This document shows positions 1 to 64,000 of a stretch of 64,000 nucleotides of DNA, in pieces (positions within the stretch are counted from its first letter, which is position 1; each line of letters starts with the position of its first letter). The stretch covers positions 332,501 to 396,500 of the forward strand of contig NW_027254954.1 of NCBI RefSeq assembly GCF_042242105.1. Direction: 5' to 3'. The position numbers were made by a program, and so were the translations under genes. This DNA is from Pempheris klunzingeri (Eukaryota; Chordata; Actinopteri; Acropomatiformes; Pempheridae). The notes beneath the pieces are model-generated. The model saw only the letters and a list, made by a program, of their open reading frames with translations, did not search any database and had not been told where the DNA came from.

Positions 1-328
1 GATTGGTCGGTATCAGTCTGTATAAAGAAGCGTCCTCTGATTGGTCGGTATCAGTCTATAAAGAAGCGTCCTCTGATTGGTCGGTATCAGTCTATAAAGA
101 AGCGTCCTCTGATTGGTCGGTATCAGTCTATAAAGAAGCGTCCTCTGATTGGTCGGTATCAGTCTATAAAGAAGCGTCCTCTGATTGGTCGGTATCAGTC
201 TGTATAAAGAAGCGTCCTCTGATTGGTCGGTATCAGTCTATAAAGAAGCGTCCTCTGATTGGTCGGTATCAGTCTGTATAAAGAAGCGTCCTCTGATTGG
301 TCGGTATCAGTCTGTATAAAGAAATGCA
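1..328. repeat. Minisatellite, 36-38 bp unit
   Basis: About eight to nine head-to-tail copies. Each has a TATAAAG string, then GCGTCCTC and an inverted CCAAT core (GATTGG). Unit length alternates because of an optional TG before TATAAAG. The array runs off the left edge of the window. Short open frames through it are repeat artefacts. Confidence 0.95.
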
Positions 329-329
329 G

Positions 330-790
330 CAGCACTTTCCGACAGGCATCTAGTGAGGACCTTTCTGTCACATGGTTCATAGTCCAGTAAGAAGAAACCA
401 GCAGTTATCAGGTGATGGTCCGATAGAACAGAGTTTTGGGGGAAAACTGTTAACTGTTCAGTTTCTCAGCCAGAACAAGGTCCAGGGTTAAAACAGTGAG
501 TGGGTTCATTTACACTCTGAGAGAAGCCAACTGAGTCCAATAGTGAGACAAAAGCAGAGCTCAGACCATCATCATCATCGTCCACATGAATATTAAAGTC
601 ACCTACTATAATCACTTTGTCCACACTGAGGACTAAATCTGATAGAAACTCTGAGAACTCAGTTAAGAATTCTGGACCAGGAGGGCGGTACACTGTGACA
701 ACTAAGACTGGTTTTAGTGTTTTCCAGGTTGGAAGAGAGAAGCTAAGGACAAGGCTTTCAAAGGACTTATAGTTAGGTTTAGGTCTTGAT
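330..790 (-). mobile_element. L2/CR1-type LINE remnant, endonuclease part of ORF2
   Basis: Read on the minus strand, 693-466 gives YRPPGPEF and then VIIVGDFNIHVDD, the conserved core of an apurinic-type endonuclease at the N-terminus of non-LTR retrotransposon ORF2. A longer homologous copy lies at 45595-46330 with the same peptide motifs. Frameshifts and missing flanks make it a dead copy. Family assignment (L2/CR1 clade) is from motif recognition only. Confidence 0.85.
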
Positions 791-1184
791 TAATAAGCTG
801 GAGTTGAAAATGGCTAACATACTCTTCATGGTGCAGCAGGTTTCAGTCAGATCAATAAATCAATATGGTGGTCAGATATCAGATCATTTACTGAAACAGC
901 TTTGGATGGCTGAGATCTGATGTTTAAAAGTCCACTTTAACTCTCCTGTCCTGTTTCATAGTGCTAGTGGAGGTATTAACTTTGATTAGATAGTAGTTGT
1001 ATCAACGTCTGCATGTAATCAATAACTGACTGTCAAATCAAATAAATTCAGTATGATTCAGAAACATTTTGACAATATTTATTGTCACTTAACATTTAAG
1101 TAAACAGATACATAATACTGTAGATAGGTAGAACGTTCTTGCCTCATTAAGTAAAAGAGGGGCTGCATTTAGAAATAAGAGAAA
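791..1184. other. Non-coding spacer
   Basis: AT-rich sequence with no exon-like frame. The part nearest 790 may be further LINE 5' sequence. I see no other feature. Confidence 0.5.
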
Positions 1185-1922
1185 ATGGTCTCTGTCCTGC
1201 CTCCTGGTCTCTGCCCTGCCTCCTGGTCTCTGCCTCCTGGTCTCTGCCTCCTGGTCTCTGCCCTGCCTCCTGGTCTCTGCCTCCTGGTCTCTGCCCTGCC
1301 TCCTGGTCTCTGCCTCCTGGTCTCTGCCCTGCCTCCTGGTCTCTGCCTCCTGGTCTCTGCCTCCTGGTCTCTGCCCTGCCTCCTGGTCTCTGCCTCCTGG
1401 TCTCTGTCCTGCCTCCTGGTCTCTGCCCTGCCTCCTGGTCTCTGCCTCCTGGTCTCTGCCCTGCCTCCTGGTCTCTGCCTCCTGGTCTCTGCCTCCTGGT
1501 CTCTGCCCTGCCTCCTGGTCTCTGCCTCCTGGTCTCTGCCTCCTGGTCTCTGCCTCCTGGTCTCTGCCCTGCCTCCTGGTCTCTGCCTCCTGGTCTCTGC
1601 CTCCTGGTCTCTGCCTCCTGGTCTCTGCCTCCTGGTCTCTGCCCTGCCTCCTGGTCTCTGCCTCCTGGTCTCTGCCTCCTGGTCTCTGCCTCCTGGTCTC
1701 TGCCCTGCCTCCTGGTCTCTGCCTCCTGGTCTCTGCCCTGCCTCCTGGTCTCTGCCTCCTGGTCTCTGCCTCCTGGTCTCTGTCCTGCCTCCTGGTCTCT
1801 GCCTCCTGGTCTCTGTCCTGCCTCCTGGTCTCTGCCTCCTGGTCTCTGCCCTGCCTCCTGGTCTCTGCCTCCTGGTCTCTGCCTCCTGGTCTCTGTCCTG
1901 CCTCCTGGTCTCTGTCTCCTGA
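1185..1922. repeat. Minisatellite, 15/20-bp composite unit
   Basis: About 740 bp of a 15-mer (CCTCCTGGTCTCTGC) mixed with a 20-bp form that carries an extra CCTGC. The plus strand stays open for 245 codons, but this is only the repeat's lack of stops. The array sits between two LINE pieces (ORF1-like at 1970-2167 and endonuclease at 330-790). Confidence 0.95.
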
Positions 1923-1964
1923 TCTCAGCTCTTCAGTTTTTGGACTAATAAACTCAGCCGACTT

Positions 1965-2167
1965 CTAGATCAGAGAGCAGCTCCGTCCAAAGTGGGACGG
2001 ATGCTGTCTCTCCCAATGAGACCAGGTCTTCCCCAGAAAGACCGCCAGTTCTCTATGAAGCCCTCATTGTTAGCTGGGCTCCACCTCCACAGCCAGCGGT
2101 TAAATGATGACATGAGGCTGCACATGTCATCACTGGTCAGGTTGGGTGGGGGGGGTCCGACCGTCAT
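1965..2167 (-). mobile_element. LINE ORF1 remnant, SGNH-esterase-like end
   Basis: The minus strand reads FNRWLWRWSPANNEGFIENW, then FWGRPGLIGRDSIRPTLDG. This is the C-terminal end of the SGNH-hydrolase-like ORF1 found in fish CR1/L2-type LINEs, where the usual ending is close to GRDGIHPTLDGAALL. With the endonuclease piece at 330-790 on the same strand, the order ORF1 then ORF2 suggests one old element now split by the 1185-1922 minisatellite. Recognition is from memory of the family. Confidence 0.7.
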
Positions 2168-2620
2168 GACCCGTCCTTGGGTTTTGCTGTTTGTCCTTCT
2201 TGCTGCTTTATTTCCTGTTTAATTTGGGTTTCTTACTCTTTCCCCTCATTTCACTTCCTCCCATTGTGTGTTTTCCCGCCACCACTGATTGCATCTCCAC
2301 CCCTCCCACCTGTGTCTCGTTACCTGCCTGCCCCGATGTATTTAGTCTGTGTCTCCCCTGTCCTCTGTGCCAGTTCGTCTTCGTTCCCCGTGACAAGCGT
2401 TCCAGCAGTTTTTCTTGTGTACGACATTCCTGGTGTTTGATTTCTGCTCTTGCCTTCGACTCTGTCTCTGCCTCGCCCCTCCTGGATTTGTTTTCCCTTC
2501 TCTCTGACTGCCTACCCGTGTACCGAATCTGCTAGTAAAGACTTTTACCTTATCTGCCAGTTGTCTCGAGTCGTGCTATAGAGTCCACCCACATGTGGTT
2601 TCCCAGACGTTACACCAACA
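2165..2620 (+). mobile_element. Probable retroelement end (LTR-like or LINE tail)
   Basis: A pyrimidine-rich block running from TCATGACCCGTCC to a CAGACGTTACA end. It carries AGTAAAGACTTTTACC near its 3' side and contains no intact gene. The layout resembles fish LTR or LINE 3' ends, but I cannot name the family. Confidence 0.4.
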
Positions 2621-2624
2621 TTGT

Positions 2625-2925
2625 TTTAGCAAAGTTACACTCCACATTAGTGACCTCTGAACGGTGTCATTCCCGCCTACGGGAATTAAAAGTGTAGTGT
2701 AGTGTAGTGTAAAAGTGTAAATATCCTATGGTGTAAATATTCATTTCATTTCATCACAACCATATATTTATATTTATATTTATATTTATATTTATTTTTG
2801 CTATTTTTGTCTTTTCTATTGCTTTGTTTTTTTCACTCTCCCTGTTTATATTGTTGCTGCTGTAACAAGAAAATTTCCCCCTATGGGGATCAAATAAAGA
2901 AAGTCTGAAGTCTGAAGTCTAAAAC
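2625..2925 (+). mobile_element. LINE 3' tail
   Basis: Ends with AATTTCCCCCTATGGGGATC, an AATAAAG signal and a tandem GTCTGAA tail, a usual 3' end of fish LINEs. It includes a short TATATT array at about 2762-2800 and AGTGT repeats at about 2693-2710. Confidence 0.6.
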
Positions 2926-3315
2926 CTCACCAAACCTACGTTTATCCTCAGCCAGCAGTTGTAAATGCGATTCAGAGTCTCCTGCTCTGGCCGCTGGGGG
3001 GCTTCACGGTTCTGACTGTGGAGCTGCTGGAGTCGGTTAGAGACATGAAGTGGATGGTGCTGCATTGTTTGGGGCTATGGAGTTGACAGACACCCAGCCA
3101 CCCTGGAGCTGCCGGGGCACCACTTTCACTACAGGAGGCAGGAAGAACTGAACATGTGACACACAGAGGGAGGAGCCATCGCTGACTGTTAGCTAGGTTA
3201 GCTGCTAGGTTAGCTGTTCAGCTAGCTGACTAAACTGGAAAAAGCGGGACAGGTGAACAGGTCTCAAGTGGATCAACTAACCCATGTTTCATGTGACGTG
3301 CAGCTGACCTCTCAG
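2926..3315. other. Intronic sequence before the first visible tmprss15 exon
   Basis: No exon with CUB or SEA similarity could be recognised here. GCTAG/GTTAG-rich stretch at 3186-3230. Earlier tmprss15 exons (cytoplasmic tail, membrane anchor, SEA, first LDLRA, most of CUB1) are expected upstream of the window. Confidence 0.5.
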
Positions 3316-13675
<10,360 letters not shown>

Positions 13676-14240
13676 GTTCTCATCCAGTTAAAAAGGTTTT
13701 TATTGTGTAGCTGAAATCAGAAATCATGTTTATAAAATCATCATGTTGATGAACAAGTGATGATGATGAACAAGTGATGATGATGAACAAGTGATGATGA
13801 TGAACAAGTGATGTTGATGAACAAGTGATGATGAACAAGTGATGATGATGAACAAGTGATGATGATGAACAAGTGATGTTGATGAACAAGTGATGATGAT
13901 GAACAAGTGATGATGAACAAGTGATGATGATGAACAAGTGATGATGATGAACAAGTGATGATGATGAACAAGTGATGATGAACAAGTGATGATGATGAAC
14001 AAGTGATGTTGATGGACAAGTGATGATGAACAAGTGATGTTGATGAACAAGTGATGATGAACAAGTGATGATGATGAACAAGTGATAATGATGAACAAGT
14101 GATGATGAACAAGTGATGATGATGAACAAGTGATGTTGATGAACAAGTGATGTTGATGAACAAGTGATGTTGATGAACAAGTGATGATGAACAAAATAAA
14201 ACAGGACGTGAGAGACAAGACTAAGCACAAGTGAACACAT
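13676..14240. repeat. Minisatellite (GATGATGAACAAGT) after the tmprss15 stop
   Basis: From about 13739 to 14187, 12- to 15-bp units of GATGAACAAGTGAT. It begins 64 bp after the tmprss15 stop. The first AATAAA after the stop is at 14195-14200, beyond the array, so the array may lie in the 3' UTR. Three minus-strand frames of 140-189 codons are artefacts. Confidence 0.85.
14195..14200 (+). terminator. tmprss15: Candidate tmprss15 polyadenylation signal
   Basis: First AATAAA after the tmprss15 stop codon, 520 bp downstream and beyond the GATGAACAAGT array. No closer canonical signal seen; a variant signal nearer the stop is possible. Confidence 0.35.
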
Positions 14241-15651
14241 GTGAGACATGACAACTTTCTGCTGCTAAACTCAGATAAAACTGAAGTTATTTTGCTCCAA
14301 ACACCTCAGAGACACCTTTTCTACCAACATAACTGCTCTGGATGGCATCACTGTGGCCTCCAGCTCCACTGGGAGGAATCTGGAGTCTTATTGATCAGGA
14401 TTTGTCCTTTAACTCCCACATTAAACAGATTTCTAGAACTGCCTTTTTCCATCTACTAATGTTGTTAAAACCAGGTCCATCCTGTCTGGAGATGATGCAG
14501 AAACACTAGTCAACACATTAGTCACTTCCAGGTTGGATTATTTCTGTTCCTTATTATCAGGCTGCCCCAATAAGTCCTTAAAGACTCTCCAGCTGGTCCA
14601 GAACACTGCTGCTCCTGTTCTGACCAGAACTAAGAGAAGAGACCATCTTTCTCCTGTACTGGCTTCTCTTCACTGGCTTCCAGTAAAATCTAGAATAGAG
14701 TTTAAAATCCTTCTCCTCACCTCCAAAGCTCTTAATGTTCAGGCTTCATCATCTCTTAAAGAGCTCATAGTACCGTACTAATAATACATTTTTTATTTAT
14801 AGGCGCCTTTCAAGGCACTCAAGGACACCGTACAACACAGTTAAAAACAAACAGTGAAAAAGCAAGTTAAAAAGTCAAAAAATTTAAAAAACCAAGGGGT
14901 GGAAGATCTGCAGAATGATGTTACAGTGAGTAGGCTCGTTTAAACAGGTGGGTTTTGAGGTGAGATTTGAAGATGGTCAAAGTATTGATGTTCCTGATGT
15001 CCGGTGGGAGGGAGTTCCAGAGGCGGGGGGCAGAGCGGCTGAAGGCTCTGGACCCCACTAGAGCACTGTGCTCCCAGACTGCAGGCCTACTGGTGGTTCC
15101 TAAAGTCCTCTAAAGTAGTGATGGAGCCAGAGCTTTCAGCTATCAGGCTCCTCTCCTGTGGAACCTCCTTCCAGTCTGGGTTCAGGGGGGCAGACACCCT
15201 CTCTACATTTCAGAGTGGACTAAAAACCTTCCTTTTTGATAAAGCTTATATTTAAGGACTGGATCAGGTCTTAGACCAGCCCCTAGTTATGCTGCTATAA
15301 GCTCAGACTGCCGGGGGACTCCCATGATGCACTGAGCTCCTCTATTCTCTCTCCTCCTCTTCCTCTCCATCATTATGTCTCATGTCAGTCAAATGTCTGC
15401 CTCTAACTTGCTATCTTCCTCGGAGCCTTTCTGTGCTTTCTCATCTCTCAGGTTCCTGTGGATCCTGTGGATCCTGGTCCTGGTCCTGCTGATGTGGTTC
15501 TCTGGTTCCTGTGGATCCTGGTCCTGGTCCTGCTGATGTGGTTCTCTGCTTCATGAATCACTGCTGCGGATCATCGGACACTCGTCATGTTTTTCATGTC
15601 ACATTCTGTTAGTACTGTTAGTGCTGTTTGTGTTGTCTGTCTCTCTCTCTG

Positions 15652-15690
<39 letters not shown>

Positions 15691-15695
15691 CCCTC

Positions 15696-15748
<53 letters not shown>

Positions 15749-16021
15749 GTCTCCCTCTCTATCTCTGTCTGTCTCTCTCTCTCTGTCTCCCTCTCCCTCT
15801 CTGTCTCTCTCTCTCTGTCTGTCTCTCTATCTCTGTCTGTCTCTCTCTCTCTGTCTCCCTCTCCCTCTCTCTCTCTGTCTCTGTCTCCCTCTCTATCTCT
15901 GTCTGTCTCTCTCTCTCTGTCTCCCTCTCCCTCTCTCTCTCTGTCTCTCTCTCTCTGTCTCTCTCTCTCTGTCTCCCTCTCTATCTCTGTCTGTCTCTCT
16001 CTCTCTGTCTCCCTCTCCCTC

Positions 16022-16075
<54 letters not shown>

Positions 16076-16346
16076 CTCCACCCAACATGGACCCCTACAG
16101 AAGCCCCCCCTCTGATCCTGGTTCTGTTCCAGGTTTCTTCCTGTTAAAGGGGAGTTCTTCCTCCACTGGGTCCTAATCTAATCTAATCTAATCTAATCTA
16201 ATCTAATCTCTGAGCTGATCTGTGGGGATTCTTGAATCCTTCATGTTGAATTCCTGAATCTTTGGTCTCTCTCTAATTAAAGAGTTTGGTCTGACCTGCT
16301 CTTTATGGAAAGTGTCTTGAGATGATGCTGTTGTGAATTGGCGCTA

Positions 16347-16372
<26 letters not shown>
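14241..16372 (+). mobile_element. L2-type LINE 3' half with nested insertion and expanded 3' UTR
   Basis: Reverse-transcriptase C-terminal region from NFLLLNSDKTEVIL (14251) through DYFCSLLSGCPNKSLKTLQL (14536 on). A foreign fragment (GGCGCCTTTCAAGGCACTC type) interrupts it at about 14781-15054. The L2 3' UTR follows, with two 44-bp VNTR units (15450-15550), a CT-rich array (15638-16076), a TCTAA pentamer run at about 16173-16208 and the tail GCTATATAAATAAAG plus (ATTG)n ending near 16372. This is the most complete 3' end in the window. Confidence 0.9.
15638..16076. repeat. (CT)n/CTGTCT low-complexity array in L2
   Basis: About 440 bp of CTCTCTGTCTCCCTCT-type repeats inside the LINE 3' UTR. 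All three plus frames are open. It is not coding. Confidence 0.97.
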
Positions 16373-16378
<6 letters not shown>

Positions 16379-16880
16379 TGCTGGTAGTGATGGACAGGTG
16401 ATAGAGTGTGTATATTCATAGTGAGGAGGTCTAATGTTCTCTGTCCCTGACTGTCCCTATACAAACCCCCACTTGTGTGTGCTGTGGCCTTTAATCACAA
16501 ACACCTGGTGTAATGGAAACACAACCGTACCGTGCCGTGCCGAGTCGAGTAGGGCCAAGTCGTGCTGGTGGAAACGCGGCTTTACAGGCTGGATGGAGGT
16601 AGACATCAGATCAGGAACGACACTTGATACAAACAGTGTTGAACAGACAGTCACCCAATGCCTATTGTCTAAACTAACTCCGTGTATCAGCAGTTTCTCT
16701 GTAACGTTCATGTCTCTGAAGACATCTACAAATTATTGTGATAGAAAAGCAAAGTCACTGGAGTGTTTAATTCGTCATTTGCACGGGAATATTACCGTGA
16801 CAGCGAACAGGCCCGGAGAGAGCCGAAGAGAGCCGGACAGGCCCGGAGAGAACCGGAGAGAGCCGGTGAGAGCCGGACAT
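16373..16880. other. Intergenic sequence upstream of ttc1
   Basis: Contains the words CGTGCCGTGCCGAGTCGAGT and TTGGTGGAAACGCGGC-like text at 16530-16580, probably a repeat fragment. Tandem AGAGAGCCGGA-type units follow at about 16805-16910. No gene seen. Confidence 0.45.
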
Positions 16881-16924
16881 GCCCGGGGAGAGCCGGAGAG
16901 AGTCGAATAGAGTCGAATACAGCG

Positions 16925-17009
16925 AGCCGAAGAAGAAGAAGAAGAAGCGCGTCAGTGTCCCGGAAGTGACCCCGGAGTGAATCCTCTGCAGGCTAACCGC
17001 TGCTAGAAG
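16925..17009 (+). promoter_or_regulatory. ttc1: Probable ttc1 promoter and non-coding exon 1
   Basis: CpG-containing stretch with an ETS/GABPA-type site CCGGAAGTGA (16960-16969), typical of housekeeping promoters. A good donor follows (CTAGAAG/GTAGGA, exon end 17009). The next acceptor (GTCACAG, exon from 18260) lies just before the ATG. Transcription start is inferred, not seen. Confidence 0.55.
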
Positions 17010-17387
17010 GTAGGAAAGCAAATCAGCTGATTTAATGTTTTTATTATTTTAGCATTCAGTAAAGCGACTGATGGCGTCACACCGGCCTGTTACGTATCAG
17101 ACGGCTGACATCACGACGACTGTCCGGAGCTGTTAGTTAGCCGTTAGCTGTGTGTTAGCACAGTCACGTAGGGTTAAAACGTGCTTCTGAAGGAACAGCT
17201 CAAACTGTTGCTGTGTGGGGTTTCTCTTATGACCTCTATTAAACTCTCAGTTCAGAACCCCCAATGGAAATCTACTGATTTAAGAGCTGAACTGGAACGT
17301 TCAAGAGTTGATACACAGGATGTAAAACAGGCAAAAACTGCACGCAAGGAGCGAAAGAACTGTGAGATTATAATCAGAAAGTACTAG

Positions 17388-18195
17388 TCCCACTAGCTAC
17401 TAGTCCCACTAGCTACTAGTCCCACTAACTACTAGTCCCACTAACAGCACTAGCACCTCTAACATCACTAGTCCCACTAGCTACTAGTCCCACTAACTAC
17501 TAGTCCCACTAGTTACTAGTCCCACTAACAGCACTAGCACCTCTAACATCACTAGTCCCACTAGCTACTAGTCCCACTAGCTACTAGTCCCACTAACTAC
17601 TAGTCCCACTAACTACTAGTCCCACTAACAGCACTAGCACCTCTAACATCACTAGTCCCACTAACTACTAGTCCCACTAACATCACTAGTCCCACTAACA
17701 GCACTAGTACCTCTAACATCACTAGTCCCACTAACTACTAGTCCCACTAACATCACTAGTCCCACTAACAGCACTAGTACCTCTAACATCACTAGTCCCA
17801 CTAACAGCACTAGCACCTCTAACATCACTAGTCCCACTAGCTACTAGTCCCACTAGCTACTAGTCCCACTAACTACTAGTCCCACTAGCTACTAGTCCCA
17901 CTAACAGCACTAGCACCTCTAACATCACTAGTCCCACTAGCTACTAGTCCCACTAACTACTAGTCCCACTAGTTACTAGTCCCACTAACAGCACTAGCAC
18001 CTCTAACATCACTAGTCCCACTAGCTACTAGTCCCACTAACAGCACTAGCACCTCTAACATCACTAGTCCCACTAACTACTAGTCCCACTAACATCACTA
18101 GTCCCACTAACAGCACTAGTACCTCTAACTACTAGTCCCACTAACATCACTAGTCCCACTAGCTACTAGTCCCATTAACAGCACTAGTACCACCA
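17388..18195. repeat. ttc1: Minisatellite with ACTAGT palindromes, ttc1 intron 1
   Basis: About 800 bp of an 18-19-bp unit (ACTAGTCCCACTAACTACT) organised in a higher-order repeat with CAGCACTAGCACCTCTAAC and ATCACTAGTCCC variants. It fills most of the intron between non-coding exon 1 and the first coding exon. Confidence 0.95.
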
Positions 18196-18268
18196 ACAGT
18201 ACAGTGTGGGGGACCTTGTGTGGACTTGAACTGAACTTGATGTTATGTTTATGTCACAGAGCTTCAGG

Positions 18269-21200
18269 ATGAGCAGCCGAGGTGGAAAACCCAGAGAGCA
18301 GCAGCAGGAAGAGGAGAAGGAGGAAGACTTCTACGACTGCCAGGAGACTCTGGAGCCTGCAGCCTGTAGAGGGGGGGGTCTGCTGGAACAGGAGGAGACC
18401 CCACGCGGTGAAAGAGGCACAGAGGACATTCACATTAACACTGACAGACTGACTGACAGAGGAGAGGTGCAGGACGACAGGCTGCAGGAGGAGCATGGCG
18501 ACAGGCTTCAGGGTGACAGACTGCAGGACGACAGGCTGCAGGAGGAGCATGGCGACAGGCTTCAGGGTGACAGACTGCAGGACGACAGGCTGCAGGAGGA
18601 GCATGGCGACAGGCTTCAGGGTGACAGACTGCAGGACGACAGGCTGCAGGAGGAGCATGGCGACAGGCTTCAGGGTGACAGGCTGCAGGACGACAGGCTG
18701 CAGGAGGAGCATGGCGACAGGCTTCAGGGTGACAGGCTGCAGGAGGAGCAGGGCGACAGGCTGCTGGAGGAGCATGGCGACAGGCTTCAGGGTGACAGGC
18801 TGCAGGAGGAGCAGGGCGACAGGCTGCTGGACGACGGGCTGCAGAAGGATCCAGAATCAGAGCTGAAGGAGGAGATCAGCCAGGACGTGGAATTTGACGA
18901 TGACTACCTGAGGGAGGTGGAGAAGGAGCTGACAGAAGAGGAGAAGGAGGTAACACCTGGTCACCTATAACTGTAGGAACGAGAGCGACATCCTATGAGT
19001 GCCATCTTTGTCGTGGCATCATGGTCTCGGGCAGATGTAGAACGAGGCGTTTAGGCTGTAAATCAGAGTTCAGTAAAGCTGCCGTTTGTTTCTTTTTCAG
19101 AGTCGACGGCAGCAAAGTTTAACTCTGAAGGAAAAAGGCAACAGTCAGTTTAAAGCTGGAGGTGGGTGACATGTTTATCAACCAGTATAAAACTGTATAA
19201 ACCAGTACGACCAGAATAAACTAGTATAAACCAGTACGACCAGAATAAACCAGTGTAAACCAGTATGACTAGAATAAACCAGTGTAAACCTGTATGACTA
19301 GAATAAACCAGTATGACCATTATAAACCAGTATGACCAGAATAAACCAGTATAAACCAGTATGACCACTATAAACCAGTATGACCACTATAAACCAGTAT
19401 AAACCAGTATGACCAGAATAAACCAGTGTGAACCAGTATGACCACTATAAACCAGTTTGACCACTATAAACCAATATAAACCAGTATGACCAAAATAAAC
19501 CAGTATGACCAGAATAAACCAGTGTAACCAATATAAACCAATATAAACCAGTGTGACCAGTATAAACCAGTATGACCAATATAAACCAGTGTGACCAGAA
19601 TAAACCAGTGTGACCAATATAAACCAGTATGACCAGAATAAACCAGAATAAACCAGTATGACCAATATAAACCAGTATGACCAGAATAAACCAGTATGAC
19701 CAGAATAAACCAGTGTAACCAATATAAACCAATATAAACCAGTATAAACCAGTGTGACCAGTATAAACCAGTATGACCAATATAAACCAGTGTGACCAGA
19801 ATAAACCAGTGTGACCAATATAAACCAGTATGACCAGTATAAACCAGTATGACCAATATAAACCAGAATAAACCAGTATGACCAATATAAACCAGTATGA
19901 CCAGAATAAACCAGTGTAAACCAGTATGACCAATATAAACCAGTATGACCAGAATAAACCAGTGTGACCAATATAAACCAGTATAAACCAGTATGACCAC
20001 TATAAACCAATATAAACCAGTATGACCAAAATAAACCAGTATGACCAGAATAAACCAGTGTAACCAATATAAACCAATATAAACCAGTATAAACCAGTGT
20101 GACCAGTATAAACCAGTATGACCAATATAAACCAGTGTGACCAGAATAAACCAGTGTGACCAATATAAACCAGTATGACCAGTATAAACCAGTATGACCA
20201 ATATAAACCAGTATGACCAGAATAAACCAGTATGACCAGAATAAACCAGTGTAACCAATATAAACCAATATAAACCAGTGTGACCAGTATAAACCAGTAT
20301 GACCAATATAAACCAGTGTGACCAGAATAAACCAGTGTGACCAATATAAACCAGTATGACCAGTATAAACCAGTATGACCAATATAAACCAGTATGACCA
20401 ATATAAACCAGTATGACCAGAATAAACCAGTGTAAACCAGTATGACCAATATAAACCAGTATAAACCAGTATGACCAGTATAAACCAGTATGACCAATAT
20501 AAACCAGAATAAACCAGTATGACCAATATAAACCAGTATGACCAGAATAAACCAGTGTAAACCAGTATGACCAATATAAACCAGTATGACCAGAATAAAC
20601 CAGTATGACCAATATAAACCAGTATGACCAGTATAAACCAGTATGACCAATATAAACCAGTATGACCAGAATAAACCAGTGTAAACCAGTATGACCAGAA
20701 TAAACCAGTATGACCAATATGACCAGTATAAACCAGTATGACCAATATAAACCAGTATGACCAGAATAAACCAGTGTAAACCAGTATGACCAATATAAAC
20801 CAGTATGACCAGAATAAACCAGTATGACCAATATAAACCAGTATGACCAGAATAAACCAGTGTAAACCAGTATGACCAGTATAAATCAGTATGACCAATA
20901 TAAACCAGAATAAACCAGTATGACCAATATAAACCAGTATGACCAGTATAGACCAGTATAAACCAGTATGACCAATATAAACCAGTATAAACCAGTATGA
21001 CCAGTATAAACACATCTTCCTGCAGGCTGGTCAGAGGCGGAGCAGAGCTACTACGCAGCGTTGGTTTTGTGTCCGGTTTGTTTCAGCAGAGAGCGAGCTG
21101 TGCTGTTCTCCAACAGAGCTGCTGCAAGACTGCACCTGGTAACATACAACACACCAACAGCACACTGACTGCATGCTAACAACATGCCAACATGCTGCCA

Positions 21201-22636
21201 ACACGTTAACAACAGCATGCTAAGACTGAGGCTAACAGCATGCTAAAACTGAGGCTAACAGCATGCTAAGACTGAGGCTAACAGCATGCTAAAACTGAGG
21301 CTAACAGCATGCTAAAACTGAGGCTAACAGCATGCTAAAACTAAGGCTAACAGCATGCTAACACAGAGGCTAACAGCATGCTAACACAGAGGCTAACAGC
21401 ATGCTAAAACTGAGGCTAACAGCATGCTGACACAGAGGCTAACAGCATGCTAACACAGAGGCTAACAGCATGCTAAAACTGAGGCTAACAGCATGCTAAC
21501 ACAGTGGCTAACAGCATGCTAAAACTGAGGCTAACAGCATGCTAACACAGTGGCTAACAGCATGCTAAAATTGAGGCTAACAGCATGCTAACACAGTGGC
21601 TAACAGCATGCTAACACAGAGGCTAACAGCATGCTAACACAGAGGCTAACAGCATTCTATCTGTGTCTGTCTGTCAGGACCTGAAGGATCAGGCGATCTC
21701 AGACTGCACCAGAGGTGAGTGATGACATCATTCTGTATCTGTAGAGCCATTGATTGATTGATTGATTGGTGCAGTGATTGGTTGTCTTGTTGTCATAGCG
21801 ATAGACCTGAATCCAGACTATGTGCGGGCATTGCTGAGGAGGGCGGAGCTTTACGAGCAGACGGAGAAACTGGACGAGGCTCTGGAGGACTACAAGAAGG
21901 TTGTAGACCTGGACCCGACCCAGACCAGTGCCAGACAGGCCTGCATGGTGAGTTCACTGACTGCTGGAATGCACCTGTTAGTGTTCTTCAGCTAGGGTCA
22001 TTAAACTCTCTACCTGTCTGTCTCTCAGAGGCTGCCTCAGCAGATTCAGGAAAGGAATGAGAAGTTGAAGGAGGAGATGTTGAGTATGTGCTGCACCTGA
22101 ACACACCACGCAGTTCGTCTTTCAGCTCCTTAAAGCTGCAGTAGTCTTCACATAACTTGTATCACACTGGCTGATCGTTGGACCACTTAGCGGCTCCAGG
22201 ACACTTGTTACACCTTCCTCCTCCTCTGTCTACGGCGGGTGCATTAACACGCCCCGTCTCTGTCCGTGTGGATATGAACACGTTTCTGTGGCTCGCCGTC
22301 GGCGGCCTCGGTTCAGACTAGTCCACTGATTGGCTGTTTGATTCAGACCAACAACATGAAGGAAGATGCACAATTTATTAAAGGAAATGTCAGCTACTGC
22401 AGCTTTAACTAATCAATAAGCGTGTGAGTGTGAATAAGTGGTTTGATTTCATGCTTTTATTATTGATCTAATGATTATTGATTGCCCCCTTCTCTCCAGG
22501 TAAGCTGAAGGACCTGGGGAATATGGTCCTGAGACCTTTCGGACTTTCTACTAACAACTTCCAGGTGAACCAGGATGCCACCACCGGCTCCTACTCCATC
22601 AACTTCATCCAGAACCCCAACAACAACAACAGATGA
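18269..22636 (+). CDS. ttc1: Tetratricopeptide repeat protein 1
   Basis: Cytosolic TPR adaptor that binds chaperones and signalling proteins (family knowledge). Exons: 18269-18949, 19101-19161, 21026-21138, 21678-21714, 21799-21947, 22029-22083, 22500-22636; stop 22634-22636; 410 residues. Start at 18269 (MSSRGGKP) follows the acceptor at 18260. The N-terminal exon is acidic and holds [11 protein letters not shown] and [16 protein letters not shown], both typical of TTC1. The TPR region runs from about residue 235 to 350 ([34 protein letters not shown]). The C-terminus carries [15 protein letters not shown] and NFIQNPNNN. The human protein is about 292 residues; the excess comes from an in-frame repeat at residues 69-191. 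Introns 1, 2 and 3 are dominated by minisatellites. Confidence 0.96.
18473..18841 (+). repeat. ttc1: Coding minisatellite in ttc1 (54-bp unit)
   Basis: In-frame repetition of an 18-residue unit [18 protein letters not shown], itself built from five-residue (G/D)DRLQ steps, covering residues 69-191 with about five full or near-full copies and degenerate ends. The unit length (54 bp) keeps frame. The other two plus frames and one minus frame are also open, as expected for a repeat. Confidence 0.95.
19172..21010. repeat. ttc1: 1.8-kb minisatellite, ttc1 intron 2
   Basis: Units of ATAAACCAGTATGACCA and variants (AATATAAACCAGTATGACC) from just after the donor at 19162 to 15 bp before the acceptor at 21026. 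Long minus-strand frames of 542, 455, 337 and 162 codons ([13 protein letters not shown] repeats) exist only because the unit has no stop on that strand. Confidence 0.97.
21208..21655. repeat. ttc1: 23-bp minisatellite with AGCATGCT palindrome, ttc1 intron 3
   Basis: About 20 copies of GCTAACAGCATGCTAAAACTG or its CACAGAG variant. The array ends about 20 bp before the acceptor of the exon at 21678. Confidence 0.95.
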
Positions 22637-22723
22637 CACCACGATGCTACCGACGGGCCGCGGCAGCGGCGTCACGGCAACGGCAATTCAATAGTTCAAT
22701 GGTAGCGTGTGTTCTGAGAAGAA

Positions 22724-22729
22724 AATAAA
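22724..22729 (+). terminator. ttc1: ttc1 polyadenylation signal
   Basis: AATAAA 88 bp after the ttc1 stop codon. Confidence 0.8.
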
Positions 22730-22937
22730 AGCTGATCTATGTGTTCATGCTGTTGCTGTCTCTTTAACTCTGGTATCCATGGTAACTGATGCTGCAGATT
22801 TACTTCAGTGGACCAATCAGATCACTGGAAAAATGGTGACATCATTAACATTAAAGGGACAGGCCATATATTTACAGCTTCTCTTCAAACTCCATGGACT
22901 GGCCCTTTAAATGCTGAACACCAGTTTAATAATGCAT

Positions 22938-22943
22938 TTTATT
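22938..22943 (-). terminator. pfdn1: pfdn1 polyadenylation signal (candidate)
   Basis: TTTATT on the plus strand (AATAAA on minus), 136 bp beyond the pfdn1 stop. The ttc1 and pfdn1 transcripts would end about 200 bp apart, tail to tail. Confidence 0.65.
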
Positions 22944-23078
22944 TGTAGTGCACTTTACATTAGCAAAAAGGACACAGGCTGAAGGTTCAACATTTTAATA
23001 TGAACTAACAGTTACTGACATGAATACATCTGTTATTGATTATTTTCCAGTGATAGCAGCTGACTGATCACTTATTGT

Positions 23079-24202
23079 TCACTGGGCTCTTCTTGTCAGC
23101 AGCATCTCTCTGATGTTGTCTTCAGCTTCTTTCACGCTGCGTTCAAGGTACACCTTCTTCTGCTGGAAATCACAACACAGTCCAGTTAGCCACAGACACA
23201 CACACACTTCAGCATGTATTTCTGTGTGTGTGTTTGTACCTCCAGCTCTTTGATCTTCTCATCAGCTGTTCTCTGTTTGTCCGTCAGCTGATTGTTTATC
23301 TCCTCCTTTGACTGAAGGATGAACCTGAAACACACACACACACTTCCTGTTTCTGATCCTGTGTGATGTCATTATGGTGTCATGCTTTAAGGTGAACCCA
23401 AATCCCAGTTGCCATGGAGACTCACATGCGGCCGACGCCCTCGTAGAGTCGCGTGTTGTCGGGCAGACTGGTGATCTCGGCATGAGTCAGCTTGGCGTGT
23501 TTCTGAACCCGAGTCAGCTGATCGATCTGCAGGTCGGCGAGCTTCACCTTCTGTTGCGTGTCGATCATCTTCACCTGCAGCTCTGAGAAGGCCTGTGGAG
23601 ACAGGAGGTCTCACTCTGACTGAAAACACCTGAACAGCCTACAGGAGGCCTCACTCTGACTGAAAACACCTGAACAGCCTACAGGAGGCCTCACTCTGAC
23701 TGAAAACACCTGAACAGCCTACAGGACGTCTCACTCTGACTGAAAACACCTGAACAGCCTACAGGAGGCCTCACTCTGACTCCTGGAAACTGCGCTGTGT
23801 TACTATGACAACTGACAGCTTTGATCCTCAGGTGAGTCAGTCTGGACCCACAGATCCGGATCCTCGGTCACTTTTACAGCTACCTGAAAAGCTTCCTGTT
23901 GGTCACGTGATACAACACCTGCATAGTGACAACAACAAAGTAACCAACGAGTCAGCACGTGCTACAACTAATACATCTCCACAACACTGTGTGAGAGAGA
24001 TCAGCGTTAGCCCCTCATGCTAACAGTTAGCTCCGGTGGTAGCTACAGTGTCGCTAACAATGTTGCTAACGGCTGGTGATCAAACTGCTGACTCATCGTT
24101 AAACAGAGAAAGCGCGTGACAGACAGGACTGACCGGCTAACACCAGATCACTGTGAAGCACTCCGTTACCTTCTTCAGCTCTAGGTCTATGGGCGCAGCC
24201 AT
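23079..24202 (-). CDS. pfdn1: Prefoldin subunit 1
   Basis: Beta-type subunit of the hexameric prefoldin co-chaperone that delivers actin and tubulin to the TRiC/CCT chaperonin. Minus-strand exons: 24202-24170, 23592-23426, 23324-23240, 23162-23079; 369 nt, exactly 122 codons plus stop, the same length as human PFDN1. Start MAAPIDLELKK is diagnostic. KVKLADLQIDQL and FILQSKEEINNQL lie in the two coiled-coil helices, and the end reads EAEDNIREMLLTRRAQ. Junction phases all close. The gene is head-to-head with dck and tail-to-tail with ttc1. A 40-bp minisatellite occupies the start of intron 1 next to the acceptor of exon 2. Confidence 0.97.
23603..23784. repeat. pfdn1: 40-bp minisatellite in pfdn1 intron 1
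   Basis: About 4.5 copies of a unit starting AGGAGGCCTCACTCTGACTG. On the coding (minus) strand the array lies immediately upstream of the exon-2 acceptor at 23593; the acceptor-proximal sequence resembles the unit. Confidence 0.93.
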
Positions 24203-24494
24203 CTTCACTAACGAGGACCCAGATCCACACTGCGCATGCGCGACGAGCTTCTACTTCTTCTTCGTCGAAATGAATGGCGGGCGTCATCTGTCGTTTAAAA
24301 AGCATTCATTACCGCCACCAGAATGGGCCGAAGAAGAAGAAGAAGAAGAAGTCCCGCCCCCGGAAATGGACCTCTATCCAGGCGCGGGATTTAATTGAAG
24401 AAGCAGCGCGCGCTCAATCAGTTGGAGAACACACAAACGGGCAGACCGACCGACCGACCGACCGACCGACCACCGTGAGGAGACCGTTTCAAAC
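24203..24494. promoter_or_regulatory. Shared pfdn1-dck promoter region
   Basis: 292 bp separate the divergent start codons. An NRF1-type palindrome TGCGCATGCGC lies at 24231-24241, a GC-box-like CCCGCCCCC at about 24353, and an ETS-like CCGGAAAT next to it. A YY1-type AAGATGGC overlaps the pfdn1 start codon. There is a GAC(C) repeat at about 24445-24471. CpG content is high compared with the surroundings. This looks like a TATA-less bidirectional housekeeping promoter. Confidence 0.7.
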
Positions 24495-27453
24495 ATGGCA
24501 ACTCCCCCGAAGAGAGCGCGCAATCTTCCCGCCGGTCCGCCGCGGGGCGGCAGCTCGTCCCGCAGAGAGAAGAAGATCTCCATCGAGGGAAACATCGGTG
24601 AGTCGTGACGCCGCAGCGATTCGGTCACCGCTGAGTTTAGTAACTGACCGGCGGCTGGCTGACTGACTAAACCCGTTATAGAGTCGGTTCTTCCGGTGAA
24701 TTGGGGATTTGTAGTTTGGAGCCGTATGAGTTGAAGTCTGTCCCGCCTTCAACGACAACATTGGCGCCAAAAGAAAGCGGTCAGAAGAACACCGCGATCA
24801 TAGACAGATCAATCACCAATAATCAATAACCTGTGCAGAGCTTACTTCCGGTCCGGTCGTCTGGGTAAAGTATTCAGAGTTGGAGTAGTATCTGGATGTA
24901 CAAATACTCAGTCCTACACACCGTTACTTTAGTAACATGAGTACCGAGCGCTTAATAAAATATCAGAAATAACAGTACTGCATTAATGAATGGTGCGTTC
25001 AAGTGTAAGAACGACTAACTGCACTGTTGACTCTGTTTATCTATTTGAGTATTTCGTGTCAAACTGTTGACGTCTTTTGTACGAAGTGTGGGTTACAGTG
25101 ACAGCAGCTTATTTTCATGGTTTTGTCTACGAGGTTTGGTCTGTCATCCACTCTGCTGGAAACTTTTAAAGTCTCTGATGACCGTGAACTCATCATCTGT
25201 CCGTCTGTCTCTCAGCTGCGGGTAAGTCCACCTTTGTGGGTCTCCTTCAGGGGGCGTCAGAGGACTGGGAGGTGATTCCTGAACCCATTGGGAAATGGTG
25301 CAACGTCCAGAACGACAGTGACAACGTTTACCAGGTGAAAATGCAGCACCTGAACACAACATACTGTCCTTTCACAATAAAAGCGTTGCCGTTTCTGCAT
25401 TAAAGGTTTAGGCCGACGACTGCTGCGGAGTAGGGATGTGCATTTCGAGCGAAAATACTGCAAAACAGTCACTGTGCACACACTCGGCACAGCGGGCACC
25501 GCTCATGCAAACTTCACTATATTGTTTTTTATTATCAGCCAATTGGCAGAATTACAGGTATGGATTAACCCTTAGAGGTCCCTGATCACGCCGGTGTGAT
25601 CAGATCACGTGATGTTTTCAAAACACCGTAACAAAAAACTAGGTCACCTGCTGCAGTCAACTTCAATCGAAAACTGTCTCCCATTTTTTGTTTGACGTTG
25701 ATAGACCATGTAAAACCGGCGATATGATAGTTTTAATTTGATAGTACAAAAATATTTATCCGTGTGTAAAAGTGGGATGGGCAGGCATTGCATCATATAT
25801 TCTGTGTGTGGGTGTGTAGGAGCTGAGCTCCTCCCAGAAGAGTGGCGGTAACCTGCTGCAGATGCTGTACACCAAACCGAGCCGCTGGTCCTACACCTTC
25901 CAGGTAATGCAGCTGACTCCGCCCACTCAGGTGGAACTGCTTACATCACACGAACCATTCACCTGTCTGTCTCTCTCTACCTGTCTGTCTGTAGAGTTAT
26001 GCGTGTCTCAGCCGGGTTCGTTCTCAGCTTCAGGCTCCGTCAGTCAAACTTCAGCAGGCAGAAAAACCTGTTCAGTTCTACGAACGCTCCGTCTACTCCG
26101 ACAGGTAACTCAATCACACACCCCCACCTGAGGCAGTGTGAGCAGGGCCTTACCTGTGTGTCGTTCCAACAGGTACGTGTTTGCGTCGAACCTGTTTGAG
26201 TGCAGTGACCTGACAGAGACGGAATGGGCCGTTTATCAGGACTGGCACACCTGGTTACTGAATCAGTTTGAACCCGACATCGCCCTGGATGCCATCATCT
26301 ACCTGAGGGCCCAGCCACAGGTAACTGTACTGCTAGTAGTACTAGTAGTACAACTGCTGGTACTGCTACTGCTACTGCTGGTATCAGTGTTGCTGTATTG
26401 TTCTGTGCTGCCTTCAGGCTCTGTGAGTTTCTGTGTATTTCTCAGCGCTGCATGCAGCGTCTGCTCCACCGGGGTCGGGAGGAGGAGGAGGGGATTCCTC
26501 TGGAGTATCTGGAGCAGCTGCACTTCAAACACGAAGCCTGGCTGGTGCACAGGAGCCTCAGGTAACCACTGGGAGCCTCTGGTGTCACCACTGGGCCACT
26601 GGGAGCCTCTGGTGTCACCACTGGGCCACTGGGAGCCTCTGGTGTCACCACTGGGCCACTGGGAGCCTCTGGTGTCACCACTGGGCCACTGGGCGCCTCA
26701 GGTGTCACCACTGGGCCACTGGGAGCCTCAGGTGTCACCACTGGGAGCCTCAGGTGTCACCACTGGGCCACTGGGCGCCTCAGGTGTCACTACTGGGCCA
26801 CTGGGAGCCTCAGGTGTCACCACTGGGAGCCTCAGGTGTCGCCACTGGGCCACTGGGCGCCTCAGGTGTCGCTACTGGGCGCCTCAGGTGTCGCCACTGG
26901 GAGCCTCAGGTGTCGCCACTGAGCGCCTCAGGTGTCGCCACTGGGAGCCTCAGGTGTCGCCACTGAGCGCCTCAGGTGTCGCCACTGGGAGCCTCAGGTG
27001 TCGCCACTGGGCGCGCTCAAAGCACGGGGATGCTGCATGATGAAGAATAGTGTGTGGACAGGACTAAAGGAGCAGTTTCAGTGTGTCTGTGAGAATGAAG
27101 ATGAGGATGATGAAGGTGTGAGTGCTCTGTCTCAGCAGATCTTTGACGTTAAACTATCTGATGTTTAGTGGTGCATTCAGGGTCAGACTGAAGAAAACAG
27201 ACCTTAACCTCAGCTCCGTGTGTGTGTTTGTACAGGTTGGACTTTGAGTATCTGAACCATCTTCCTGTTCTCATTCTGGACGTTGACGACGACTTCAAGA
27301 AGGATCGAATCAAACAGGAAGCGATCATCGACCAGGTTTCTTCAACTGATCAATAATTTGCTTTACTCTGCTTCGTAGTACTGTGTAGCACTTCCGATCT
27401 GACCTGAGGTCTGTTTCCTCCTGCAGGTCAGAGAGTTTCTCACTTCGCTGTAG
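24495..27453 (+). CDS. dck: Deoxycytidine kinase
   Basis: Phosphorylates deoxycytidine and purine deoxynucleosides in the salvage pathway. Exons: 24495-24597, 25216-25334, 25820-25903, 25995-26104, 26173-26320, 26446-26561, 27236-27335, 27427-27453; 268 residues against about 260 in human. MATPPKR start as in DCK; P-loop [20 protein letters not shown] and ERSVYSDRY hold the Arg and Asp of the base-binding pocket that mark dCK/dGK; LID region [15 protein letters not shown]. The end is REFLTSL. All junction phases close. From memory human DCK has seven exons, so one intron may be extra. The gene shares its promoter region with pfdn1. The donor of exon 6 has been amplified into the array at 26546-27012. 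dguok is less likely because the dCK-type N-terminus has no mitochondrial presequence. Confidence 0.95.
25335..25819. other. dck: dck intron 2
   Basis: No repeat family or exon recognised. A near-perfect inverted word pair around TCACGCCGGTGTGATCAGAT at about 25587-25606. Confidence 0.5.
26546..27012 (+). repeat. dck: Minisatellite derived from the dck exon 6 splice donor
   Basis: Roughly 20 units of GGGAGCCTCAGGTGTCACCA with an optional CTGGGCCA spacer. The exon/intron junction itself reads AGGAGCCTCAG/GTAACCACTGG, so each unit is a copy of the exon end plus donor. Early units carry CTCTGG, later ones CTCAGG. Open frames through the array are repeat artefacts. Confidence 0.93.
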
Positions 27454-27861
27454 AGCTTGGTCCACCAATCACAGCTACCGCTGCGAGCAGCAGGCTCGTC
27501 TGATTGGACGATCCAGTCTCGCTCTGTAAATGTGTCTTTGTGTTCACGGGACTCGTGGATCAGGATCGCTAGAGTTTTAAAGCAGAACTCCAGTGAAAAA
27601 ACTCACACTTATCTTTTTATCTTGACCTCATGTATATTTTTATCGTTTTATATTTTTGTAGATATTTGTAGATATTAACATGCTATCTGCAGCAGCCCAA
27701 GTAGAAGGTCAGTGAAGGCATCGTGTGTGTGTGTGTACTTGAATTACTTTAATATTTATCTTTCAGTCTGAATCTTGTAGGTAAAAACTTGCTTGTTTGT
27801 CCTGACACACCACGGTGCCTTCAAGGACAAATACGGATGTTTTTCACTGTAAATCTATTTG

Positions 27862-27867
27862 AATAAA
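27862..27867 (+). terminator. dck: dck polyadenylation signal
   Basis: AATAAA 409 bp after the dck stop. The 3' UTR includes a (GT)n run at about 27724-27736. Confidence 0.75.
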
Positions 27868-27899
27868 GAAACTCAGACTGACTGTCTGAAATGTTTATC

Positions 27900-28567
27900 T
27901 GCTTTTACAAGATTTTGAAGCTTTTTTCTGGCAGATTTAGTTTTGGTTAAGACTTGGATGCTCTTAATTTTCCAACTTGTCAGTGAGACATTAAACCCAC
28001 AGTGTACTGTCTCTCTCACACACACACACACACACACACGGTGTTACAGCGCTGGGAGACGACAGTTTCAGGGTATGAATGTACAGGTACACTTTTATCA
28101 GTAGGGAAATGAAATCAATAAACTCTGAAACAATTGCAGATTTAAAATCTAGAAATGTGGAAGTTTTTCTGAATAATGACCAGCAGGTGGCAGCGACACT
28201 GTTAACATTAACACTGTTAACGTGACTTCAGACTTGAATCAGTGAATCTTTATGACAATCAATGTTTGTTCTGTGGAGTTCAGTACTGCTGCAAGATCAC
28301 ATCTGTTTTTGGAACATTTTATTAAATGATGAAATGTCACAGCGTTGAAGTTTGGCCAAATAAATAGTTGACTGAGGCACTTTATTGTAAATATGTGCTG
28401 TGATGTCACGCTGGGTGCCAATCAGGGAGGCACCCTGAGAGCTGTTAGTGAGCTGTGATCACTAGTTAACTGATTACTAACACAAATGAGCCATATTATT
28501 CATGTCTTTGTGCTCTGCCAGCTATCGTTTGGCTCCATGAAGCTAGCTTAGCTTAACGTCATGTGTC
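27900..28567. other. Intergenic sequence after dck
   Basis: A (CA)n microsatellite at about 28016-28039. Otherwise AT-rich sequence with no gene, repeat family or RNA gene recognised. Confidence 0.5.
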
Positions 28568-28990
28568 AGTCAGATGAATCAAATCAAATCAAATCAATTT
28601 TATTGACCAAGTTTGACCAGGCAAACAAGGAATTTGACTTGGTGAAACTTGACTCTCTATGTACAGTAGAAGGAAAGAACAGGACAATATAAACAATATA
28701 GAACTCTAACAACGGTATATACAATGGAGGGAGGTGTAGTGCAGAATTGCAGTGCAAGAAAGTAGTGCAAAAGTTGCAAATGTGCAGGGGGGGGGACTAT
28801 TTACAGTGGATCCTGAGACTCTGAGGCTGGTGCGAGTTCATCAGGGTGACGGCCTGGGGGAAGAAACTGTCTCTGTGTCTGGTTTTGGCGTACAGTGCTC
28901 TGTAGCGCCTACCAGACGGGAGGAGTTTGAAGAGTGTCTGTGCGGGGTGTGAGGGGTCTGCAGAGATGTAGCTGCCGAATGAAGCTGGTT
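28568..28990 (-). mobile_element. Non-LTR retrotransposon remnant
   Basis: Starts with tandem AATCA pentamers followed by TTTTATTGACCAAG, a reversed LINE tail. It contains GACGGCCTGGGGGAAGAAAC and TGCTCTGTAGCGCCTACCAG, words common in a dispersed fish LINE family. Strand is inferred from the tail position. Family name not assigned. Confidence 0.65.
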
Positions 28991-29394
28991 CAGGCTGGAC
29001 GGCATCTGCAGCTGCTCATTTCTGTTGCATTGACTTGTGTGTTTTCTGTGGTCGTCATGGTCGAGCTCTGAGGGTGCCGTTAGTTAATCGGTGACGAGTC
29101 TGCAGACTGACGACGGGTCACAGTGGACGAAGTGCTAAAATGCTAAGGTAACTGCGACTGACAATGATTGTGGAGTTTAACTTTGTTCTGTTAATGTTCA
29201 ACACGTTACACACGTTACACGTGTTTCTCTGCTCAGAGGGTTACCCTAACCCTATCACTGAATATAAATGTTCACCTGAATATGACATCCTGTGCTCTTA
29301 TTTTGAAATATGACTTCAATCAGAGTTTTTTGGTTCTCAGTCACGCCCACAATGATGACATCACACAGGTAAAACAACCTGACTGACAGGTAGT

Positions 29395-32340
29395 GTTCTG
29401 GCAAGATTAATGTCTCAATTCGTCTTTAACGTCTTCGGTTCGCCTTTAACGTCCTTGTTTAGTCTTTAACATCCTCATCTTCTTTTCATCTTTAACGTCT
29501 TTTCGTCAACGTCCTCATTTCTTCTTTAACGTCTTCTTTTCATCTTTAACGTCCTCATTTCTTTAACATCCTCTTTTCATCTTTAACGTCTTCTTTTCAT
29601 CTTTAAGGTCTTCAGTTCATCTTTAACGTCTTCTTTTCATCTTTAATGTCCTCATTTCTTCTTTAAGGTCCTCATTTCATCTTTAACGTCCTCATTTCTT
29701 TAACATCCTCTTTTCATCTTTAACGTCTTCTTTTCATCTTTAAGGTCTTCAGTTCATCTTTAACGTCTTCTTTTCATCTTTAACGTCTTCATTTCTTCTT
29801 TAACGTCTTCTTTTCATCTTTAACGTCTTTTTGTCAACGTCTTCTTTTCTTCTTTAACGTCCTCATTTCTTCTTTAAGGTCTTCTTTTCATCTTTAACGT
29901 CCTCATTTCTTCTTTAAGGTCTTTTCATCTTTAACATCCTCATTTCTTCTTTAACGTCCTCATTTCTTTAACATCCTCTTTTCATCTTTAACGTCTTCTT
30001 TTCATCTTTAAGGTCTTCAGTTCATCTTTAACGTCTTCTTTTCATCTTTAACGTCCTCATTTCTTCTTTAACGTTTTCTTTTCATCTTTAACGTCCTCAT
30101 TTCTTCTTTAACGTCTTCTTTTCATCTTTAACGTCTTTTTGTCAACGTCTTCTTTTCTTCTTTAACGTCCTCATTTCTTCTTTAACGTCTTCTTTTCATC
30201 TTTAACGTCCTCATTTCTTCTTTAACGTCTTCTTTTCATCTTTAACGTCTTCTTTTCTTCTTTAACGTCCTCATTTCTTCTTTAAGGTCTTTTTCATCTT
30301 TAACGTCTTCTTTTCATCTTTAACGTCCTCATTTCTTCTTTAACGTCTTCTTTTCATCTTTAACGTCCTCATTTCTTCTTTAAGGTCCTCATTTCTTCTT
30401 TAACGTCTTCTTTTCATCTTTAACGTCCTCATTTCTTCTTTAACGTCCTCATTTCGTCTTTAACGTCCTCATTTCTTCTTTAACGTCTTTTCATTTAACG
30501 TCTTTTTGTCAATGTCTTCTTTTCTTCTTTAACGTCTTCTTTTCTTCTTTAACGTCCTCATTTCTTCTTTAAGGTCTTTTTCATCTTTAACGTCTTCTTT
30601 TCATCTTTAACGTCCTCATTTCTTCTTTAACGTCTTCTTTTCATCTTTAAGGTCTTCAGTTCATCTTTAACGTCTTCTTTTCATCTTTAACGTCCTCATT
30701 TCTTCTTTAAGGTCCTCATTTCTTCTTTAACGTCCTCATTTCTTCTTTAACGTCTTCTTTTCATCTTTAACGTCCTCATTTCTTCTTTAACGTCCTCATT
30801 TCGTCTTTAACGTCCTCATTTCTTCTTTAAGGTCCTCATTTCGTCTTCGACGTCTTCTTTTCATCTTTAAGGTCTTTTTCATCTTTAACGTCTTCTTTTC
30901 ATCTTTAACGTCCTCTTTTCTTCTTTAACGTCTTCTTTTCATCTTTAACGTCCTCTTTTCTTCTTTAACGTCTTCTTTTCATCTTTAACATCCTCATTTC
31001 TTCTTTAGCGTCTTCTTTTCATCTTTAACGTCTTCTTTTCATCTTTAACGTCCTCTTTTCTTCTTTAACGTCTTCTTTTCATCTTTAACGTCTTCTTTTC
31101 ATCTTTAACGTCCTCTTTTCTTCTTTAACGTCTTCTTTTCATCTTTAACATCCTCATTTCTTCTTTAGCGTCTTCTTTTCATCTTTAACGTCTTCTTTTC
31201 ATCTTTAACGTCTTCTTTTCATCTTTAACGTCTTCTTTTCATCTTTAACGTCCTCATTTCTTCTTTAACGTCCTCATTTCTTCTTTAACGTCCTCATTTC
31301 TTCTTTAAGGTCCTCATTTCGTCTTCGACGTCTTCTTTTCATCTTTAAGGTCTTTTTCATCTTTAATGTCCTCATTTCTTCTTTAAAGTCTTCTTTTCAT
31401 CTTTAACGTCTTCCTTTCATCTTTAACGTCCTCTTTTCTTCTTTAACGTCTTCTTTTCATCTTTAACGTCCTCTTTTCTTCTTTAACGTCTTCTTTTCAT
31501 CTTTAACATCCTCATTTCTTCTTTAGCGTCTTCTTTTCATCTTTAACGTCTTCTTTTCATCTTTAACGTCTTCTTTTCATCTTTAACATCTTTTCATCTT
31601 TAACATCCTCATTTCTTCTTTAGCGTCTTCTTTTCATCTTTAACGTCTTCTTTTCATCTTTAACGTCCTCATTTCTTCTTTAACGCCTTCTTTTCATTTT
31701 TAACGTCCTCATTTCTTCTTTAACGTCTTCTTTTCATCTTTAACGTCCTCATTTCTTCTTTAACATCCTCATTTCGTCTTTAACGTCCTCATTTCTTCTT
31801 TAAGGTCCTCATTTCGTCTTCGACGTCTTCTTTTCATCTTTAACGTCCTCATTTCTTCTTTAACGTCTTCTTTTCATTTTTAACGTCCTCATTTCTTCTT
31901 TAACGTCCTCATTTCTTCTTTAAGGTCTTCAGTTCATCTTTAATGTCTTCATTTCTTCTTTAACGTCTTCTTTTCATCTTTAACGTCCTCATTTCTTCTT
32001 TAACGTCCTCTTTTCATCTTTAAGGTCTTTTTCATCTTTAACGTCCTCATTTCTTCTTTAAGGTCTTCAGTTCATCTTTAACGTCCTCATTTCTTCTTTA
32101 ACGTCCTCATTTCGTCTTCAACGTCTTCTTTTCATCTTTAACGTCCTCATTTCTTCTTTAAGGTCTTCATTTTGCCTTTAACATCCTCATTTCATCTTTA
32201 ACGTCTTCTTTTCGTCTTTAACGTCTTTGTCAACGTCCTCAATTCTTCTTTAACGTCCTCATTTTGTCTTTAACGTCTTCGTTTTGTCTTTAACATCTTC
32301 ATTTTGTCTTTAATATCTTTTTGTCTTTAACGTCCACAGT
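29395..32340. repeat. 2.9-kb minisatellite, 20-bp unit (40-bp dimers)
   Basis: Roughly 145 units of TCTTTAACGTCCTCATTTCT. Two subtypes largely alternate: TCATTTCTTCTTTAACGTCC and TTTTCATCTTTAACGTCTTC. Rare AAGGTC, AACATC and TAGCGTC variants recur in blocks, which points to higher-order duplication. It is the largest array in the window and lies between dck and the slc22a gene. Confidence 0.97.
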
Positions 32341-33079
32341 TCGTCCTGCTTTTGCTGAATTTGGATGTTGGTCTTGTTAGTAGAATAAAACATTGAAAGC
32401 TAAAAATTTGACCTGAAGATTCTCAAATAGAAAATGCTGACGTGAAGGAATCAGAGTTTGAAGGTTTTTTCCTGGTTGGAAAACAAAACAAAGTTTCACT
32501 CTTAGTGTTTTTATTTCAGTCAATTGTGTTTTTATTGTCTTAGGCATCAAATGGACAAATGAGTTTTCCCTGCAGGCTGGACATACGAGGATTACTGAGT
32601 GACAGGCAGCCTCTCAGGGTCACATGACCGGGTCACCTGGAACAGGTAAATCAGTCACCTGCTCTCTCACACATACACACACACACGCCTTCATAAATTC
32701 CTTTGAATTTGAAGTCTTTGAATAAATGTCAATTTTTATATAACAATGAAATGATGCACAGTTATCACACAGCTTTGTCGAATACTTGATTCTGATTGGT
32801 CAAGCACAACGTGCTCTTATTTCTGTGTAACAGACTGTTGCTATGGACACCGTCTGATAACCGAAGCAATAAATTAATTTTTAAATCAATAAAATCGTTT
32901 GTTCTGTGTTGTTTCTTTGGTATGAGGCACACACTGTGTTTGCATACATGTTCATTGCTTCATCGTGTGTGTGTGCGTGTGTGTGTGTGTGTCCTGCTGA
33001 GCTGTTTGTTGATTGGTCCTGGTCTGATGGACTCCAGCAGAGTCGATCTCAGCGAGGAATGAGGCCACAAAAACAAACT
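32341..33079. other. Spacer with one candidate non-coding exon
   Basis: 32576-32645 is flanked by CCTGCAG and GTAAATCA, so it could be a 5' UTR exon of the downstream transporter. No coding meaning is evident. A (GT)n run at about 32965-32992. Confidence 0.3.
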
Positions 33080-34300
33080 GATGGGTCGAGTCACAAAGAG
33101 GCACAGGACCCTAAAGATGGGCCCTGGAAAGGCCTGGAGGAGGTTAAGGAGAAGTAGTGAAAGTTTCGTACACTTAAGATTCAGCACTTCCTCTCCAGCT
33201 CCTCCTGGAGGATCCAGACTGGTTTCCAAACCAGATCAGATATTTCATCTCTCCAGAGGGTTCAGGGTCTGGGTCTCGTCCCCAGAAGACCTCCAGGAGG
33301 ATCCATACCAGACGGTGAACTGCAAATCATTCAGAGCCACTGGTCCCGGTCTGAGGATGCCCACAGGATCAACGCCAACAGGATCACATCATCTGCAAAC
33401 ATTAACGCTCAGACTGCCGGGGGACTCCCATGATGCACTGGGCTCCTCTCTCCTCCTCTTCCTCTCCATCCTGATGCTTCATGTCTCTTTAATGTCTGTT
33501 ACTAACTCGGTATCTTCCCCGGAGCCTTTCTGTGCTTTTCTCATCTCTCAGGTTCCTGTGGATCCTGGTCCTGGTTCTCCTGCTGTGGTTCTCTGGTTCC
33601 TGTGGATCCTGGTCCTGGTTCTCCTGCTGTGGTTCTCAGGTTCATGTGGATCCTGGTCCTGGTCCTCCTGTTGTGGTTCTCTGGTTCCTGTGGATCCTGG
33701 TCCTGGTCCTCCTGTTGTGGTTCTCTGGTTCCTGTGGATCCTGGTCCTTGTTCTCCTGCTGTGGTTCTCTGGTTCCTGTGGATCCTGGTCCTGGTTCTCC
33801 TGCTGCAGATCGTCAGCCGCCGCCACTTTTTACTGATATTAGTCCTGTTATTATTATTCACATATTACCTATTGTAATGTTTTTCACTGTTACCATATTG
33901 ATCAGTATCAGTCATATTATCAGCACTATAGTTATTGTTATTATGGTTGTTGTTTCTTGTGCCCCCCCCACCCTGTCCAACCTCCACCCTGACAGAAAGC
34001 CCAGAAAGAGTTTGATCTGAGCTGTTCTTTATGGAAACGGTCTGAGATGAATTGGCTGCTGTATAAATAAAGATTGATTGAAACAGCAGAGATGAAACTC
34101 TGAGGTGGGCACCTCAGGGTGAGTCTCATCCACCCTTGGTGCCTCTGCCACGGATGTGGGTGAGTCTCCCATAGACTCGCGGCCTCCTCAGAGGACGTGT
34201 TGGTCGGGTGCAGGAGTACTTCTAAGTGCTCTTTCCACTGCTCGACGATATTCCTAGTTCGGGTCAGAACTCATCCCCAAACCCCCAGTATTGATCTGCT
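33080..34300 (-). mobile_element. Older LINE interrupted by an L2 insertion
   Basis: The minus strand of about 33370-33400 reads FADDVILLA, a reverse-transcriptase catalytic motif. The sequence CATCTGCAAAC at 33389-33399 continues as AGCAGAGATGAAAC at about 34085 after the inserted L2, so the two halves were once contiguous. Typical words of the same fish LINE follow to about 34300. Clade not assigned. Confidence 0.7.
33405..34080 (+). mobile_element. L2 3' end inserted in the older LINE
   Basis: Starts at CTCAGACTGCCGGGGG, carries six 44-bp VNTR units (33553-33812), and ends in TATAAATAAAGATTGATTG. It lacks any ORF sequence, so it is a strongly 5'-truncated copy. Confidence 0.88.
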
Positions 34301-35293
34301 GCTTCAGGAGATCCCCGTGTCGGCCAGGCCCTTCTTCAGCCTGACGGCCTCCGGCACAGCTGGCGTTCCTCTTGTTTTATCACCTTTTGCGACCTTGTTT
34401 TGTCGCTCTCTCAGAGCCCGACCCTCCGCCTGTCCACCTGACTACGACTGAAGACAGGCAGGCAGAGAGACAGACAAGTCGTCAGGCAGAGAGACAGACA
34501 ACAAGGGTTGTTGCTGGCTTGTCTTTTCTTCTTTAAGTCACTTATTAATGTTCAGTTGATGTTCTATTATCTGCTGCCCCCCTCCACCCGTTTCTCCACG
34601 CCCCCACCCTTCTAGTTGTCTCTCCACCCCTCTACCCGTCTCTCCGCCCCTCCACCCCCTAGTCGTCTCTCCACCCCTCCACCCCTCCAGTTGTCCGCCA
34701 GCCCGCAGACTGTAAGTACGTTTCCACTCACTTCCACAGAAAATCCTCTTTTCATTTTGTTTTCATTGAGTTGCAGCCACGTAATCCTTTAAGAACTCTC
34801 ACCAGACTGCATACAAATATTTCACCTTTTTAGAGCTCACACTAGTGGGCGGTTATCATACAGACACACTGCAGAACCCTATGAAGGACTGACAAACAAG
34901 AATGTGCAGTGAAATGACTGAGGTTTGGACAGAGGTGGATTGTTTAGCTGAGGTTTGGGATAGTTTGGAGCAGGTTTTGAACTTTGAAGTGAACATTTCA
35001 ACTAATTTCTGGAGGTGTTTTTTTCCATTTCTTTTGTTCTCAGGTTCATTCTGCTGGAAGTGGAGCTCAAACACACCTGTTCCTATAAATAGTAGTAGTA
35101 TTCATATTTGTACTAGTATTACCAGTAATAGTAGTAGTAATAGTATTGGTAGCACTATTAGATGAAGGCCTGAGGTGCTGGGGGAGTAACATCAGGAACC
35201 ATCACCTGTAGGAAACATCAGATTTAGATTTGAGTGAATATTGACTGGAGGTTGGAATCTGAAGGAACCTGAATTAACGCCTCAGAAGAAAAG
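34301..35293. other. Spacer before the slc22a gene
   Basis: CCCCTCCACCCGTCTCTCC-type tandem words at 34580-34700 and short AGTAGTA runs at about 35087-35160. The 5' UTR of the transporter probably lies near 35180-35293. No promoter element is convincing. Confidence 0.45.
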
Positions 35294-38200
35294 ATGGGCT
35301 TCGCCGACCTGCTGGAGGAGGTGAGTGACCTGCTGTCTGATAATCTGATTACTCTGTCAAGTAATCTGACGACACTCATCTAGGTAGATGGGTGCAGGTG
35401 TGTGATGCAGGTGTGTTATGTGTGTTTCCTGTCCCCCTGGTTGCCGTGGCGAGGTGGGCGGGTTCGGCAGGTATCAGTGGTTCCATGTGACCCTGATCAG
35501 TTTACCTGGTTTACTGATGGCCAGTCAGAACCTGCTCAACAACTTTGTCTCCGGAATCCCCGCCCACCACTGCAGCCTGCCGGCCAATCACAGCCTCCGC
35601 AACCTGTCGCACCTCCAGGTAACCTGTCTGTCTGATCAGATTAACTGATGAATCAGCTCATTCTGTTGTAGATGGTTGTGATTCGTTTAATGTTTGGATG
35701 GATCGGTTAACTTTTGGAATTGATTGGTTTAACAGTTGGATGTGATCCGTTAACAGTTGGATGTGAATGGTTAACAGTTGGATGTGATCAATTTAACAGT
35801 TGGATGTGATTGGTTTTAACAGTTGGATGTGATCGGTTTAATGGTTGGATGTGATCAGTTTAACAGTTGGATGTGATTGGTTTTAACAGTTGGATGTGAT
35901 CGGTTTAACAGTTGGATGTGATCAGTTTAACAGTTGGATGTGATCGGTTTAATGGTTGGATGTGATCAGTTTAACAGTTGGATGTGATTGGTTTTAACAG
36001 TTGGATGTGATCGGTTTAACAGTTGGATGTGATTGGTTTTAACAGTTGGATGTGATCGGTTTAATGGTTGGATGTGATTGGTTCACGGTTGGATGGGGGT
36101 CATTGGTTGTTTCAGGTGAGTGAGGAGCAGCTGCTGAGAGCCTTCATTCCTCTGGACTCTTCAGGAAGTAGACTGGACCGGTGCAGGAGGTAAGTGGTGT
36201 CATCGTTGTTTTGCTTCGCATTGATGAAGACCCAATGATAACATCACTCCCTTTTCCCGTTATTGTCAGGTATGTGGAGCCTCAGTGGCAGCTGTTAACC
36301 ACTAACGGCTCAGCTAACGTCAGCCAGCTACGAACAGAAGGATGTTTGGACGGGTGGACGTTTGACCGCTCTGAGTTTCTCGCCACCACCGTCTCCGAGG
36401 TAATGACAAGAACCCTCATGTTCTTACAGACTGGGTTCAATGAACATAACAAGGTTAATGACGTCCAGGTAGTTCTATTAATCCGTTAGATGGTTCTAGT
36501 GATGTTTTAAATGTTTTAATAATCCTTTAAATCAGGGGTGTCAAACTCATTTTAGTTCAGGGGCCACATGCTGCCTAATTTGATCTCAAGTGGGCGGCTT
36601 TATTTATATAGCACCAATTCATACCAGACTGTTTCCATAAAAAGCAGCTCAGACCAAACTCTTTAATTCAGAGGCCAAAGATTCAGGAATTCAACAGGAA
36701 GGATTCAAGAATCCCCACAGAGCAGCTCAGAGATTAGATTAGGACCCAGTGGAGGAAGAACTCCCCTTTAACGTGAGGAACTCCCCTTTAACAGGAAGAA
36801 ACCTGGAACAAACCCACTCTCAGATGTGTGTGACTTTCTGCCGGGGTCCGTGTTGGGTGGAGGTTGGAGAGAGAGAGAGAGAAAACAAACAGCAATCAAC
36901 ATACTAACAAAAGTAGGAATGTGTAAATTAGTAATATGGTAGCACTGAAATACTTGACGAATAACAGGACTAATATCAGTAAAAAGTGTCAGTGGCTGAC
37001 AATCCGCAGCAGTGATTCATGAAGCCAGAGAACCACAGCAGGAGAACCAGGACCAGGATCCACAGGAACCAGAGTACCACAGTAGGAGAACCAGGACCAG
37101 GATCCACAAGAACCTAAGAACCACAGCAGGAGAACCAGGACCTAACCCTAGTCCTAATTAGGGATGATAGATGATGGACTAAAATCAGTTTTGTTTTTTT
37201 TTAATGTCATGCGATCTATCTGCACTACCTTCGCGATCGACCGGTAGATCGCGATTGACGTATTGGGCACCCCTGGTTTAGATGGTGTTTTAGGTGTTCT
37301 AATACTCCATTAGATGGTTTTCATGGTTCCTTAGATGGTTCTAGTGATCAGTTAACCGGTTCTAGTGGTGTTTTTAGATGTGCTAACAATCCTTTAAATG
37401 GTTCAAACGATTCCTTAGATGATTCTAGTGATCCGTTAGATGGTTCTAATGGGGTTTTAGATGATCTAATAGCTCGTAAGATGATTCTAGAGATCCGTTA
37501 GATGGTTCTAATAGTGTTTTAGATGTTCTAATAATCCGTTAGATGGATCTAATGGCGTTTTAGAGGGTCTAATAATCCTTTAGATCATATATGTCAAACT
37601 CAAGGATAGGATAGGATACAATTATATACGGCCCACGAGATCATTTCATGTGACTATTAACAACGGCCCGTCGGTAAACAGCACTCCCACCTCTAATACT
37701 ACAAATCCCACGATGCACTGAACAGCTACCGCGCTAGTCAGGACCCGTGCAGCAGCCCCTCCTCCCGCAGGTATAATGACACACCGATCAGCGGATCAAT
37801 GCATCATCAGCGCTGTTATAGTGACACTTAAGCTAGCCCCCCCAAAATAAATGGCTAAAGGAAAAGTGGACTTTGAAAACAGAGACTTTCAAAGCAGGTG
37901 GGGGGCAGAGTTTTACCTGTTTGTCGATATCGGAGGTGAACCTGTGTGTCTTGTTTGTGGAGCTGATGTGGCCATAATTAAAGAATATAAATATAAGACG
38001 ACACTACAGCAGGATAAGTACAAAAAAGAAAAAAATTATTTAAAATTGTATTTATTTTATTGAGGAAAAGTTGTTGAAGTTTGGCTGTTTAAATTCATAT
38101 TTCTGGATAAAATATATATATATTATTATTATATTATATTATATACTATAATAAAAGAGTCACTTTTAGAGTCTTCACTAAATGTTGAGCCCGTTTGGCC

Positions 38201-39610
38201 CGCGACTTAGACCGTGTTTTAAATTTTGGCCCTTTCTTTGATTGAGTTTGACCCCCCTGCTTTAGATGATTCTAATGGTTCCTTAGATGGTTCTAGTGAT
38301 CCATTAGGTGGTTGTAATGGTGTTTTAGAGGTTCTAATAACCCATTAGATGGTTCTAGAGATCTGTTAAATGATTATAATGGTGTTTTAGAGGTTCCAGT
38401 AATCCTTTAGATGGTTCTAGTGATACGTTAGCTGGTTCTAGTAGTGTATTAGATGTTCTATCAATCCTTCAAATGGTTCCATAGGTGGTTCTAGTGATCC
38501 GTTAGATGGTTCTAGTGAAATGCTGGATTGTTGTAGTGATGCGTTATGTCAGGGGGGTCAAACTCAATCAAAGAAGGGGTCAAAATTTAAAACTCAGTCT
38601 AAGTCGAGGGCCAAGCGGGCTCAACATTTAGTGAAGTGAGTCTAAAAGTGACTATTTTATTATAGTATATAATATAATAATTTTTTTTTTTCAGAAATAT
38701 GAATTTAAACAGCCAAACTTCAACAACTTTTCCTCAATAAAATAAATACAATTTTTTATTATTTTTTTCTTTTTTGTACTTATCCTGCTGTAGTGTCGTC
38801 TTATATTTATATTCTTTAATTATGGCCACATCAGCTTCACAAACAAGACACACAGGTAAAACTCCGATATCGACAAATAAACTGAGGCATAATATTGTTG
38901 AGACTGTATTTTTTCTTAACAAATTTTAGGTCGTTCATAAAGTTTTTTGTAAAACGATAGTTCATTAAATGTGAACATTTCCAGATGTACTTTACTACTT
39001 TTTTGCACTAAAACAAAGGGGAAAATTTGGAGTTGTCGTTATTTATAGGTTATTATGCTGTGATTTTACTGGTCCGGCCCACTTGAGATCAAATTAGGCT
39101 GCATGTGGCCCCTGAACTAAAATGAGTTTGACACCCCTGCTTCAGATGGTTCTACTGTCCTTTCATGAGGGTGGGACTCCCTGTCTGTCTGTCTGTCTGT
39201 CTGAACCTGTTTCTCTCTCTCTCAGTGGGAGCTGGTGTGTTCTTTGCGTCCTCTGAAGCAAATGATTCAGACGATCTATATGGGTGGAGTTTTGGCTGGA
39301 GCCATCATTTATGGCGGCCTGTCGGACAGGTGAGACCCACCTGTTCAAACTGTGAACAGACACCTGATGATGAAGCTTTCAGGTTCATCCTACCTGAGCG
39401 TCTGTGTCCAACCAATCAGAGCCCTTCTGTCTCTCAGGTTTGGGAGGCGGTCCGTCCTCATTTGGTCGTACCTACAGCTCGCCATTCTGGGATGTAGCTC
39501 TGCCCTCTCCCCTTCGTATTCCGCCTACTGCATCTTCAGGTTTCTGAGCGGGATGGCGGTGTCCGGGGTCATCCTGAATGGAGTCTCACTGAGTACCTGT
39601 CCACCTGTCC

Positions 39611-39647
<37 letters not shown>

Positions 39648-42600
39648 ACTGTCTGTTTACCTGTCTGTTTACCTGTCTGTCTCCAGAGGTGGAGTGGATC
39701 CCCACCAAAGAGAGGACGTTAGTGGGCACGCTCACTTCCTTCTTCTTCACCTTTGGTCAGATGATCCTGTCTGGGCTCGCCTATTGGCTGAGAGACTGGA
39801 GGAAGCTGCAGGTGGTCGTGTGCACCCCCCACTTCCTGTTCTTCGCATACAGCTGGTCAGCCTTTCAAACGAAATGTTTCCAATGTCTGTTCTCTGACTG
39901 GTCAGGAGGCTCTGACCTTTCTGCTGTCTGATTGGTCAGGTGGTATTCGGAGTCAGCTCGCTGGTTGGTTCTGAACCGTCGGTCTGAGGACGCGCTGAAG
40001 AGTCTTCACCGAGTCGCTCGAATAAACGGAAAACCTGAAATAATTGACAAGTTAACACTAGAGGTAACCTGTTTGTCTGTCTGTCTACCTCCCTGACTTC
40101 CTGTCTGCCTGCCTGACTACCTGTCTGTCTGTCTGACTACCCATCTGTCTGTCACATATATGAAGACGTGTGTTATCCAATCAGAAGCTGAGATCAGAAC
40201 CATGTGACCTGCAGGTGCTGCACTCTCACATGAATAAGGAGATCGAGTCGAGTCGTTCGACGTTCACAGCGTACGACCTGCTGAGGACCAGAGGGATGAG
40301 ACGCATCTCTGTCTGCCTGATCGCCGTCTGGTCAGCAAATACACCTGCTCCTCCCCTCACCTGTGTCCCCTCACCTGTATTCATTCATTTATATTTATTC
40401 ATTCAACAACAACAAATGAGGTTCAATCCAAAACACCTGTCTACCTGTCCACCTGTCTTGCTGTCCACTTGTCCACCTGTCTATCAGCAGTCTGTCTCCT
40501 TCTGCAGGTTCTCCACCAGTTTTGCGTACTATGGTTTGGCGATGGACCTTCAGAAGTTTGGGGTGAGTCACCTGATTAGCATCAATGCCACATGTGAGCT
40601 GACAACTTCCTGCACACCACGGTCACCTGTCTACCTGACTTCCTGCTTACATGTCTGATACCTGAGGTGCTGATCATGTCCACGGTTCAAAGCTAGAATT
40701 TAGACAGGTTCCCATGGTTACAACTCTATAGTTTAAAAAACCTAATTTTATTGAAATTGGTGTGAATGCTGAACACACCATATGTTCTTCTACTGATATT
40801 TTTTGCCGCGCTTCTCCTCCCGTTCAAGGTATCAGTGTCATTCAAACTGCAAAACGTGCAGCTCAGTCGGGAATCAAGCGGAAAGACTTTTCTCATTCAT
40901 AGTTTCCATAATATTCAATATTTCATTTTTGCTCGTGTGCATTCAGGGTCATGCAACCTCCTTCGTGCCATTCACCCTTTCATCATGGTAGCCTTTCTCA
41001 TTTTACATGAGTGTGTATGTGGCCGCGCCAGAGCGGGTGACGTCATCGCTAGAGCGGAGAGGAGCGGAAAAATCGGCTGAAACTTTTGTCTTTAACTCGC
41101 TCTGACGGCCGAACCGTTTCACCCACAGTCACAATTTATACATCAACGTAGGTAAAGTCCTTGCGGACGCAGTGATGTGGCTCAGAACACACAGAAACGT
41201 ACGCAGCTCCCACTACGAGCCTCGGAGCAACGGGAGTGCCGACAGACTGCCTCATTGACTGCCATGTTAACTGAGAGGGAAAAGCAGACGAAGGAGGGAG
41301 AGACAAAGACTTTTCTTACCTGCTCCAGAGCTCTCATTTCACAAGATACAGACCTTAAACTACATGTACGTGTTCAGCAGACCTTCTTCTCTTTATAGCT
41401 GGGACACGTACCGTTTTGAGTAAAACCTGGATTTTCAGAGGTGTGTCAGCTCATTAGTGACTTTTGAGCCACCAGATGGCAGCAGAGCAGCGTGACAGCA
41501 GCAGTGCAGCATGTCAGCAGCAGGGCAGCATGTCAGCAGCAGTGCAGCATGTCAGCAGCAGTGCAGCAGCAGGGCAGCATGTCAGCAGCAGGGCAGCATG
41601 TCAGCAGCAGTGCAGCATGTCAGCAGCAGGGAAGCATGTCAGCAGCAGTGCAGCAGCAGGGCAGCATGTCAGCAGCATGTCAGCAGAAGGGCAGCATGTC
41701 AGCAGCAGTGCAGCAGCAGGGCAGCATGTCAGCAGCATGTCAGCAGCAGGGCAGCAGCAGTGCAGCATGTCAGCAGCATGTCAGCAGCAGGGCAGCATGT
41801 CAGCAGCAGTGCAGCATGTCAGCAGCAGTGCAGCAGCATGCCAGCAGTAGTGCAGCAGCATGTCAGCAGCAGAGCAGCACCATGTCAGCAGTAGTGCAGC
41901 AGCATGTCAGCAGCAGAGCAGCATGGCGTCAGCAGGGCAGCATTCACACCGCAATTCCTCCAGAAATTGCACTTTCTAGTTTCTAGTCTTTACTGCTTCA
42001 ACTTTTGTATTGTATTCTGGCAAAATAATTTCCTTCGGGATTAATAAAGTTGATCTTATGTTATCTTATCTTATCTTAAGAGGAAATTATCATAGCCACC
42101 TGCCCACCTGTTTCCTGTGCGCACCTGTCTACCTGTCCACCAGTCTATCGGTCTACCTGTCAGCCCTCTCCTCTTATTGGCTGTTTTTTCCAGGTGAGTA
42201 TCTACCTGATGCAGATCATCTTTGGAGCTGTCGACTTTCCCGCTAAGCTGATGGCTCTGGGTATGCTAACTTACCTGGGGAGGAGGGTCTCCCAGGCCAC
42301 CTGTCTCTTCCTATCTGCCCTCATCATCTTCGCCAACATCTTCGTCCCCACAGGTAACACACAAACACAATAACTCACACACAATAGTACACAATGACAC
42401 ACACACAACGCAATAATACACAATGACACATCACAACTCAGACACAGGTACCCCCCCCCACAGACATGCAGGTCGTCAGGACCATGCTGGCGTGTCTTGG
42501 CAAAGGTTTCACCTCGGCCTCCTTCACCACTGTCTACCTGTACACCGGAGAGCTCTACCCCACTGTCATCAGGTGAGTCTGTCTAGGGCTCTCTACCTGA

Positions 42601-44074
42601 AAACACCTGAAACCACCCCAGAAACAGCCCAAAAGGGTTTGTAAATACTGAAACACATCTTCATGTCTGAAGTGATGACGTGATTAATGTGTGATTAACA
42701 GACCAGGTGAGTTTACTCTGATGTAAATCTGAGTGTCATCAGCATAAAGGTTTAAGGACATGAGATCAAATAATGTGCATGTCCAAAATAACACGAGGAC
42801 ATTAAATACACTCGACATCCAGAATGTTCTGTTTTCATAAAGAACGTGATGAAACAGACCCCCCATGACCCCACATGGACCCACATTGACCCCACATGGC
42901 CCGACAGTTTCTATAATTTATATAATCATTCAGCACTTTAAAGTATAATAAATAAAGAATTCAAACCAATGATGTGAAAAACACTTGACTCAGTGTCTCC
43001 ATAGTAACGACGACCTGTCGGCGTGATGTACTGATGACGTATGTGTGTGTGTTTTAGGCAGACAGGGATGGGTTTCGTCTCCACCATGGCGAGGGTCGGC
43101 AGCATGGCGGCCCCCGCTGTCCTCATCCTGGACGAGGTGACATCACTGAGACATAAACACAACCAGCTCATTATTGTTGAACTGGCTCCTCTCTCTGTAA
43201 CTTTAGTGGAAATCATCGGGATGTAGTCCAGCCTCTCATCATCATCTTCGTCATCTTCATCATCTGTCCGAATCCAGCGTCTGAATCCAGTGTCTTTAAA
43301 CAGACGATATTTTTATGATGTATCTCAGTCAGTTTGAATAAATATCTTCGAACACATATAGTGAAGTTAAACGTCATCACAGTGGGAGCAGCAGTGTTTT
43401 ATATCATTATCAATTCATATGTACTGTGATGGTGAAGACTCCTGTCTGCCTGCCTGCATGTCTGCCGATCTGTCTGCCCGTCTCTCTGTCCGCCTGCCTG
43501 TCTACCAGCCTGCCTGTCTGTCTCTCTGTCTGAACAAACTCAGCGTATTGAATCCCTGTATATGCACAGACAACAATCATGCTATCTAAAGCTTACAGTA
43601 CTGATGGATTACATTTCCCAGGTACTCCCTGCTCTGCCCAGTGTGGTGTATGGGGGGTCAGCGGTGTTGGCCGGCTGCTTCGCGTGCTTTCTGCCAGAGA
43701 CTCTGAACGTGCCGCTGCCTGATACCATCGAGGACGTGGAGGACAAATGGTGAGCTCACGATCAGCAGTTAGCTTCATTAGCAGAGCTAGTTTCATCAGC
43801 AGCTTAGCTTCATTAGCATTCCCTATATCATACAGCATAGTGACGCTAATGCTAACAAGCCTCAGAGCTTGGTACACTACTGGGTATGGTTAACTTACCA
43901 GTTACTAATGAATAAATAAATATCAATGACTGAATACCGTCTGTTTGAAGGTCTGGGAGAAGCCCCACCGCGTGGGTGGGCGGGGCATCTGGCGATGGAG
44001 GCGTGGTCTCGGCAGAAGGTGTTGCTTTAAAAGAATCGAAGGAAGCAGAAGGGACCGGACTCAACGCCCTCTGA
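35294..44074 (+). CDS. slc22a6l: Organic anion transporter, SLC22A6/SLC22A8 type
   Basis: 12-TM major facilitator that takes up organic anions, typically at the basolateral membrane of kidney tubule. Exons: 35294-35320, 35454-35618, 36116-36189, 36270-36399, 39226-39329, 39438-39592, 39687-39855, 39940-40063, 40215-40330, 40508-40562, 42194-42353, 42464-42572, 43058-43136, 43622-43749, 43951-44074; 572 residues, all phases closed. Start MGFADLLEE matches the OAT N-terminus. The first extracellular loop has N-glycosylation sites (NHS, NLS, NGS, NVS) and paired Cys. MFS motif [19 protein letters not shown] after TM6; [28 protein letters not shown] and [17 protein letters not shown] are OAT1/3-like; [15 protein letters not shown] ends the core. 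The first acceptor (GGCGAG/GTGGG) has a poor pyrimidine tract. Exact orthology (OAT1 or OAT3) cannot be settled by eye. Confidence 0.93.
35668..36105. repeat. 22-bp minisatellite, slc22a intron 2
   Basis: About 20 units of GATCGGTTTAACAGTTGGAT with TTTTAACAG and AATGGTTGG variants. The array ends a few bases before the acceptor of the exon at 36116. Confidence 0.95.
36535..37275. mobile_element. hAT end, nested L2 3' end, second hAT-type end
   Basis: 36535 begins CAGGGGTGTCAAACTCATTT, a hAT terminal repeat. At about 36597 it switches into a minus-strand L2 tail, with two to three 44-bp VNTR units at 37030-37145. It closes with CGATCGACCGGTAGATCGCG and an end complementary to CAGGGGTGCCC, which belongs to a different hAT-like family. 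Confidence 0.75.
37589..38265 (+). mobile_element. hAT transposon remnant with transposase N-terminus
   Basis: TIR-like ends TGTCAAACTCAAGG and GAGTTTGACCCCCCTG. The frame at 37851-38063 starts [20 protein letters not shown] and has a VCLVCG Cys pair, like the N-terminal zinc-finger region of hAT transposases of the GTF2IRD2/EPM2AIP1-like group. The remaining transposase is deleted. 37680-37850 probably is the element's 5' UTR. Confidence 0.8.
38549..39142 (-). mobile_element. Second hAT copy, inverted
   Basis: Starts CAGGGGGGTCAAACTCAATC and ends GAGTTTGACACCCCTG. The minus strand at 38922-38734 keeps [20 protein letters not shown], the same transposase N-terminal stretch as the copy at 37851. 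The two copies form an inverted repeat about 280 bp apart. Confidence 0.8.
40780..42078 (+). mobile_element. Probable non-LTR element with internal minisatellite, slc22a intron 10
   Basis: A GC-richer block with GGAGAGGAGCGG and GCCACCAGATGGCAG precedes the GCAGCATGTCAGCAGCAG array (41466-41950). The block ends in AATTTCCTTCGGGATTAATA, AAG and TTATC pentamers, a LINE-type tail. No transposase or RT frame survives, so the assignment is tentative. Confidence 0.55.
41466..41950. repeat. CAGCAG-rich minisatellite
   Basis: Units of GCAGCATGTCAGCAGCA in variable order. Three plus frames are open with Gln/Ser/Ala-rich products; these are artefacts. Located in slc22a intron 10. Confidence 0.95.
42690..42770 (-). 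mobile_element. Short LINE reverse-transcriptase fragment
   Basis: The minus strand reads [14 protein letters not shown], the catalytic YADD core of an L2/CR1-type reverse transcriptase, in slc22a intron 12. No flanking ORF remains. Confidence 0.75.
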
Positions 44075-44400
44075 CCAATCAGACAGCACCAGTCAGACCA
44101 ATGATGACTGGACTGAACCTCAACCAATCAGACGGCTGGAGTCATAAATGAAAAAACAAATGAACCAACGAGAATCCAACAATGAGCTGTTCCACTGTGA
44201 AAAATTGGACAGAATTTATAACATTTAAATGTTATAAATAATAGTCCTAATAAAATTTGGTGTCTGATTATAGATTTACTGATCGACTTATTAATCCATT
44301 GATGTAATGTAAATGGACAGAGTGTGTTTTGTCTGAAACAATGTCTTTAATAATGATTAATAATCAATAACTGATGCACAAAAGATGATTGACTGAATGA

Positions 44401-44406
44401 AATAAA
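44401..44406 (+). terminator. slc22a6l: slc22a polyadenylation signal
   Basis: AATAAA 327 bp after the slc22a stop codon. Confidence 0.7.
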
Positions 44407-44544
44407 CATGTGACATCACACAGCTGTCTGTCATAACTGAAGCAGGTACACCAGAGTCACATGAGCAGTGAAAACAGCAGCGGTGGTGGCTTTAAAGTAT
44501 CAGGTGAGCTGAGCAGCGCTGGATGTAGAACTCTTCATCTTCAA

Positions 44545-46330
44545 CTATTCAATTTTTTCAGTTCAATTTATTTGTATAGCCCAATATCACAACAGAGTGT
44601 CTCACAGTGCTTTACAAAGTTCACTGAAATAAACAAGAAGTGTAAGCGAACAAACAATCTAATAAAGAGTCCAGCAGTCGATGAGGACAATGGATCAGTC
44701 CGGTGGATCAGTCCGAGGCATCACCTGCCCTTTATGACCCTCCTTCTTCGGGAAGGAAAAACTCAAAAAACCCAGTGGGAAAAGAGAAACCTCCAGGAGC
44801 ACCACAGTGAAGGAGAGATCCAGCTCCCAAGGACGGACAGGCTGTAGCCTTGGACAGACGCACATCCATTGGCTGATGGAGAACCACATCAGCGGGACCA
44901 GGACCAGGATCCATAGGAACCAGAGAACCACATCAGCAGAACCAGGACCAGGATCCACCGGAACCAGAGAACCACATCAGCGGGACCGGGACCAGGACCA
45001 GGACCCACAGGAACCAGAGAACCACATCAGCGGGACCGGGACCAGGATCCACAGGATCCACAGGAACCTGAGAGATGAGAAAGCACAGAAAGGCTCCGAG
45101 GAAGATAGCAAGTTAGAGGCAGACATTTGACTGACATGAGACATAACGATGGAGAGGAAGAGGAGGAGAGAGAATAGAGGAGCTCAGTGCACCATAGGAG
45201 TCCCCCAGCAGTCTGAGCCTATAGCAGCATAACTAGGGGCTGGTCTAAGGCCTGATCCAGCCCTTAAATATAAGCCTTATCAAAAAGGAAGGTTTTTAGT
45301 CCACTCTGAAATGTAGAGAGGGTGTCTGCCCCCCTGAACCCAGACTGGAAGGAGGTTCCACAGGAGAGGAGCCTGATAGCTGAAAGCTCTGGCTCCATCA
45401 CTACTTTAGAGGACTTTAGGAACCACCAGTAGGCCTGCAGTCTGGGAGCACAGTGCTCTAGTGGGGTAGTACGGTACTATGAGCTCTTTAAGATATGATG
45501 GAGTCTGAACATTAAGAACTTTGGAGGTGAGGAGAAGGATTTTAAACTCTATTCTAGATTTTACTGGAAGCCAGTGAAGAGAAGCCAGTACAGGAGAGTT
45601 TGGGAGTTATACCAGGGAGCTTGTCTCTTTTCTTTAATTCTCTTCTTTTTTAGAGGGGCAATAGAGTCTAGTGTCATTCGCAGTGAACCTGCAGCACTAT
45701 CGACCAGATAATCAATTTGGGAGGGGCTCAGATTAACATGGGGGTCGTCCACAGCACAGGGACACACTGGCTGAAATACTGAAGGAATCACCTCCTTAAA
45801 TTTGGCAACAGCACTATCAGATAAGGATCTAGTGAGGACCTCTCTGTCATATAGAGCATAGTCCTGTAGCAAGAAATCAAATGTTATCAGGTAATGGTCT
45901 GATAAAATAGAGTTATGTGGGAAGACTGTTAACTGTTCAGTTTCAACACCATCAGCCAGAACAAGGTCAAGAGTGTGGTTAAAACAGTGGGTTGGTTCAT
46001 TTACACTCTGGGAGAAGCCAATTGAGTCCAGTAGTGAGACAAAAGCAGTGCTAAGACTATCATTATCATTATCAACATGAATATTAAAGTCACCTACTAT
46101 AATCACTTTGTCCACACTGAGGACTAAGTCTGATAAAAACTCTGAAAACTCAGTTAAGAATTCAGAGTCTGGACCAGGAGGGCGGTACACTATGACAACC
46201 AACACTGGTTTTAGAGTTTTCCAGGTTGGGTGTGAGAAACTAAGAGTAAGACTTTGAAAGGAGGTATAATTAAGTTTGGGTCTAGGTTGGACTATTAAAC
46301 TAGAGTGAGACTAGAGACTACAGTAGTAAT
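44545..46330 (-). mobile_element. Internally deleted L2 LINE, fused to another LINE tail
   Basis: 44545-44850 is the tail of a second LINE family (TTTATTTGTATAGCCCAATA). Then come four 44-bp VNTR units (44883-45063) and the L2 3' region to about 45594. There it jumps directly to the ORF2 endonuclease end. The minus frame 46205-45561 reads VIVYRPPGPDSEFLTEFSEF, then GDFNIHVDN, SDHYLITF and KRQAPWYN. The endonuclease is well preserved, but most of the reverse transcriptase is missing. Confidence 0.88.
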
Positions 46331-46401
46331 CAGAGGAAGAGGAGGGCTGAGACGTTTATTGGTCAGGTGTTTTACAAGTAATTCATATGTAAATACATAT
46401 T

Positions 46402-46410
<9 letters not shown>

Positions 46411-46442
<32 letters not shown>
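46411..46442. repeat. (TA)n microsatellite
   Basis: Perfect TA run of about 32 bp. Confidence 0.97.
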
Positions 46443-46443
<1 letters not shown>

Positions 46444-46504
46444 CAGCATAAATCATTTTATATAGATTCAAAATATTCAATATTTTAATCCAATTATACA
46501 TAAC

Positions 46505-46745
46505 GGTGTTGTGGTGGTTCCAGGTTCATATCTGCAGGTTTCAGCCTTGAACCTTCCCGTGTGGAGTTCTCTCCGGTTCTCCTCCCGTCTGTGGGGAACT
46601 CTCATGTTCTCCTCCTGTCTGTGTGGGTTCTCTCCGGTTCTCCAGTGACCAGTCCATGGCGGACCCCGCCTCTAACCCAGTGTCAGCTGGGATTGGCTCC
46701 ACCCCCCCCACGACCCTGAAGGATAAACGTGTAGACGACGGATGG
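46505..46745 (+). mobile_element. SINE-like element, 5'-truncated
   Basis: Shares GGTTCTCCAG, then CCAGTCCATGGCGGACCCC and GTCAGCTGGGATTGGCTCCA with the fuller copy at 58776-59075. The tRNA-like head is missing. Confidence 0.75.
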
Positions 46746-46959
46746 ATGAAGATTTCATTGTTTCATCCAGTTCATCCATCAAACAGTTTTATTGACCAGC
46801 GGCCAATTGATCAGATATTGATTGGTCAAATATTGATCAATTGGATATTGATAGGTCAAACATTGATTGGTCAGATATGAGTCAAACTGGGATCGATTGG
46901 TCAGATATTGATTAATCTGTTATTGATTGGTCCTCTGGTGGTGTTGTTTCTTGTGAGGA

Positions 46960-47109
46960 TAAACGCCCCCTGCGACCATCCAATCAGAGACGACGCTCTG
47001 CTTCATGCTATGTGAGTGACAGGGCCTCAGCCAATGGCACTGCGCCTGCGCAGCTGGCAGCGTTGTGGGAGGCGGGACGAGCCGCCGCTCGGCAGCACAG
47101 CGGAAGAAA
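46960..47109 (+). promoter_or_regulatory. pwwp2a: pwwp2a CpG-rich promoter / 5' UTR
   Basis: CpG-dense sequence starts at about 46980 and continues through exon 1. CTGCGCCTGCGCAG (47040-47053) is an NRF1-like palindrome. The start codon lies inside AAAATGGCGGCCG (47107-47119), a YY1-type site overlapping the ATG. No TATA box. Confidence 0.6.
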
Positions 47110-50100
47110 ATGGCGGCCGTGGCTGCAGAGCCAGGAGCTGCGGCGGTTCCGACAACAATAACGGCGGCGACGGACGACGAGGGTCCGCCAGAAACGGGCA
47201 CGGTCGGCCCGGGACTACCAGGAGCGCCACTGGACACCGACGAGCTGCGGGAGTCCGGTCCGGCTGTGGAGCTGGTCGTTCCCAGGGTGGAGGATGGTGG
47301 GGACGGGGAGGAGCGCCGCCATGTCAGGCCGGAGCTGGAGCCCGCGGCGGGAAAGGCGCTCTCTGAGAACGCCGTTAACGAGGAACCGATTAGTAACTTC
47401 CCCATGGAACGGATCAGCATAGACCGGTTCTCTCCCGGGCTTCCGGTGGATCCTGAAGGCGGCGGGAACGTGTCGGTGCAGGCGGCGTACCGCAGCATCC
47501 TGGCGGATCCGCAGCCCTCCGCCGTCTTCCTTCACTCCTTTCCGGCTCCCCCGCCCGTCACCGAGGCCGGCCTGTCTCTGGCGGAACCGGCGGAGCCGAC
47601 CACCAACGTGACGACGAACCGGGCCGAGACTGCGGGGAGAGACAGAAGCTACACGGCTCTGGTCCAGCCGGAGCTGAGGCCTGGCCTCGTCGAGGACGCC
47701 ATGTTGGACGGTACAGCGGACCGGCTGTCGGTCCCGGACAGTCTGGACCCAGAGACGGGGTACGGTAAAAACTCCGTGGGGGCCGAAGAGCTGCCGGGCG
47801 GCGGCCTGCGGGACGCTTCCCCGCCCTGCCGGTCCCCGAAGAGGCGGCTGATGACGGAAAAACCCACCGAGGAAGGCTCCTCCCGGCCGGAGCCCGGGCC
47901 GGAGCCCGGTCTCGGCGCTCCGCCGCTCGCCTCCGTCCGGGACTTGAGTCCCGGGTCCGAGGTCCGGGTCTGCCTGGACCACGTGATCGATGACGCGCTG
48001 GTGGTGTCGTTCCGGGTGGGGGAACAGGTGTTCTCCGGGGTGCTGATGGACGTGAACAAAAGGTGAGACTCAGTCAGGGATGTCACACCTGTGCGCAGGT
48101 AAAATGAGCTGAATCAGCTGAATTCTGCTGCAGTGATTAGCCAATGGACAAACATTAAGTTACTGTCTGACATTTAATGGGGATTAATCAGATTAATCAA
48201 TACTGGTTGTGGTTTACTTTCAGAATCACAGAATCAGTCAGTTCTGCACATCATTGCCTCCAGTGATCAGTTTATCTGTAAAAGGGTTTTTTTAAGTTCA
48301 CGATCGATACCTGGAATCAAATGATTCATTTATTATGACCTGATTTTCTGTTCTGTTTCTGATGAATGAAACAATGACTTCTTCTTTGATCGTCAGAGGA
48401 CAGATGTTTGTCCACCTTCTGTTGTTGAATTGAGATCAGTAGATGGAAGAGCTCCAGCAACGATATCAATGATGATGGATTAATTGATTGAATTTCAAAG
48501 CTTCCTGACAGCACAGATCCTCACTGACTCTCCTCAAGTCCGATACTTCACACTGCTGTCTGCGTATTTGTCTTTGTGGTGGTTTTAAATGATTTATCAT
48601 CAAATCTGATGTATTATGATTATTATTTTTGTTTTTTAAAAGGGGGGGGGGGGCATTGGCCCCTCGGTCTGTGATTCCTGTATCCTGGTCTCTGATTGGT
48701 TCGTGGATTCTGATTGGTATATTTTAAATGTTTAAGTATATTATTCTTTGTTTGTACTGGTGCCTGGTAGTTCGCCTGTTGGGATCACTAGATTGATCCG
48801 GGTTCTGTGGATGTGGGTCAGTCTCTGACTTTTCTCTCCTGCTGTGGCACCGGGTGGATGGAGGATGTGTGCAGTGATCAGCATAACGTCTGCTTCAACC
48901 CAAACGCCCAATCAACGTCCGATCGTTGTAAAGTTCACAGTATTTTGGCTTGAAATGCCTCTGATGTCCTTAAAGGTCACTTCTGTCTGGTTTTACTGTC
49001 AGTCACCAAATGCTCACTGAAGCATTCGATATCAGAGCCAGCACCGTCGTATTCTGAGAGACTGCTCCTTTAACGGCAGCAGCAGGATGTTCTTAGATGA
49101 GTGAATCAACACTGTAGGGTCAGTTTGAGATCAAACGTCAGGTTCTACAGCCAGATCGCCAGTTCTTAAGGTTCTCACCGTGTCTCTGTGTGTGTGTAGG
49201 TTCGGACCCTACGGTATTCCCATTACCGTGTTTCCTCGGCGTGACGACCGGAGTCGGCCTCAGGTGTCTCAGCCGGTTGTTGACGATGAACCATCCACGA
49301 AACAGGAAGAAGTCAGCGCCGCATCCCCGCCACTGACCCCGCCTCACCCCTGGGCCTCCAAACCGCCACCGCTGTTCCAGGAGGGGGCGCCGTACCCCCC
49401 TCCTCTGTTCATCAGGGACACCTACAACCAGGCCTTACCTCAGCCGCTGCCACGTAAGATCAAACGGCCAAAGCGGCGCTACCGCTGCGAGGAGCCCACC
49501 TCCATCATGAACGCCATCAAGCTCCGCCCCCGCCAGGTGCTCTGTGATAAGTGCAAAGGTGTGGTGGCATCAGGTGGGCACAGAGAGGCGCGGCGGGGCC
49601 CGGTGGACCTTAGGGGCGAGGAGGCGTCCCGGCGGCGACGACCAGCTGAGGGCCCCATCTCATCGGAGGTCAAACGGCTGAGGAATGATGACAAGGGAGG
49701 ACGTGCCGCAGCCGATAGACGCTCATCATCAGGGATACGTGTGTCATCTTCTTCATCATCATCATCATCTGCTCGCCGGGTTCTGAGGGGCGTGGCTTCA
49801 TCGTCCTCGTCATCCTCGTCTAGCCGCATGTGTCTGAAGCTGAACTCTAAGAAGGTTCTGGCCAAAGGTTCTGCTGTCGACCGCTCTAAAGCGCGGCAGG
49901 TACTCAAGAAGCTGGTGAGGAGTTCTCAGCCGCCACCGCCACCGTCGCACCGCCGGGCCAAAGACCAGAGCCAGAACCAGGAGCGCACCAAGGCCGTGAC
50001 CAGGGCCGCCACCCTGCAGAACCACAACCAGAAGGTCCACTTCACCCGCCGGCTGCAGCATCTGAGCGGGGCGGCCGTCAATGCGAGCACCCACACGCCG

Positions 50101-51060
50101 CTGCCGCCCAGAATGCGCCTCAAACCCCAAAGGTACCGTACCGACGACAGCCAGGCGCCTTCCTCCTCCTCCTCCTCCTCCTCCTCTTCCTCCTCCCCCC
50201 TGTCTAAACACAGTGCTCGGTCATCGCCTCCCAAACCCGCTTCAAGCCCCACGCCGAGCCCTGCCCCGCACACGGCGACGCCCCCTACCTCGGTCGCGCC
50301 CCCCTCCTGTGTAGCCAGTATTGATGTGGAGACGCAGGAGGTTAGCCCCCGTGAGGAGGTGGAGGTGGGGGCGGAGCAAGAAGGGGGAGGAGATGATAGG
50401 CAGGTAGTGGAGCCTCCCCCCCCCCACTCCTCCTCCTGCTCTTCGTCCTCCTCCCTGGACTCCTCCCACACAGAGTACAGCTCCACAGAGACCTTTGACC
50501 TCCCCCCTCCAGGAGACCTGCCCTCCTCCTCCTCACCCCCTGTCCTCTCTCCCCCTCCCTCCTCCTCCTCCCCCATCCCCAGAACCGATGGCGAGGAGGA
50601 GATGCCGGCCGGTGGCGAGGAGGAGGGAGGTGACCTGAAGAGACGTCGCAAGTCTTCCACGTCCTCCTCCTCCTCCTCGTCTTCGTCGTCCTCCTCCGTC
50701 TTCTCCAAGCTGGTGTCAAAGTGTTCGCTCCCCGACGGCCGGACCGTGTGCGTCGGCGACATTGTCTGGGCGAAGATCTACGGCTTCCCCTGGTGGCCTG
50801 CGCGCGTGCTCGGCATAACAGTGTCGCGGCGTGGCGACACGGGGCTGGCGGTGCGGCAGGAGGCGCGTGTATCCTGGTTCGGCTCCCCCACCACCTCCTT
50901 CCTGCCGCTCACCCAGCTGTCGCCCTTCCTGGAGAGCTTCCAGTCCCGCTTCGACAGGAAGAGGAAAGGGCCATACCGCCGCGCCATCGCTGAGGCCGCC
51001 AGTGCAGCCAAACAGCTGACGCCTGAAGTACGGGCACTGCTCACGCAGTTCGAAACGTAG
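47110..51060 (+). CDS. pwwp2a: PWWP domain-containing protein 2A
   Basis: Nuclear chromatin reader that binds H2A.Z nucleosomes and methylated H3K36 and recruits NuRD-type deacetylase (family knowledge). Exons 47110-48062 and 49200-51060; 937 residues against about 755 in human. Start MAAVAAEPG is the PWWP2A start; an upstream in-frame ATG at 47065 is less likely. Conserved blocks: NFPMERISIDRFSPGLPVDP (residues about 95-115), DDALVVSFRVGEQVFSGVL before the intron, KPPPLFQEGAPYPPPLFIRD, TSIMNAIKLRPRQVLCDKC, SKARQVLKKL and KVHFTRR. The C-terminal PWWP domain runs from about residue 832 (VGDIVWAKIYGFPWWPAR) to the end LTPEVRALLTQFET. Poly-Ser and Pro-rich runs between the blocks explain the extra length. 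PWWP2B is excluded by the N-terminus and by linkage to ttc1. Confidence 0.96.
48063..49199. other. pwwp2a: pwwp2a intron 1
   Basis: Unique-looking sequence with a G run at about 48642-48654. No transposon, array or exon seen. Confidence 0.6.
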
Positions 51061-52087
51061 CATCAGCTACTGCTGCCAACGCCGTCCCCATGTGCCCCTC
51101 CCACTTCCGGTAGTGGGCGGGGCCTGCCCCCTCAGACTGATGTCTGTCTGTCAGAGACTGATGCAGGCGGACGATGTGGATGTTTTTGTTTCTTCTGTTC
51201 TCCCTGTTCAGAGGAGGGGGCGGAGCTTTTCAGTTACCTGTCAGTGTTCAGGGGAGTGGTGGGCGGGGCTTATCTATGCGGTCACCTGCCCTTGTCTTCA
51301 GAAAGTTCCTCAGTTCCAGGCAGGTGTCGGTCAGCAGCAGCGTTTCCAATCGCCACGCTGTCACCGTGTCATCTTCATTCGGTCAGGCTGAGGGTCACGT
51401 TACATTTACCACCTGTTAACAAACAGCCCTGATGCTGTCGTGGTGATGTCATCAGATGTGTGCCGTACCGTTACGAACTGGACGTTTGATTTACCTGGTG
51501 GGGACACTCCCATTGGAGACGCTGTCTCGGAGCAGTATGGGTAATGTAGTCTCGTGTTTCTATACTGCCTTGAAAATTCAGCCATGTGATTTGCTGACTC
51601 AGTGACATAATGATGTCACACATTCTTATCAATAATATACACACACAATAAGTATGAACCAATAGATAATCAGTTTAAAAAAACATGGGTCATTAATGGG
51701 AGCTAAGCTAACCATTGCTAGGGTTAGGGTTACTGGACATGTTCTGATTAGACCCCACTGAGCATTTGGTTCTGACATGTTCGTCACTCATCTGTCTGGC
51801 GGTGGGAAACGCTGTGATGTGCTGACATGTGACTTCCTGTTTTGGTTCTCTTCTTCGGTTCCTCCGCGCTCTTATCACAAAGATAAAAACAAAACTGTGA
51901 AATGCAAAGTGTTGTCCAAACTGAGGCCAGGGGTCCCAAACAGGTGCAGAACAAGTCATGGTGGGTTTTAGTTCAATCGTGATCATGTGAGAACCGATTC
52001 AACATTCAAACGTAATGAGAAATGATCTCTGATGGGTCAAATACTGAACTCCCACAGTCCAGCAGGATCACAGTACAGAAACCTCAA
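51061..52087. other. pwwp2a: Probable pwwp2a 3' UTR
   Basis: No further coding frame and no minisatellite. Candidate polyadenylation signals lie at 52783-52788 and 55474-55479. Confidence 0.45.
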
Positions 52088-52400
52088 GACCCTGTAGCCC
52101 AGGATAGAATCACGTGCCTTTAGATCAGGTTCTCTTAGTCCAGGCTGGAGTCAGGTCCAGGTAGCCCAGTATTAGATCAGGTTCTTGTGGTCCTTGGTGA
52201 GGTCGGGTCCCCGTAGTCCTGTAGTAGATCAGGTTCTCTTGGTCCTGGGTGAGGTCAGGTCCCCGTAGTCCTGTAGTAGATCAGGTTCTCTTGGTCCTGG
52301 GTGAGGTCAGGTCCCCGTGTTCCTGTAGTAGATCAGGTTCTCTTGGTCCTGGGTGGGTACAGGTCCCCATAGTCCTGTAGAAGATCAGGTCTTTTAAGTC
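52088..52400. repeat. Minisatellite downstream of pwwp2a
   Basis: About six units with period near 55 bp, containing AGATCAGGTTCTCTTGGTCC and GAGGTCAGGTCCCCGTAGTC. Confidence 0.9.
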
Positions 52401-52782
52401 CAGGATTGGATCTCTGATTATACATGTGTTATTGAAGGTTCAGGTTTTTGAGTTGTGGGTACACTGGTGGCTTTCTTTGATCAGACACTCATTGATCAGT
52501 GATCATACCTATTGATCAGGTTGTCATTGATTAGAGAGAACTGTGCTGCTGCTGAGTTTGATGTTTTCTGTGTTTGAGACCCTGGAGCCTCAGTTTGTCA
52601 GCATGAGATGGACAGGTGAGACGCACTGATTGTTTAGACGGGAAGCTTCTCGGCTCTCACGCTGACGATGGTGACGATGATGATGGTGAGGAAGGTGGAT
52701 TTTCCCTCTCTGTGCAGCTCCTCTGTCAGACTCTTTTACCGTCTGTTTGCAGATCAGAGATCTGAGCTCAAATCTGTTGGAC

Positions 52783-52788
52783 AATAAA
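52783..52788 (+). terminator. pwwp2a: Candidate pwwp2a polyadenylation signal
   Basis: AATAAA about 1.7 kb after the pwwp2a stop. A second candidate is at 55474-55479. Without transcript data I cannot choose. Confidence 0.4.
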
Positions 52789-53569
52789 ACCAGAGAATCC
52801 GTCTGAGTCGACCTGTGTACGTGTTCTTTTTCTCATGTTTTAAATCTATTAAAAAAACTGTCAAACTGCTCTTTGAATCGTCATCATTTAAACTCTCACT
52901 CTTCTTCTGTGGTGATTTTAGCGTAGGAGTCACGGTCGTGCCTGGCTCAGCGGCTCCCCGGCTGCAGACATCATGGTCAGATTTTCTCACCTGCAAACAG
53001 ATGTTTGGTAAACGGGTCCCCAGCTGTTTTTACCAAATGTTAGCAACAGTTAAGCCACGTCTGTAGGTCAGCACTGTTCAGAACTCTACTGGGATTTCTA
53101 ACCATTTTTGGATAAGACTTAATAAACCAAATAGTCGATGTCCATTGGTTTCAACGTGAGGTTACAGGAGTTGTTGCTGATTTTGGGTAAAAACATCTGA
53201 GATTACCAGAGTGGGAAAATACCAGCAGGTACCAACTAAATTCTGGAATATGCAGTGAGGTACAGGGTAAATGCTGTTGATGATCAGCAGGTTTTGGGTA
53301 AATTGATAAAGGTGATGGTGTGAAACATACAGCAACAGAACCAGATATATGCGTGTTTGTATTCCAGTATGTGATCATATGATCCGTCTGTATGAGGTCA
53401 CTGCTGGTCTGAGACCAGTTCGTCTTACCCAGAGGTTCATATTGATCCTTTGTCTGTTGATCACATGGCCGCCCTGCTGATGTGATCCTTCATCATTATA
53501 TTGTGACATCACAGATAGCATCATGACATCACTGCAGAGCATCGCAGTCTCTCTGATGACATCATCATT

Positions 53570-53965
53570 GACACCTGCCTTTCTTTCTGACATCAGTTAC
53601 ACCTGTCTCTCTGATTACATCATTAGTTATACCTGTCTCTCTCTCTCTCTGACATCACTTACACCTGTCTCTCTCTCTGATTACATCAGTTACACCTGTC
53701 TCTCTCTGATTACATCATTAGTTATACCTGTCTCTCTCTCTGACATCACTTACACCTGTCTCTCTCTGATTACATCAGTTAAACCTGTCTCTCTCTCTCT
53801 CTGATGACATTACTTACACCTGTCTTTCTCTCTCTGATGACATCATCAGTTGCACCTGTCTCTCTCTCTCTGATGACATCACTTACACCTGTCTCTCTCT
53901 GATGACATCATCAGTTACACCTGTCTCTCTGATGACATCATCAGTTACACCTATCTCTCTCTCTC
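53570..53965. repeat. Minisatellite (TGACATCAcTTACACCTGTC)
   Basis: Units of CTCTCTCTGATGACATCA plus GTTACACCTGTC with variable CT runs. It ends in a good acceptor (CTCTCTGCAG) at 53970. Confidence 0.93.
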
Positions 53966-53970
53966 TGCAG

Positions 53971-54012
53971 CACAACTCTGAAGAGCTGCTGACACAGAAT
54001 CCTGCGCTGTGA
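53971..54012 (+). other. Candidate terminal exon (13 codons)
   Basis: After the acceptor CTCTCTGCAG, a phase-0 frame reads HNSEELLTQNPAL and then TGA. It could be an alternative C-terminus for pwwp2a, or chance. No donor partner is identified. Confidence 0.2.
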
Positions 54013-55689
54013 TTGGCTGAGAGGCTGTGGACACAGTCAGAGGGACTGGTGATCAATTACATGGACATAGATAATCAATAATTATTTAATTAACTAAGAG
54101 TTTATATTTATAAAGAGAAGGAAATGTATTGATTTGTTTGATCTGATCACTGAGGGGTTCTATGGATACCAGGTTCAGATCAATGACACCACCTTTTATT
54201 TTGCGTCCTCCAATCAGCAATCACCAATCAATCGCTCACTAACCTGTCAGCCCACAGATGCCTGTGCCGACAGGTGATCAGGTGACTGGCCAGGTGAACT
54301 CTGGTCTCCATGGAAACAGAGTGACATCACCCACCTGAGAGCCTGAAGGAGGCAGCAGAGAGTCGCAGCTCAGTTTTACAGACTTAACTGCAGCACCTGA
54401 ACACGTCGTGCACGAAAACTCACAACCAGAATCCAAATCCACAGAGTCCAGATCCAGCAGCATCCAGGTCAACAGAGTTCAGGTCCAGCAGAACCAGATA
54501 CACAGAGTGTGGGTTCCTCATGCTTATACTCATGTGTTATACTAACTTAGCCTTATGCTAACTCAGCTTTGTGCTTTCTCAGCCTTATGCTAACTCAACC
54601 TCATGCGAACTCAACTTCACGCTAATTCAGACTTATGCCAATTTAGTCTCATCCTAACTTAGTCTCATGCTAACTTATCCTCATGCTAATGTCAGTGTTC
54701 ACTAAGAGGAGTTTTATTATCCCCAATTGAAATGAGATCAGTTGTGCTGTAGAGATGACTTTAAATGTTAACAGCTGCTAACTGCAGGGGTAGCTGTTAC
54801 GTGGCTTACTGAACCAACAAACAATGCTAACATTTGCATGCTAATATCTGGCTGACACATCTGACCTGATACCTGATAAATGAGTTTAATCTGTAAGAAT
54901 TAAATCACATTTCATGAAAATAACAGACATCCAACTATGAAACATGATGCCAAATACATTTGACTAATAAGTAAATAAAGTCAGTTAGCTTAGCATCACC
55001 ACGTTTCCCTCGCATTACAAACTGTATCAACACTGACTGTGAAACAGATTTCTTCTCTTTTAGACTCTCAGACTATTGTTTCTGGGCGCTATGCTAGCTC
55101 CTGGTCCTACACTGACTTCCTGTTTTCAGAGCTGACTGTTCCTGATTGGACAGCACTACAGCTGTTTCCTAGCAACAGATGTACACATCACTAGTCTTTA
55201 TCAGCTGAGACGTTTCTGATGTTTCAACGACCTGGTTTAGTCATAAACTAGTTATAAACTAGCTCTTAACTAGTTAGTGGTTTTTGAGACCTGAGGTCTC
55301 AAGAGGGCCTGCTGGTCTAACTGGTCTAAACTGGTCTGAACTGGTATAATCTTGTCTGAACTGGCCTAAACTGGTCTGAATTAGTCTGAGCTGGTTGTTT
55401 GAGGTGTGAATCATCCGTCCCCTCAGATGTTTTTTATGTCTCTGATCTGAACTTGATGCAAATGTGATGACAAAATAAAGTTGTTATTATTATTATTGTT
55501 GTTATTATTGTTATTATTATTATTATTATTGTGTATAAAGTGATCAATGCAATAAAAAGGCTGCATGTGTGAAACCAGTCTGGCTGTTTTGGTAGATCAG
55601 TGATTATTGATCAGTAATTGGAGTTGCATGAAGCTGATTTCAGTCTTTAGGCAAGAGCTAATTTTCATTATTTCATTTATTTTCAAGTG
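54013..55689. other. Intergenic or distal pwwp2a 3' UTR
   Basis: Degenerate CTTATGCTAACTCAG words at 54526-54690, ACTGGTCTGA words at 55313-55390, AATAAA at 55474-55479, and an ATT-rich microsatellite at 55480-55530. No gene seen. Confidence 0.5.
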
Positions 55690-56110
55690 AAACGTTTTAT
55701 TTCAGACAGAAACACTACAGACAGAGGACTTCTCTCTGTCCTGGTCTTGTTAGACCTGAGTGCATCAGACAGAGGACTTCTCTCTGTCCTGGTCTTGTTA
55801 GACCTGAGTGCATCAGACAGAGGACTTCTCTCTGTCCTGGTCTGGTTGGAACAGTTCACTGGTATAAAGGAACCACATTAAGCTGCTTTAAGTCCTATTG
55901 ATCAGATCGATCTCAGTTTGTACACGTTAACAATGAATCCTCTGTCCACACTAAGGTTAGACATGGAGTTCCACAAGGTTCAGTGCTTGGACCGATACTA
56001 TTTACCTTATATATGCTTCCTCTGGGTAATATTATCAGGAAGCACTCCATTAATTTCCACTGTTATGCAGATGATACCCAATTATACTGATCAATAAACA
56101 TTTTGTTATT
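55690..56110 (+). mobile_element. LINE reverse-transcriptase fragment with tandem triplication
   Basis: Three copies of a 48-bp block (DRGLLSVLVLLDLSAS in translation) span 55716-55850. Then 55945-56085 reads [20 protein letters not shown], and [10 protein letters not shown], the RT catalytic region of L2/CR1-type LINEs. Frame is broken between the two parts. Confidence 0.85.
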
Positions 56111-56646
56111 GAATTTCCTGATTTATTCATCGGTGAAGTGTGAGCTCCTTCTGTTAACGAGCTGAATCATCAAATTCTTGTCATCCAGACTCCGACATCA
56201 CTGGAGGTTAATCATTAACGTGTTTATTTGACATCAAAGGCAGAGCGATGTCAGGTGACCCATGTGACCTCACACAGGAAGTGGTTAAGATAAAGAATTT
56301 ATTGTATGTTAAGATTGTTTGGATCACCATTTTTATGTGATGTGTTAAAAATATTGACTCCTGGTTTCACACATATTTATCGTACGCTTAACTCGACTGG
56401 ACAGTCTGGACCTCAGTGATAATCAGGAATCAATAGTCAATGACCAGTAGACATAAACTGCTGTCTTAGTGAGAGTGTCACACATGAACAGGTGAGTAGT
56501 TTCTGTCACATGGAGACAGTTTCTGAGTCTGATGGTTAATAATCAGTAGCTGATTCCTGCGGACTTTCACCTAACGTCTGCCCCACCTTCCTCCCCTTCA
56601 GTATCAGGTACTCACTCATCCTGACGGTCCAACAGGTGAAGGTGAA
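56111..56646. other. slc23a1: Upstream region of slc23a1
   Basis: No clear promoter motif. The probable 5' UTR lies close to the ATG at 56647. An acceptor-like TCCCCTTCAG at 56594-56603 could precede the first coding exon. Confidence 0.4.
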
Positions 56647-57191
56647 ATGGAAGACGACTGTCAGGTAAAGGTATTTGATTTTCTCTCTAAAAAACTTTCA
56701 AAAACTTTTCAGGCTGTCAATCGTTATCTCCTTGACTGAAGACAGATGAACATTTGGAGAGATGGACCGGTGGAAAGGTAAACAGGTGGAAATGTAAAAC
56801 CGGTGGAAAGGTTAAAAGGTAAACTGGTGGACAGGACAGTATTATTAGTACTACTGGTGGTAATGACAGTATTGTAGTATTATTAGTAGTACGGGTGGTA
56901 ATCACAGTATTGTATTATTTGTAGTACTGTTGGTACTTACAGTATTGCAGTATTAGTTGTAGTGCTAGTGGTAATTGCAGTATTGTGTTATTTGTAGTAC
57001 TGGTAGTATTCGCAGCATTGCAGTATTGGTTGTAGTACTGGCGGTATTTACAGTATTGTCGTATTATCAGTAGAACTAGTGGCAATCACAATATAGTATT
57101 ATTTGAAGTACTGTTGGTACCCACAGTATTGTAGTATTAGCTGTAGTACTTTGCACCCATTACTCTGGGTGCTAAAGTAAATGTCTCTTAG

Positions 57192-57225
<34 letters not shown>

Positions 57226-60200
57226 TTTATCTATACAGCTCCAGGTCACAGCAGTGTTCTCTCAGACTGTTTCCATAAAGAGCAGCTCAGAACAAACTCT
57301 TTCATTCAGAGACCAAAGATTCAGGAATTCAACAGGAAGGATTCAAGAATCCCCACAGAGCAGCTCAGAGATTAGATTAGGACCCAGTGGAGGAAGAACT
57401 CCCCTTTAACGGGAAGAACTCCCCTTTAATGGAAGAACTCCCCTTTAACGGGGAGAACTCCCCTTTAATGGAAGAACTCCCTTTTAACGGGGAGAACTCC
57501 CCTTTAATGGAAGAACTCCCCTTTAACAGGGAGAACTCCCTTTTAACGGACAGAACTCCCCTTTAATGGAAGAACTCCCCTTAACAGGACGAAACGAGAG
57601 AGAAAACAAAATACTAACAGCAACTACAGTACTGACAATAGGAACATGACTAATAATGATCAATGACAATAGTTAGTGAATAATAATAACAGGACTAATA
57701 TCAGTAAAAAGATCTGCAGCAGTGATTCATGAACCCAGAGAACCACAGCAGTAGAACCAGGACCAGGATCCACAGGAACCAGAGAACCACAGCAGGAGAA
57801 CCAGGACCAGGATCCACAGGAACCAGAGAGATGAGAAAAGCACAGAAAGGCTCCGGGAAGATACCAAGTTAGTAACAGACATTAAAGAGACATGAAGCAT
57901 CAGGATGGAGAGGAAGAGGAGGAGAGAGGAGCCCAGTGCATCATGGGAGTCCCCCGGCAGTCTGAGCCTATAGCAGCATAACTAGGGGCTGGTCCAAGAC
58001 CTGATCCAGTCCTGAACTATAGGCTTCATCATTAAGGATGGTTTTTAGTCCACTCTTAAATGTAGAGAGGGTGTCTGCCCCCCTGAACCCAGACTGGAAG
58101 GAGGTTCCACAGGAGAGGAGCCTGATAGCTGAAAGCTCTGGTTCCATCACTACTTTAGAGGACTTTAGGAACCACAGTTCTTTATAAAACTCTTTTTACA
58201 TAAATCTGATTTTAATTGCAGTTTTATTTTCATTTATTTATTTATTTTTTTCTTTTAATCTTATTTCATCACTTCATTCCAATTTTTTTTGGTTAGTGTT
58301 TGCAAAGTAACCTGTGTGAACAGGTGTGTCTGTCTGTCCAATCAGAGTCATGATTACCCAACAGAGGGGCGGAGCCACAAGGTGCACAGGGTCAACCTGC
58401 CAATAGGGGAAGATGGACAGAACAACCAGCCAATAGGAGCACAGGGGGCGGCGTCGGACATGATTTACACCATTGAAGACGTCCCACCGTGGTACCTGTG
58501 TATTCTACTGGGACTACAGGTGAGACTGGGCTGAAACTGGGACTGCTGAATTTAGATTGGAACTACTCTTTTAGACTGGGTTTAGACTGGCCTTATTCAG
58601 TTTAGACTGGTCTGGTTGGGGTTAGACTGGAATTAAGCTGGTCTGGTTCTGTATCGACTGCTCTGGTTTGGTTTAGACTGGGCTGGTTCAGCTAGGACTG
58701 GTCTGATTCAGGTTAGACTGGTCTGGTTCGGGTAAGAATGGTCTGGTTTGGTTTAGACTGGCCTGGTTTGGATTAGGGCAGCTCGGTGGTGTGGTGGTTA
58801 GCACTGATGCTTCACAGCCAGAAGGTTCCAGGTTCATATCTGCAGGTTTGAGGCTTGAACCTTCCTGTGTGGAGTTCTCATGTTCTCCTCCTGTCTGTGT
58901 GGGTTCTCTCTGGTTCTCCAGCTTCCTCCCACAGTCCACAGACATGCAGGTTAATTGGTGGCTCTAAAGGTGGGAGTGTGAGTGGTCGTCTGTCTCTGTA
59001 TGATGGTGACCAGTCCATGGCGGACCCCACCTCTCACCCAGTGTCAGCTGGGATTGGCTCCACCCCCCACATGGGTTTAGGTTTAACAGTTTTGTCTCTA
59101 CCAGGTGTGAACTGTGACAGCTTCAGGTTGGTGAACAGGTCAAGAGAGGCCATGTTTTTTTCCAGTTTGCAATGAGAAGCAAAGACCAATGACAGGCCAG
59201 TGAGCATTTGTTTGTCCAGTCAGGTGAAGGAAGGACTGATGCTGATGTCACCTATCACCTGTCCTAACCTGTCCTCAGCACTACCTGACGTGTTTCAGCG
59301 GGACGGTGGCGGTGCCATTTCTTCTAGCTGAGGCCATGTGTGTTGGTCGGGATCAGCACGTCATAAGTCAGCTGATTGGAACCATTTTCACCACAGTCGG
59401 AATCACAACTCTGATCCAGACCACTGTGGGAGTCAGGTGAGGTGGGTGGGTGGGTTTGGGGGGGGGGGGTGAGATAGGGGACCAGGTGAGTCTGACAGAT
59501 GTGTGTGTGTGTGTATAGACTTCCTCTGTTTCAGGCCAGTGCGTTTGCCTTCCTGATTCCTGCACAAGCAATCCTCAGTCTGGACCGCTGGAGGTGTCCC
59601 AGTGAGGGTAAGACAGTCTATCTGTCTATTTGTCTGTCTCTGTCTGTCTGTCTGTCTCTCAGATGATGGAAGTCATGTGACCTGTTGTTTGGTTGCTCTG
59701 CAGAGGAGATTTATGGGAACTGGAGTCTTCCTCTGAACACGTCACACGTGTGGCAGCCTCGAATCAGAGAGGTACCTAATCACAGTCTGTACGGTGGTCT
59801 GATTGGTCCAGGTGAGTCGCGATGCAGCAGACAGGTACCTGGAGGGCAGCTTCTGTTGACGAAAAAACCTGGATGTGTGATGAAGTTGTAGAGGTCACTG
59901 AGGTGGGGGTGGGTATCATTAGCCAGTCAGTCCCCCCCAAACACTGACCCTGGAGGGGGGCGTCCTGTGGGGGTATGAACTACGAGTCATTCAGTTCCTT
60001 TATAAACGGAGGGAAAACTATTCATTTATTTATATTTATAAATTGATTTATTTATTTGTGTGTGTGTGTGTGTGTGTGTCAGATCCAGGGTGCCATCATC
60101 GTGTCCAGTGTGGTGGAGCTCTTCATTGGTCTGCTCGGGTTGCCAGGTTTGCTGCTGGAGTTCATCGGGCCGCTCACCATCACTCCAACTGTCTCACTGA

Positions 60201-63200
60201 TTGGCCTGTCTGTGTTCACCACGGCTGGAGACAGGGCTGGGTCCCACTGGGGCCTGTCTGCACTGTGAGACACCAGTCTGTTTGCCTGCCTATCTGTCTA
60301 TCTATTCCCCTGTCTAATCCTAGCCTCACAGACAGGCAGACAGACAGACAGACAGACAGCTGTCTCTTTCTCTCTCTGTAGGTGTATTTTGCTCATCGTG
60401 CTCTTTGCTCAGTACCTAAGAGCGACATCACTTCCTGTTCCTGTTTACAGCAGGAAGAAAGGACTGACCGCCATTAGAGTCCAGATCTTCAAGATGTTCC
60501 CCGTAAATTAAAAACACACAAATACACAAACACAGCAGGTAATGATGTAATGTGACGATGTCAGGTGATGATGTAATGTGACGATGTCAGGTGATGATAT
60601 TTCAGATCTCCATTATCTTGTTAGAATATTTTGAGATGAAAAGTTATTTCTGGGTCATGATGTCTCTCTTCTGATGTCTCAGATTATCCTCGCCATCATG
60701 TTGGTTTGGCTCGTTTGCTACATTTTCACTCTGACAAACTTGTTGCCGAGTGACCCTGATCGCTACGGACACAAAGCCCGGACCGACGCCCGTGGTGACA
60801 TCATGGCTTCATCACCCTGGTTCAGAGTACCCTACCCCTGTAAGACACCTGAAATCAGCCAATCATAGGCTGTGTTCATACTTTGTCAGAACATGAATCA
60901 ATCGCCCAATCAATCAACCAATCAATCAACCGACCAATCGATCACAGATCAATCAATCAATCAACCAATAAATCAATCAATCAATCAATCAATCAATTTT
61001 ATTTATATAGAGCCAATTCAAAACAAGTGTTCTCTCAGACTGTTTCCATAAAGAGCAGCTCAGAACAAACTCATTCAGAGACCAAAGATTCAGGAATTCA
61101 ACAGGAAGGATTCAAGAATCCCCACAGAGCAGCTCAGAGATTAGATTAGGACACAGTGGAGGAAGAACTCCCCTTTAACAGGAGAACTCCTCTTTAACGG
61201 GGGGAACTCCCCTTTACTCTGAAATGTAGAGAGGGTGTCTGCCCCCTGAACCCAGACTGGAAGGAGGTTCCACAGGAGAGGAGCCTGATAGCTGAAAGCT
61301 CTGGCTCCATCACTACTTTAGAGGATTTTAGGAACCACCAGTAGACCTGCAGTCTGGGAGCACAGTGCTCTAGTGGGGTAGTACGGTACTATGAGCTCTT
61401 TAAGAGATGATGGAGCCTGCACATTAAGAGCTTTGGAGGTGAGGAGAAAGATTTTAAACTCTACATCTGGTTTTTCAGTTGACATCACAACATCAGCATC
61501 AACTTTTTTCAATCTGAAGACGTTTTTCAAAAAAGGCCCTGAAATCATGTTTGGAATCTGTTGCCATCAACAGCCTGAAGTCACATTTTATCTGTTAGAG
61601 AACTCAGACCTTAGATGTGGACAGTCAGAAGTCACAGCCAGAAACCTTAAACCATCTGTGACGATAGGGTGACGATAGATCAACCAGAATGTTTTCTTTT
61701 TAGTAAAACTGACTTCCTACCTCTGCTCTCTCCGGTCTCTGATAGGCCAGTGGGGGTTGCCTGTGGTAACAGTTGCCGGGGTGCTGGGGATGCTGAGTGC
61801 CACTATGGCGGGCATCGTGGAGTCAATCGGTGATTATTACGCCTGTGCTCGACTGTCTGGAGCCACACCCCCTCCAGTCCACGCCATCAACAGGTGAGAA
61901 ATGAAGTAAAAAGGAAGTAATGTTATCTTACCTGGCAGAGCAGGGGACCCACACAGGTGTCTGATAGATTTGTTTGTTTGTTTGTTACAGAGGAATCTTC
62001 ATTGAGGGCGTCTGCTGCATCATCGCTGGCCTTTTAGGGACTGGAAATGGCTCCACCTCCTCCAGTCCAAACATCGGCGTCCTGGGCATCACCAAGGTAA
62101 CCGGGATCAGGTTCTGCAGACCACTGCAACTAGTCCCCAGGTTTCTTCAACTAGTCCCTAGGTTTCTTGAACTAGTCCCCAAGTCTCTTTAACTAGTGCC
62201 CAGGTCTCTTCAACTAGTCCCCAGGTCTCTTCAACTAGTCCCCAAGTCTCTTTAACTAGTCCACAGGTCTCTTCAACTAGTTCCCAGGTCTCTTCAATTA
62301 GTCCCTAGGTTTCTTTAACTAGTCCCCAGGTCTCTTTAACTAGTCCTCAGACTTCGTTAACCAGTCCTCAGACTTCGTTAACCAGTCCCCAGACTTTCCA
62401 CCTCTGTCACCTTCCTCCTTGTTCTCTCAGGGCTAAATCTGATGTAACTTACCTGTACAGACACGTGAAGTGGGCTCACACCTGAGTTCCTGAACGTTTT
62501 CTGCAAATCTGCGAATCAAACATCTACCCCATGACCTGACGATAGATGTTTGATTCGCTCGCCCTGTGTGCAGGTGGGCAGCAGGCGGGTGGTGCAGTAT
62601 GGAGCAGGCATCATGTTCCTGTTGGGATCGGTTGGGAAGGTCACAGCTCTGTTCGCCTCACTGCCAGATCCGATCCTCGGAGGAATGTTCTGCACGCTGT
62701 TTGGTGAGTCACAGCCACAATTAACGTGTGTTAATACAGGTGTGATGTGATAATAACCCAGGTGTGTTCCTCAGGTATGATTACAGCCGTTGGTCTGTCT
62801 AACCTGCAGCTGGTGGATTTGAACTCATCCAGAAATCTTTTTGTTCTTGGGTTCTCGATGTTCTTTGGTCTGACTCTGCCAACGTACCTGGACACTCACC
62901 CCAACTCCATCAACACAGGTGTGTGTGTGTGAGACTGTAAAAGTCAAGTAAGTACAGTGTGTAACAGTTGAGTTTAATCTCCTGTTTTATCTATGAAGTG
63001 TTACCTATTAAAGATGACCTTGGATGTTCAGGTATGAACTGCAGCTGCAGGTGAGGTGAGTATCACCAGTTCTGTGTTTCCTACCTGTTGGATGAGCTGA
63101 TCCAGGCTCAGTATCAGTGAGCAGGACACTAACAGACAATTGATCCAATTGACTAGGTTACAAAACAGAGAGTCTGGTTACCTGTGAGTCTCCGGGATTT

Positions 63201-63956
63201 AAAAATGACTCTTTCAGTCCTTAAAAACTTGAAAAGAAGAAGAAACTGTCAAACCTAAAGTCATTTGATCGTTCATTGTTTGTTTTTTCTTTTCTTGTTG
63301 AAGCTGGAATCAGGATCAGGTGGAACGACGTTTGTTATCTCAGGGTCTCTAATTCAGGTTTCAAAAAACTGATTTGAGTCAGCTGATGGATGTGGATCAG
63401 CTGATCAGTGTGGATCTGGTCTGTTCTGTGTGTTCAGGTCTTGCTGAACTGGATCAGATCCTGACGGTTCTTCTGTCCACTGAAATGTTTGTTGGAGGAT
63501 TTCTGGCTTTTTGTCTCGACAACACGATACCAGGTAACACACACGCAGAAACATAAACACACACAAATATAAACACACACACACACACACACAGGTACAC
63601 AAATATAAACACACACACACTGAAACATACACACGATTGGATGTTGCTGTGGGCCACAGTGTTGAGTGAATATGTTGAGAAACATTGTGTGTGCGTGTGT
63701 ATGTTCAGGTTCCAGACAGGAGCGAGGCTTGGTTCAGTGGCGGTCTTCCTCCTCCTCTTCCTCTTATGACCTTCCTGTGGGGATGGCTCTGATCCGGCGG
63801 ACTCACTGGCTCAGACGGTTTCCCATCAGCCCCTCCTTCACAGGTTTCCAGACAGCCAACGACGTGCTGCCACCTGAGGAGGAGGAGGAGACGCGAGGAA
63901 GAAGAGGGGAGGAGGAGGAAACTACTGACGTCAGCCAGCCCAGTACAAAGGTATGA
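56647..63956 (+). CDS. slc23a1: Solute carrier family 23 member 1 (sodium-ascorbate cotransporter SVCT1)
   Basis: Sodium-coupled vitamin C transporter of epithelial apical membranes. Exons: 56647-56664, 58346-58519, 59279-59436, 59519-59607, 59704-59771, 60083-60264, 60382-60502, 60683-60839, 61746-61893, 61991-62096, 62574-62703, 62775-62918, 63438-63533, 63709-63956; 612 residues, all phases closed. The first exon (MEDDCQ) is the least certain. [20 protein letters not shown] opens the transporter core; glycosylation sites NWS and NTS lie in the loop at residues 152-160; the NAT-family signature is [13 protein letters not shown] (N at residue 399); GLTLPTYL, and [18 protein letters not shown] near the end of the core. 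The cytosolic tail is acidic and ends STKV, a PDZ-type terminus as in SLC23A1. SLC23A2 is less likely because the N-terminus is short and the tail SVCT1-like. Confidence 0.95.
56840..57160. repeat. slc23a1: Degenerate minisatellite, slc23a1 intron 1
   Basis: About ten copies of a 30-odd-bp unit, ACAGTATTGTAGTATTA plus GTAGTACTGGTGGTAAT. Confidence 0.88.
57190..58178 (-). mobile_element. L2 LINE 3' end in slc23a1 intron 1
   Basis: Begins with (TCAA)n and the reversed L2 tail. It contains a local 20-odd-bp array of AGAACTCCCCTTTAACGGG (57385-57590), two 44-bp VNTR units (57735-57830) and the L2 3' region, and stops at about 58178 inside the RT C-terminus. Confidence 0.88.
58520..58775. repeat. 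slc23a1: Degenerate minisatellite after slc23a1 exon 2
   Basis: Units of TTTAGACTGGTCTGGTTCGG starting within a few bases of the donor at 58520. Confidence 0.85.
58776..59075 (+). mobile_element. tRNA-headed SINE-like element
   Basis: GGGCAGCTCGGTGGTGTGGT, then GGTTAGCACTGATGC (A-box-like) and GGTTCCAGGTTCATATC (B-box-like). The common fish element body follows (ACAGACATGCAGGTTAATTG) and the end GGGATTGGCTCCACC. The head lacks a proper tRNA cloverleaf, so it is not a tRNA gene. Confidence 0.78.
60940..61465 (-). mobile_element. L2 LINE fragment in slc23a1 intron 8
   Basis: (TCAA)n, reversed L2 tail, three AACTCCCCTTTAAC-type units, then a jump to the RT C-terminal region (minus strand [20 protein letters not shown]). 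The 44-bp VNTR and conserved middle are missing. Confidence 0.85.
62110..62395. repeat. slc23a1: Minisatellite, slc23a1 intron 10
   Basis: About 15 units of CTTTAACTAGTCCCCAGGTCT, 19-21 bp, beginning 14 bp after the donor at 62097. Confidence 0.93.
62919..63437. other. slc23a1: slc23a1 intron 12
   Basis: Unique-looking intronic sequence. No repeat family or exon recognised. Confidence 0.5.
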
Positions 63957-64000
63957 CTGTGATGTCATCACGTCAGACCTAGTGCTGCGTTCACTGATAG

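Follow-up and report, generated by a model that had tools for sequence, protein, structure and literature searches.

A deoxynucleoside kinase gene of Pempheris klunzingeri carries, directly after one of its coding exons, a splice-donor-containing minisatellite, that is, a tandem array whose unit adjoins the exon and includes its donor. The gene lies within the window, by which we mean the whole 64,000-nucleotide stretch of DNA analysed here. In the explanation that we favour and hold to be probable, the array was seeded locally across the donor and then expanded, the native donor remains dominant, and the array is near-neutral. The features concerned are the following.

24495..27453, plus strand: dck-like gene with 8 coding exons and 268 aa; translation without internal stops, with PDB and Pfam matches
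24495-24597, 25216-25334, 25820-25903 and 25995-26104, plus strand: coding exons 1-4
26173-26320, 26446-26561, 27236-27335 and 27427-27453, plus strand: coding exons 5-8
26446..26561, plus strand: coding exon 6, whose last 10 nt (26552-26561) are common to the exon and the array unit
26551..26570, plus strand: copy 0, made of the exon tip and the native donor, AGGAGCCTCAG/GTAACCACT (11 exon and 9 intron bases)
26562..27235, plus strand: host intron of 674 nt, 449 nt of which are array
26563..26565, plus strand: in-frame TAA (AG/G TAA) if the native donor is skipped, from the sequence and the reading frame
26571..26720, plus strand: copies 1-5, 30-nt units; copies 1-4 are identical, with CTCTG/GTGTCA, and copy 5 has CTCAG/GTGTCA
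26721..27019, plus strand: copies 6-17; eight are 22-nt units, copies 7, 8 and 10 are 30-nt units, and after copy 17 comes a partial 18th

By conceptual translation, the spliced coding sequence gives an intact kinase of the dNK family. A PDB deoxycytidine kinase (dCK) matches it over residues 1-268 with an E-value of 2e-108, a PDB deoxyguanosine kinase matches it at 3.3e-81, and the full-length ORF contains the Pfam dNK domain (PF01712; 2e-65), all of which places the product among the deoxynucleoside kinases (dCK/dGK). We take the matched dCK chains to be human. The name dck, given in the initial annotation, is correct at the family level (dNK) and fails as a designation of the closest dCK relative. 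Indeed, over exons 3-8, a paralog of the same genome, on C19, is identical to the human dCK chain at 139 of 191 residues (72.8%), and the window gene at 116 of 191 (60.7%); the two genes are 59.8% identical to each other. If the canonical dck ortholog is defined as the genome's closest gene to human dCK, it is the C19 paralog that is closer, and the window gene thus appears to be a second dck-like gene. In the paralog, the equivalent place is also occupied by an intron (AA/gtgagc), from which the array is absent. The two genes also differ at the 91-bp phase-0 intron 25904-25994, which interrupts a stretch that is uninterrupted in the paralog; this intron would have been either gained in the window gene or lost in the C19 gene.

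At the junction of exon 6 and its intron (26561/26562), the sequence reads CACAGGAGCCTCAG/GTAACCACTGGG, and the array follows on from the exon tip and donor without a break. Splitting the array at GCCTC[AT]GGT delimits 17 intronic copies at 26571-27019 and a degenerate partial 18th. The units are 30 nt long in eight copies and 22 nt long in another eight, the final copy being 22 nt plus 11; the 30-nt unit corresponds to the 22-nt one with an additional GGGCCACT. The GT is kept in all 17 copies. It follows CTCAG in 13 of them and CTCTG in four (copies 1-4, the nearest to the native donor), and copies 6-17 all read CTCAG/GTGTCA or CTCAG/GTGTCG. Every copy carries GTGTCA/G where the native donor has GTAACC. 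The initial annotation had described a minisatellite built from the end of exon 6 and its donor, most copies having CTCAG/GT, and this description is borne out. It had also counted about 20 tandem copies; the copies are tandem, as stated, and the number was slightly high (17 intronic copies and a partial one).

The last 10 bases of exon 6, GGAGCCTCAG, are identical, in register, to those of the array unit (10/10). Among 188 control CAGGT sites, taken from the whole window minus the sites at 26500-27030, none matches at 9/10 or better and a single one reaches 8/10. In free local alignment, which is weaker evidence than the in-register match, the share of shuffled tails with as good a score is 0.001 for the last 12 nt, 0.0055 for the last 20 and 0.0055 for the last 40, and it is 0.0064 when the 20-nt tail is shuffled with its final CAG retained. 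For the whole exon it rises to 0.06, which is not significant. Of the seven donor-side 20-nt tails of the gene, that of exon 6 aligns to the array with a score of 20, ahead of the second-best tail with 14. Resemblance farther upstream in exon 6 was sought, and the best local alignment spans the 10-nt tip only. Hence, from the in-register comparison with the controls and from the local alignments, the match of the exon end to the array unit is real and limited to the tip.

The exon is not merely array, since its tip codes for a stretch alignable to dCK as protein, HRSLR in the window gene and HRTLK in the PDB chain. The Ser of this stretch corresponds to a Thr at the matching codon of the dCK chain as well as of the C19 paralog. 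It leaves room for a conversion from array to exon, in which an array of independent origin would have converted or overlapped the exon tip. The non-significant alignment of the whole exon can be read in the same sense, or as a sign that the match is coincidental. Against both stand the 10/10 match, in register and contiguous with the array, and the alignment of the exon end to dCK at the protein level, and we consider an independent origin or a coincidence unlikely.

A DNA search of the fish's own genome returned three places: the locus itself, an array on C23 and the homologous exon of the C19 paralog. The C23 match (68%), a candidate second home, was rejected, because it is an GGGAGCCTCTGG array in which no GTGTCACC core was seen. 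The search, which skips simple repeats and common words, thus gave no second home for the unit, and for this reason we regard a tandem duplication at the site itself, spanning the donor, as the best account. We infer that the seeding ran from the exon into the intron: a segment of 20-22 nt straddling the exon 6 donor would have been tandemly duplicated into the intron, and ordinary minisatellite turnover would then have expanded it to 17 copies. The founder or early copies would have had GTGTCACC instead of GTAACC. That this difference is common to all 17 copies fits a founder already weak as a donor; the opposite change, at the native donor rather than in the founder copy, may also account for it.

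Donors were scored with a PWM made from vertebrate donor frequencies and by pairing with the U1 5' end. The native donor, CAG/GTAACC, reaches 3.04 bits and -8.0 kcal/mol. The 13 CAG copies range from -0.01 to 0.48 bits with -6.7 kcal/mol, and the four CTG copies, nearest to the native donor, are the weakest, with -2.11 bits and -3.7 kcal/mol. By PWM, all 17 copies lie 2.6-5.2 bits under the native donor. Among the six other donors of the gene, five score 3.08-4.74, and the last, CAG/GTTTCT at 27336, scores -2.24 bits and -5.6 kcal/mol, which puts it under all 17 copies by PWM and makes its U1 pairing weaker than that of the 13 CAG copies. This last donor is presumably in use, since the reading frame needs it, and a low score therefore does not bar use; leaky use of internal copies as donors may occur. 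The host intron also holds, outside the array, a donor-like AAG/GTGTGA at 27116, which exceeds the native donor by PWM (3.90 vs. 3.04 bits) and pairs less strongly with U1 (-6.0 vs. -8.0 kcal/mol).

Averaged over the nine bases of a donor, the predicted unpaired probability is 0.63 for the native one, the same value being obtained with the array removed, and 0.17-0.51 in the 17 copies. The gene's other six donors, at 0.08-0.48, overlap the copies, so that accessibility fails to separate used from unused sites. The RNA at 26520-26720, with a folding energy of -95.2 kcal/mol, does not fold more stably than shuffles (z -1.09; 21 of 200 shuffles as stable), and we propose no special structure for it.

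Reading past the first donor leads directly to a stop in the frame AG/G TAA, as the initial annotation had pointed out, and its further claim that any array donor would truncate the kinase agrees with the reading frame: each would include the in-frame TAA, and the last 41 residues would be lost. Exon 7, whose skipping would shift the frame, is 100 nt long and another junction comes after it. From the coordinates, whichever copy is used, at least 116 nt separate the stop from the last exon junction downstream of it, and the general rule for nonsense-mediated decay thus predicts decay of transcripts using array donors.

These properties bear on a second explanation, raised as a possibility in the initial annotation, in which the array would serve as a decoy or a length-dependent modulator of splicing, its internal donors competing for U1 and its length setting the level of the kinase. 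The retention of CAG/GT in 13 copies and of GT in 17, the in-frame stop that would follow use of an internal donor, and the lower PWM score of a donor presumed to be used in the same gene all agree with such a role. In human ABCA7, where an intronic VNTR offers a parallel, retention of one unit is described at 2 ± 1%, and VNTR length as correlated with skipping of exon 19 and lower expression (PMC5954066); the same account gives unit retention as unaffected by VNTR size, which goes against a decoy. In the window gene, all 17 copies score under the native donor and the four nearest are the weakest, and a decoy function appears improbable to us. With local seeding, the splicing outcome that we infer is that the native site, the copies being weak donors, would mainly handle splicing; at most, some leakage to internal donors would yield a transcript that includes the stop and could undergo nonsense-mediated decay. 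The array itself would most likely be near-neutral.

A third explanation, compatible with local seeding, is that the array aids the native donor. Splice donors as a rule have a G at +5; the native donor lacks it, and from 9 nt past this donor the array, whose copies all start G-rich, would supply a cluster of G-triplet intronic enhancers. Indeed, 24 of the 26 GGG runs of the host intron fall within the 449-nt array. A human survey takes GGG to be an intronic splicing enhancer and reports intron retention to be more frequent at lower GGG density (PMC1831480). The survey also describes introns retained at low frequency as slightly higher in GGG density than non-retained ones (PMC1831480), which speaks against this explanation. 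Moreover, one repeated unit is one event, which deprives the GGG density of statistical weight; GAG stands in for GGG at the start of two of the 17 copies, and the gene's six other introns hold 0-5 GGG runs. We regard an enhancing role as quite unlikely. The confidences attached to these alternatives overlap partly with that of the favoured explanation, the readings being not fully mutually exclusive.

Minisatellites are common in the window. A list of arrays with periods of 6 and more, merged by hand, comprises 61 distinct arrays, 33 of them of at least 100 bp, and 16,318 bp in all. With the number of splice sites assumed to be 40-90, the window annotation being partial (ORF scoring and 10 Pfam queries, seven of which gave a family), 0.72-1.61 of the 33 arrays of at least 100 bp are expected to be seeded across a splice site by chance. 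Two other arrays of the window run into acceptors, that of a prefoldin-like gene and that at 8962-9108. One to three splice-site arrays are thus seen, not far from the chance expectation.

The first of these arrays (23601-23781) belongs to a minus-strand gene beside dck, prefoldin-like by its Pfam Prefoldin_2 match and presumably pfdn1. The 3' end of one of its introns consists of four 40-nt repeats, and a partial fifth extends into the acceptor inferred near 23595. The second (8962-9108) has three copies of 44 nt; in each, an acceptor-like CTGTCAG is separated by 14 nt from a donor-like GTAACT. A partial fourth copy terminates in an acceptor-like CTGCAG at 9112, and the putative exon that follows has no Pfam match. 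Similar 44-nt units (CCACAGCAGGAGAACCAGGACCAGGATCCACAGGAACC...) occur on both strands in separate arrays, at 5142-5706, 15451-15552, 33546-33805, 37025-37142, 44879-45073 and 57735-57829, and their recurrence suggests a dispersed repeat. Taken together, the dck-like array and the two arrays that reach acceptors could be read as meaning that in this genome splice junctions act as seeds of minisatellites, that the latter are tolerated only with a founder change that weakens the signal, and that graded decoys tune expression by copy number. We consider this very unlikely.

The anatomy is of interest in its own right, since the array overlaps the end of a coding exon and places next to the native site a graded set of 17 copies of one donor, as an internal experiment. 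Should splicing use the internal donors, array length would act as a heritable dial on a kinase; if they are unused, the array would show what silences near-identical sites. The ABCA7 array, of the same anatomy, is described as associated with Alzheimer's disease risk (PMC5954066).

Judged from sequence anatomy, the dck-like array is of the same kind as those of ABCA7 and IFI6. The minisatellite of IFI6 (6-16) reportedly provides multiple splice donors, in the words of the title of a 1995 study by Turri. In ABCA7, the human intron-18 VNTR is described as having a 25-bp unit that flanks exon 18, with 23.7 repetitions in the reference, and use of the next unit's donor as retaining one unit, with a frameshift and a stop (PMC5954066). 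As in the dck-like gene, the unit includes the exon's donor, the first GT of the VNTR being the native donor of exon 18 (PMC5954066). In contrast, the ABCA7 VNTR is given as starting at the GT, exon bases going unmentioned in the part of the source used here, whereas the dck-like unit takes in 10 exon bases; and for ABCA7 lengths between people and splicing are reported as measured, whereas the dck-like array is described from the sequence of one assembly. In IFI6, two downstream repeat units are described as acting as donors, giving three mRNA species (PMC4526556). Both minisatellites contain multiple donor copies; the downstream donors of IFI6 are said to lead to protein isoforms, whereas any donor of the dck-like array, if used, would lead to an immediate stop.

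Human duplicated genes are described as having variable internal tandem repeats at exon-intron boundaries, with units of about 30 bp, which may switch on cryptic splice sites and give rise to novel introns (PMC2812944). The dck-like array resembles them in unit length and position; however, the human cases are given as modifications of primate-specific segmental duplicates (PMC2812944), whereas the dck-like repeat lengthens an intron positioned as in the paralog. As in the growth hormone gene of Sparus aurata, for which variable copy numbers are reported (PMC3045353), the minisatellite lies in a fish intron. In the section of that report drawn on here, the donor is not stated to belong to the unit, unlike in the dck-like array (PMC3045353). 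With respect to these systems, what is new is only the gene and the overlap of the array with 10 exon bases.
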